This document shows positions 1 to 42,247 of a stretch of DNA of 42,247 nt, in pieces (position 1 is the first letter of the stretch; each line of letters opens with the position of its first letter). Both the position numbers and the translations under genes were made by a program. The notes beneath the pieces were generated by a model. That model was given only the letters and a program-made list of their open reading frames with translations. It did no database searches and was not told where the DNA came from. Source of the DNA: Neisseria sp. (lineage in GTDB: Bacteria; Pseudomonadota; Gammaproteobacteria; Burkholderiales; Neisseriaceae); the NCBI RefSeq assembly GCF_030523955.1, contig NZ_JAUNHL010000022.1, forward strand, positions 1 through 42,247. Direction: 5' to 3'.

Positions 1-71
1 AAATAGCCCTTCGCTTCCCAGTTGCGGTAATGTTTGGCTTCGATTTCGGCGGGGTGGTATTTGTTTAGCAT
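1..71 (-). CDS. valS: Valyl-tRNA synthetase, N-terminal fragment (partial)
   Basis: Reading leftwards from an ATG at 71, the first 23 codons give MLNKYHPAEIEAKHYRNWEA followed by KGYF, cut off by the window edge. The pattern of a short lead, the P-x-x-I-E segment and W-x-x-x-G-Y-F is the N-terminus typical of bacterial ValRS, a cytoplasmic class I synthetase that charges tRNA-Val. Only the start is visible, so none of the HIGH/KMSKS catalytic signatures can be checked. No good Shine-Dalgarno sequence precedes the ATG. A single uptake sequence lies upstream at 140-151. The identification rests on sequence recall of the N-terminus; it is good but based on few residues. Confidence 0.8.
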   Translation of the reverse strand, partial: MLNKYHPAEIEAKHYRNWEAKGY

Positions 72-139
72 GGTATCGGTTCGCAGATGCGCGTTTCAAG
101 ATATTAAATCGTCAGATTATAACGCAAAAAGCGTTTGTT

Positions 140-151
140 TTCAGACAGGCA
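140..151 (-). repeat. DNA uptake sequence (TG-wadDUS)
   Basis: Exact TTCAGACAGGCA, unpaired, upstream of valS. Such 12-mers are bound by the ComP minor pilin during natural transformation in Neisseria (family knowledge). Confidence 0.85.
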
Positions 152-248
152 TGGTTGTGCGAATGAAGAAAGCGGCCTCAAAACCGATAGAAAGTTTTTT
201 GGCCGCCGATAAAACGTATTGAGTAAAAACGAGGACGTTGATATGGGA

Positions 249-542
249 TTACGCTGATTTTTTTTGTTGGCTGTCGGACAGTAATTGTTCGTACAGCTCA
301 GGGTCGCGCTCTTTCAACAATGAAGCGACAGCGAGGTCGTTGGCATTGATAGCGCTTAAGTCCACTCGTTCAATATGGACAATGCGCAAAAGTTCGCGCA
401 CGGGTTTGGGCATATTGCGACCCGACTCGTAACGAGAACCTCCGGACTGGGTTACGCCCAGTTTGCTCCAGAATTCCATTTGATTTAAACCTAAGCTACG
501 ACGAATGTCCCTGATGTTTTCAATTTTTTCAAAATTTGCCAT
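249..542 (-). CDS. Small XRE-family helix-turn-helix regulator
   Basis: A 97-residue protein starting MANFEKIENI. Residues about 8-60 form a helix-turn-helix of the Cro/XRE type: an RDIRRSLGLNQMEFWSKLGV segment, then a TQSGGSRYESGR recognition region. The C-terminal third (residues 60-97) is helical and charged. The start at 542 is chosen over one 13 codons upstream because AAAGGAAA lies 7 bases before it. It is a stand-alone gene with no partner toxin or phage genes beside it. The extra Gly pair in the turn (TQSGGSRYE) is usual for a Neisseria/Betaproteobacteria subgroup of small regulators. The target is unknown; autoregulation is possible but no operator was identified. Confidence 0.75.
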   Translation of the reverse strand: MANFEKIENIRDIRRSLGLNQMEFWSKLGVTQSGGSRYESGRNMPKPVRELLRIVHIERVDLSAINANDLAVASLLKERDPELYEQLLSDSQQKKSA

Positions 543-581
543 GCAAAATTTCCTTTTATTTGGATGCCTGTCGCAAAACAA

Positions 582-981
582 TCAGTATGGGAATTGTTTG
601 TTATCTGATTGCTTGCTAAGTGCAGTATAAGTGTTTCTTTTGCAATTTCAAACGAAATTGATAAAAAAATATTATGCAGGGTAATAGTCAAAATAAATTA
701 TGTGTACAAAAAGAAACATATATAAAAATCATTGAGTTAGACTCTAAGCTCAAACAAGCTCCGTTAAAGATGTTGCCTTGATGAGCGGTAATGATAATGG
801 AATGACGGTTGCAGAGCGGGAAATTTTGGCTTCAACATCACGGAAACAGGTTTGGGAACTGCAAGATAGTCGGGCGGGGTTATGCAAACAGTGGAAAATT
901 GTTTTGTTGTTGTTTTGCGACTGAATAAAGCTGTGTATTTGGAAATTGTCAGATAAGGCAGAGTGCGCCGAGATGAGTTGA
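582..981. other. Gene-poor AT-rich stretch
   Basis: About 400 bases between the XRE regulator and the Correia-like element. Short open frames here lack ribosome sites and recognisable protein character. Base composition is visibly more A/T-rich than the flanking genes, especially 600-780. No RNA gene, promoter or uptake sequence was recognised. Confidence 0.5.
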
Positions 982-1081
982 TATAGCGGATTGACTTAAC
1001 TTTCGCGAAGGCTCGGCTGCGCCTTACCGTACTTGTCTGCGCCTTGCTGCCTTGTATCGAAGGTTAATTAAATCCGCTATA
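982..1081. repeat. Correia-like repeat element, copy 1
   Basis: A 100-base element with inverted ends TATAGCGGATT and AATCCGCTATA, flanked by extra TA bases as expected for insertion at TA. The interior carries, in reverse, the ACAAGGC and GGCGCAGACAAGTACGG-like tract that marks neisserial Correia elements (CREE), which are about 104-108 or 154-156 bases long. The termini differ from the classical TATAGTGGATT by one base (C for T). It lies between the XRE gene and map, about 50 bases beyond the map stop codon. Related copies are at 19941 and 38449. Confidence 0.75.
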
Positions 1082-1131
1082 TAGAGGCTTAAATTTAAGC
1101 CACTATAGAAAATGGTAGGAAATGCACAAGC

Positions 1132-1908
1132 TTAAGGCTTGCCGGTGGCCGGGCTGACGGTGAGAATTTCGTAGCCGGTTTCGGTAACCAACACTTCATG
1201 TTCCCATTGGGCGGAGAGTGAGCGGTCTTTGGTGACCACCGTCCAGCCGTCGGCGAGGATGCGCAGGTGGCGTTTGCCTTGGTTGATCATCGGCTCAACG
1301 GTAAAAATCATACCGGGTTTGAGTACCATGCCTTGGCCTTTTTTGCCGTAGTGCAGCACTTGCGGCTCTTCGTGGAAGCCTCTTCCGATACCGTGGCCGC
1401 AGAATTCCTGTACCACGGAATAGCCGGCATTTTCGGCTACCTGCTGGCAGGCGTGGCCGATGTCGCCCAGTGTGGCGCCGGGTTTTACGGCCTCGATGCC
1501 GGCCATCATGCTGGCGTGGGTAACGTCGATCAGGCGTTGCGCTTGCGGGCTGATGTTGCCCACCGCGAACATGCGGCTGGAATCGCCGTGGAAGCCGTCT
1601 TTTTTAATGGTGACGTCGATATTGAGGATGTCGCCGTTTTTCAGGGGCTTGTCGTCGGGAATGCCGTGACAGATGACGTGGTTGACCGAGGTACAGCAGG
1701 ACTTTGGATAGGGCGGGTTGCCGTAATTTAAGGGCGCGGGATAGCCGCCTTGTACGTTGATGTGGTAATCATGGATCAAACGGTCGATTTCGTTGGTGGT
1801 CACGCCGGGTTTGACGAATGACCCGATGTAATCCAAGGCTTCGGCGGCCAAGCGGCCGAGCTCGCGCATTTTTTCGATTTCTTCGGGTGTTTTGAGGATA
1901 ACGGCCAT
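1132..1908 (-). CDS. map: Methionine aminopeptidase, type I
   Basis: This 258-residue cytosolic enzyme removes the initiator methionine from new proteins. The five metal ligands of the pita-bread fold are present: D98 (in NIDVT), D109 (in HGDSS), H172 (in GHGIGR), E205 (in TVEPM) and E236 (in WEHE), with the substrate-contacting H81 in CHGIP. The length matches type Ia bacterial enzymes, which have no N-terminal zinc-finger extension. The ATG at 1908 is preferred over an upstream in-frame start because AAGGA lies 5 bases before it. It follows the lipoprotein gene on the same strand with a gap of 66 bases, so the two may be co-transcribed. Confidence 0.97.
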   Translation of the reverse strand: MAVILKTPEEIEKMRELGRLAAEALDYIGSFVKPGVTTNEIDRLIHDYHINVQGGYPAPLNYGNPPYPKSCCTSVNHVICHGIPDDKPLKNGDILNIDVTIKKDGFHGDSSRMFAVGNISPQAQRLIDVTHASMMAGIEAVKPGATLGDIGHACQQVAENAGYSVVQEFCGHGIGRGFHEEPQVLHYGKKGQGMVLKPGMIFTVEPMINQGKRHLRILADGWTVVTKDRSLSAQWEHEVLVTETGYEILTVSPATGKP

Positions 1909-1974
1909 GTGTGTGTCCTTAAAATAACGGCTCCGCCGGGATGTTGAGAGGCGGAGCAAATAGAGGTTAACGGT

Positions 1975-2442
1975 TTATTCGCATTGCAAAGTGGCTGCGG
2001 TGGTGTCGAACTCTTGGCTCATCGTTTTGCATGCCGCGCCGTCTGCCGCCGCTTCGCTGAGGGCGTTGCGGGTTTCTTGCAAGGTGGCTTTCATCGGCTC
2101 GGCGGTATCCGGCGGCAATTTGTCGTAACAGGCGCTCATGCGGTTGATGAAGGCTTCGCATTCGGCTGCCAGTTTGCCGCCGCTGCCTGCCGTTGCCGAA
2201 GCGGCTTGCGCAGCCGGTACGGCAGGGGTTTCAACGGTGGCGGGAAGGGAGGCGGGAGCCGGAGGTGCGGGTTCGGATGCGGCGGGTGCTTCGTTGGATT
2301 GGGTGGAGGTAATCCAAGCTTCGGAAGCGGCGGAAGCAGAAGCGGCACCGGAGGCTTGGCCGGCGGCAGGTTCCGATGCATTCTGTCCGCCGCAGGCGGT
2401 TAGGAGGGCAAGGGTGAGGGCGGTAAACAAAAGCTGTTTCAT
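1975..2442 (-). CDS. Lipoprotein with four-cysteine C-terminal domain
   Basis: A 155-residue protein with a short signal peptide and a lipobox LLTAC, so C17 would be lipidated after signal peptidase II cleavage. Residues 20-88 are low-complexity Ala/Pro/Ser, a flexible stalk. Residues 90-155 form a small domain with C95, C105, C138 and C154, enough for two disulfide bonds in the periplasm or at the surface. The domain pattern (AECEAFINRMSACYDKLP) resembles small cysteine-containing Neisseria domains of unknown function, possibly DUF5339, but I cannot confirm the family. It is upstream of map on the same strand. Function not known. Confidence 0.75.
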   Translation of the reverse strand: MKQLLFTALTLALLTACGGQNASEPAAGQASGAASASAASEAWITSTQSNEAPAASEPAPPAPASLPATVETPAVPAAQAASATAGSGGKLAAECEAFINRMSACYDKLPPDTAEPMKATLQETRNALSEAAADGAACKTMSQEFDTTAATLQCE

Positions 2443-2504
2443 GGATTTTTTACTCTCTGTTGATGCGCTGCTTATCGGCGGCCCGGTTAATCAGTAGGTA
2501 GGAA

Positions 2505-2594
2505 TGCTTGTCTGAAAAATCAATCCGCTGCGATTGCAGGCTTATTTTTAGGAATGCCTGTCTGAACAAACGGTAATGGTTTTTCAGACAGGCA
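2505..2594. terminator. Uptake-sequence cluster with inverted pair
   Basis: A near match (TGCTTGTCTGAA, 2505-2516) is followed by an exact TGCCTGTCTGAA (2555-2566) and its complement (2583-2594). The exact pair can form a 12-14 bp stem with a 16-base loop just beyond the trpC stop codon, a plausible transcription terminator for trpC. Confidence 0.6.
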
Positions 2595-2608
2595 TATAGA
2601 GCGAAGTC

Positions 2609-3391
2609 TTAAAACAATTGGCCGACTTCGGCGGCGATGTCATCGGCGCGCATAAAGGTTTCGCCGATCAGGAAAGTATGTACGCCGTGGCTGCGCATGA
2701 AGTCTATATCGGCTTTGTTGCGGATGCCGCTCTCGGCAATGGCGATTTTGCCTGCCAAGTAGGGCAGCAACTCAAGGGTTTGGTTGAGGTTGACTTCAAA
2801 AGTACGCAGGTTGCGGTTGTTGACGCCGCAAAGCGGGGTGGCAAGATTGGTGCATTTGGCCAGCTCGTTCTGGTCGTGCAATTCCAGCAAAACCGCCATG
2901 CCCAATTGATGGGCAAGGCTTTCGAAGCGTTCCAACTGTTCGGCTTCCAGCGCGGCGGCGATCAGCAAAATCGCGTCGGCGCCCCAAGCGCGTGCCTGAT
3001 AAATTTGGTAGTCGTCGATGATGAAGTCTTTGCGCAATACCGGCAGCGATACTGCGGCGCGTGCTTGTTGCAGGTATTCGGGCGAGCCTTGGAAATATTG
3101 CTCGTCGGTGAGTACCGATAAACAGGCCGCGCCGCCGCGTTCGTAATCAGCGGCGTGGGCGGCGGGTTGGAAATCAGGGCGGATCAGCCCTTTGCTGGGG
3201 CTGGCTTTTTTGATTTCGGCAATAATGGCGGGCAATCCGGCGGCGTGTTTGGCGCGGATGGCGCCGGTAAAGTCGCGCACCGGTGCGGCGGCTTGGGCGC
3301 GGCGTTGGATTTCTTCCAAGGAGACGGCGCCTTTGGCGGCGGCTACTTCTTCGGCTTTGGTGGCCAGAATGCGTTCGAGGATGTCGGTCAT
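2609..3391 (-). CDS. trpC: Indole-3-glycerol-phosphate synthase
   Basis: A 260-residue TIM-barrel enzyme of tryptophan synthesis that closes the indole ring of carboxyphenylamino-deoxyribulose phosphate. Visible motifs are [12 protein letters not shown] (residues 57-68, with the catalytic glutamate and lysine), LRKDFI, the GVNNRNL segment and LIGETFM at the phosphate-binding end. It is monofunctional, without a fused TrpF domain. The start at 3391 (MTDILERIL) is chosen because it matches the family N-terminus; AGAGAA precedes it. No other trp gene is adjacent, consistent with the scattered trp genes of Neisseria. Confidence 0.97.
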
Positions 3392-3425
3392 GGTGTTCTC
3401 TGATAGATGAAGCATGGCAGGCAAA

Positions 3426-3437
3426 TGCCTGTCTGAA
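3426..3437 (+). repeat. DNA uptake sequence (TG-wadDUS)
   Basis: Exact TGCCTGTCTGAA, single copy, just upstream of trpC. The remaining bases to 3589 show no gene. Confidence 0.85.
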
Positions 3438-3589
3438 AAATATAGTGAAATAACTTTATTTCTGCGTACTGTCCGTGGCTTTCCGCTGGGCGTTGTGCTT
3501 AAATTTCAGCAGCTACCCATATTTAAATGCCTGCAATCTTAACGGAAAAACGGCTGCTTGTGTTTGAAAACGCGGGTAAACCGGCACAA

Positions 3590-4552
3590 TCAGCGCTTTT
3601 GCTGCCAATCGAAAAACGATAAAACGGCCAGCGGCATCCAGCGCAGGTGGCCTCGGCCATGGCCGGATACGAAGCCGACATGGCCGCCGTTTGCCGGTTG
3701 CAGCAGGTAAACCGAATCGGACACTTCGTGCTCCTGCGGCAGAAAGCGGCCGGGCAGGAAGGGATCGTTTTGCGCGTTCAACAGCAGGGTGGGCGTGGCG
3801 ATGTCGGGCAGCCAAGGTTTGGCGGCGGCGCGTTGGTAATAATCGTCTTTATCGGCAAAACCGTTTAAGGGCGCGGTGTAGGCGTTGTCGAAATCGGCCA
3901 GCGAGCGGATGTGCAGGCCGGGTTGATGCGGGACTTTGGGCATTAGGGTGCTGAGGAAGTAGCGGGTATAAAGCAGGCGCGGCAGGCCGTGCTCCAGCGT
4001 GCGGCCTGCGGCCGGCAAATCAAGCGGGGCGGAAACGGCGGCGGCGGCGTGCAGAGGCGTGCTTTGCCGCAAGCGGCCTTGTTCGCCCAGATATTTGGCC
4101 AATACGTTGCCGCCCAGCGAAACGCCGACCGCATAAATCCGCCGGTAACGGCCGGCGAGCAGCGAGAGCATGTGCGCGACTTCGGGCGTATCACCGCTGT
4201 GGTACATTTTTTGCGCGGGTACGCCGCCGCAGCTGCGGAAATGGGCGACCACGCCGTGCCAGCCGCGCGCCGCCACTTCTTGCATCAGTGCCACCGCATA
4301 ATGGCTGCCGCTGCCGCCCTCTAGCCCGTGAAACAACACGACTAACGGCGCATCGGCATCATCGGCGTCGATAAAATCGTAAGCCGCCCGTTCGTGGCCG
4401 CTGCTATCGGGCAGCAGTTCGCGCCGGTAAGCCGGCGGCGGGCTTTGCAGCAGCTTGGCATATAGGGTTTGCAGATTGCCGCCGGCCAGCCACAGCGGGC
4501 TGTGCAACGGCGGCAATTGGCGCAGGAAAGCGGCGGAATCGGGAGCGGCCAT
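3590..4552 (-). CDS. YheT-family alpha/beta-fold hydrolase
   Basis: A 320-residue cytoplasmic hydrolase of the UPF0017/YheT family. The catalytic triad is visible: nucleophile S145 in GVSLGGN, D263 in NAQNDPF and H291 in NGGHVGF. The oxyanion HG is at 75-76, and the family N-terminal motif (P-L-W-L-A-G-G-N-L-Q-T) is at 19-29. Members act on esters of uncertain physiological identity; E. coli YheT is related. No clear ribosome site precedes the ATG. The gene lies 35 bases beyond the NRAMP-like gene on the same strand, so read-through from that gene is possible. The family call is firm; the substrate is not known. Confidence 0.88.
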   Translation of the reverse strand: MAAPDSAAFLRQLPPLHSPLWLAGGNLQTLYAKLLQSPPPAYRRELLPDSSGHERAAYDFIDADDADAPLVVLFHGLEGGSGSHYAVALMQEVAARGWHGVVAHFRSCGGVPAQKMYHSGDTPEVAHMLSLLAGRYRRIYAVGVSLGGNVLAKYLGEQGRLRQSTPLHAAAAVSAPLDLPAAGRTLEHGLPRLLYTRYFLSTLMPKVPHQPGLHIRSLADFDNAYTAPLNGFADKDDYYQRAAAKPWLPDIATPTLLLNAQNDPFLPGRFLPQEHEVSDSVYLLQPANGGHVGFVSGHGRGHLRWMPLAVLSFFDWQQKR

Positions 4553-4587
4553 CGGTTTTGCTGTTTAAAAGTAATTAAGGGCTTATT

Positions 4588-5778
4588 TTACCCCATCAGC
4601 GTGCCGATGTATTTCACTAATGTGATGCCGCTCAACACCGCCATGGCGATCACCACCAGCGCGCCGCAAACCGTCATCCACACCGGATGGCGGTAGTTGC
4701 CGACGATGTCGGAACGGTAGGCGGCCAACAGGATCAGGCCGAGCGAAACCGGCAGGATCAGGCCGTTGAGCGTGCCGACCAACACCAACACTTGCGCCGG
4801 CCGGCCGATGGTGGCCAGTATCAGGGTGGAGATAACGATGAAGGCGATAATCACCTTGTTACGGTGGCGTTCGATGGCCGGATGGAAACCGGCGATAAAC
4901 GATACCGAAGTGTAAGCCGCGCCGATTACCGAAGTAATCGAAGCCGCCCAAATCACGATGCCGAACAGCAGCAGGCCGACGTTGCCGGCAACGTGTTGGA
5001 AAGGAGTAGACGCCGGGTTTTTCGGGTCAAGCGCCACCCCTTGCGACACCACGCCCAATACCGCCAAAAACAACACCATCCGCATCACCGAGGCGACCAG
5101 AATGGCGGTAATCGAACTGCGGCTCACCTCCGGCAGCGCTTGCTCGCCTTTGATGCCGGCATCGAGCAGACGGTGGGCGCCGGCGAAGGTAATGTAGCCG
5201 CCGACCGTACCGCCTACCAAGGTCACGATGGCCATGGCGTCCAGCTTTTCCGGTACGAAAGTGCGCGCCACGGCTTCGCCCAGCGGCGGGCTGGCTTTGA
5301 AGGCGACGTAAACGGTTAAGGCAATCATCACGAAACCCATGAGCTGGGCGAACTTATCCATCGCCCGGCCGGCCTCCTTAAACAGGAAAATGCCGATGGC
5401 AACGGCTCCCGAGAGTAACGCGCCGGTTTCCGGCGTGATGCCCATCAGCAGATTGAGGCCGAGGCCGGCGCCGCCGACGTTGCCGATATTGAAAGCCAAA
5501 CCGCCGATAACGATTAAAAACGCCAGCAGATAACCGGCGCCGGGCAGCACGCGGTTGGCAATGTCTTGCGCACGCTTTTCGGAAACGGCGATGATGCGCC
5601 AGATATTGAGCTGCGCGCCGATGTCCAGCAAGATGGACACCAATATCACGAAGCCGAAGCTGGCCAGCAGGCTTTCGGTAAAGGTGGCGGTTTGGGTGAG
5701 AAAGCCCGGGCCGATGGCGGATGTGGCCATCAGGAAGGCTGCGCCGAGCAAAACATTGCGGCGGTTGGGTGCAGACAT
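4588..5778 (-). CDS. NRAMP-family transporter lacking canonical metal-site motifs (YcsG-like)
   Basis: A 396-residue protein with about 11 membrane segments and NRAMP-superfamily architecture. The first segment carries SAIGPGF (G23-F26) where metal-transporting MntH/DMT1 proteins have DPGN. The sixth-segment region reads GGTVGGYITF without the M-P-H motif. The residues that normally bind the metal ion are therefore missing. In Bacillus subtilis the related ycsG sits in the pxp/kip operon, and here the gene also follows pxpA on the same strand. This suggests a role with 5-oxoproline or amino-acid metabolism (inference). AAAGGAG lies 6 bases before the start. A pair of uptake sequences separates it from pxpA, so it may have its own promoter. 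Confidence 0.8.
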   Translation of the reverse strand: MSAPNRRNVLLGAAFLMATSAIGPGFLTQTATFTESLLASFGFVILVSILLDIGAQLNIWRIIAVSEKRAQDIANRVLPGAGYLLAFLIVIGGLAFNIGNVGGAGLGLNLLMGITPETGALLSGAVAIGIFLFKEAGRAMDKFAQLMGFVMIALTVYVAFKASPPLGEAVARTFVPEKLDAMAIVTLVGGTVGGYITFAGAHRLLDAGIKGEQALPEVSRSSITAILVASVMRMVLFLAVLGVVSQGVALDPKNPASTPFQHVAGNVGLLLFGIVIWAASITSVIGAAYTSVSFIAGFHPAIERHRNKVIIAFIVISTLILATIGRPAQVLVLVGTLNGLILPVSLGLILLAAYRSDIVGNYRHPVWMTVCGALVVIAMAVLSGITLVKYIGTLMG

Positions 5779-5876
5779 GGAATTCTCCTTTGTTTTTGTT
5801 ATCGTTAATCAACTTAAAAAGTTGGGTGCCAAACTTAAGCTTGCGCCGAATATCTTGAATTTCAGCAATACTTAAG

Positions 5877-5899
5877 ATACTCGGATCAAGCCCGAGTAT
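5877..5899. repeat. Dispersed CTCGGG palindrome, copy 1
   Basis: ATACTCGG, a 7-base loop, then CCGAGTAT, followed by GACGG. The same core occurs twice in inverted orientation at 9423-9493 and in degenerate form at 17301-17327. Confidence 0.6.
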
Positions 5900-5944
5900 G
5901 ACGGAACGGTTACGAAGCAAGCGGTTTAACTGCGGTGGTATTTT

Positions 5945-5994
5945 TTCAGACAGGCATAGATAGCTTGTTTATCGGCACGGTATGCCTGTCTGAA
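5945..5994. terminator. Inverted uptake-sequence pair downstream of pxpA
   Basis: TTCAGACAGGCA (5945-5956) and TGCCTGTCTGAA (5983-5994) are separated by 26 bases and can form a 12 bp stem. It lies beyond the pxpA stop and before the NRAMP-like gene, and may terminate or attenuate the pxp transcript. Confidence 0.5.
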
Positions 5995-6041
5995 AAGGTT
6001 TTTGCGGTTGGTAAATTAAATAAGAAACAAAAGCGCCCCTT

Positions 6042-6788
6042 TCAAACCGGCTCGCCTGCGGCCACCGTGATGCCGGCTTGCGCCAGCGCGCGGCGGATGG
6101 TATCGGCAAACGTCAGCGCGTGTTCGCCGTCGCCGTGCAGGCAGATGCTGTCGGCCTGTACCGCAACGCGGCTGCCGTCTACGGAGGTAACGCTGCCTTC
6201 GGTTACCATTTGCAAGACCTGGGCAACCGATTCTTCATCGCTTTCCACTTGTGCATCGGGGCGGCTGCGCGGCACCAGCGAGCCGTCGGGCAGGTAGCGG
6301 CGGTCGGCGAAGACTTCGGAGATAACTCCTAGGCCGGCGGCACGGCCGGCTTTTAGCAGCAGGCTGCCGGAGAGCGCCATCAGTTTCAGACAGGGGTCGA
6401 ACTGTTTAACCGTTTCGGCAACGGTTCGGGCCAGATCGGCATCTTGCGCCGCTTGGTTGTAGAGCGCGCCGTGCGGCTTTACATAGTGCATGCGCAAGCC
6501 TTCGGCTTCGGCCATCGCTTGCAACGCGCCGAGTTGGTAGCGCAAATAGGCGCGCAAATCGTTTTCAGACAGGCTTAGAGCGCGGCGGCCGAAGTTTTCG
6601 CGGTCGGGATAGCCCGGATGGGCGCCGATGCGCACGCCGTATTGCTTGGCCCAACGCAGGGCGGCGGCCATTTCGGCGGCGTTGCCGGCGTGCAGGCCGC
6701 AGCAGATGTTGGCGGACGACACCCGCTGCATCAGGGCTTCGTCCAACCCGCAGCCTTCTGCTAAATCGGCATTCAAATCAATCTGCAT
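6042..6788 (-). CDS. pxpA: 5-oxoprolinase subunit A (LamB/YcsF family)
   Basis: A 248-residue cytoplasmic protein of the LamB/YcsF family. With PxpB and PxpC it forms the ATP-dependent enzyme that opens 5-oxoproline (pyroglutamate) to glutamate. Family motifs are DLNADLAEG at the N-terminus, [10 protein letters not shown] and [15 protein letters not shown], and the length is typical. The ATG at 6788 is chosen; a TTG two codons upstream is possible. AAGGA lies 9 bases before the ATG, inside the end of pxpC, and the two genes overlap by 11 bases, so translation is coupled. Degenerate uptake-like sequences are embedded at about 6392 and 6562. Confidence 0.95.
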
Positions 6789-7707
6789 CTTCAACTATCC
6801 TTCTGATTTGGTTTAAATAAATCTGGTTTCTCTGTTGCAGCCGCCTGGCTTCGGCCACGGAAACGGTTTCGAAATAAACCGTACTGCCGAAACGGGTTTG
6901 CGCCAGATGGCCCAGATCGGCGGCGGCGACACAGGCGATTTTCGGATAACCGCCGGTGGTTTGCGCATCGGCCATCAGGATAATCGGCTGCCCGCCCGGC
7001 GGTACTTGTACGGTGCCGGCGCACACGGCGTGCGACAGCATTTCCAGCGGCTGTTGTAAAGGTAGTTCGGCGCCGTCGAAGCGGTAGCCCATTCGGTTGC
7101 TGTCGCTGCGCAAGAGCCAGCCGTTTTCAACCAGCCCACTATGCGCCGCTTCGCTGAAGGCGGTGTATTCGGCGGCGGGCAGCAGGCGGATGCGCGGCGG
7201 CCGCGCGGGCGGAGCGATGCCGATGCGTTTGGCTTGTGTTTTACCGTCCAGCAAGCGGAGCCGGTCGCCGGCTTGCAGGCTGCGTCCTTGAAAGCCGCCG
7301 AACGCGGCTTTCAAATCGGTGCTGCGCGAACCGAGTATTTCGGCTACGTCAAAGCCGCCGGATACGCACAAATAGCCGTACATGCCCTGTACGGCGCGGA
7401 CAAGCCGCAAGGTCTGGCCGCGGCGGGCGCTGTAGCGCCAGTAGGAATGTACCGGCAGCCCGTCTAAAAAAGCTTGGTAAAACGCGCCGGTGAGGCAGAA
7501 AACGGTGTCGCGCGAAAAGGAAACGCTCAGGCTGCCGAGTGCGATTTCCAGCGCGGCGGCGTGTTCGTCGTTGCCCAGCAGTAAGTTGCCGGCCTTCAGG
7601 GCGAGTACATCCATCGCGCCGGCGTGGCCGATGCCCAGATGGCGGTAGCCGTAGCGGCCGCTATCCTGAATATGGACAGGCGCACGGATTTCGTTGACGG
7701 TCATCAT
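6778..7707 (-). CDS. pxpC: 5-oxoprolinase subunit C (KipA/biotin-dependent carboxyltransferase family)
   Basis: A 309-residue protein of the KipA/PxpC family, the carboxyltransferase-like partner in the PxpABC 5-oxoprolinase. Recognisable are [20 protein letters not shown] near the N-terminus, [18 protein letters not shown] and the C-terminal [14 protein letters not shown] motif. Its ATG overlaps the TGA of pxpB (TATGATG at 7703-7708), the usual tight coupling of the two Kip homologues. The length is normal and no frame disruption is seen. Confidence 0.94.
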
Positions 7708-8354
7708 AGGATAATCCTTTCGGCGACAAACCGGACGGTATCACCGGCGGATAATAGCGTGGGCGGCGAAATGCCTGTCTGAAACAGGGCAGCTTCGGTG
7801 CGGCCAATAATCTGCCAGCCGCCGGGCGAGGCAAACGGGTAAACGCCGGTTTGGCTGCCGCCGATGCCGACCGAACCGGCGGGTACTTGGGTACGCGGTA
7901 CGGCGCGGCGCGGTGTGTGCAGCGAATCGGGCAGGCCGCCGAGATAGGGAAAGCCGGGCTGGAAACCCATCATGAACACGGTATAGAGCGGTGCGGTATG
8001 TTGTTTGACGATTTCGGCGGGTGTGCGGCGGTGAAAGGCGGCCACTTCGGCCAAGTCTTCGCCGAAATCGCCGCCGTACACCACGGCGATTTCCTGCAAA
8101 CGGCCTTGGTGTGCGCCCGGGCGGATGCGCGGCCACCAGCGCTTCATTTTGCCGGCCAGTTCGTCCAAATCGGTTTCATAACCGGTGAATACGGTCAGAT
8201 TATTCATGCCCACCACCGCTTCGCTAACGCCCGGCCACTCGCGCACAACATCGGCAAAAGCCCACAGCTTGCGCTGTTTTTCCAGCGAGGCGGGCGGCGG
8301 AAGGGTGCAGATCAAGGCGGTTTCGTTGAGCAGGGCAAAGGTGGGTGCGGGCAT
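7704..8354 (-). CDS. pxpB: 5-oxoprolinase subunit B (KipI family)
   Basis: A 216-residue protein of the KipI/PxpB family, the first gene of the pxpBCA set. Motifs include VVYGGDFGEDLAEVA, FMMGFQPGFPYLGGLP and a C-terminal SPGGWQIIGRT, with a cyclophilin-like fold expected. B. subtilis KipI also inhibits the sporulation kinase KinA, but in this context the metabolic role is the better reading. An exact uptake sequence is embedded in the coding region at 7772-7783. It is divergent from the MetF-like gene, and the 147-base gap between them should hold both promoters. Confidence 0.94.
   Translation of the reverse strand: MPAPTFALLNETALICTLPPPASLEKQRKLWAFADVVREWPGVSEAVVGMNNLTVFTGYETDLDELAGKMKRWWPRIRPGAHQGRLQEIAVVYGGDFGEDLAEVAAFHRRTPAEIVKQHTAPLYTVFMMGFQPGFPYLGGLPDSLHTPRRAVPRTQVPAGSVGIGGSQTGVYPFASPGGWQIIGRTEAALFQTGISPPTLLSAGDTVRFVAERIIL
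7772..7783 (+). repeat. Intragenic DNA uptake sequence
   Basis: Exact TGCCTGTCTGAA within the pxpB coding sequence. Most copies in the window are intergenic. Confidence 0.85.
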
Positions 8355-8501
8355 GGTGGTTTCCGGCGGCTGGAGCGTGGTTTGCGGGAGGGGCGATGTT
8401 GCATCTTAATTGCTTTGCAAGTGCTGGAATATCCCCTAAACTGCAGTGAGTATTGACGAACTTTGGATGTCCGACAATCATTTTCAGGGGTTTAGAGAAG
8501 T

Positions 8502-9350
8502 ATGCTACATAAAAATTCATTTTTTCAAGCAATATCATTGGAGACTACGTCGCGCGGTGTGCCGCGCTTTACGGCGGTTGCCGAGGATATTTCGCAAGAT
8601 GCGGTGGTGAATATTGCTTACATCGGCGCGGATGCGCTTTCAGACAGGCTTCAAGCTGTTGACGAATTGCGATCGGCCGGCCTGACTCCGCGTCCGATCG
8701 TATCGGCGCGCCGGGTTAAATCGGCAGGCGAACTCGATCAATTTTTGCATGAAATCGTCGTAAGGCGAGGCTTGCGGCGGATTTTTCTGGTGGGCGGTGA
8801 TCCGTTGGAGCCTGTCGGGCCGTTCGAAGGTGCGTTGGCCTTGATTGAGGCCGGCCATCTGGACGGTTTGCCGCTGGATGCCGTCGGGCTGCCCGCTTAT
8901 CCGGAAGGGCATCCGGTGATTGCGCAAGATCAGTTGGACGGTCATTTGCTTGGCAAAATGCGGGCGCTGGAAGAGCGGGGTTTTGCCACCGACATTACCA
9001 CCCAAATCTGCCTGAACCCGCTGGCGGTAGTCGGTTGGATGCGCCGGTTGCGCGAACAAGGCATACACGTGCCGGTACGCATCGGCATCCCCAGCCCGAC
9101 CGATGTCGAATCGATGCTGCGCTTTTGCCGTTTGTGCCGGGTAGAAGCCGATGTCGATGCCTTGGTGCGGTACGGTTGGACGGCAAAACATGATGCCGAT
9201 AAAGTTGATCCCAGCCGCTTTGTGCAAGTATTACTCGAAGCGCTCGGAACGGATAACTTAGGTGAGGTGCATCTGCACCTTTTCCCGATGAGCCCGCTGC
9301 CGCAGACTTTGGCATGGTTGGGAGCAGAAGCGCAAAAGTGGGGTACTTAA
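8502..9350 (+). CDS. MetF-like methylenetetrahydrofolate reductase homologue
   Basis: A 282-residue protein with the flavin TIM-barrel pattern of methylenetetrahydrofolate reductases. Corresponding segments are FLVGGDPLEP (RGDPP in MetF), LPAYPEGHPVI (AAYPEVHP in MetF), FATDITTQICLNP (ITQFFFD in MetF), VRIGIPSP and a final HLHLFPMSP. It is clearly divergent from housekeeping MetF, which the genome may encode elsewhere. Some bacteria use such paralogues in one-carbon or demethylation pathways, and this substrate is unknown. Only a weak AGAGAA precedes the start. It stands alone, divergent from pxpB. A degenerate uptake sequence lies near 8639. Confidence 0.75.
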   Translation: MLHKNSFFQAISLETTSRGVPRFTAVAEDISQDAVVNIAYIGADALSDRLQAVDELRSAGLTPRPIVSARRVKSAGELDQFLHEIVVRRGLRRIFLVGGDPLEPVGPFEGALALIEAGHLDGLPLDAVGLPAYPEGHPVIAQDQLDGHLLGKMRALEERGFATDITTQICLNPLAVVGWMRRLREQGIHVPVRIGIPSPTDVESMLRFCRLCRVEADVDALVRYGWTAKHDADKVDPSRFVQVLLEALGTDNLGEVHLHLFPMSPLPQTLAWLGAEAQKWGT

Positions 9351-9376
9351 GGGCTGGTACGATTTTTCAGACATGC

Positions 9377-9543
9377 AGAGACCTTTGCAAAATTCTTTTC
9401 GATACCTAAAAACACTTGCGTCATGCTCGGGCTTGACCCGAGCATCTTTTTGCTTTGAAAGAAAAAGCAGATACTCGGGTCAAGCCCGAGTATGATGAGA
9501 TATCAATAAATTCAGGATTAAAAAGTCTTTTGCAAAGGTTTCT
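9377..9543. mobile_element. GAGACC-ended mini-element with internal palindromes
   Basis: A 167-base non-coding element that begins AGAGACCTTTGCAAAA and ends TTTTGCAAAGGTTTCT, an imperfect terminal inverted repeat. The interior (9421-9497) is a large near-palindrome made of two copies of the CTCGGG repeat facing each other (9423-9445 and 9471-9493) joined by an A/T tract. Similar ends bound the elements at 28546 and 39427, and from memory resemble those of neisserial IS5-family insertion sequences. There is no transposase, so it would be non-autonomous. Confidence 0.6.
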
Positions 9544-9558
9544 GGCATGGTACATATG

Positions 9559-9588
9559 AAAAAAGCAGACCGTACGGTTTGCTTTTTC
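9559..9588 (-). terminator. Rho-independent terminator of pyk
   Basis: Read on the minus strand, a 12 bp stem (AAAAAGCAAACC paired with GGTCTGCTTTTT, one G-T pair) has a 4-6 base loop and ends in six T residues. It starts 20 bases after the pyk stop. Confidence 0.8.
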
Positions 9589-9607
9589 CTTCGTTACCAA
9601 TCACCGA

Positions 9608-11065
9608 TTATTTGATTTTCATCACCTGAATGGTGTTGGTAGCTCCGATTTCGCGCATGCGCTGGCCGCTGGTAATCAGATACAGATCGCCTGAAGCGAG
9701 CACTTGGCGCTCTTTGAGCAACTCTTCCACTTCATCCAGAGCGGTTTCGTGTTCTTTGCTGGTTTCCAAGCGCAGCGGGCGGACGCCGCGGTACATCGCC
9801 ATGCGGCGTTGGGCAGCCACGCTGGGGGTGAGTGCGTAAATCGGCAGCTGGATGCTGGAACGGCTGATTTGGAAGGCGGTGGTGCCGGTTTCGGTGAGCG
9901 CAACAATCGCTTTGGCTTCTACTTGGCGGGCAACATATACCGCACCGGTGGCAATCGCGTAATCAATGCGGTGAACGGGCTCTGCGCTGGCTGCAACGCC
10001 GATCAGTGAGTCCTGCTCTTTTTCGGCGGCGGCGCACACTTGTGCCATGTAGCGTACGGTTTCAAACGGATAGGCTCCGACGGCGGTTTCGGCAGAGCAC
10101 ATCACCGCATCGGTACCGTCCAAGACAGCATTGGCCACATCGCTTACTTCGGCGCGGGTGGGCACGGGATTGGTGATCATCGATTCCATCATTTGGGTAG
10201 CAGTGATGCTGAAACGGCGCATTTCGCGGGCGCGTTTGATCATGCGTTTTTGCAGGGCGGGTACGGCGGCATTGCCGACCTCGACCGCCAAGTCGCCGCG
10301 GGCAACCATGATGCCGTCGGAAGCTTCGATGATTTCATCCAGATTCTCAATCGCTTCGATGCGTTCGATTTTGGCTACCAAGCCGGGTTTTACACCGTCG
10401 GTGCAGGCTTCTTCCACCAAGCGGCGGGCGGTTTTCATGTCTTCGGCGTTTTTTACGAAGCTGATGGCCAAGTAGTCGCAACCGATGCCGACGGCGGTTT
10501 TCAGGTCGCGGAAATCTTTTTCGGTAAAGGCACCGGCGGAAAGGCCGCCGCCTTGTTTGTTGATACCCTTATTACTTTTTAAGATGTGGCTGTTGTTGGC
10601 CACGGTGTGGATTTCGCTGCCTTCGACTTTTTCGACGGTTACGGTGAGCAGGCCGTCGTCCAATAGTAAAACGTCGCCGGGTTTGACGTCGCCCGGCAAT
10701 TCGCGGTAGTCGAGGCCGATGCGATCGCGGTTTCCTTCGCCTTCCAGCGCGGCATCAAATAATACTTTTTCGCCGGCAGCGATTACTACGCTGCCGTCTG
10801 TCAGCTTGCTGACGCGGATTTTCGGACCCTGCAAGTCGGCCATAATCGCCACTTCGCGGTTGGCTTGGCGCGCGGCCTCGCGCACGATTTTGGCGTTTTC
10901 CTGGTGGAACTCCGGTGTGCCGTGGCTGAAGTTGAAGCGGACGACATTGAGGCCGCCGACATTAATCATGTCGCGCAGCAAATCGACATTATTGCTGGCC
11001 GGACCAAGAGTGGCGACGATTTTGGTATTGTGGCGGATGCGGGTGGTATCGCGTTGGGTAGTCAT
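9608..11065 (-). CDS. pyk: Pyruvate kinase
   Basis: A 485-residue glycolytic enzyme that transfers phosphate from phosphoenolpyruvate to ADP. Motifs are TKIVATLGPAS at the N-terminus, NFSHG, the phosphate/metal region, and the signature with catalytic lysine and magnesium ligands (VAKIERIEAIENLDEII, then DGIMVARGDLAVEVG). The C-terminal allosteric domain is complete. GGAAGG lies 6-8 bases before the start. It is a single-gene unit followed by its own terminator. In Neisseria, which relies mainly on the Entner-Doudoroff route, this enzyme completes sugar breakdown to pyruvate. Confidence 0.97.
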   Translation of the reverse strand: MTTQRDTTRIRHNTKIVATLGPASNNVDLLRDMINVGGLNVVRFNFSHGTPEFHQENAKIVREAARQANREVAIMADLQGPKIRVSKLTDGSVVIAAGEKVLFDAALEGEGNRDRIGLDYRELPGDVKPGDVLLLDDGLLTVTVEKVEGSEIHTVANNSHILKSNKGINKQGGGLSAGAFTEKDFRDLKTAVGIGCDYLAISFVKNAEDMKTARRLVEEACTDGVKPGLVAKIERIEAIENLDEIIEASDGIMVARGDLAVEVGNAAVPALQKRMIKRAREMRRFSITATQMMESMITNPVPTRAEVSDVANAVLDGTDAVMCSAETAVGAYPFETVRYMAQVCAAAEKEQDSLIGVAASAEPVHRIDYAIATGAVYVARQVEAKAIVALTETGTTAFQISRSSIQLPIYALTPSVAAQRRMAMYRGVRPLRLETSKEHETALDEVEELLKERQVLASGDLYLITSGQRMREIGATNTIQVMKIK

Positions 11066-11544
11066 AGCGGTTCCTTCCGGGATGATCTGAGATAAGGGCG
11101 GCCTGAATACAGGCAGTCGGTTATGATTGAGTTGTAAAACTACATTGCTTCGATGTTCTGGCGGCTATTTTACTCTTTTATGCTGTTTTATTGTAGTAAA
11201 GTTTCTTTTGTTTGATATGCGACAAGATTCATGCCGGCGCGCAGAGGCGGCGAATATCGTTTGTCGGCGTAATATTCGGTATATGATGGTGAGAAATGGT
11301 GGATTTTCGGAGTAATATTGCGAAAAAAACATAAATAATTGAATGAAGTTGTGAGGTAAAGTTTTGCTATGGCGGTGACGGGAAAAGGTTTCAGACAGGC
11401 ATGCAAACGGGCGAAGTCATGGCATATCTCAGATAAGGGGTATATTTTTGCTTGAGTTGATTGGTTGAGTTGGTATATCTGTTTGTTTTTAAAATATTAT
11501 CGTTAAAATCATAGAAACGGTTTGGAAAAGGGATACACTAACGC
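11066..11544. other. Intergenic region without a recognisable gene
   Basis: About 480 bases between pyk and the hexapeptide-protein terminator. Small open frames on both strands lack ribosome sites and family character. The only defined element is an exact uptake sequence at 11390-11401. The A/T-rich tract next to 11160 probably includes the pyk promoter, but no convincing -35/-10 pair was found. Confidence 0.5.
11390..11401 (-). repeat. DNA uptake sequence (TG-wadDUS)
   Basis: Exact TTCAGACAGGCA, single copy in the long intergenic region upstream of pyk. Confidence 0.85.
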
Positions 11545-11579
11545 AATGCCTGTCTGAAAAATATTTTCAGACAGGCATG
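11545..11579. terminator. Inverted uptake-sequence hairpin
   Basis: TGCCTGTCTGAA (11547-11558) and TTCAGACAGGCA (11566-11577) with a 7-base loop form a strong 12-14 bp hairpin, 34 bases after the stop of the gamma-carbonic-anhydrase-like gene. Confidence 0.75.
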
Positions 11580-11612
11580 TTTGATTATCAAGACGGCAGG
11601 CGGGTTGAAGGT

Positions 11613-12149
11613 TTAAGAGTGTTGGTGGCGGTAGTTATCCGCTACTTCTATATAATGCATCGCCGAGCGGCGTAGATGTTGGCGTTCGTCTTCGGTAAGC
11701 TCGCGCACGGCTTTGACGGGCGAACCCATATAAAGATAACCGCTAGCCAAGGTTTTGCGCGGCGGTACCAAGCTGCCGGCGCCAATAATCACTTCTTCGC
11801 CGATAACCGCATCGTCCAGTACGATAGAACCCATGCCTACTAATACATAATCACCTATGGTGCAGCCGTGTAGGGTGACATGGTGGCCGATGGTTACATA
11901 ATTGCCGATAATCAAGGGCGAACCCTCGGGCTTGGCATCGCTGGGCTGGGAAACGTGCAGCATGCTCAAATCCTGAATATTGGTGCCGCTGCCGATGCGG
12001 ATGTCGTTTACATCACCGCGCAAAACCGCTCCCGGCCATACTGAAGATTGGGGGCCGATGTGCACGTCGCCGATCACCACTGCGGTATCGTCAATGTAGC
12101 AGTCGGAAGCGATTTCGGGGAAATGTTGCAGATAGGGGCGAACGGGCAT
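11613..12149 (-). CDS. Gamma-carbonic-anhydrase-like hexapeptide-repeat protein (YrdA/PaaY family)
   Basis: A 178-residue left-handed beta-helix protein with repeated [I/V/L]-G-x-x hexapeptides from about residue 15 to 140. The three zinc-binding histidines of gamma carbonic anhydrases are in place: H65 (in LHVS), H89 (in GHH) and H94 (in LHGC). A C-terminal helix (ELTEDERQHLRR) follows. Members trimerise with metal sites between subunits. Many YrdA-type proteins show little or no carbonic anhydrase activity, so the reaction is uncertain. GAGGAA lies 5 bases before the start. It is divergent from argE. Confidence 0.88.
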   Translation of the reverse strand: MPVRPYLQHFPEIASDCYIDDTAVVIGDVHIGPQSSVWPGAVLRGDVNDIRIGSGTNIQDLSMLHVSQPSDAKPEGSPLIIGNYVTIGHHVTLHGCTIGDYVLVGMGSIVLDDAVIGEEVIIGAGSLVPPRKTLASGYLYMGSPVKAVRELTEDERQHLRRSAMHYIEVADNYRHQHS

Positions 12150-12207
12150 GGTGTTCCTCTTTTTTCAGGTTATAATCATTGTTACATTTTATCAAAGGTT
12201 TACTGCC

Positions 12208-13365
12208 ATGAATACAATCGAATGGCTGTCGAGGCTGATTGCTTTCGATACCACCAGCCGCTATTCCAATCTGGCGCTGATTGACGATGCCGCACAATGG
12301 TTGCAGGATCAGGGGCTGAGTCCTTGGCTGGCTTATAACGGAGAGCGCACCAAAGCCAATCTGTTCGTGACGATTCCGTCGGCAAGCGGAAGCCAAGAAG
12401 GCGGGCTGATTTTGTCCGGTCACACCGATGTAGTGCCGGTAGACGGGCAGGATTGGCACAGCGATCCTTTCGTTGCGGAGATTCGAGAAGGTAAGCTATA
12501 CGGGCGCGGTGCCGCTGATATGAAGGGGTTTATTGCCTCGGTGCTGGCGGCGGTACCGCAAATGAAAGCCGCCAGGCTGAAAAGGCCGTTGCATATCGCA
12601 TTGTCTTATGACGAAGAAATCGGCTGCCTCGGAGCGCCGGTGATGATTGCCGAACTGCAAGCGCGCGGGCTCACTCCTGAACATTGTATTGTCGGTGAGC
12701 CGACTTCGATGAAAATGGTGGTGGCGCACAAAGGCATACACACTTTCCGTTGCAAAGTGCACGGCAAGGCCGCCCATTCCTCGCTGACCCCGCAAGGCGT
12801 GAATGCTATCGAATACGCTGCTAAATTGATTGTCTTCATTAACGAACTGGCGCATCAATTGCAAAGCCGTCATCAGAATGATCCGGCGTATGACGTGCCG
12901 TTTTCCACTTTGAGCGTGAACACCATTGGTGGCGGTACGGCCAGCAATATCGTGCCGCAGCTGTGTGAATTTGAGTTTGATTACCGCAACCTGCCGCACA
13001 TGGGTACCGAAGAGATTGTGCGGCCGATTGAGGAGCACATTAAAAAAGTATTGGAGCCACAGATGCAGGCGGTAGACCCGGCTTGCTCCATCGAGATGGT
13101 ACACGGTGAAAACGTACCGGCCATGCCGGAAGCAGAAGCCGCTCTGCTGCATGATTTGGTTACCCAATTGGTGGCAGACCATGCCCGTCTGAAAGTCGCT
13201 TATGCCACCGAAGGTGGCCAGTTTCAGCAGGCCGGTATTCATACCGTTATCTGCGGGCCGGGTAGTATAAGCCAAGCGCATAAACCCGACGAATTTGTCG
13301 AATTGGCACAATTGGCCCGTTGCGACGATTTTCTGGGTAAACTGATTGCGGCGCAAAGCTATTGA
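12208..13365 (+). CDS. argE: Acetylornithine deacetylase
   Basis: A 385-residue M20-family zinc hydrolase that releases ornithine from N-acetylornithine in arginine synthesis. Seen in order are SGHTDVVPVDGQDW (first metal His), GRGAADMKG (bridging Asp), SYDEEIGCLG (catalytic Glu pair), IVGEPTSMKMVVAHKG and the dimerisation domain with AAHSS. The length and the GEPTSMK segment favour ArgE over DapE. The start at 12208 matches the family; an in-frame upstream start would add 20 residues overlapping the divergent gene. AAAGG lies 10 bases upstream. A TATAAT at 12171-12176 could be its -10 box, though no good -35 is visible. Confidence 0.88.
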   Translation: MNTIEWLSRLIAFDTTSRYSNLALIDDAAQWLQDQGLSPWLAYNGERTKANLFVTIPSASGSQEGGLILSGHTDVVPVDGQDWHSDPFVAEIREGKLYGRGAADMKGFIASVLAAVPQMKAARLKRPLHIALSYDEEIGCLGAPVMIAELQARGLTPEHCIVGEPTSMKMVVAHKGIHTFRCKVHGKAAHSSLTPQGVNAIEYAAKLIVFINELAHQLQSRHQNDPAYDVPFSTLSVNTIGGGTASNIVPQLCEFEFDYRNLPHMGTEEIVRPIEEHIKKVLEPQMQAVDPACSIEMVHGENVPAMPEAEAALLHDLVTQLVADHARLKVAYATEGGQFQQAGIHTVICGPGSISQAHKPDEFVELAQLARCDDFLGKLIAAQSY

Positions 13366-13398
13366 CGGGCACGCTATAATAATCATCCGCAAACCACT

Positions 13399-13420
13399 AA
13401 CCGGCCGTTTACGGCCGGTT
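13399..13420. terminator. Perfect GC-rich palindrome after argE
   Basis: AACCGGCCGT, two bases, then ACGGCCGGTT: a 10 bp perfect stem between argE and the NIF3-family gene, followed only by TTTCG. It may weakly terminate argE transcription or act as an mRNA-stability hairpin. Confidence 0.5.
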
Positions 13421-13456
13421 TCGATAAGCAACAGAAGTACAATAGAAAGGAACATT

Positions 13457-14206
13457 ATGGCTCAGCGCCGCGAGATTCTGGCTTGGTGTGATGAAAATCT
13501 GCAAACCGCCCAATTTCAGGATTATGCCCCCAACGGCTTGCAGGTGGAGGGCAGGGAAGAAATCCGCAAAGTGGTGGCGGCTGTTAGCGCAAGCCTTGCC
13601 GCCATCGAATACGCCGCTGCCATCGGCGCCGATATGCTGTTGGTGCATCACGGCATGTTTTGGAAAAACGAGCCGGTTACCATCACCGGCTGGAAGCAGC
13701 GCCGTATTGCAACATTGCTGCAACACCAAATTAATTTGGTTGGTTATCACCTGCCTTTGGATGCCCATCCTGAGTGGGGTAACAACGCGCAGCTTGCCCG
13801 AAAAATGGGTTGGCAACTGAAGCGGCAAACCGGCGAACAGAACCTGCTGAATATCGGATGCCTGTCTGAAAGCCAGTCGTTAGCGGTGTTGGGTGCACAC
13901 TTGGCTGCCGAGTTGGAACGGGAACCGATTGTTGCCGGCGATATGTCCAAACCAATCAAAACACTGGCTTGGTGTACCGGCGGTGCCCAAGGCTTTTTCA
14001 CCCAAGCGGCGGCCGAGGGCGTTGATGCTTATGTCACCGGTGAAATTTCCGAGCCGCAATATCATTTGGCGCACGAAACGGGAGTTGCTTTTATCAGCGC
14101 CGGCCACCATGCCACCGAACGTTACGGCGTGCAGGCATTAGCCGAAGCGATGAAATGTCAATTTGGGTTGGAGATTTACTTTTTCGACGAACAAAACCCT
14201 GCGTAA
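13457..14206 (+). CDS. NIF3/YbgI-family dinuclear metal protein
   Basis: A 249-residue member of the NIF3 (YbgI) family, which forms toroidal hexamers with a two-metal site in each subunit. Metal-ligand candidates are H64 and H65 (LVHHGMFW), D102 (LPLDAHPEWGNN) and the C-terminal SAGHHATE segment. The family is also annotated as GTP cyclohydrolase I type 2, but the physiological reaction is unsettled. AAAGGAAC lies 5-6 bases before the start at 13457. An upstream in-frame start would add 37 residues unlike the family. An exact uptake sequence lies inside the gene at 13859-13870. Confidence 0.9.
   Translation: MAQRREILAWCDENLQTAQFQDYAPNGLQVEGREEIRKVVAAVSASLAAIEYAAAIGADMLLVHHGMFWKNEPVTITGWKQRRIATLLQHQINLVGYHLPLDAHPEWGNNAQLARKMGWQLKRQTGEQNLLNIGCLSESQSLAVLGAHLAAELEREPIVAGDMSKPIKTLAWCTGGAQGFFTQAAAEGVDAYVTGEISEPQYHLAHETGVAFISAGHHATERYGVQALAEAMKCQFGLEIYFFDEQNPA
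13859..13870 (+). repeat. Intragenic DNA uptake sequence
   Basis: Exact TGCCTGTCTGAA inside the NIF3-family gene; encoded residues are in the variable middle region. Confidence 0.85.
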
Positions 14207-14249
14207 AATCAAAGTTTCCTGTAAAACTTTACGTTATTTTAAATAATAC

Positions 14250-14279
14250 TTTAAGTAAGCCCGCAAAATCGGTTAGAAT
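14250..14279 (+). promoter_or_regulatory. Candidate petABC promoter
   Basis: TTTAAG (14250-14255), an 18-base spacer and TAGAAT (14274-14279), about 48 bases before the petA start. This is a moderate sigma-70 match found by inspection only. Confidence 0.4.
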
Positions 14280-14327
14280 TATGCGGTTTAATGGCTCGGT
14301 GTTCCCAAATTTTAGGATGACTGAATA

Positions 14328-14909
14328 ATGGATAACAAAGAAATCAATCAAGGGCGCCGCCGCTTCCTAACGCTGGCAACAGCAGGAGCGGGCGGTGTCG
14401 CGGCAATCGGAGTTGCCACCCCGCTGATTGCCAGCTTTTTCCCTTCGGAGAAAGCCAAGGCTGCGGGTGCTGCCGTCGAGGTGGACGTCAGCAAAATCGA
14501 ATCCGGTCAGTTGATGACGGCAGAATGGCGTGGCAAGCCTATCTGGATTCTCAACCGCACCGAACAGCAAATCAAAAATTTGCCGACGTTAGACGGTGAA
14601 TTGGCCGATCCTAAATCGGAAGTGGAGCATCAGCCGGAGTATTGTAAAAACGAATTACGCTCTATCAAGCCTAACTTGTGGGTGTGCATCGGTATTTGTA
14701 CCCATCTGGGTTGCTCGCCGACTTACCGCCCGGATATGGGCCCCGCTGATTTGGGTGCCGGTTGGAAAGGTGGATTTTTCTGCCCCTGCCACGGTTCCAA
14801 GTTTGACTTGGCCGGCCGCGTCTACAAAGGCGTACCCGCTCCGACCAACCTGATCATTCCGCCGTATAAATTCCTGAGCGACTCGGTCGTTCTGGTCGGC
14901 GAAGATTAA
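14328..14909 (+). CDS. petA: Rieske iron-sulfur subunit of the cytochrome bc1 complex
   Basis: This 193-residue subunit passes electrons from ubiquinol to cytochrome c1. An N-terminal twin-arginine signal anchor (GRRRFLTLATAG) is followed by a hydrophobic segment to about residue 38. The [2Fe-2S] cluster boxes are C124-T-H126-L-G-C129 and C152-P-C154-H155, giving two Cys and two His ligands plus the structural disulfide pair. It is the first gene of petABC, with petB 14 bases downstream. AGGA lies 10 bases before the start. Nothing unusual was seen. Confidence 0.97.
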   Translation: MDNKEINQGRRRFLTLATAGAGGVAAIGVATPLIASFFPSEKAKAAGAAVEVDVSKIESGQLMTAEWRGKPIWILNRTEQQIKNLPTLDGELADPKSEVEHQPEYCKNELRSIKPNLWVCIGICTHLGCSPTYRPDMGPADLGAGWKGGFFCPCHGSKFDLAGRVYKGVPAPTNLIIPPYKFLSDSVVLVGED

Positions 14910-14923
14910 TAAAGGGATTTATT

Positions 14924-16279
14924 ATGGCAAACCACAATCATACCGATAATGAAAAAAAATCATTGTTAGGCTGGGTGGACGCTCGGTTCCCTTTGACTAA
15001 AATGATGAAAGAGCAGGTAACCGAGTACTACGCACCGAAAAACTTTAACTTCTGGTATTTTTTCGGTTCGTTGGCTCTCTTGGTGTTGGTGATTCAAATC
15101 GTCAGCGGCATTTTCCTGACCATGAACTACAAACCCGACGGTAACCTGAACGCCTACCATCTGCCGGCTGCCTTTACTGCGGTCGAATACATTATGCGCG
15201 ACGTATCCGGCGGTTGGATTATCCGTTACATGCACTCTACCGGTGCTTCCATGTTCTTCGTGGTGGTGTATCTGCATATGTTCCGCGGTCTGGTATACGG
15301 TTCGTATAAAAAACCGCGCGAGCTGGTGTGGATATTCGGTTCCCTAATTTTCTTGGCCCTGATGGCTGAGGCCTTTATGGGTTATCTGCTGCCTTGGGGT
15401 CAGATGTCGTTCTGGGGTGCGCAGGTGATTATTAACCTGTTTGCCGCCATTCCGGTTATCGGTCCGGATCTTTCCACTTGGATCCGAGGCGACTTCAACG
15501 TATCCGACGTTACCCTGAACCGTTTCTTCGCCCTGCACGTTATCGCCGTACCGCTGGTATTGATCGGCTTGATTGTGGCGCACTTGATTGCTCTGCATGA
15601 GGTCGGTTCCAATAACCCCGACGGCGTGGAAATCCACGATAACGAAGATGAAAACGGTATCCCTGTCGACGGCATTCCTTTCCATCCTTATTACACCGTA
15701 AAAGATATCCTGGGCGTGGTGGTGTTCCTGATCGTTTTCTGTGCGATTATGTTCTTCGCTCCCGAAGGCGGCGGCTACTTCCTTGAAAAACCGAACTTTG
15801 ACGGTGCCAATCCGTTGAAAACACCGGCACATATTGCACCGGTATGGTATTTCACACCGTTCTACGCCATTTTGCGTGCGATTCCGTCGTTCTTCGGTAC
15901 GCAAGTATGGGGCGTATTGGGCATGGGCGCTGCAGTCGTGCTGATTGCGTTGCTGCCTTGGCTGGATAAGTCTCCGGTAAAATCCATCCGCTACCGCGGT
16001 CCGATTTTCAAAACCATGCTGGTGCTGTTTATTATTTCCTTCATCGGCTTGGGTATTTTGGGTGCATTGCCGGCCACTGACGTACGTACCATTTTTGCCC
16101 GTGTCTTCTCGATTATTTACTTTGCATTCTTCTTGGGTATGCCGTTCTACACCAAGATTGATAAAGACCGTGCAGTACCGGCACGTGTAACCATGGGTAC
16201 GACCAAGCAAAAAGTGATGTTCTTTGTTTACGTGGCAATCACTTTAATCGGTTCGTATTTGTTTGCAATCAGTGTTTAA
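14924..16279 (+). CDS. petB: Cytochrome b subunit of the bc1 complex
   Basis: A 451-residue inner-membrane protein with eight expected helices carrying hemes bL and bH. Heme-ligand histidines are H104 and H118 in the second helix, and H205 and H220 in the fourth. The quinol-oxidation loop reads PVWY where mitochondria have PEWY, a variant I recall from other beta- and gammaproteobacteria. It accepts electrons from ubiquinol and returns them to the quinone pool, driving the Q cycle. An AAAGGG site precedes the start, and petC follows after 15 bases. Confidence 0.97.
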   Translation: MANHNHTDNEKKSLLGWVDARFPLTKMMKEQVTEYYAPKNFNFWYFFGSLALLVLVIQIVSGIFLTMNYKPDGNLNAYHLPAAFTAVEYIMRDVSGGWIIRYMHSTGASMFFVVVYLHMFRGLVYGSYKKPRELVWIFGSLIFLALMAEAFMGYLLPWGQMSFWGAQVIINLFAAIPVIGPDLSTWIRGDFNVSDVTLNRFFALHVIAVPLVLIGLIVAHLIALHEVGSNNPDGVEIHDNEDENGIPVDGIPFHPYYTVKDILGVVVFLIVFCAIMFFAPEGGGYFLEKPNFDGANPLKTPAHIAPVWYFTPFYAILRAIPSFFGTQVWGVLGMGAAVVLIALLPWLDKSPVKSIRYRGPIFKTMLVLFIISFIGLGILGALPATDVRTIFARVFSIIYFAFFLGMPFYTKIDKDRAVPARVTMGTTKQKVMFFVYVAITLIGSYLFAISV

Positions 16280-16294
16280 GAGAGGGCAGCGAAA

Positions 16295-17080
16295 ATGAAA
16301 AAAACCTTGAGAAACTGGTTTGCTGCCTTACTGCTGGCAGCGCCGATGGGCATGGCTGTTGCGGCCGGCGGCGGTACTTATCCGAAAGTCGATATCGATT
16401 TGGGCGACGAAGTGGCTTTGCAGCGCGGCGCACAGATTTTCACCAACTACTGCTTATCCTGCCACTCCGCTTCCAGCATGCGTTTTAACCGCCTGCAGGA
16501 TATCGGGCTGACTGAAGAGCAAATCAAAAAGAACATGATGTTCACCACCGATAAAGTGGGCGACGTGATGCTCTCTGCGATGGATCCGGCCGATGCGGCC
16601 AAATGGTTCGGTGCGGCACCGCCAGATTTGACGCTGATGGCCCGTGCGCGCGGTGCCGATTACCTGTACGCTTATCTGCGCGGCTTCTACGAAGATCCGA
16701 CCCGCCCGACCGGTTGGAACAATACGGTATTCGATAAAGTCGGCATGCCGCATCCTTTGTGGGAACAGCAGGGGGTGAAAGCGGTTGAACTGGATGCCAA
16801 AGGCCAGCCGGTTTGGGTAACCAACGAGCATGGTGTGAGCGAACCCAAGCTTTATTGGAAAACTACCGGTTTGCACAGCCGCCAGCTGCCGAACGGCAAG
16901 GTTATCGATAAAGAGTATGACGAGTACGTTAAAGACTTGGTAACCTACATGGTTTACATGGGCGAGCCTGCGCAAGTACAGCGCAAGCAAATCGGTTACG
17001 TCGTCATGATTTTCCTGTTGGCTGTAATGTTGCCGCTGGCTTATTTCCTGAAAAAAGAATATTGGAAAGACATCCATTAA
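16295..17080 (+). CDS. petC: Cytochrome c1 subunit of the bc1 complex
   Basis: A 261-residue periplasm-facing cytochrome. It has a cleavable signal peptide ending near AVAA (about residue 24), the heme-binding C53-L-S-C56-H57, a P-x-L tract after the heme (APPDLTLMARARG) and a C-terminal membrane anchor (about residues 232-252) with a KKEYWKDIH tail. It takes electrons from the Rieske protein and reduces soluble or membrane c-type cytochromes. It is the last gene of petABC and is followed by a strong terminator. Confidence 0.97.
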   Translation: MKKTLRNWFAALLLAAPMGMAVAAGGGTYPKVDIDLGDEVALQRGAQIFTNYCLSCHSASSMRFNRLQDIGLTEEQIKKNMMFTTDKVGDVMLSAMDPADAAKWFGAAPPDLTLMARARGADYLYAYLRGFYEDPTRPTGWNNTVFDKVGMPHPLWEQQGVKAVELDAKGQPVWVTNEHGVSEPKLYWKTTGLHSRQLPNGKVIDKEYDEYVKDLVTYMVYMGEPAQVQRKQIGYVVMIFLLAVMLPLAYFLKKEYWKDIH

Positions 17081-17090
17081 TTCGATACGT

Positions 17091-17122
17091 AAAAAGCGGA
17101 GCTTGAGTGCTCCGCTTTTTTT
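17091..17122 (+). terminator. Rho-independent terminator of petABC
   Basis: AAAAAGCGGAGC, the loop TTGAGT, then GCTCCGCTTTTT and further T residues: a perfect 12 bp stem with T-tail, 10 bases after the petC stop. Confidence 0.92.
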
Positions 17123-17125
17123 CTT

Positions 17126-17137
17126 TTCAGACAGGCA
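17126..17137 (-). repeat. DNA uptake sequence (TG-wadDUS)
   Basis: Exact TTCAGACAGGCA directly abutting the petABC terminator T-tract. Confidence 0.85.
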
Positions 17138-17474
17138 TTGCCGGTATTTGGGGTGCGAACATAATCGGTTAAGCTGTTTCAATATTTGGGTGCATATATA
17201 CATTATTAGGGTTTGTTTGAGCGCGCCTTTTGGTTTTGGAAAAGGCGGTGTGGCGAACCTACTTACTCTGAAATTCAATTAGATGATAAAAAGCATGCAC
17301 GTCATACTGGGGTTTGACCGGGATATCTCATGTTGTTGAAACTTAATATAATTGTGTTAAGAACGAGTGTGGTGTAGCGTAAAACTTTGGCAATGTTTTC
17401 GGTTTTTACAAAAATTCCAGCATGTTCCTGTTGGCATTTGCTTGATAACACGGAAACGTGCAAATAATAATAAA
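17138..17474. other. Intergenic region between petC and ffh, no gene
   Basis: About 340 bases between two convergent transcripts. It holds a CGCCTTTT/AAAAGGCG hairpin with an 8-base loop (17224-17247) and a degenerate copy of the dispersed CTCGGG palindrome (17301-17327). No coding potential was recognised. Confidence 0.5.
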
Positions 17475-17521
17475 TGCCTGTCTGAAAGATATTTTCAGAC
17501 AGGCATTTTTTCAGACAGGCA
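17475..17521. terminator. Triple uptake-sequence cluster at the ffh end
   Basis: TGCCTGTCTGAA (17475-17486), TTCAGACAGGCA (17494-17505) and a second TTCAGACAGGCA (17510-17521) that touches the ffh stop codon. The first copy can pair with either of the other two, so two alternative hairpins are possible. It probably terminates ffh. Confidence 0.75.
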
Positions 17522-18886
17522 TTACATGCCGGGGAACATGCCTTTCATGTTTTTAGCCATACCCATCAGTTTGGCCATGCCTTTGCCGCTGAACATCTTC
17601 ATCATTTTTTGCGACTGCTCGAATTGGTTGAGCATTTTGTTCACTTCCTGCACGGTGGTACCGGCACCGGCGGCGATACGGCGTTTGCGGCTGGCTTTGA
17701 TGAGGGCGGGATTGGCACGCTCTTTCGGTGTCATCGAATTGATAATGGCTTCCACATGCCCCATGGCTTTTTCGGCGGTGCCTTCGGGAATTTGCTTGGA
17801 CAATTGGCCAAGCTCGCCCGGCATTTTCGACATGATGTTTTCCAAGCCGCCCATATTGCGCATCTGCTGAATTTGCGCTTTAAAGTCGTTGAGGTCGAAG
17901 CCTTTGCCTTTTTTCAGCTTCTTCGCCATTTCGGTGGCGATTTCTTCATCGATACCGCGTTGAACGTCTTCTACCAGCGTCAACACATCGCCCATGCCGA
18001 GGATGCGGCTGGCGATACGGTCGGGGTGGAAGGCTTCGAGGCCGTCGATTTTTTCGCCGACACCGATAAATTTAATCGGCTTGCCGGTTACTTGGCGTAC
18101 CGATAGGGCGGCACCGCCGCGAGAGTCGCCGTCCATCTTGGTGAGTACCACGCCGGTTAAGGGGAGTGCTTCGTTAAAGGCTTGTGCGGTGTTAACGGCG
18201 TCTTGGCCCAGCATGGCGTCGACGACGAACAGGGTTTCCACCGGATTCACCGCCGCGTGCAGCGCTTTGATTTCGTCCATCATCTCTTCATCGATGGCCA
18301 ACCGGCCGGCGGTATCGACCATCAAGACATCATAGAAATGGCGTTTGGCATAATCCACTGCCGCACGGGCGATGGCAACGGGCTGCTGGCTGTTGTCGGA
18401 AGGGAAAAAATCCACGCCCACCTGTTCGGCCAACAGTTTCAGTTGTTCAATCGCTGCGGGGCGGTATACGTCGGCGGAAACCAGCAGGATTTTTTTCTTT
18501 TTGTCCTGATTTTTCAGCAGGCGCGCGAGTTTGCCGACGGTGGTGGTTTTACCGGCACCTTGCAAGCCGGCCATCAGTACCACAGCGGGCGGGGAAACGG
18601 CCAGATTAAGCGCGCTGTTTTGTTTGCCCATCAAATCGATCAGTGCCTGGTTCACAATACTGATGAAAGCTTGTTCGGCGGTGAGATTTTCGCTGATTTC
18701 CTGGCCGATGGCTTTGGATTTTAAATCGGCAACAAAATCTTTGACCACAGGCAGGGCGACGTCGGCTTCCAAGAGCGCCAGCCGCACTTCGCGCAGCGCG
18801 GGTTTGATGTTTTCTTCGTCTAAGCGCGCTTGTCCGCGAATATTGCGGAATACCGAATAAAACCGGTTGGTTAAGTTGTCTAACAT
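17522..18886 (-). CDS. ffh: Signal recognition particle protein Ffh (SRP54)
   Basis: This 454-residue cytosolic GTPase binds 4.5S RNA and targets nascent membrane proteins to FtsY and the translocon. An N-terminal helical bundle (1-90) precedes the G domain: P-loop GLQGAGKTT (107-115), DTAGRL and TKMDGDSRGG. The methionine-rich M domain (from about residue 325) holds the RNA-binding and signal-sequence grooves and ends KNMKGMFPGM. Length and motifs are normal. It is divergent from the ypjD-like gene, an arrangement I also recall from E. coli. Uptake sequences abut the stop. Confidence 0.97.
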   Translation of the reverse strand: MLDNLTNRFYSVFRNIRGQARLDEENIKPALREVRLALLEADVALPVVKDFVADLKSKAIGQEISENLTAEQAFISIVNQALIDLMGKQNSALNLAVSPPAVVLMAGLQGAGKTTTVGKLARLLKNQDKKKKILLVSADVYRPAAIEQLKLLAEQVGVDFFPSDNSQQPVAIARAAVDYAKRHFYDVLMVDTAGRLAIDEEMMDEIKALHAAVNPVETLFVVDAMLGQDAVNTAQAFNEALPLTGVVLTKMDGDSRGGAALSVRQVTGKPIKFIGVGEKIDGLEAFHPDRIASRILGMGDVLTLVEDVQRGIDEEIATEMAKKLKKGKGFDLNDFKAQIQQMRNMGGLENIMSKMPGELGQLSKQIPEGTAEKAMGHVEAIINSMTPKERANPALIKASRKRRIAAGAGTTVQEVNKMLNQFEQSQKMMKMFSGKGMAKLMGMAKNMKGMFPGM

Positions 18887-19043
18887 GATTTATCCTTCAA
18901 AATAGCGGCTGTAGCGGCTTAAAATATTTGCCGCCGCCTGCGCCGGCGCTGCAATTGCTGCCACGCCTAGGGTGTTCTTTGCTAAAATTGTTGTATTTTA
19001 CACCACCGGCGCCGTTCTGAGTATGCGCAAGTTAGGATAACCG

Positions 19044-19856
19044 ATGCCGATTCTTTTGATTTGCCTGACGATCGTTTATGGCCTGCTGGCTGCTTTCGTG
19101 TGGCGTTTTCAGCGGGTAGGGGGAGATAAGCCTTATCCGATTAAAACCGAATTGTTGATTTTGAGCGTGGCGCTGTTGGTGCACAGCTTGGTTTTGTGGC
19201 AGCCGTTGCTGGGCGGAAAGCAGATTATTCTGGGGTTTGGTTATTCCATCAGTATGATTGTTTGGCTGATGCTGATGTTGTATTTCGCCGGCAGCTTTTT
19301 TTACCGCCTGCGCGGTTTGCAGCTTCTGTTGTATCCGGTGGCGGCGCTATCCATGTTGGCGGCACTCGTATTTCCGGGGCATTACACGGGCTATTTGGCA
19401 ACCAATTGGCCATTTATGCTGCATATTGCCTCATCGCTGTTGGCTTACGGATTATTCGGCCTCACCGCGCTGCTTGCGGTTTTGATTTTGTGGCTCAACC
19501 GTCATCTGCACCAGCACCGCTTCTCGCCTATGGTGGCGTTCCTGCCGCCGCTGTTGAGCTTGGAAAAATTGATGTTTCAGGGGATGTGGGCCGGTTTTTT
19601 GCTATTGACGGTATCGGTAGTGAGCGGCACGGTGTTCTCGGAAGAGGTATTCGGCGTGCCTGCGCGTTTCTCCCATAAAACCGTGTTCGGGATTCTTTCA
19701 TGGTTGATTTATGCCGCTTTGCTGTTTAAACGTCGCCAGTCGGGCTGGCGGGGTAAAAAAGTAGCGGTATGGACGATAGTCGGTTTTGTCAGCCTGATGC
19801 TGGCTTATGTGGGCAGTAAGTTTGTATTGGAAGTGATGTTGAAAAACGGCGCTTGA
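19044..19856 (+). CDS. YpjD-like integral membrane protein (CcsA/CcmC domain)
   Basis: A 270-residue protein with about eight membrane helices. It matches the cytochrome c assembly protein superfamily (YpjD/CorE branch), with FMLHIASSLLAYGLFGL, FSEEVFG and FSHKTVFGILSWLIYAALL segments typical of that fold. The related CcsA and CcmC handle heme export; for YpjD proteins the role is not established, and a link to divalent-cation or heme homeostasis is only suggested. Its position divergent from ffh supports YpjD over a true CcsA. There is no resB/ccsB partner next to it. Confidence 0.8.
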   Translation: MPILLICLTIVYGLLAAFVWRFQRVGGDKPYPIKTELLILSVALLVHSLVLWQPLLGGKQIILGFGYSISMIVWLMLMLYFAGSFFYRLRGLQLLLYPVAALSMLAALVFPGHYTGYLATNWPFMLHIASSLLAYGLFGLTALLAVLILWLNRHLHQHRFSPMVAFLPPLLSLEKLMFQGMWAGFLLLTVSVVSGTVFSEEVFGVPARFSHKTVFGILSWLIYAALLFKRRQSGWRGKKVAVWTIVGFVSLMLAYVGSKFVLEVMLKNGA

Positions 19857-19861
19857 GTGCT

Positions 19862-19873
19862 TTCAGACAGGCA
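19862..19873 (-). repeat. DNA uptake sequence (TG-wadDUS)
   Basis: Exact TTCAGACAGGCA, 6 bases after the ypjD-like stop codon. Confidence 0.85.
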
Positions 19874-19903
19874 TTGCCAGACGGGCGTAGAAGAAATGGA
19901 TAG

Positions 19904-19936
19904 AACCGGTTTTCCTTTGGGAAAAGCCGGTTTCTT
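19904..19936 (+). terminator. Hairpin terminator after the ypjD-like gene
   Basis: AACCGGTTTTCC, a short loop, then GGAAAAGCCGGTT and TTCTTGTT: about 12 bp with one bulged base, and a partial T-tail. Confidence 0.7.
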
Positions 19937-19940
19937 GTTG

Positions 19941-20007
19941 TATGGCGGATTGACTTAATTTTCGCTACGGCGTTGTTGCCTTGTATCGAAGTCATTAAAT
20001 CCGCTAT
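19941..20007. repeat. Correia-like repeat, internally deleted copy 2
   Basis: A 67-base remnant. It begins TATGGCGGATTGACTTAA, contains TACGGCGTTGTTGCCTTGTAT and ends TTAAATCCGCTAT. Compared with copies 1 and 3 the central part is missing and the left end has one mismatch, so it is probably immobile. Confidence 0.65.
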
Positions 20008-20330
20008 TGAAGAGTTACAGGAATTTTCAGACCATAGTGATATGAAACGAAACAGGCTGCCATTTGGGCAGCCTGTTTGCATAAATGTTTACAACAATTA
20101 AGTTTCTCTATTTCTATATTGCCTTTGTTTACTTGGCTTGTCGGAGTGCTTGCTCCGTATATTTGATAAACAATGTAATGTAATTGGAAGAAATAAACAA
20201 GCATTATCTGGCTTATGGGAATGATTTTTTTGTAATGGTTTGTAGTTTAAGGGTTTTATTTTCTGTTTTTTCAGCGGTTTGTCGAGAAAAACGGGGGAAC
20301 AAAATTAGACGGCGGTTTGCCGTAAAGCGT
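20008..20330. other. Gene-free region with a perfect orphan hairpin
   Basis: About 320 bases between the Correia remnant and the photolyase end. At 20050-20077 lies AAACAGGCTGCC, ATTT, GGGCAGCCTGTTT, a perfect 12 bp stem of terminator type that is not next to any gene. A second small hairpin CGGAG/CTCCG is at 20143-20158. No open frame with a ribosome site was recognised. Confidence 0.5.
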
Positions 20331-20342
20331 TTCAGACAGGCA
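20331..20342 (-). repeat. DNA uptake sequence (TG-wadDUS)
   Basis: Exact TTCAGACAGGCA directly against the photolyase stop codon. Confidence 0.85.
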
Positions 20343-21761
20343 TCAGGCCAATTTGGCATCGGTAAATAAGACCAGTGCTTTTTCGCGTTGTACGGCATGG
20401 TCGACCATGGGGGCAGGATAGCCGTTGCGGTCGATATTGCTGCCGCCAAGCCACGGGGCGTGAATGAAATGATGGTCCAGATGGGCGATTTCAGGCAGGT
20501 GGCGGCGGATAAAGCGTCCGTCGGGGTCGAATTTGTAGGATTGTGTAATCGGATTGAATATGCGGAAGTAGGGCTGGGCGTCACAGCCGGTGCCGGCCGC
20601 CCATTGCCAGTTACCGTTGTTGGCAGCCAAGTCGAAATCCAAGAGTTGGGCGGCAAACCATTCTTGCCCCAGCCGCCAGTCGATTAATAAGTCTTTGCAT
20701 AAAAAGCTGGCGGTGATCATGCGCAGGCGGTTGTGCATTTGGCCGGTTTGGGCAAGTGCGCGCATGGCGGCATCGATAATGGGATAGCCGGTTTGGCCTC
20801 TTTGCCAGCGCTCCAGCCATTCGGGATGGTTTTGCCAGGCCAGGTTACGGTATTCGGCGCGAAAGGCATTGTTCGCCACATCGGGATAATGGTAGAGCAA
20901 TTGCTGGAAGAATTCACGCCACACCAATTCTTTCAGCCACAAGGCACCGCCTTCGTTGTCGGCTTGTTTGGCCAGATAAACCAGATGACGGATGGAAAGC
21001 GCACCGAAGCGCAGGTGTACGGATAGCTGCGAGGTGCCGCGTTTGGCCGGAAAATCTCGGGTGAGCGGGTAGTCGGCCAGCCGGTTCAGAAAATCGCCTA
21101 ACGCGGCTTGGGCGGCGGTTTCGCCGCCGGCTTGTACCAAAGGCTGTGTTTGGAAACCAAGTGAAGATAAAGATGGCGGCGGCGGGCTGGCGGGCAGGGC
21201 GGCGGGCAGTTTTTGCTGCAAGCGGTGCAGCGCGGGCCAGTCGTCGCGGCTTTGCCAGCCTGCATATTGTTCGTTTGCGATGGCAAGCCAAGCTTTGTAA
21301 TAGGGTGTGAATACTTGATAGGGCTGCCCTTGTTGGGTCATCACGGCGGATTTGGCCAGCAATACTTGGTCGGTAACGGCCTGAAAATGAATATCGGCGG
21401 CAATCAGCTTGGCGGCTACCCGGGTATCGCGGGCAATGGCTTGCGGTTCGTAGTCTTCGGCGCAGATAACGGTTTTAGCGCCGATTTCGGCCGCCAGCGC
21501 GGGAATCTCGATATCGGCCCGGCCGTGGCGGAAATAAAGCGGAATCTTGAGTTCGGCAAGTTTGCGGTGCAATTCGCTGAGGCATTGGTGAATAAAACTT
21601 AAGCGGCGGTCGTGAGCGGGCAGTGGGGCCAGAATATCGCTGTCGAACAAAAATACGGCGGCCAGCGGGCGGCCTTGGCGGATGGCGGTTTGCAGAGCGG
21701 TATGGTCGAAGGTGCGCAAGTCGCGGCGCAACCAGACCAGGGTGAGGGCTTGGGTAGTCAT
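20343..21761 (-). CDS. phr: Deoxyribodipyrimidine photolyase
   Basis: A 472-residue class I CPD photolyase/cryptochrome-family flavoprotein that repairs UV-made pyrimidine dimers with light. The N-terminal antenna domain starts LTLVWLRRDLRTFDHTAL. The FAD domain includes RFGALSIRHLVYLA, LVWREFFQQLLYHYP, RMITASFLCKDLLIDWR and the highly conserved NNGNWQWAAGTGCDAQPYFR followed by IFNP. The length is typical. The ATG overlaps the TGA of the LysR gene by one base (TGATG), so translation is coupled to that regulator, an unexpected partner. No LexA-type box was recognised. Confidence 0.95.
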   Translation of the reverse strand: MTTQALTLVWLRRDLRTFDHTALQTAIRQGRPLAAVFLFDSDILAPLPAHDRRLSFIHQCLSELHRKLAELKIPLYFRHGRADIEIPALAAEIGAKTVICAEDYEPQAIARDTRVAAKLIAADIHFQAVTDQVLLAKSAVMTQQGQPYQVFTPYYKAWLAIANEQYAGWQSRDDWPALHRLQQKLPAALPASPPPPSLSSLGFQTQPLVQAGGETAAQAALGDFLNRLADYPLTRDFPAKRGTSQLSVHLRFGALSIRHLVYLAKQADNEGGALWLKELVWREFFQQLLYHYPDVANNAFRAEYRNLAWQNHPEWLERWQRGQTGYPIIDAAMRALAQTGQMHNRLRMITASFLCKDLLIDWRLGQEWFAAQLLDFDLAANNGNWQWAAGTGCDAQPYFRIFNPITQSYKFDPDGRFIRRHLPEIAHLDHHFIHAPWLGGSNIDRNGYPAPMVDHAVQREKALVLFTDAKLA

Positions 21762-22684
21762 CAGGCGGTATAGGCTTGGTTGTAAGCTTTTTCCAGTAAG
21801 GGGGTAATGTCTTTTAATAGGCGTACCAGTTCACGCTGGGTGCGGGATAAGGTGTGTTTGGCGGAAGTGGCGAGGAACAGCTGGCTGGTAAATACCGGCG
21901 AGGCAATCGGGATGACTTCCACGCTTTCTGGATGGCGCATCAATTCGGTGGTACAGGGCGAAAGAATGGCATAACCCATGCCGTCGGATACCAATTTGAG
22001 CATGGCTTCCACGCTGTTGATTTCCAGACGGATATTCGGAATCAGATTGTGGCGCGCCATTTCTTCTTCTATCAGCAGACGGAATGAATTGGGCGCTGAC
22101 GGTGCAATCAGCGGCAGTTCGGCCAATTGCGCGGCGCTAAGGCCCTTGGTGGTTACGTTTAAAGCATGGTTTTTGGGCGCAATCAGATGCAGTCGCTCTT
22201 CGTAAAACAGCTGTTTGTCGAGGTGGGGCGAGTAGGCGGGGTTGTACAGCAGCGCCATATCGATTTTGCCTTGCTGCAAGTGTTCCTGCAGATGGCTGGT
22301 GAGCCCTTCGATGATGCTGATGTGGGCATCGGGCAGTTGTTTTCGAACGGCTTTGATAATGTCTACCGACAGCAGCTTGGCCACGGTGGGCGGCAGGCCG
22401 AGGGTGATGTGGCCGGTCAGCTTGCCGGTGCTGGCGCTTAAATCTTCCTGAATAGCATCGATTTGTTGTTGGATAATACGGCAATGATCCAGCAGGATGC
22501 GGCCGGAATCGGTAAGCGATACGCCGCGGCCGTGGCGGTTGAGCAGGTTGTGGCGCAACTCGGTTTCCAAGAGGCGGATCTGGCGGCTGAGCAGTGGCTG
22601 CGCGACGCCGAGAAAGTCGGCGGCGCGGGTATAACTGCCCAATTCGGCAACGTGCATGAAATATTTTAATTGTTTCAAATCCAT
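21761..22684 (-). CDS. LysR-family transcriptional regulator of the hydroaromatic cluster
   Basis: A 307-residue regulator. The N-terminal winged helix-turn-helix (residues 1-60: MDLKQLKYFMHVAELGSYTR, then AADFLGVAQPLLSRQIRLLE) is followed by a periplasmic-binding-like effector domain (about 90-300). It is divergent from the tautomerase gene with a 155-base gap, the classical layout in which the LysR protein controls the opposite operon in response to a pathway metabolite. The likely effector is quinate, shikimate, protocatechuate or a derived acid (inference from neighbours). The closest paralogue group was not determined. Its downstream partner phr is coupled by a one-base overlap. Confidence 0.88.
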   Translation of the reverse strand: MDLKQLKYFMHVAELGSYTRAADFLGVAQPLLSRQIRLLETELRHNLLNRHGRGVSLTDSGRILLDHCRIIQQQIDAIQEDLSASTGKLTGHITLGLPPTVAKLLSVDIIKAVRKQLPDAHISIIEGLTSHLQEHLQQGKIDMALLYNPAYSPHLDKQLFYEERLHLIAPKNHALNVTTKGLSAAQLAELPLIAPSAPNSFRLLIEEEMARHNLIPNIRLEINSVEAMLKLVSDGMGYAILSPCTTELMRHPESVEVIPIASPVFTSQLFLATSAKHTLSRTQRELVRLLKDITPLLEKAYNQAYTA

Positions 22685-22720
22685 TTTTCCGCCTATTATG
22701 ATATTAATGGTGTTTCCGGA

Positions 22721-22808
22721 GCTGAAAACTATTCAATTTTGTTATAGCTGCTAGACAGTATATCAGCTTTTAAAAAGGTTTTTCAGCCATAATAATCCGA
22801 GCATTATT
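22721..22808. promoter_or_regulatory. Candidate LysR operator region
   Basis: Within the lysR/tautomerase gap, GCTGAAAA (22721-22728) faces TTTTTCAGC (22779-22787), and a perfect dyad AATAAT-CCGAGC-ATTATT lies at 22791-22808, about 30 bases before the tautomerase start. No textbook T-N11-A motif could be fixed with confidence, so this is a candidate only. Confidence 0.35.
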
Positions 22809-22839
22809 TTGGCGAACAGTGATGAGGAAAGGACACAAA

Positions 22840-23931
22840 ATGGGCAGTCAGACGGCGGTTCCGGCTATGTTGATGCGCGGCGGCAGTTCGAAAGGCCTGT
22901 TTTTTGCGGCGGCGGATTTGCCCTCGGAGACGGCTGTGCGTGATGCGGTGCTGTTGGCGGCGATGGGTTCTCCAGATCCGCGACAGATCGACGGCGTAGG
23001 CGGTGCCCATCCGCTGACCAGCAAAGTCGGCATCGTATCGCCGGGGCGCGAGCCGGGTGTGGACTTGGAATTTTTGTTTGCCCAACTGCAACCTGCCAAG
23101 GATACGGTGGATACCCAGCCCAATTGCGGTAATATGCTGGCGGCGGTGGTGCCCTTTGCGCTGGAAACCGGTATGGCCAAGGCACAGGGTGAAGAGACGA
23201 CCTTGCGTGTATTGACTTTGAATACCGGTATGCTGAGCGATATTACGGTATGCACGCCGGGCGGGCAGATTGCGTATGAGGGCGATGCCCGCATCGACGG
23301 CGTACCCGGTACCGCAGCGCCGGTACGCATCCGTTTTCTGGATACCGAAGGCTCGGTGGCGGGCAGTCTGCTGCCGACCGGGCAGGCGAAAGATGTATTC
23401 GATATCGAGGGTTTCGGTAAGTTAGAAGCCACCTGTATCGATAACGGCATGCCGATGGTGCTGGTGCGTGCGCAAGATGTCGGCCGCAGCGCTTACGAAA
23501 CGGTGGCCGATATGAATGCAGATAATGAGCTGAAGGCGCTGTTGGAGAAACTGCGTTTGCAGGCGGCTTTGGCAATGGGCTTGGGCGATGTTTCGCAGAA
23601 AAACTATCCGAAGATGTGTTTGCTCAACCGGCCTTTACACGGCGGTGCGGTGCATACCCGCTGTTTTATCCCCCACGTTTGTCATGATGCTATCGGCGTA
23701 TTGGCGGCGGTAACGGTAGCGACGGCTTGCGTGATGGACAATAGCGTGGCGGCCGGTTTGGCCGAAACGCCGCCGTCCGGCAGTTGGTCGGTCGAGCATC
23801 CCAGCGGCGAATTCAGCGTAGCGCTCGAAGTTGATGCGGCAGGCAAAGTGGCGGGAGCGGCTTTAATCCGCACGGCACGCAATCTGATGCGCGGCGAGGT
23901 GTTGATACCAGCTTCGGTTTGGTGCAAATAG
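22840..23931 (+). CDS. PrpF/GalD-family isomerase, probable 4-oxalomesaconate tautomerase
   Basis: A 363-residue protein of the PrpF family (diaminopimelate-epimerase-like double fold). Recognisable are PAMLMRGGSSKG at the N-terminus, GSPDPRQIDGVGG, QPNCGN, the LGDVSQKNYPKMCLL segment and VEHPSGEF near the C-terminus, all of which I recall from Pseudomonas GalD (4-oxalomesaconate tautomerase of gallate/protocatechuate 4,5-cleavage). PrpF proper isomerises aconitate in the methylcitrate cycle and cannot be excluded. The start at 22840 is chosen for AAAGGA 7 bases before it. It is the first gene of the cluster, followed after 62 bases and an uptake sequence by the dehydrogenase. Confidence 0.8.
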   Translation: MGSQTAVPAMLMRGGSSKGLFFAAADLPSETAVRDAVLLAAMGSPDPRQIDGVGGAHPLTSKVGIVSPGREPGVDLEFLFAQLQPAKDTVDTQPNCGNMLAAVVPFALETGMAKAQGEETTLRVLTLNTGMLSDITVCTPGGQIAYEGDARIDGVPGTAAPVRIRFLDTEGSVAGSLLPTGQAKDVFDIEGFGKLEATCIDNGMPMVLVRAQDVGRSAYETVADMNADNELKALLEKLRLQAALAMGLGDVSQKNYPKMCLLNRPLHGGAVHTRCFIPHVCHDAIGVLAAVTVATACVMDNSVAAGLAETPPSGSWSVEHPSGEFSVALEVDAAGKVAGAALIRTARNLMRGEVLIPASVWCK

Positions 23932-23933
23932 TT

Positions 23934-23945
23934 TTCAGACAGGCA
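23934..23945 (-). repeat. DNA uptake sequence (TG-wadDUS)
   Basis: Exact TTCAGACAGGCA inside the presumed operon, between the tautomerase and dehydrogenase genes. Confidence 0.85.
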
Positions 23946-23993
23946 TTCTTAAAAAGATTAAAACAAACAAAACAGGCAAAGGAGAAATAGATT

Positions 23994-24830
23994 ATGTTGA
24001 TTAACGGCCAAACCCAAGTGATTGCACACATCGGCTTTCCCACACACACCTTCAAATCGCCGATGATTTACAACCCGTATTTCGAGGCGGCCGGCGTTAA
24101 TGCGCTGGTGGTACCGTTTTCTTCGCAGGCGCCGGTTTATCCGGATTTTCTGCGCTCGGTTTTTACCTGCGAGAATGTGATCGGCGCGCTGGTGACCATG
24201 CCGCATAAGGTAACTACCATCGGCTTGGTCGACAGATTAACGCCGACGGCATTGGTGGCCGGTTCCTGCAATGCGGTGCGCCGCGGCACGGACGGCAAGC
24301 TGGAGGGCGATATGTTCGACGGCGAGGGCTTTGTGCGCGGCGTACGCCGCAAGGGCTTTGCGCCGGAGGGAAAAAGTGCGCTGGTGGTCGGCAGCGGCGG
24401 CGTCGGTTCGGCGATTGCCGCATCGTTGGCGGCGGCCGGTGTGGCGCGTTTGGCGCTGTTTGACCTCAACAACGCCTCTGCCGATGCGCTGGCCGGGCGT
24501 TTGCGCGAACATTATCCGGCTTTGACGGTCGAAACCGGCAGCAACGATCCGGCCGGTTTCGATTTGGTGGTCAATGCCACGCCGATGGGCATGAATGCGA
24601 ACGATCCGATGCCGATGGATGTTGAGCGCATTGCGCCGGAAACTTTTGTCGGCGAAGTGGTGTTGCAAAGCGAAACCACTGCGTTTCTGGCGGCGGCCAA
24701 GGCGCGTGGCTGCAAGGTGCAGGTCGGTACCGATATGCTGTTCGAGCAGATTCCGGTGTATCTGGAATACTTCGGCCTGCCGAGTACCACGGCGGAACAT
24801 TTGCGCGAAGTGGCGCAGATCCGTTATTGA
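23994..24830 (+). CDS. Shikimate/quinate dehydrogenase-family protein, NAD-type
   Basis: A 278-residue AroE-superfamily oxidoreductase. The catalytic pair is kept: K72 (in ALVTMPHK) and D109 (in GDMFDGEG). The dinucleotide fold GSGGVGSA (133-140) is followed by LFDLNN with D157 where NADP-dependent AroE has the N-R-T motif, so NAD+ is the likely cofactor, as in catabolic YdiB/QsuD-type enzymes. The substrate-binding region reads FPTHTFKSPMIYN, with an insertion relative to the usual HSxSP. It should oxidise shikimate or quinate, or a close relative, to the 3-dehydro acid. AAAGGAG precedes the start. It is not the biosynthetic AroE, judging by these differences and the context. Confidence 0.82.
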   Translation: MLINGQTQVIAHIGFPTHTFKSPMIYNPYFEAAGVNALVVPFSSQAPVYPDFLRSVFTCENVIGALVTMPHKVTTIGLVDRLTPTALVAGSCNAVRRGTDGKLEGDMFDGEGFVRGVRRKGFAPEGKSALVVGSGGVGSAIAASLAAAGVARLALFDLNNASADALAGRLREHYPALTVETGSNDPAGFDLVVNATPMGMNANDPMPMDVERIAPETFVGEVVLQSETTAFLAAAKARGCKVQVGTDMLFEQIPVYLEYFGLPSTTAEHLREVAQIRY

Positions 24831-24838
24831 TGGATATG

Positions 24839-24872
24839 CTTTCAGACAGGCATTTTGATGCCTGTCTGAAAA
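24839..24872. terminator. Inverted uptake-sequence hairpin within the catabolic cluster
   Basis: TTCAGACAGGCA (24841-24852), six bases, TGCCTGTCTGAA (24859-24870), then eight A residues on the plus strand. It may reduce read-through between the dehydrogenase and transporter genes. Confidence 0.6.
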
Positions 24873-24956
24873 AAAACATACGGCTGGCTTGGGTATGCAA
24901 AATCCATGCCGGCGTGCTGAATAACAGTAAAAAATGTGATGAAAGAGGAGAAACTG

Positions 24957-26297
24957 ATGTCACAATCCAATGAAATCAATGTCCGCGAGCTGCTCGACAG
25001 CCGCGAGATCAGCCTTTATCAGAAGCTGGTGATTTTTCTTTGCTTCCTGATTGTGGTGATGGACGGCTTCGACGTGGTGATTATGGGCTTTGTCGGCCCC
25101 GCTTTGAAGGAAGCCTGGAGCCTGAGCAACAATGATTTGGCGCCGGTGTTGAGCGCCGCCTTGTTCGGTTTGACTTTCGGCGCGTTGACCGCGGGCCCGC
25201 TGGGCGACCGTTTCGGTCGCCGCAAGGTGTTGATTGTCAGCGTATTCGTATTCGGTTTGTTTACGCTCTTGGTGGCGTTTACCGAGAGCATAACCGCTTT
25301 GATTGTCTACCGCTTTATCGCCGGTTTTGCGATGGGCGGCATTATGCCCATGGTGGCGACCTTGGCTAAGGAATATTCGCCGGCACGCCGCAGCGCGCTG
25401 ATGGTCACCATCGTATTCGCAGGCTTTACCGTGGGCGCGGCCGGCGGCGGTTTCTTGGCGGCTTGGATGATTCCGCAATGGGGTTGGGAGAGTGTGTTTG
25501 TCTTCGGCGGTGTGCTGCCGATTCTGCTGAGCCTGTTCATGATTTTCCGACTGCCCGAATCGCTGACTTTCATGGTGCACCACGGCCACGACCGTAAAGC
25601 CATCCGTGCCATCGTTGAACGCTGCGCGCCCGGCAGCACCACGGAAAACAGCGTGTTTACCGTACCGGCCGCCACCACCGTAAACGCCAACGAAAATGCG
25701 GTGAAAACCGTGTTGAACAGCCACTACCGTACCGGCAGCCTGTTGTTGTGGCTGATCTACTTCTGCCACTTGTTCTTGGTGTATCTGTTGGGCAGCTGGA
25801 TGCCGACCATGATTAAAGAGTCGGGCATGTCGTTCCAACAAGCTTCGATTATTTCCGCCATGTTCCAATTGGGCGGCCCGCTCGGCTCAGTGATGTTGGG
25901 CTGGCTGATGGATAAACTGGAACCGCACCGCGTATTGTCCGCCTCTTATCTGCTGGGTGCGGTGGTGTTGGTGCTGATGAGCAACATCGGCGGCGAATAC
26001 GTATTGCTGTGCATTACCGCCTTTATCATCGGCGCGGCCTTCAACGGCGGCGGCACCGGCATGAATGCCTTATCGAGCAACTTCTTCCCCTTGAGCGCCC
26101 GCGCCACCGGTAACAGCTGGATGCACGGTATCGGCCGCACCGGTGCCATCATCTCCGCCTTTGCCGGCGCCTGGATGTTGAACCAAGGCTGGAACTTCTC
26201 TACCGTAGCCGTTGCGCTCACCGTTCCTGCCGTCATCATCGCCGTTGCGCTGACCGTGAAGTTCTTTGTTTACCGCCACGCGCCGAAAGCGGATTAA
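24957..26297 (+). CDS. MFS transporter, aromatic acid:H+ symporter family (PcaK-like)
   Basis: A 446-residue inner-membrane carrier with 12 predicted helices. The family marks are DGFDVVIMGFVGPALKEAW in helix 1 and the GPLGDRFGRRKVLI loop between helices 2 and 3, plus a central cytoplasmic loop (about residues 205-255). Members import protocatechuate, 4-hydroxybenzoate, benzoate or hydroaromatic acids with protons. Placed between the dehydrogenase and the dehydroshikimate dehydratase, quinate, shikimate or protocatechuate uptake is most likely. GGAG lies 7 bases before the start at 24957; an upstream in-frame ATG is less likely. Confidence 0.87.
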   Translation: MSQSNEINVRELLDSREISLYQKLVIFLCFLIVVMDGFDVVIMGFVGPALKEAWSLSNNDLAPVLSAALFGLTFGALTAGPLGDRFGRRKVLIVSVFVFGLFTLLVAFTESITALIVYRFIAGFAMGGIMPMVATLAKEYSPARRSALMVTIVFAGFTVGAAGGGFLAAWMIPQWGWESVFVFGGVLPILLSLFMIFRLPESLTFMVHHGHDRKAIRAIVERCAPGSTTENSVFTVPAATTVNANENAVKTVLNSHYRTGSLLLWLIYFCHLFLVYLLGSWMPTMIKESGMSFQQASIISAMFQLGGPLGSVMLGWLMDKLEPHRVLSASYLLGAVVLVLMSNIGGEYVLLCITAFIIGAAFNGGGTGMNALSSNFFPLSARATGNSWMHGIGRTGAIISAFAGAWMLNQGWNFSTVAVALTVPAVIIAVALTVKFFVYRHAPKAD

Positions 26298-26308
26298 TAC
26301 CGCCAAAA

Positions 26309-26372
26309 TGCCTGTCTGAAAATCAGCGGAGGTTTGCAATTTTTAAACCGACCGCTTGTTTTCAGACAGGCA
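26309..26372. repeat. Widely spaced inverted uptake-sequence pair
   Basis: TGCCTGTCTGAA (26309-26320) and TTCAGACAGGCA (26361-26372), 40 bases apart, after the transporter stop. The stem is possible but the loop is long. Confidence 0.6.
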
Positions 26373-26424
26373 TTATTATTCGCTTTTAAGATAGAATGTG
26401 TAGCGGTTACCCGGCATTTTATTT

Positions 26425-26436
26425 TTCAGACAGGCA
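26425..26436 (-). repeat. DNA uptake sequence (TG-wadDUS)
   Basis: Exact TTCAGACAGGCA, 28 bases before the start of the dehydroshikimate dehydratase gene. Confidence 0.85.
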
Positions 26437-26464
26437 TTTCCCGCCGACCCTATGGGAGAACACC

Positions 26465-28345
26465 ATGAAACACAGTATCGCCACCGTATCGCTCAGCGGT
26501 ACGCTGCCAGAGAAATTACAGGCCATTGCCGCCGCCGGTTTCGACGGCGTGGAAATTTTTGAAAACGACCTCTTGTATTTCAGCGGATCGCCGGCCGATA
26601 TCCGCCAAATGTGCGCCGATCTCAATCTGGAAATTATGCTGTTCCAGCCGTTTCGCGATTTTGAAGGCGGCCCGAGGGGGCGTTTGGACAGACAGCTCGA
26701 CCGCGCCCGCCGCAAGTTCGAATTAATGGCCCAATTGGGAACCGACCGCCTGCTGGTGTGCAGCAACGTATCGCCCGCTACCAGCCGCGACAACAAACTG
26801 ATCGCCGAAGATTTGCACCGCTTGGCCGAATGCGCCGCCGAACACGGCATGCTGGTCGGCTACGAAGCACTGGCCTGGGGCGCACACATCTATTCATACC
26901 GTCATGCCTGGCAGTTGGTGCAGGCCGTGAACCACCCGAATCTCGGCATTATCCTTGATAGCTTCCACACCCTGTCGATAGAAGACGACTTAAGCACCTT
27001 GTCGCAGATACCGCCGGAAAAAATCGTATTCGTGCAGCTGGCCGACGCGCCGAAAATGAAAATGGACGTGCTCGAATGGAGCCGGCACTACCGCAATTTC
27101 CCCGGCCAGGGCGAATTGGACGTGGCCGCGTTTGTCAAACCGCTGATTGCCAACGGCTACGACGGCCCCTTGTCTTTGGAAGTGTTCAACGACAAATTCC
27201 GCGCCGCACCCGGTACCGGCACCACCCGCGATGCGCGCACCTCGCTGTTTTACGTAGAAGAGCAGGCCGGCCGGCAGATACAGGCCGAAAAACAGCCGCG
27301 CCCGGCCGACGTATTCCATCCACCGCTGCCGCCTGAATACCGCGGCATGGAGTTTATCGAATTTGCCGTTAACGACGAACACGCCGAAAGCCTAGGCGCC
27401 GTGCTCGAACAATTCGGTTTTTGCCGTACCGGCGAGCACAAAACCAAAAACGTACACCTCTACCAGCAAGGCGACATCCGCCTGATTCTGAACGCCGAAC
27501 CCGATTCGCTGGCCGATGCTTTTTTCGCGGCGCACGGCACCTCAGTATGCGCCACCGCCTACACCGTCGCCAACGCCCAACAACTGTACGACCGTGCCGT
27601 CGGCTACGGCTGCAAGATTTACGAAGGTAAAGTCGGCCCTAACGAGCGGCATATTCTGGCGGTGCGCGCGCCCAACGGCAGCTTGCAATATTTTGTCGAC
27701 AGCAATATTTACGATGCCGATTTCCATCTCGCCCCGCAAAGCGGCGAAACGCTGCTCGAGCGCATCGACCATGCCGCCTTCGGCATGACGCCCGATACGG
27801 TAGAGAGCTGGACGCTGCATTTTCGCGCCATATTCGGCTTCCAAATCGAAGCAGATATGACGCTGGCCGACCCCTACGGCCTGATGAAAAGCCGTGTATT
27901 GCGCAGCGAAAACCGCTGCGTGCGCCACCCTCTAAATGTTTCCAGCGACCAAAACACCGTATTGTCGCGCTCGGTGGCCACTTATAAAGGCACCGGACTG
28001 CAACACATCGCCTTTAGTTGCGACGACATTTTCAGCACCGTACAAAAACTGCGTGCCAACGGCGCCCGCCTGCTCGATATTCCCGATAATTATTACGATG
28101 ATCTGCAAGCACGTTTCGGCTTGGAAGACGAGTTTACCAACCGTTTGCGTGAACACCATTTGCTGTACGACGCCGATGGTGCCGGCGGCGAGTTTTTGCA
28201 TGTTTATTCCGAGCCGGTGGAAGAGCGGTTCTTCTTCGAAGTGATCCAGCGCATCAACGGTTACGACCAATACGGCGCCGCCAACACGCCGGTGCGGCTG
28301 ATGGCGCAGGATTTGTATTGGAAACGGCATCACGAAAAAGCGTAA
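26465..28345 (+). CDS. quiC: 3-Dehydroshikimate dehydratase fused to an HPPD-like domain (QuiC/QsuB type)
   Basis: A 626-residue two-domain enzyme. Residues 1-280 form a sugar-phosphate-isomerase-like TIM barrel with the metal ligands expected for bacterial dehydroshikimate dehydratases: E134 (GYEALAWG), D165 and H168 (LDSFHTL), Q191 (VQLAD) and E239 (SLEVFND). It dehydrates 3-dehydroshikimate to protocatechuate. Residues about 310-626 are two vicinal-oxygen-chelate modules like 4-hydroxyphenylpyruvate dioxygenase, with IDHAAFG, LQHIAFS and FFFEVIQR supplying His-His-Glu. In known fusions this half lacks an assigned essential reaction. Length agrees with QuiC1/QsuB (about 620-635). GGGAG lies 6 bases before the start. 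Confidence 0.92.
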   Translation: MKHSIATVSLSGTLPEKLQAIAAAGFDGVEIFENDLLYFSGSPADIRQMCADLNLEIMLFQPFRDFEGGPRGRLDRQLDRARRKFELMAQLGTDRLLVCSNVSPATSRDNKLIAEDLHRLAECAAEHGMLVGYEALAWGAHIYSYRHAWQLVQAVNHPNLGIILDSFHTLSIEDDLSTLSQIPPEKIVFVQLADAPKMKMDVLEWSRHYRNFPGQGELDVAAFVKPLIANGYDGPLSLEVFNDKFRAAPGTGTTRDARTSLFYVEEQAGRQIQAEKQPRPADVFHPPLPPEYRGMEFIEFAVNDEHAESLGAVLEQFGFCRTGEHKTKNVHLYQQGDIRLILNAEPDSLADAFFAAHGTSVCATAYTVANAQQLYDRAVGYGCKIYEGKVGPNERHILAVRAPNGSLQYFVDSNIYDADFHLAPQSGETLLERIDHAAFGMTPDTVESWTLHFRAIFGFQIEADMTLADPYGLMKSRVLRSENRCVRHPLNVSSDQNTVLSRSVATYKGTGLQHIAFSCDDIFSTVQKLRANGARLLDIPDNYYDDLQARFGLEDEFTNRLREHHLLYDADGAGGEFLHVYSEPVEERFFFEVIQRINGYDQYGAANTPVRLMAQDLYWKRHHEKA

Positions 28346-28374
28346 CACAGTTGCCGTGCGTTTCTTTTTTCCAG

Positions 28375-28409
28375 AATGCCTGTCTGAAAACGGTTTTCAG
28401 ACAGGCATC
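28375..28409. terminator. Inverted uptake-sequence hairpin after quiC
   Basis: TGCCTGTCTGAA (28377-28388) and TTCAGACAGGCA (28396-28407) with a 7-base loop, 31 bases beyond the quiC stop. It probably ends the catabolic transcript. Confidence 0.75.
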
Positions 28410-28494
28410 GGTTTATGAAAACGATTTTTTGCGACCGGAAAACAACAATCCGCCGCCCGATTCGGAAACGACATCGTAATATTGTGTTGTCCTG

Positions 28495-28524
28495 TTCAAT
28501 CCGTGCGGGCGCAGGCGGTATAAT
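28495..28524 (+). promoter_or_regulatory. Candidate promoter of the small secreted-protein gene
   Basis: TTCAAT (28495-28500), 18 bases, TATAAT (28519-28524). The start codon is about 200 bases downstream because a mini-element lies in between. Confidence 0.5.
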
Positions 28525-28545
28525 CGCAAAATCTTAATCCGAATT

Positions 28546-28687
28546 GAGACCTTTGCAAAACCCACAGATGTGGATGCAGTTCAAGGCGTAGCAGCGCAGC
28601 GAGCGCAGACATAACATAGAGTTAGGCAAGCGAGCGAGCAGTACACAACGCAGAAATGCGCCGCAGATGGGGTTTTGCAGAGGTCTC
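28546..28687. mobile_element. GAGACC-ended mini-element (MITE-like), copy A
   Basis: A 142-base non-coding element bounded by GAGACCTTTGCAAAACC and its near complement GGTTTTGCAGAGGTCTC. The interior includes GTTCAAGGCGTAGCAGCGCA and CACAACGCAGAAATGCGCC. The copy at 39427 has nearly the same sequence in reverse orientation. No coding capacity. It separates a good TATAAT box from the ribosome site of the next gene. Confidence 0.78.
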
Positions 28688-28722
28688 CAAATATATTGAA
28701 ACAGCATTGTAGGGGAATAAAA

Positions 28723-29091
28723 ATGCGCCGATTATTTACCGTCTTGATAATGTGTGTCGCCACCGCCGCTTGGGCGGGGCGTGCGGTGCCGCCGAATATG
28801 AGCGTGGCGGTGTTGCAGCAAGTGAATGATCCGCAGGTGGTGTTGAGCCCCGACGGTTTTTCCTGGCTGAGTTTTTTCACGCTGGGCTGGCTCAAAAGCA
28901 GCACGGCCTACCAAACCGTGGAAGGCGTGCGCATCCGCGATGAAAACAACCGCTTTATCGTGAAAAACCGACTGCCTGCCAAGGTGGGCAGGCCGGTGGC
29001 GGTGCGCATGGATGAGGATAAGCGCATTGTCGAAATCTGGGTACTTTCGCCGGAAGAGCAGGCTTATCTGCGCGCGCGGGCGAAACAGTAA
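28723..29091 (+). CDS. Small secreted protein of unknown function
   Basis: A 122-residue protein with a signal peptide (MRRLFTVLIMCVATAAWAG, cleavage expected near residue 18). The mature part has about 100 residues with no cysteines, transmembrane segments or motif I recognise. It contains a P-x-x-V-L-S-P-D-G-F-S-W-L-S segment and a charged C-terminal half ending in a short helix. I cannot assign a family, although similar small periplasmic proteins occur in Neisseria. AGGGGA lies 7 bases before the start. It is monocistronic, with a promoter candidate at 28495 and a terminator hairpin at 29105. Confidence 0.72.
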   Translation: MRRLFTVLIMCVATAAWAGRAVPPNMSVAVLQQVNDPQVVLSPDGFSWLSFFTLGWLKSSTAYQTVEGVRIRDENNRFIVKNRLPAKVGRPVAVRMDEDKRIVEIWVLSPEEQAYLRARAKQ

Positions 29092-29104
29092 ACCGTATTG
29101 CCCG

Positions 29105-29141
29105 AAAATGCCTGTCTGAAAAAGTTTCAGACAGGCATTTT
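29105..29141. terminator. Inverted uptake-sequence hairpin
   Basis: TGCCTGTCTGAA (29109-29120) and TTCAGACAGGCA (29126-29137) with a 5-base loop, flanked by AAAA and TTTT. A strong terminator just beyond the small secreted-protein gene. Confidence 0.82.
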
Positions 29142-29151
29142 TGCGGCCTAG

Positions 29152-29336
29152 GGTCTGTCGACAATTAACCGGCGAAGCGGTTTTTTGAAGCAAAAACCGC
29201 GTATGCAAGGCAAAAAGCACAGCAAGGTTGAACACCTTGCGAGCATTTTAGCTTCGCAAGTCCGCTACGCTACCTAACGCTGCAGACGGGGATTTTTGAC
29301 CAAAAATACCACCGTTGCGTTAATTGTCGACAGACC
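29152..29336. mobile_element. GGTCTGTCGACA-ended mini-element with CTAG duplication
   Basis: A 185-base non-coding element with a perfect 18-base terminal inverted repeat (GGTCTGTCGACAATTAAC at the left, its complement at the right). CTAG occurs directly outside both ends (29148-29151 and 29337-29340), a 4-base target duplication of the kind made by IS5-group transposases. No open frame inside. It lies between a terminator hairpin and the miaB promoter. Confidence 0.78.
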
Positions 29337-29365
29337 CTAGCGTAAAGATAAATCTATTGATTTCA

Positions 29366-29394
29366 TTTCAAAACTTCCGCCGTTGGGCTATAAT
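29366..29394 (+). promoter_or_regulatory. Candidate miaB promoter
   Basis: TATAAT at 29389-29394 with TTTCAA 17 bases upstream (29366-29371); about 60 bases before the miaB start. Confidence 0.5.
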
Positions 29395-29453
29395 CCGCGC
29401 TTTCCCAAAAATCAGCCCCGCGATTACGGGCCACCTGAAGGACACATCCCATT

Positions 29454-30785
29454 ATGAAAAAAGTATTTATCCGCACGTTCGGCTGCCAGATGAACGAGTA
29501 TGACAGCGAAAAAATGCTGTCGGTTTTGGCCGAAGGTGAGGAGTTGGAACAAACCGATAGCGCCGAAGAGGCGGACATCATTCTCTTCAACACCTGCTCG
29601 GTGCGCGAAAAAGCGCAGGAAAAAGTGTTTTCCGATCTGGGCCGCGTCAAGCCCTTGAAAGCTAAAAATCCCAATCTGATTATCGGCGTGGGCGGTTGCG
29701 TCGCCTCGCAAGAGGGTGAAGAAATCGTCAAACGCGCCCCCTTTGTAGACGTGGTGTTCGGCCCGCAAACCCTGCACCGCCTGCCGCAATTGATTGAAGA
29801 AAAACAAGAAACCGGCAAAGCGCAAGTCGATATCTCTTTCCCGGAAATCGAAAAGTTCGACCATCTGCCGCCGGCGCGGGTGGAAGGCGGTTCGGCCTTC
29901 GTATCGATTATGGAAGGCTGTTCCAAATATTGCAGTTTCTGTGTGGTGCCCTATACCCGCGGCGAAGAATTTTCCCGCCCCTTGGGCGACGTGCTGACCG
30001 AAATCGCCAATCTGGCGCAGCAGGGCGTAAAAGAAATCAATCTGCTGGGGCAGAACGTCAACGCCTACCGCGGTCTGACCGACGACGGTGAAATCTGCGA
30101 CTTCGCCACTTTGCTGCGCATCGTGCACGAAATTCCCGGCATCGAACGCATGCGGTTTACCACCAGCCACCCGCGCGAGTTTTCCGATGCGATTATCGAA
30201 TGCTACCGCGATCTGCCCAAGCTGGTTTCGCACCTGCATCTGCCGATCCAAAGTGGTTCCGACCGCGTATTGAGCGCGATGAAACGCGGCTATACTGCGC
30301 TGGAATACAAATCGATTATCCGCAAGCTGCGCGCCATCCGCCCCGATTTGTGTTTGAGTTCCGACTTCATCGTCGGCTTTCCGGGCGAAACCGAGGCCGA
30401 ATTCGAGCAAACGCTGAAACTGGTGAAAGACATTGCTTTCGATTTGAGCTTTGTGTTTATCTACAGCCCGCGCCCCGGTACGCCGGCGGCCAATCTGCCC
30501 GACGAAACGCCGCACGAGGAAAAAGTGCGCCGCTTGGAAGCCTTGAACGAAGTGATCGAGGCAGAAACCGCACGCATCAACCAGACCATGCTGGGCACCG
30601 TGCAGCGTTGTTTGGTGGAAGGTGTTTCGAAAAAAGACCCCGACCAATTGCAGGCGCGCACCGCCAACAACCGAGTGGTTAATTTCACCGGTCATCCGCG
30701 CCTGATTAACCAGATGGTGGAGTTGGAAATCACCGAAGCCTTTACGTTCTCATTGCGCGGCGAAATGGTAATGGTAGGGGAATAA
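29454..30785 (+). CDS. miaB: tRNA-2-methylthio-N6-dimethylallyladenosine synthase
   Basis: A 443-residue radical-SAM methylthiotransferase that modifies adenosine 37 of tRNAs reading UNN codons. The N-terminal domain supplies C11 (FGCQMN), C48 (NTCSVR) and C82 (GGCVAS) for one iron-sulfur cluster. The radical-SAM domain has C156, C160 and C163 (GCSKYCSFC). A TRAM domain closes the C-terminus (from about residue 375). Length and motifs fit MiaB rather than RimO. The gene stands alone, with a candidate promoter upstream and an uptake-sequence hairpin downstream. Confidence 0.96.
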
Positions 30786-30797
30786 ACGCCATATAAC

Positions 30798-30840
30798 GAT
30801 GCCTGTCTGAAAATCATTTTGCGCTTTTCAGACAGGCATT
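30798..30840. terminator. Inverted uptake-sequence hairpin after miaB
   Basis: TGCCTGTCTGAA (30800-30811) and TTCAGACAGGCA (30827-30838) with a 15-base loop, then TTTATTTT. Confidence 0.7.
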
Positions 30841-30871
30841 TATTTTATCAATTGCTAAATTGTCAACAAAT

Positions 30872-30900
30872 TTGAAATTGGCCGTCCGTCACGGTATAAT
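30872..30900 (+). promoter_or_regulatory. Near-consensus sigma-70 promoter of the purine permease gene
   Basis: TTGAAA (30872-30877), exactly 17 bases, TATAAT (30895-30900). The start codon is 35 bases after the -10 box and lacks a clear Shine-Dalgarno sequence. No purine riboswitch fits in this short leader. Confidence 0.75.
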
Positions 30901-30935
30901 GCCGTTTATTTTACTTATCTTAACCAATACTTCAC

Positions 30936-32276
30936 ATGACTACTCCCAACCAAGGCCTGCTCGAACGCCTGTTTAAATTGAGCGAACACGGTACCACCGT
31001 GCGCACCGAAATTCTTGCCGGTGTCACCACTTTCCTGACCATGTGCTATATCGTCATCGTCAACCCCGGCATTTTGTCGCTCACCGGCATGGATTTCGGC
31101 GCGGTGTTTGTAGCAACTTGCGTTTCGGCCGCCATCGGCTGTTTCATTATGGGCGCGTTTGCCAACTATCCGATTGCACTGGCACCGGGCATGGGCTTGA
31201 ATGCTTATTTTACTTTCGCCGTGGTCAAAGGCATGGGCGTGCCGTGGCAGGTGGCGCTGGCGGCGGTATTTGTTTCGGGTATTATTTTCTTTGTTTTCAG
31301 CTTTTTGCGTATCCGGGAAATGCTGGTTAACGCTTTGCCGATGAGTCTGAAAATGGCGATTTCCGCCGGTATCGGCCTGTTTTTGGCGCTGATTGCCCTG
31401 AAGAACGCGGGTTTGGTGATCGCCAGTGATGCCACTTTGGTGAAAATGGCTGATGTGTATGTGTTGGAAAACGGAGTGAAATCGCCCAATTGGCCGGTAT
31501 TGCTGGCGCTGTTGGGCTTTTTTCTGATTGTGGTTCTGGATTATTTCCGCGTGCGCGGTGCCATCATCATCAGCATCCTGCTGGTCACCGCGCTTGCCGC
31601 CGGTATGGGCTTGACCGAGTTTACCGGCGTGGTGTCGGCCATTCCCAGCGTGGCACCGACTTTTATGCAGATGGATTTCAACCAGTTGTTTAACGGCAGC
31701 ATGATTGCAGTGATTTTCGTATTTTTCTTGGTCGATCTGTTTGACAGCACCGGTACGCTGGTGGGCGTGTCGCACCGCGCGGGCTTGCTGGAAAACGGCA
31801 AACTGCCGCGTCTGAAACGCGCTTTGTTTGCCGATTCCACCGCCATTGTGGCCGGTGCGACACTGGGTACTTCTTCGATTACGCCTTACGTGGAAAGCGC
31901 CTCGGGCGTGGCCGCCGGCGGCCGTACCGGCCTTACCGCGGTAACCGTTGGTGTTTTGATGCTGGTGTGTTTGTGGTTTTCGCCGCTGGCGCAGGCGGTA
32001 CCGGCGTTCGCTACCGCTCCGGCCTTGCTTTATATCGGTATCCACATGATGAAAAGTACGCTGGAAATTGATTGGGAAGACATGACCGAAGCGGCTCCTG
32101 CCTTCCTCACCATTGCGTTCATGCCGTTTACTTATTCGATTGCCGACGGCATTGCGATGGGTTTTATCAGCTATGCGCTGATCAAACTGCTGTGCGGCCG
32201 CGCGAAAGAAGTACCGGTGATGGTATGGATTGTCGCGGTGGCTTGGGCGGCCAAATTCTGGTTCCTCGGTGTCTGA
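30936..32276 (+). CDS. NCS2-family (AzgA-like) purine permease
   Basis: A 446-residue inner-membrane transporter with about 12-14 helices, belonging to the hypoxanthine/guanine/adenine branch of NCS2. Diagnostic are TEILAGVTTFLTMCYIVIVN at the N-terminus, ALAPGMGLNAYFTF in helix 3, and the later DLFDSTGTLVGV and TSSITPYVESASGVAAGGRT segments that line the substrate site. It imports purine bases with protons. Distinguishing adenine (AdeP/AdeQ-like) from guanine-hypoxanthine (GhxP/GhxQ-like) types by eye is not reliable. It is monocistronic with a strong promoter. Confidence 0.9.
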   Translation: MTTPNQGLLERLFKLSEHGTTVRTEILAGVTTFLTMCYIVIVNPGILSLTGMDFGAVFVATCVSAAIGCFIMGAFANYPIALAPGMGLNAYFTFAVVKGMGVPWQVALAAVFVSGIIFFVFSFLRIREMLVNALPMSLKMAISAGIGLFLALIALKNAGLVIASDATLVKMADVYVLENGVKSPNWPVLLALLGFFLIVVLDYFRVRGAIIISILLVTALAAGMGLTEFTGVVSAIPSVAPTFMQMDFNQLFNGSMIAVIFVFFLVDLFDSTGTLVGVSHRAGLLENGKLPRLKRALFADSTAIVAGATLGTSSITPYVESASGVAAGGRTGLTAVTVGVLMLVCLWFSPLAQAVPAFATAPALLYIGIHMMKSTLEIDWEDMTEAAPAFLTIAFMPFTYSIADGIAMGFISYALIKLLCGRAKEVPVMVWIVAVAWAAKFWFLGV

Positions 32277-32361
32277 TATTAAAAGTTTCTTAGTTTATAA
32301 TTTTAATGTTTAAATTAATTTTGGGAAATTAATCTAATCCGTTGTTTGATTATTAGCAGGA

Positions 32362-32394
32362 AATGCCTGTCTGAACGGTTTCAGACAGGCATTT
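32362..32394. terminator. Inverted uptake-sequence hairpin after the purine permease gene
   Basis: TGCCTGTCTGAA (32364-32375) and TTCAGACAGGCA (32380-32391) with a 4-base loop, then TTTTGTT. Confidence 0.78.
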
Positions 32395-32522
32395 TGTTGG
32401 ATTTCAGCCAATTCTCCGCACATATACGACAAAGCGATAAAAGAATCGGATGGCAGGGCAGTCAAAGCTATTAAATTGATTTACAATACCGTGAACGCTT
32501 GATTACCTGTGTTGTTATTTAT

Positions 32523-34826
32523 ATGGCTGAGTTATTTACCGAAACTTCCCCTGTTGGCGATAATGCCCTCTCGCTCGGTCGCTATGCCGAGCGAGCTTAT
32601 CTTGAATATGCGATGAGCGTGGTGAAAGGCCGTGCGCTCCCCGAAGTGGGAGATGGCCAAAAGCCTGTGCAGCGCCGCATTCTCTATGCTATGCGCGATA
32701 TGGGTTTGACTGCCGGCGCCAAACCGGTGAAATCCGCTCGGGTGGTCGGCGAAATCCTCGGTAAATATCATCCGCACGGCGATGCTTCCGCTTATGACGC
32801 GATGGTGCGGATGGCGCAGGATTTTACCTTGCGTTATCCTTTAATCGACGGTATCGGCAATTTCGGTTCGCGCGACGGCGACGGCGCGGCCGCCATGCGT
32901 TATACCGAAGCCCGTCTCACCCCTCTGGCCGATCTGCTGTTATCTGAAATTCATATGGGAACGGTTGATTTCGTTCCCAATTACGACGGCGCATTTGAAG
33001 AACCGGTGCAGCTGCCGGCGCGCCTGCCGATGGTGTTGCTTAACGGCGCGTCCGGTATTGCGGTGGGTATGGCCACCGAAATTCCCCCGCACAATCTCAC
33101 CGAAGTCACCGAAGCGGCCATTGCGTTGCTCAAACAGCCTGCTTTGGATACCGCCGCTTTGATGGAATACATTCAAGGCCCCGACTTTGCCGGCGGCGGC
33201 CACATCATTACCGGCCGACAGGAATTGCAGTCCATTTACGAAAGCGGCCGCGGTAGTGTACGGGTGCGGGCGCGTTATGAAGTCGAAAAACTGGCACGTA
33301 ACCAATGGCGCGTTATCATTACCGAATTGCCGCCCAATACCAGCGCACAGAAAATTCTGGCCGAAATCGAAGAGCAAACCAATCCCAAACCCAAAGCCGG
33401 CAAGAAACAGCTCAGCCAGGATCAGCTTAATACCCGCAAACTGATGTTGGAGCTGATTGAAAAAGTGCGCGACGAGAGCGACGGCGAATATCCGGTCCGG
33501 CTGGTTTTCGAGCCGCGCTCCAGCCGTACGGATCCGCAGGATTTTATCAATGCCCTGATGGCGCAAACCAGTTTGGAAGGCAATGTGCCGGTTAACTTAG
33601 TAATGATCGGCAACGATAGCCGCCCGGCTCAGAAAAATCTGAAAACCATTTTGCAAGAATGGCTGGATTTCCGAGTCGCCACCGTAACCCGCCGTTTGCA
33701 GCACCGTTTACAGCAAGTGGAAAAACGCATCCACATTCTCGATGGTCGCATGATTGCCTTTTTGCACATCGACGAAGTGATCCGGGTGATACGCGAAGCC
33801 GACGAACCGAAACCCGAGTTGATGCGCGCTTTCGATTTGAGCGAAATACAGGCGGAAGATATTCTCGAAATCCGTTTGCGCCAGTTGGCGCGTTTGGAAG
33901 GCTTCAAGCTGGAAAAAGAATTGGCGGAATTGAAAGAGGAATTGGCTGCACTCACTCATTTGCTGGAAAACGAAGCGGCCAAACGTAAGCTTATCATCAA
34001 AGAGATGCAAGCCGATTTGAAACAATTCGGCGATGGCCGCCGTACCTTGGTGGAGGCCGCCGAGCGCGCTACGTTGAGCCAAACCACTGCCGACGAGCCG
34101 GTAACCATTATTCTTTCGAAAAAAGGTTGGATACGCAGCCGGGCTGGCCATAATCTGGATTTGAGCCAAACGGCCTTCAAAGAGGGCGACGGCCTGCAAC
34201 AGGTTTTGGAAGGGCGCAGCATCTGGCCTATCGTGGTGCTCGACAGCTTGGGGCGCAGTTATACCTTGGATGCCGCCGAAATTCCGGGCGGCCGCGGCGA
34301 CGGTGTGCCGGTGGCTTCATTAATCGAACTGCAAAACGGCGCCGAAATCACAGCCATTCTTACAGGCCTGTCTGAACAGTATTATTTGCTGAGCAACAGC
34401 GGCGGTTACGGTTTTATTGTTAAGTTGGGCGATATGGTCAGCCGTATCCGCGCCGGTAAAGTCGTTATGAATCTGGAAGAGGGCGAATATGTGTTGCCGC
34501 CGGTTCCGATTTACGCGGTGTCGCTGATTAATCCCGATTGCAAAGTGGTATTGGCCAGCAGTGACAACCGCTTGTTGGCATTTACCTTGGGCGAGTTGAA
34601 AGTCATGGCGCGAGGAAGAGGCCTGCAATTGATGGGATTAAACGAAGGTGCACGCCTCAGTTATATCACGGTGGTCAGCACCCCCGAATTTATTGCCGAG
34701 AGCGTGGGCAAGCGCGGTGCCGTACACAAAGAGCGGTTGAGGATTCAGGATATAGACAGTAAACGGGGTCGAAAAGGCAAGCTGCTGGATGTCTCCGGAA
34801 CGATAAAAACACTGTTTCCAGGATAA
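32523..34826 (+). CDS. parC: DNA topoisomerase IV subunit A
   Basis: A 767-residue type IIA topoisomerase subunit that, with ParE, unlinks daughter chromosomes. The catalytic tyrosine is Y127 (AAMRYTEAR). The quinolone-determining region reads HPHGD-A88-S-A-Y-D92, where E. coli has Ser80 and Glu84 and gonococcal ParC (from memory) has Ser87 and Glu91. The C-terminal beta-pinwheel repeats run from about residue 530. Similarity to ParC rather than GyrA is clear from the start ([20 protein letters not shown]) and the absence of a GyrA box. Start at 32523 (MAELFTETS) chosen by family; no good ribosome site. A variant uptake sequence lies near 34365. Confidence 0.95.
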
Positions 34827-34978
34827 TGTTTTCCCTGCCAGCCGGATAGGGCATCAGGCAACAAACCGGCTGTAGCTTTAAGCAGGAATACAGTTAACAA
34901 TAAAATGAATCATGAAATTATCATGAAGCGAGGGCTGAATTATAGGGCCCTATGCGAACGGAACAAGGAAAACTGTTT

Positions 34979-36592
34979 ATGGGCGGTAAATCCACTCGGT
35001 TATTTTCAAAAAAAGATTTGGACAATCAAATAGAACGTACGCCAAATCTGATCAATATCGCCCGGATCACCATTATTTTTTCTTTACTGGTGTTTCAGGT
35101 GGTCAGTGATTACAGCGCTACTGATAAAATTGAAAGTATTTTCAATCCGATAGAGTTTTATTCTTGGTTGTTTATTTACAGTGTCATCGCACTGCTCGGC
35201 TACCTGAGACCCAGCTGGCAACGACAAAGCTTGGCTTTGCCCAATGCGGGTGCGGTTGCCGATATTTCGATGGTGATGGTTTTGGTATATCTGGCTGGCG
35301 GGATAGGTTCAGGTTTCGGTATTTTGGTCTTGCCCTTTATCGCGACTTCCTGCCTGCTCAGTTACGGCCGCTATCCTTTACTGTATGCCAGCTACGCGGG
35401 CATGCTGGTATTGTTTTGCTTGCTGCTGCGTGACCAAGCGTTTTCGTTAAAGCTGGACGGCATCGCCGACCCTAGAACGGTACTGATGGGGCTATTGTTG
35501 ATTGGCGCAGGCTATCTGGTTGCGGCACTGACCGCGTTTTCCACTAAAAATCTGAAAGCTGCTTCCGAGTCGGTAGCCAAACACAAACAGGCTTTCGACC
35601 GTGTTAGCGGCCTTAATAAGCTGGTGCTCAACCGCGTGCAGGAAGCGGTGGTGGTAATCGATAAAAACCAGCGAGTGTGGCTGTTCAACAGGCAGGCGAA
35701 AGCTTATTTTCCGGCTTTGGCAGTAGAGCGTCAGGAACCTGCTTTCAGTGAGCTGGTTCGTCGTTGGAAGCATTCGATAGACAAAGTATTCGAAACCGAT
35801 ATCCATCTGCATTCGCATGCCATGCATGTACGTGCGGTACCTTTAGTACAAAAAAATCAGGAAACCGAATTATTGATGTTGTTTATCCGCTCGCTGCGTG
35901 ATGTGGCGGCGGAAGCAATGTCGATTAAACTGGCTTCTTTAGGCCAGCTCACCGCCAATCTCGCGCATGAAATTCGCAATCCGATGTCGGCCATCCGTCA
36001 CGCCAATGATCTGTTGCAAGAGGGCGATGAAGACCCGGTATCTGCCAAATTGCATGGCATTATCGACAGCAATATTCAGCGTATCGATAAAATGCTGGAG
36101 GACGTGACCTCTTTGAATAAGAAGGATAATGTAACGCGCGAAAGCATCCATTTGATGAAGTTTTGGTTGGCTTTCAAGCAGGAGTTTACGCTTAATAATC
36201 CGGATGCAATCGGCTGCTTGCGAATGAATATGGAGGGCAAAAATTTGGCTGTATCGGCTGATCCCATGCATGTTCAGCAAATCATGTGGAATCTATGCAA
36301 TAATGCTTGGCGGCACAGTAAAAAAGACGAGCATGCGATAACGGTACTGATACGGCCGAGCGGGAAAATGCATATTTCCATCGTCGTGTCGGATAACGGG
36401 CCGGGGGTGCCGCCGGATATCCGCAATCGTTTGTTCGAACCGTTTTATACAACAGAAAAAACAGGTACCGGTTTAGGCCTTTATGTCGCTCGCGAATTGG
36501 CTCATGCCAATCTTGGCCAGCTGCATTACCACCCTGAGATGAACGGTTTCGAATTGATTTTACCGAGAGAAGAAAATAATGAACAAGGCTAG
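34979..36592 (+). CDS. pilS: Sensor histidine kinase PilS
   Basis: A 537-residue membrane kinase. Six hydrophobic segments (about 26-190) anchor it, followed by a PAS-like region (about 205-305). The phospho-acceptor box LTANLAHEIRNPMSA has H330. The ATPase domain has the N box (WNLCNNAWRHS), G1 (DNGPGVPPDI), F box (FEPFYTT) and G2 (GTGLGLYVA). In Pseudomonas PilS senses pilin in the inner membrane and controls PilR. The ATG at 34979 (AAGGA 9 bases upstream) is chosen over one nine codons earlier. The stop overlaps the pilR start by 14 bases. It lies 152 bases after parC on the same strand. Confidence 0.88.
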   Translation: MGGKSTRLFSKKDLDNQIERTPNLINIARITIIFSLLVFQVVSDYSATDKIESIFNPIEFYSWLFIYSVIALLGYLRPSWQRQSLALPNAGAVADISMVMVLVYLAGGIGSGFGILVLPFIATSCLLSYGRYPLLYASYAGMLVLFCLLLRDQAFSLKLDGIADPRTVLMGLLLIGAGYLVAALTAFSTKNLKAASESVAKHKQAFDRVSGLNKLVLNRVQEAVVVIDKNQRVWLFNRQAKAYFPALAVERQEPAFSELVRRWKHSIDKVFETDIHLHSHAMHVRAVPLVQKNQETELLMLFIRSLRDVAAEAMSIKLASLGQLTANLAHEIRNPMSAIRHANDLLQEGDEDPVSAKLHGIIDSNIQRIDKMLEDVTSLNKKDNVTRESIHLMKFWLAFKQEFTLNNPDAIGCLRMNMEGKNLAVSADPMHVQQIMWNLCNNAWRHSKKDEHAITVLIRPSGKMHISIVVSDNGPGVPPDIRNRLFEPFYTTEKTGTGLGLYVARELAHANLGQLHYHPEMNGFELILPREENNEQG

Positions 36593-38384
36593 TTTGCAAG
36601 ACCCTGTATTGGTTGTCGACGATGAAGCCGATATCCGGGATTTGATGGAAATGACCCTAATGAAAATGGGGTTAACCGTTGAAACGGCGGTAGGGGTGGA
36701 AGATGCCAAAGCAAAGTTGGATGACAATGATTATGCATTGGTGTTAACGGATATGCGTATGCCCGACGGCTCGGGTTTGGAAGTTGTGCAATATATCAAC
36801 GAATTAATGCTGGATACGCCGGTGGCGGTGATTACGGCTTTCGGAAACGCCGACCAAGCGGTGGAAGCGCTCAATGCCGGTGCATTTGATTATTTGCAAA
36901 AACCGATCACCTTGTCACAACTTCGCTCATTGGTGAAATCAGCGGTGAAAGTGACGGATGTAGCAATAGAAACTCCGAAAAAAGTCGCACCGCCACCGGA
37001 GGCAGCACCTACACAGCCGGCAGCCAAGCTCGGTCGGCCGTTTGCAAGCGGTGCGCCGCAGCGTACGGTTGGGGGTAGCCCGATGCCGGAGCGCTCGCCG
37101 GTGAGTACATCATCCGCTTCACTGTTCGGTTCTTCGCCCCGTAAGCCAAGCGGTGGTTCGATTGACCGGCCGGCTGAAGTTACTTCAGGTATGAAATCCT
37201 TGCGCCAGCGTTTGTTTGGATCTGAAGAAACGCGAGGGTTTCCTCGCGAACAAGAGGAAGAACAGCTTTCGGGCGATGCCGATATGCCGCGCTTGATGGG
37301 CAGTTCGCCGCAAATCGTCGAGGCCCGCCATTTGATCCGACGTTTGGCCAAAAGCGTGGTACCGGTATATATCTCAGGTGAATCGGGTACCGGTAAAGAG
37401 CAGGCGGCCCGCAGCATACACGAATTGTCCGACCGTGCCGATCAGCCGTTTATCGCGGTCAACTGCGGCGCGATTCCGGAAAATCTGATGGAGAGCGAAT
37501 TTTTCGGTTACAAAAAAGGCAGCTTCACCGGCGCCGATTCCGACCGCATGGGTTTCTTTCAGCACGCTAACGGCGGTACGCTGTTTCTCGACGAAGTGGC
37601 GGATTTGCCGTTGTCCATGCAGGTGAAATTACTGCGTGCGATTCAGGAAAAAGCGGTACGCCGTATCGGTGACCCGCAAGAAATTAAGGTAGATGTACGG
37701 ATTATTTGTGCCACCCATAAGAACCTAGCGGGTTTGGTGGATGCCGGCGTTTTCAGACAGGACTTATTCTACCGCCTGAACGTGGTATCGCTACAGATGC
37801 CGCCGTTGCGTGAAATGCGCGAGGATTTGGGCGGGTTAATTATTCGCTTGCTGAATAAATATCGGGTAGGCGACACCAGTTACCGCTTAAGCCCTAAAGC
37901 GCAGGAAGCGTTGTTGCGTTATAGCTATCCGGGCAATTTCCGTGAATTGGAAAATATCTTGGAGCGCGCGGTTGCCTTAACGGTGGGCAATATCATTCAG
38001 GCTGATGACTTGCAGATTCATGCTGCGGAAACGGTTCGCCGTGATGTTCCGCCTCCCGAGCATGAAGAAGAGGAGGCGGCTGTATTTTCCGCTTTCTCTG
38101 CCGGTGACAATCCCAACACCGCACCATTGGCAACTTTAACGGCGGCGGATGCTTCTGAGGAGGCCGCGCCTACCGAGCCGGCTTTGAATATTCGCGAAAA
38201 CGGTGTCTTGCAGGCTTTTGTGCCGGGCAAGATGCAGATTCAGGATTATCTGGATGCGGTGGAACGCGACATTATCGAGCGGGCTTTGCAGGAAACCCGT
38301 TACAACCGTACCCAAGCCGCCAAATTGTTGGGTATCAGTTTCCGTTCGATGCGTTATCGCATGGAGCGGCTGGATATCAATTAA
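36579..38384 (+). CDS. pilR: Sigma-54-dependent response regulator PilR
   Basis: A 601-residue NtrC-type activator. Receiver domain 8-120 with acidic D14 and D15, phospho-site D58 (VLTDMRMP), T86 and K108. A long Pro/Ser/Ala-rich linker runs from about 131 to 238. The AAA+ domain has Walker A GESGTGKE (267-274), the sigma-54 contact loop as GSFTGA (314-319) in place of GAFTGA, and Walker B GGTLFLDE. A second acidic, Ala-rich linker (about 490-545) precedes a Fis-type helix-turn-helix (575-597, NRTQAAKLLGISFRSMRYRM). The ends match Pseudomonas PilR, which activates pilin transcription. It shares a 14-base overlap with pilS. Confidence 0.9.
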   Translation: MNKASLQDPVLVVDDEADIRDLMEMTLMKMGLTVETAVGVEDAKAKLDDNDYALVLTDMRMPDGSGLEVVQYINELMLDTPVAVITAFGNADQAVEALNAGAFDYLQKPITLSQLRSLVKSAVKVTDVAIETPKKVAPPPEAAPTQPAAKLGRPFASGAPQRTVGGSPMPERSPVSTSSASLFGSSPRKPSGGSIDRPAEVTSGMKSLRQRLFGSEETRGFPREQEEEQLSGDADMPRLMGSSPQIVEARHLIRRLAKSVVPVYISGESGTGKEQAARSIHELSDRADQPFIAVNCGAIPENLMESEFFGYKKGSFTGADSDRMGFFQHANGGTLFLDEVADLPLSMQVKLLRAIQEKAVRRIGDPQEIKVDVRIICATHKNLAGLVDAGVFRQDLFYRLNVVSLQMPPLREMREDLGGLIIRLLNKYRVGDTSYRLSPKAQEALLRYSYPGNFRELENILERAVALTVGNIIQADDLQIHAAETVRRDVPPPEHEEEEAAVFSAFSAGDNPNTAPLATLTAADASEEAAPTEPALNIRENGVLQAFVPGKMQIQDYLDAVERDIIERALQETRYNRTQAAKLLGISFRSMRYRMERLDIN

Positions 38385-38448
38385 TCAGGCAAACGGCCCC
38401 GGAAACGGGGCGTTTGTTTTTCGGGCAGGCAGCGGATTTCTCAGAACT

Positions 38449-38554
38449 TATAGCGGATTTAATTACTTCGATACAAGACAGCAAGTCGCAGACAGTACAA
38501 GTAGTACGACAAGGCGCGGCAACGCCGTAGTGAAAGTTAAGTTAATCCGCTATA
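38449..38554. repeat. Correia-like repeat element, copy 3
   Basis: A 106-base element, within the usual 104-108 base class. It starts TATAGCGGATTTAATTACTT, contains AAGTCGCAGACAGTACAAGT and GGCAACGCCGTAG, and ends TTAATCCGCTATA. It abuts the ribosome site of rsmJ: only 18 bases separate its end from the ATG, so any outward promoter in it would drive rsmJ. Confidence 0.8.
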
Positions 38555-38572
38555 GAAATGAATGGAGCGGGC

Positions 38573-39325
38573 ATGATTCCGGTATATGTATCGCATGATG
38601 TTTCGGATGCCGTGTTGGCGGTTGCGGCGGATAGCAGGTTGGCGAAACTGAATGAACCGCCGGCTAGCGGCTTGTATCTTCAGGCTGGTGCCAATGGCAT
38701 CGTACTGCGCCGTGCCGGCGAAAAAAGCGTGGTGCAGGTGGATTTTACCGGCGGCAGTGCGCATTATCGGCGTACCAAAGGCGGCGGCGAATTGATTGCC
38801 AAGGCGGTTAACCATACGGCTAAGCCGCAGGTTTGGGACGCCACCGGCGGCTTGGGGCGCGATGCCTTTGTCTTGGCCTCAAACGGTTTGCAGGTGGATG
38901 TCTTCGAGCAGCATCCGGCAGTGTTTTGCTTGCTGGCAGACGGTTTGCGCCGTGCGAGAGAGGTGGAGGAAACGGCGGAAATCGCCGCCCGTATCCGCTT
39001 GCATCAAGCAGATGCGGTTAATGCGATGGCTGCTTTGTTGGCGGTTGAAGCCGCGCCCGAAGTGGTGTATCTCGATCCGATGTATCCCGAGCGGCAGAAA
39101 TCGGCCGCGGTGAAAAAGGAAATGGCTTATTTTCACGAGTTGGTGGGCGCAGCACAGGATGAAGCTGCACTGCTCAACGCCGCCCGCAAGGTGGCGCGTA
39201 AACGGGTGGTCGTCAAACGGCCGCGTTTGGGGCTTTTTCTCAACGGTGAAAAACCGGCCTACCAGTATGAAGGGAAAAGCACACGCTTTGATGTGTATTT
39301 GCCGTTTGCCGGCGTAGCGGCATAG
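38573..39325 (+). CDS. rsmJ: 16S rRNA (guanine-1516-N2)-methyltransferase RsmJ
   Basis: A 250-residue SAM-dependent enzyme of the YhiQ family that methylates G1516 in helix 45 of 16S rRNA. The SAM-binding motif is WDATGGLGRDAFVLASNG, with VDVFEQHP as motif II and VVYLDPMYPERQKSA as the catalytic D-P-x-Y motif. The start at 38573 has GGAG 5 bases before it; an ATG at 38558 lies just after the Correia-like element and would add five residues. It is followed by an uptake-sequence hairpin. Confidence 0.92.
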   Translation: MIPVYVSHDVSDAVLAVAADSRLAKLNEPPASGLYLQAGANGIVLRRAGEKSVVQVDFTGGSAHYRRTKGGGELIAKAVNHTAKPQVWDATGGLGRDAFVLASNGLQVDVFEQHPAVFCLLADGLRRAREVEETAEIAARIRLHQADAVNAMAALLAVEAAPEVVYLDPMYPERQKSAAVKKEMAYFHELVGAAQDEAALLNAARKVARKRVVVKRPRLGLFLNGEKPAYQYEGKSTRFDVYLPFAGVAA

Positions 39326-39332
39326 CGTGAAT

Positions 39333-39366
39333 GATGCCTGTCTGAAAAAATATTCAGACAGGCATT
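39333..39366. terminator. Inverted uptake-sequence hairpin after rsmJ
   Basis: TGCCTGTCTGAA (39335-39346) and TTCAGACAGGCA (39353-39364) with a 6-base loop, then TTTTAAAT. Confidence 0.78.
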
Positions 39367-39426
39367 TTAAATATTATGAATGTTTCGAAGGTGGCCGGAT
39401 AATATGGTTTCTCCGATACATCTTTA

Positions 39427-39569
39427 GAGACCTTTGCAAAACCCCCATCTGTGGCGCATTTCTGCGTTGTGTGCTGCTCGCTCGCTTGCCTATCTACTTG
39501 ATATGTCTGCGCTCGCTGCGCTGCTACGCCTTGAACTGCATCCACATCTGAGGGTTTTGCAAAGGTCTC
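39427..39569. mobile_element. GAGACC-ended mini-element (MITE-like), copy B
   Basis: A 143-base element with ends GAGACCTTTGCAAAACCC and GGGTTTTGCAAAGGTCTC, flanked by direct CTTTA repeats (39422-39426 and 39570-39574), a likely target duplication. Its interior is the reverse complement of copy A at 28546 with few differences. It lies between the rsmJ terminator and the MFS gene. Confidence 0.8.
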
Positions 39570-39686
39570 CTTTAGTGTTGCCCGTATCTGGTTTTTCGGC
39601 TATTTACGGTTTGGTGTCGAAAAATGGATTTATTGGCAATATAATCGTTTTTATTTTGATGGATTACCATTAACAGGCTTATTGCA

Positions 39687-41006
39687 ATGGATATTCTTTC
39701 ACGATTGCACCGGCTGCCGGTGGGTAAGTTTCACTATAAATTATTGTTGCTGGTCGGTTTGGGCTGGCTGTTTGATGCGATGGATACCGGCATGGTGTCG
39801 TTTGTGTTGGCGACTTTGGGAGCGGAATGGCAACTTTCGCCTAAGGAAATGGGCTGGATTGTCAGCATCGGTTTTGTCGGTATGGCGCTCGGGGCGGTGT
39901 TGAGTGGTAGTTTGGCCGACCGCATCGGTCGGAAGGGCGTATTCGCCGGTACCATGCTGCTATACAGCGTAGCAACCGGATTGTGCGCCATCTCTTGGGA
40001 TTTGGCGAGTCTGCTGTTTTTCCGTTTTTGGGTAGGCTTCGGCTTGGGCGGACAGTTGCCGGTGGCGGTATCGCTGGTGAGCGAATATGCGCCGCCGAAG
40101 GTACGCGGCCGTTTTATCGTTATATTAGAAAGTTTTTGGGGCTTGGGCTGGCTGGTCGCCGCGCTGGCCTCTTATTTTTTCATCCCGCAATATGGTTGGC
40201 ACAGCGCGTTTTTAATCGGGGCGCTGCCGGTGTTTTATGTGGCGGTAGTATGGAAATTGCTGCCCGAATCGATTCCTTATCTGCTGAATAAGGGTAGGGT
40301 GGAGGAGGCGCACGCTATGGTAAGCCGTTTGGAAGAGGAGGCTGGCTTGGCTGTAGTCGCTGAGGCAGTGGTCAACGAGCCCGCACAAAAGGAAAAAATC
40401 AGTTTCGCCCGCTTGTGGCAGCCGCCGTTTGCCCGCCGTACCCTGATGCTGTGGTTGATTTGGTTCGGTATTGTGTTTTCGTATTACGGTATTTTCACTT
40501 GGCTGCCGAAACTGTTGGTGGATCAGGGCTATACGGTGGTGAAAACTTTCGAATATGTATTGGTGATGATTCTGGCGCAGCTGCCGGGTTATTTTACGGC
40601 GGCGGTGTTGGTGGAAAAAATCGGCCGCAAGGCCACGTTGGCGGGGTTTCTGTTTGCTTGCGCGATTTGCGCTTATTTCTTCGGCCACAGCGATTCGGCG
40701 GCGATGATTTTGGTTTGGGGCAGCCTGATGTCGTTCTTTAATCTGGGCGCTTGGGGCGTGCTTTATACTTATACCCCCGAGCAGTATCCGGTGCGTTTCC
40801 GTGCCTACGGCTCGGGCTGGGCGGGCGCGGTTGGCCGCGTCGGGGGAATTCTGGCGCCTATGGCCGTGGCGGCGATGGTGGGCACCGACGGCGGTTTCGG
40901 GCGGATTTTCGTGATGTTTACCGTGGTGTTGGTGGCCGTGGCCGCTGTGATTGTATGGCTCGGCGAGGAAACCAAAGGACGTACGTTGGAAGACATCAGC
41001 GGTTGA
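39687..41006 (+). CDS. MFS transporter, NiaP/sugar-porter-like
   Basis: A 439-residue inner-membrane carrier with 12 helices. It has GWLFDAMDTGMVSFVLATLG in helix 1, GSLADRIGRKGVF between helices 2 and 3, and the sugar-porter-like RFWVGFGLGGQLPVAVSLVS-EYAP segment and LPESIPYLL before the central loop. This resembles NiaP (nicotinate) and other organic-acid carriers of the SP-like group; the substrate is uncertain. No clear ribosome site is seen. A TATAAT at 39640-39645 may be its -10 box. An exact uptake sequence begins immediately after the stop codon. Confidence 0.75.
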   Translation: MDILSRLHRLPVGKFHYKLLLLVGLGWLFDAMDTGMVSFVLATLGAEWQLSPKEMGWIVSIGFVGMALGAVLSGSLADRIGRKGVFAGTMLLYSVATGLCAISWDLASLLFFRFWVGFGLGGQLPVAVSLVSEYAPPKVRGRFIVILESFWGLGWLVAALASYFFIPQYGWHSAFLIGALPVFYVAVVWKLLPESIPYLLNKGRVEEAHAMVSRLEEEAGLAVVAEAVVNEPAQKEKISFARLWQPPFARRTLMLWLIWFGIVFSYYGIFTWLPKLLVDQGYTVVKTFEYVLVMILAQLPGYFTAAVLVEKIGRKATLAGFLFACAICAYFFGHSDSAAMILVWGSLMSFFNLGAWGVLYTYTPEQYPVRFRAYGSGWAGAVGRVGGILAPMAVAAMVGTDGGFGRIFVMFTVVLVAVAAVIVWLGEETKGRTLEDISG

Positions 41007-41018
41007 TGCCTGTCTGAA
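41007..41018 (+). repeat. DNA uptake sequence (TG-wadDUS)
   Basis: Exact TGCCTGTCTGAA starting at the base after the MFS stop codon. Confidence 0.85.
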
Positions 41019-41043
41019 AACTGAGTTTGACAGAGGAAATCCC

Positions 41044-42084
41044 ATGAATATCGGTAAATCACATTTGCAACAAGCCGTAGAGCAGCAGATTATCAGCCGG
41101 CAGCAGGCCGATGCTTTGTGGCGGTTTTGGCAGTCGCAGCAAAACGAAGTACCGCAGTTTCGCTTCAATCATGTGCTGTACTACATCGGCGGGCTGCTCG
41201 CCATCGGCGCGATGACGCTATTTATGACACTCGGCTGGGAAACTTTCGGAGGCAGCGCCATTGTGCTGCTGTGCCTGCTTTACGGTGTGGCGGGCGTGTC
41301 GTTAACCGAATATTTCCGCAAACGCAGCCTGTCGATTCCGGCGGGTATTTGCGCGGCGTTTGTGGTGGCGCTGGTACCGCTGGCGGTATACGGCGTGCAG
41401 GATGTGATGGGTTTGTGGTCGGGCGATCGGGTTTACCGCGATTACCACCGCTGGATAGACTGGCGCTGGCTTCTGATGGAATTGGCCACCTTGGCTGCCG
41501 GTGCGTTGATGTTCTGGCGCTACCGTTATCCTTTTTTGCTGATGCCGGTTGCGGTAACACTGTGGTACATGTCTATGGACGTGTCCAGTTGGTTGATATT
41601 CGGTTTGGGCGAATACGACGACTGGCTGTTGAGAAAACAGGTATCCGTATGGTTCGGTATCTTGATGATTGCATTAGCACTGTGGGTGGATTTCCGCAAC
41701 CAAAGCGTACGCGATTATCCTTTCTGGCTGTATCTTTTCGGCGTGCTGACCTTCTGGGGCGGCCTGAGCATGATGGATTCCGACAGCGAATGGAGCAAGT
41801 TTCTGTATTGCCTGATTAATGTAGCCATGGTGTTTGCCGGCGTATTAATCCGCCGCCGCGTTTTCACCATCTTCGGCGCATTGGGCATGCTCGGTTATTT
41901 TTGGCATCTGGCCGATAAAATATTCAAAGACAGCTGGCTGTTTCCGATTTCGCTCACACTGGCCGGCTTGGCCGTCGTATTTATCGGCGTATGGTGGCAG
42001 CGCAACGAAGACCTGTTTACCGAAAAACTGCAAAGCAAAATGCCGGTTGCCATCCGCCGTTTTTTACAGCGGAAATTCCAATAA
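41044..42084 (+). CDS. Polytopic membrane protein of unknown function
   Basis: A 346-residue protein. A soluble N-terminal helical region (1-40, QQIISRQQADALWRFWQSQQ) precedes about nine hydrophobic segments between residues 42 and 330, and the short basic C-terminus ends FLQRKFQ. The start-region plus multi-helix layout resembles DUF2157-type membrane proteins, but I cannot confirm this. It is rich in Trp and Tyr near membrane boundaries and has no catalytic motif. GAGGAAA precedes the start at 41044; an in-frame upstream start would overlap the MFS gene. It lies 37 bases after the MFS gene and may be co-transcribed with it. Confidence 0.8.
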   Translation: MNIGKSHLQQAVEQQIISRQQADALWRFWQSQQNEVPQFRFNHVLYYIGGLLAIGAMTLFMTLGWETFGGSAIVLLCLLYGVAGVSLTEYFRKRSLSIPAGICAAFVVALVPLAVYGVQDVMGLWSGDRVYRDYHRWIDWRWLLMELATLAAGALMFWRYRYPFLLMPVAVTLWYMSMDVSSWLIFGLGEYDDWLLRKQVSVWFGILMIALALWVDFRNQSVRDYPFWLYLFGVLTFWGGLSMMDSDSEWSKFLYCLINVAMVFAGVLIRRRVFTIFGALGMLGYFWHLADKIFKDSWLFPISLTLAGLAVVFIGVWWQRNEDLFTEKLQSKMPVAIRRFLQRKFQ

Positions 42085-42099
42085 ACACCCAACCAGCAT

Positions 42100-42131
42100 G
42101 ATGCCTGTCTGAAAACTTTCAGACAGGCATT
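42100..42131. terminator. Inverted uptake-sequence hairpin
   Basis: TGCCTGTCTGAA (42102-42113) and TTCAGACAGGCA (42118-42129) with a 4-base loop followed by TTTTC, 16 bases after the membrane-protein stop. Confidence 0.8.
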
Positions 42132-42194
42132 TTCTTTGCCAAGTGTGTTTAAAACCGCTATCCTTTCCCCTTTTTGCATTCCTCGAAAACCGCT

Positions 42195-42247
42195 ATGAAC
42201 ATCACCCAGATTCTCGCCGCCGAACTCTCCGCCACCGCCGCCCAAAT
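42195..42247 (+). CDS. Start of a truncated gene, possibly arginyl-tRNA synthetase
   Basis: An ATG followed by 17 codons to the window edge: MNITQILAAELSATAAQ. The opening M-N-I-x-x-L-L/I pattern with an alanine-rich first helix resembles the N-terminus of E. coli-type ArgS, but 17 residues are too few for confidence. No ribosome site is obvious. Its position after a terminator hairpin fits a new transcription unit. Confidence 0.4.
   Translation, partial: MNITQILAAELSATAAQ

Follow-up and report, generated by a model that had tools for sequence, protein, structure and literature searches.

The closest described relatives of the dehydratase considered here are QuiC1 of Pseudomonas putida (PDB 5hmq) and QsuB of Corynebacterium glutamicum, both two-domain proteins with an HPPD-like C-terminal domain. 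The qsu operon includes a dehydroquinase gene, which the cluster described below does not. Protocatechuate is degraded by 4,5-cleavage in Sphingobium and Comamonas, where the lig/pmd pathway comprises LigA, LigB, LigC, LigI, LigJ, LigK, and a tautomerase, and in Novosphingobium aromaticivorans and Sphingobium SYK-6 the LysR-type activator LigR governs the lig genes. The carbon sources usually associated with Neisseria are glucose, lactate, and pyruvate. Our literature search found no paper combining Neisseria, quinate, shikimate, and protocatechuate, and the matches listed (titles and abstract beginnings) held no report of such catabolism in the genus; most subscription papers lay outside the scope of the search, so this carries little weight.

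We analyzed a stretch of 42,247 nucleotides from Neisseria sp. (the window), which is contig C52 of genome G000 in full. The first-pass annotation had placed in it a LysR gene facing a tautomerase, an NAD-type shikimate/quinate dehydrogenase homolog, an aromatic-acid symporter, and a fused 3-dehydroshikimate dehydratase (here QuiC), and all five genes were found at these positions, each recognized by family (Table 1). We propose, with a probability of roughly 0.78, that protocatechuate 4,5-cleavage is divided between two loci in this genome, with this cluster as the arm through which hydroaromatic acids enter and contig C99 bearing the other arm. These are known enzymes in an unexpected host, and a diet of shikimate or 4-hydroxybenzoate is not normally credited to these mucosal bacteria.

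Table 1. Positions of genes, promoter element, and DNA uptake sequences of the cluster in the window.
Feature	Position	Strand	Evidence or remark
LysR-type regulator	21761..22684	-	divergent from omaT; PF00126 and PF03466
Two-part promoter element, GTTATAGCTGCTAGA-N35-AATAAT	22741..22796	+	upstream of omaT
omaT, 4-oxalomesaconate tautomerase (LigU/GalD type)	22819..23931	+	NF033377; PDB 6p3j
DNA uptake sequence, TG-wadDUS	23934..23945	-	
aroEL, AroE-family dehydrogenase	23994..24830	+	PF08501; PDB 4k28; K, N, and D motifs
Inverted pair of DNA uptake sequences	24841..24870		aroEL–mfsQ interval
mfsQ, PcaK-type aromatic acid/H+ symporter family MFS protein	24936..26297	+	NF053517 and TIGR00895, both below cut-off
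Inverted pair of DNA uptake sequences	26309..26372		mfsQ–quiC interval
DNA uptake sequence	26425..26436	-	shortly upstream of likely quiC start
quiC, two-domain 3-dehydroshikimate dehydratase (TIM barrel and HPPD-like domain)	26465..28345	+	NF042435; PDB 5hmq; active-site residues
Inverted pair of DNA uptake sequences	28377..28407		3' of quiC

The true start of quiC is probably 26465 (MKHSIATVS...), from which homologs align, and not the open reading frame start at 26396. Among solved structures, QuiC was closest to PDB 5hmq (734 bits, query positions 1–615 of 626). It retained the His-His-Glu triad of the HPPD-like domain and all ten active-site residues listed in the available part of PMC7442255 (R64, L97, E134, L136, D165, H168, Q191, S206, R210, and E239), which are identical and at the same numbers in QuiC1 and QsuB. 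Its match to NF042435 (839.5 bits, profile positions 1–623 of 635) stayed below the equivalog cut-off of 1200, which governs naming and marks no biochemical property, and was passed by none of the 83 Neisseriaceae genomes. Intact quiC was present in four of these genomes, and the three other proteins shared 71–72% identity with that of the window, with the ten active-site columns invariant, indicating that QuiC is under continuing selection. The dehydration of 3-dehydroshikimate to protocatechuate by QuiC is strongly supported by these sequence features, and the fused dehydratase of the first-pass annotation stands. QuiC differs from QuiC1 and QsuB by its host and its neighbor, the gene for the 4-oxalomesaconate tautomerase, and its product would presumably enter 4,5-cleavage, whereas the available part of PMC7442255 mentions the beta-ketoadipate pathway for the known systems.

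The tautomerase is present as claimed, but its role had to be corrected. OmaT, for which ATG 22840 may be the better start, scored 496.6 bits against NF033377 (cut-off, 440) and 365.5 bits against PDB 6p3j, a (4E)-oxalomesaconate Delta-isomerase, compared with only 191 bits against the PrpF model (cut-off, 440.55). It is the 4-oxalomesaconate tautomerase of the ring-cleavage (4,5-cleavage) pathway and therefore a downstream gene, not one for making protocatechuate. Ring-cleavage and downstream genes, the absence of which would have counted against the earlier reading, were found on contig C99 in the order mfsP, ligJ, ligK, pobA, ligI, ligA, ligB, ligC, akr. LigK, PobA, and LigA exceeded their equivalog cut-offs, and LigB exceeded that of the class III extradiol beta-subunit subfamily model; LigB, LigJ, and LigI matched PDB 1b4u (372 bits), 2gwg (640 bits), and 4d8l (342 bits), respectively, and LigC was assigned from Pfam families and position only. 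With the tautomerase, one genome thus holds the full set known from Sphingobium and Comamonas, and LigB, LigJ, LigI, and the tautomerase have solved-structure relatives of the same function. Unlike in the lig/pmd systems, the tautomerase and regulator genes lie on another contig beside the shikimate genes, and pobA lies within the lig locus, in which mfsP encodes a second PcaK-type symporter. No tautomerase gene occurred in the 19 kb of contig C99 read. As lysR and omaT accompany the shikimate genes and not the lig genes, which occupy another contig, neither locus is complete alone. Protocatechuate 3,4-cleavage (the beta-ketoadipate route) was rejected: PF00775, the PcaGH-type intradiol dioxygenase family, was without match in the five other Neisseria carriers, and G000 gave one partial match (E = 5e-10, positions 2–97 of 182) in a 280-aa protein. 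Weak LigB matches in Neisseria (E = 4.5e-27 to 8e-8) were set aside as other PF02900 members.

In the proposed pathway, the MFS symporter would import shikimate, AroEL would oxidize it with NAD+ to 3-dehydroshikimate, and QuiC would convert the latter into protocatechuate. LigAB would cleave the ring, LigC and LigI would lead to 4-oxalomesaconate, OmaT would isomerize it, and LigJ would hydrate the product for LigK to split into pyruvate and oxaloacetate; this order of the lig steps is well established. PobA would bring 4-hydroxybenzoate into the same trunk, and the window LysR would activate both loci. The pathway is inferred from genes, and QuiC, the symporter, and AroEL fall below strict NCBIfam equivalog cut-offs. 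MfsQ, likely an importer of shikimate or a relative, scored 442.9 bits against NF053517 (cut-off, 770) and 390.4 bits against TIGR00895 (cut-off, 418.55). AroEL belongs to the AroE family by PF08501, and the K, N, and D motifs align, with the NCBIfam shikimate dehydrogenase models below their cut-offs; of the equivalog models for an NAD-dependent quinate/shikimate dehydrogenase, NF010631 gave 91.3 bits vs 515 and NF009390 81.9 bits vs 349. In the AroE superfamily, an acidic residue replacing Asn-Arg after the dinucleotide motif marks dependence on NAD over NADP; AroEL has Asp after the nucleotide-binding glycine motif (LFDLNN), and the biosynthetic AroE of the same genome has Asn-Arg (LANRSV). 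Its best PDB relative was the SDH-family protein 4k28 (173 bits), which we take to be RifI2 of P. putida, an enzyme presumably preferring NAD+ and having only trace activity on quinate, whereas chains named quinate/shikimate dehydrogenase or YdiB scored at most 88.4 bits. AroEL is probably an NAD+-dependent shikimate dehydrogenase, with shikimate better supported as its substrate than quinate.

The window LysR shared 64–68% identity with the equivalently placed regulators of five other Neisseria, and 51% with the one facing omaT-ligJ-ligK in G008 (genus g4). A 15-base box (GWTATAVCTVNTAKW), followed after 35 bases by AATAAT, precedes omaT, mfsP, and ligJ in G000, and this element was found before omaT and mfsP in all six Neisseria carriers, with a spacing of 30 at one site. 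With spacing of exactly 35, it had 12 exact matches in the 83 genomes, every one of them at omaT, mfsP, or ligJ of the six carriers. Four sites had been held out when the pattern was written: ligJ of G000, where the element never reappeared when the region was dinucleotide-shuffled 20000 times, and mfsP of G005, G006, and G008 (genus g4), which carry one-mismatch sites. When one mismatch was allowed, 17 real matches compared with 16 for a reversed-pattern control across the 83 genomes (one of the latter in G000); we therefore rely on the 12 exact matches and where they lie rather than on the count. The promoter-like match TTTAAA-16-AATAAT at 22769–22796 means little alone, as there were 7 such matches vs 4.6 (sd 1.9) in shuffles. 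Because the element is shared by omaT and mfsP in all carriers and by ligJ, one LysR probably controls both the shikimate and lig loci, much as LigR activates lig genes in sphingomonads. According to the available part of PMC12710314, LigR sites lie at about -48 to -85 from the transcription start; if transcription here begins 7 bases past AATAAT, the box would lie some 48 to 62 bases before that point, and the shared upstream site is thus at a LysR distance. The LigR consensus TT-N-GC-N6-TTAT occurred in none of the 13 omaT, mfsP, and ligJ upstream regions checked, so that the link between this LysR and the site comes from position and conservation only; unlike the LigR regulon, the putative regulon has a box of its own and takes in shikimate genes. 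A pathway split in this way under one inferred LysR element would be a clean case of two distant, mutually dependent loci.

Searching Neisseriaceae genomes, as the first-pass annotation had suggested, showed that the cluster is present in other Neisseria besides the source genome. The tautomerase exceeded its cut-off in 10 of the 83 genomes, namely six Neisseria carriers and four genomes of genus g4, and all four genomes with intact quiC had ligB, 89–100% identical to that of G000. The gene set leading from shikimate and 4-hydroxybenzoate to pyruvate is complete, and four genomes of the genus have both quiC and ligB intact, so that some of its members may feed on plant-derived acids. The shikimate and lig loci lie within about 26 kb of each other in G051 and adjoin in G009. 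The latter genome lacks quiC while keeping lysR, omaT, aroEL, mfsQ, and lig genes; its shikimate genes may therefore have another purpose. In N. weixii (G050), quiC, fad1, ligK, pobA, and ligI were fragmented; the search found no ligB anywhere in the genome and, in the stretch read, neither ligA nor ligC.

These observations bear on three other explanations. That quinate is the main substrate, with AroEL acting as a quinate/shikimate dehydrogenase and quinate reaching 3-dehydroshikimate through the biosynthetic dehydroquinase, appears unlikely. The single type II dehydroquinase of G000 (PF01220; contig C55, away from the cluster) could do this linking step, and QuiC-type clusters are able to handle both quinate and shikimate, as the qsuABCD operon of C. 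glutamicum does (PMC7442255, available part). However, the cluster itself is without a dehydroquinase gene, type I dehydroquinase (PF01487) was absent from G000, PQQ quinate dehydrogenase (TIGR03074) had no match in the six Neisseria carriers, and the structural relatives of AroEL also point away from quinate. Quinate catabolism by the cluster is thus weakly supported; of the earlier claim that quinate or shikimate would be taken up and yield protocatechuate, the uptake and conversion of a hydroaromatic acid is supported, but quinate as substrate is not well supported.

Somewhat less probable still is a pathway mainly for external 4-hydroxybenzoate and protocatechuate, with the shikimate genes attached as a minor or decaying extra. 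The continuing selection on QuiC, intact in four genomes, argues against this, although pobA and a second PcaK-type symporter lie within the lig locus, G009 has lig genes without quiC, and quiC of N. weixii is broken. We consider it highly improbable that the cluster serves no nutrient pathway and drains the cell's own biosynthetic 3-dehydroshikimate to protocatechuate, for example for an iron-binding compound. Single-domain 3-dehydroshikimate dehydratases of the AsbF type do work in siderophore synthesis, but this cluster has an importer and a dehydrogenase expected to run oxidatively, its first gene is a ring-cleavage tautomerase, and the lig genes stand behind the same promoter element. The entry arm of a split 4,5-cleavage pathway remains our preferred reading.

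Uptake sequences within the cluster, noted in the first pass, were borne out. The region 21761–28345 contained six 12-mers (TGCCTGTCTGAA), or 0.91/kb, compared with 0.84/kb for the 30 in the remaining 35.7 kb of the window, and they belong to the dialect of the host, TG-wadDUS as defined in the available part of PMC3630211. This dialect and density, like those of the surroundings, suggest that the cluster has long been resident, and together with the monophyly of neisserial QuiC they speak against recent foreign arrival. Contig contamination was rejected, as contigs C52, C99, C22, and C14 share one uptake dialect and the lig genes of C99 adjoin ribosomal protein genes and rpoA (inspection of translations). 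The uptake-sequence hairpins flanking mfsQ were examined for operon splitting; terminator-like matches numbered 13, no excess over the shuffle mean of 10.7 (sd 2.8).

In the tree, which was built for the dehydratase and left out the dehydrogenase, neisserial QuiC was placed beside Vogesella and a Burkholderiaceae MAG. The pairing of quiC with an AroE-like gene is not special to Neisseria: such a gene (at least 45% identity) lay near quiC, in flanks of up to 10 kb, at 38 of 42 loci, including the Enterobacteriaceae loci found and three other betaproteobacterial loci. In Rhodoferax, Buttiauxella, Kluyvera and relatives, and Vogesella, quiC was 48–66% identical, and the AroE-like neighbor in betaproteobacterial and Enterobacteriaceae loci was 58–70% identical. 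Unlike in Neisseria, the three Vogesella loci had no aroEL homolog of at least 45% identity in their flanks. Lig genes lay near quiC in two of the three Vogesella loci, Rhodoferax, and a Burkholderiaceae MAG; lysR and omaT precede the lig genes in two Vogesella loci and G008, whereas they precede the shikimate genes in Neisseria.

A third locus encodes a second AroE-like enzyme (aroE2), two ketosteroid-dehydrogenase-like flavoproteins (fad2 and fad1), and a small QuiC-like TIM barrel (tim). These genes are together on contig C14 in G000, beside the lig genes in G009, and partly split in other carriers. We tentatively suggest a second, undescribed hydroaromatic route in some Neisseria that would aromatize reduced plant acids. 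AroE2 might act on a saturated acid (dihydroshikimate or a dihydroxycyclohexanecarboxylate, for example) by oxidizing one of its ring hydroxyls, the flavoproteins might desaturate the resulting ketone, and the TIM barrel might act as a single-domain dehydratase. Reduced acids of plant origin in the gut or mouth of animals would thereby reach the lig trunk as protocatechuate or 4-hydroxybenzoate, and the module might stand in for QuiC in G009. The module of flavoproteins and TIM barrel is a candidate for a new way of using reduced hydroaromatic acids. TIM keeps seven of the ten QuiC active-site residues, including E134, D165, Q191, and E239, which we take to be the metal ligands.

We searched the products of the five genes that the first-pass annotation had recognized in the window against Pfam and NCBIfam, compared QuiC, the tautomerase, and the AroE-like protein with solved structures, and found all five genes where it had placed them (table below). 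The omaT product lay far under the PrpF cut-off in the NCBIfam search (191 vs. 440.55) and matched oxalomesaconate isomerase 6p3j (365.5 bits). The QuiC-type protein matched 5hmq (734 bits) and kept, at the same numbering, 10 of the 10 active-site residues listed for this dehydratase type in PMC7442255. These family and structure matches bear out the earlier reading of the cluster as hydroaromatic catabolic genes. The HPPD-like domain of QuiC, whose role is given as unknown in the same paper, retained the His-His-Glu triad when aligned to HPPD chain 1cjx. This half is not the sole one in the genome, because a separate 4-hydroxyphenylpyruvate dioxygenase-like protein (L018, contig C37) matched the HPPD portion of the QuiC model with 191 bits.

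Hydroaromatic and hydroaromatic-looking features of the Neisseria sp. genome (window positions unless a stretch is named)
Feature	Position	Strand	Basis
LysR regulator	21761-22684	-	Pfam/NCBIfam
PrpF-fold protein, 4-oxalomesaconate tautomerase (omaT)	22819-23931		496.6 bits vs. cut-off 440
AroE-family protein (aroEL)	23994-24830		Pfam; below equivalog cut-off
PcaK-type aromatic acid/H+ symporter family protein (mfsQ)	24936-26297		Below equivalog cut-off
QuiC-type protein	26465-28345 (ORF from 26396)		Below equivalog cut-off
Third locus, hydroaromatic-looking	L085:4430-10667 (contig C14)	-	

Ring-cleavage and downstream genes, which the first-pass annotation had rightly suggested looking for, were present elsewhere in the genome, on contig C99, where the LigB search gave a strong match (E 1.3e-76). 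The stretch read there (L029) carries on one strand, in order, mfsP (a second PcaK-type symporter gene), ligJ, ligK, pobA, ligI, ligA, ligB, ligC, and an aldo/keto reductase gene, and this lig locus for protocatechuate 4,5-cleavage is flanked by pyrBI and the rplQ-rpoA ribosomal operon (pyrB, pyrI, and ribosomal gene names were assigned by inspecting translations). LigK, PobA, and LigA passed equivalog cut-offs, and LigB passed its subfamily cut-off (508.6 vs. 317); among solved structures, LigJ matched 4-oxalomesaconate hydratase 2gwg (640 bits), LigI 2-pyrone-4,6-dicarboxylate hydrolase 4d8l (342 bits), and LigB 1b4u (372 bits), and LigC was assigned from Pfam PF19858 and PF01408 and gene position. 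What the C99 stretch lacks is the tautomerase step, whose gene heads the window cluster. This enzyme is the clue linking the window with the remainder of the pathway. A second PrpF-family protein (contig C106) scored 274.4 bits, under the tautomerase cut-off. Judged from its genes, the catabolic pathway appears real and, as far as they show, complete, and it consists of known kinds of enzyme in an unexpected host. Inside the lig locus, pobA (L029:6699-7868) encodes 4-hydroxybenzoate 3-monooxygenase, and 4-hydroxybenzoate is likely a second growth substrate. An intradiol dioxygenase had no match in the five other Neisseria genomes carrying genes of this pathway and only a partial one here (a 280-aa protein, L088:6187-7029, contig C97, E 3e-10).

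The first-pass annotation named quinate or shikimate as the substrate. The AroE-like protein was closest to 4k28 (173 bits), followed by 2egg (92); it scored 89 bits against 7cok (5-ketofructose reductase) and at most 88.4 against chains named quinate/shikimate dehydrogenase or YdiB. We take 4k28 to be RifI2 of P. putida, which is reportedly NAD+-dependent with only trace quinate activity. It was also the best match of a second AroE-like protein (contig C14; 147 bits), so the match singles out neither. Asp in place of Asn-Arg after the nucleotide-binding motif generally points to NAD+ use. The AroE-like protein has Asp there and L073, the genome's biosynthetic AroE, has Asn-Arg, which is consistent with NAD+ use by the former. 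The genome has no type I dehydroquinase and a single type II gene (contig C55), and the PQQ membrane dehydrogenase family had no match in the six carriers searched (0/6). Together with the 4k28 match, these results favour shikimate over quinate as the probable substrate; of the two substrates in the earlier claim, quinate is the less well supported.

Our survey of the Neisseriaceae covered 46 genomes from the genus of the window and 37 others, 83 in all. Full-length quiC occurred in four, namely the window's genome, Bergeriella denitrificans NBRC 102155, Neisseria sp. MAG S32M_Sa_16, and G051; in Neisseria weixii 10022 the gene is split in two, and other matches covered the HPPD half only. The order lysR / omaT-aroEL-mfsQ-quiC was identical in the four intact carriers. 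LigB (E ≤ 1e-20) was found in 9 of the 83, comprising these four, G009 (a sixth Neisseria carrier), and four genomes of another genus, g4, at 88–100% identity in the five Neisseria; the tautomerase exceeded its cut-off in 10, the same nine and N. weixii. G009 (L050:1725-7353) had no quiC and kept omaT, aroEL, mfsQ, and the lig genes; an unrelated open frame of 218 aa separates its aroEL from mfsQ. In N. weixii (L046, L141), quiC, fad1, ligK, pobA, and ligI were in pieces and omaT, aroEL, and mfsQ read through; no ligA, ligB, or ligC turned up in the stretch read, and no ligB in the whole genome. These broken genes reflect pathway decay or sequencing errors, and some breaks may be such errors, since this single-contig assembly has a completeness of 85%.

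When the intergenic regions between lysR and omaT and before mfsP were aligned across the six carriers, they showed a common element, GWTATAVCTVNTAKW, 35 bases, and AATAAT. It lies upstream of omaT and mfsP in all six, and also upstream of ligJ in the window's genome, a site not used in writing the pattern. Of the 12 omaT and mfsP sites, 11 have a spacing of 35, and N. weixii omaT has 30. With one mismatch allowed, 11 of the 83 genomes together gave 17 matches: 12 exact, all at omaT, mfsP, or ligJ promoters of the six carriers; three with one mismatch in g4, each upstream of mfsP; and two strays (G034, G046). The reversed pattern, used as a control, gave 16 in the 83 genomes, one of them in the window's genome, so the one-mismatch tally alone is not significant, and the weight of the element rests on the exact matches and their places. 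In 20000 dinucleotide shuffles of each omaT, mfsP, and ligJ upstream region of the window's genome, the two-part element never appeared, and the box by itself turned up 0, 3, and 3 times, respectively. An assumed transcription start 7 bases past AATAAT would put the box 48 to 62 bases upstream of that start, inside the −48 to −85 span given for LigR sites in PMC12710314; the LigR consensus was absent from the upstream regions searched (0/13). Because lysR faces omaT-ligJ-ligK-ligI-ligA-ligB-ligC in a g4 genome (G008) and precedes omaT-mfsP-ligJ-ligK at two Vogesella loci, LysR is most simply predicted to regulate the lig pathway.

An AroE-like gene (at least 45% identity) lay within the flanks of quiC at 38 of 42 loci in the genome collection. 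In the QuiC tree (43 rows, midpoint-rooted for drawing only, without the broken or partial L135 and L139 and L149, which is cut by its stretch), the four Neisseria proteins grouped together (100/99), the window row being flagged as a long end branch (0.37). They fell in a group of eight (97/94) with three Vogesella and one Burkholderiaceae MAG proteins, which formed their own clade (93/91). Uptake sequences, noted earlier inside the cluster, were counted as TGCCTGTCTGAA (TG-wadDUS, as defined in PMC3630211) and numbered 6 in its 6.6 kb and 30 in the other 35.7 kb of the window. AG-DUS was absent from the window and present in the stretches around the G018 (B. denitrificans), G051, N. weixii, and G009 loci; the G009 stretches additionally contained GCCTGTCTGAA, an 11-mer, three times, and the Neisseria MAG stretches had none of the variants searched. 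This pattern would fit, and does not prove, prolonged residence and adaptation to the individual hosts. Three inverted uptake-sequence pairs between or after cluster genes (24841-24870, 26309-26372, and 28377-28407) could attenuate or terminate transcription inside the operon.

On its minus strand, the third locus encodes a small protein with a TIM barrel (PF01261), two flavoproteins of the FAD_binding_2 family resembling ketosteroid and 4-oxocyclohexanecarboxylate dehydrogenases (below NCBIfam cut-offs), and the second AroE-like protein; a PcaR/PobR-like IclR regulator gene is divergent from these genes. FAD1 (E ≤ 1e-60) occurred in 5 of the 83 genomes, all carriers (in pieces in N. weixii), and was not found in the Neisseria MAG (85% complete). 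The fad1 gene adjoins mfsP in G051, N. weixii, G009, and B. denitrificans; among genes matched, mfsP-fad1-aroE2-fad2-tim are consecutive in G009. In N. weixii, tim and fad1 are flanked by quiC and mfsP, and aroE2 was not found (two PF08501 matches); in G051, aroE2-fad2 is far off, at 2.60 Mb. Few genomes of the class have TIM: at E ≤ 1e-20 it occurred in 2 of 369, the window's genome and G459, a distant member in which FAD1 and TIM lie near quiC. A match below 60% identity is, however, present in 131 plasmid records. On a Marinovum plasmid, FAD1 and TIM lie beside two genes with the annotations shikimate 5-dehydrogenase and 4-hydroxyphenylpyruvate dioxygenase, the second of which is a QuiC by tblastn; Rhodococcus and Paraburkholderia plasmids carry FAD1 and TIM with no quiC in the stretch read. 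Gene content, neighbours, and TIM active-site residues are the grounds for a possible second hydroaromatic route, which we consider less likely than not. Aligned to QuiC, four neisserial TIM proteins lack R64, L97, and L136 and keep E134, D165, H168, Q191, S206, R210, and E239, of which the Rhodococcus protein keeps seven, Paraburkholderia six, and Marinovum five.
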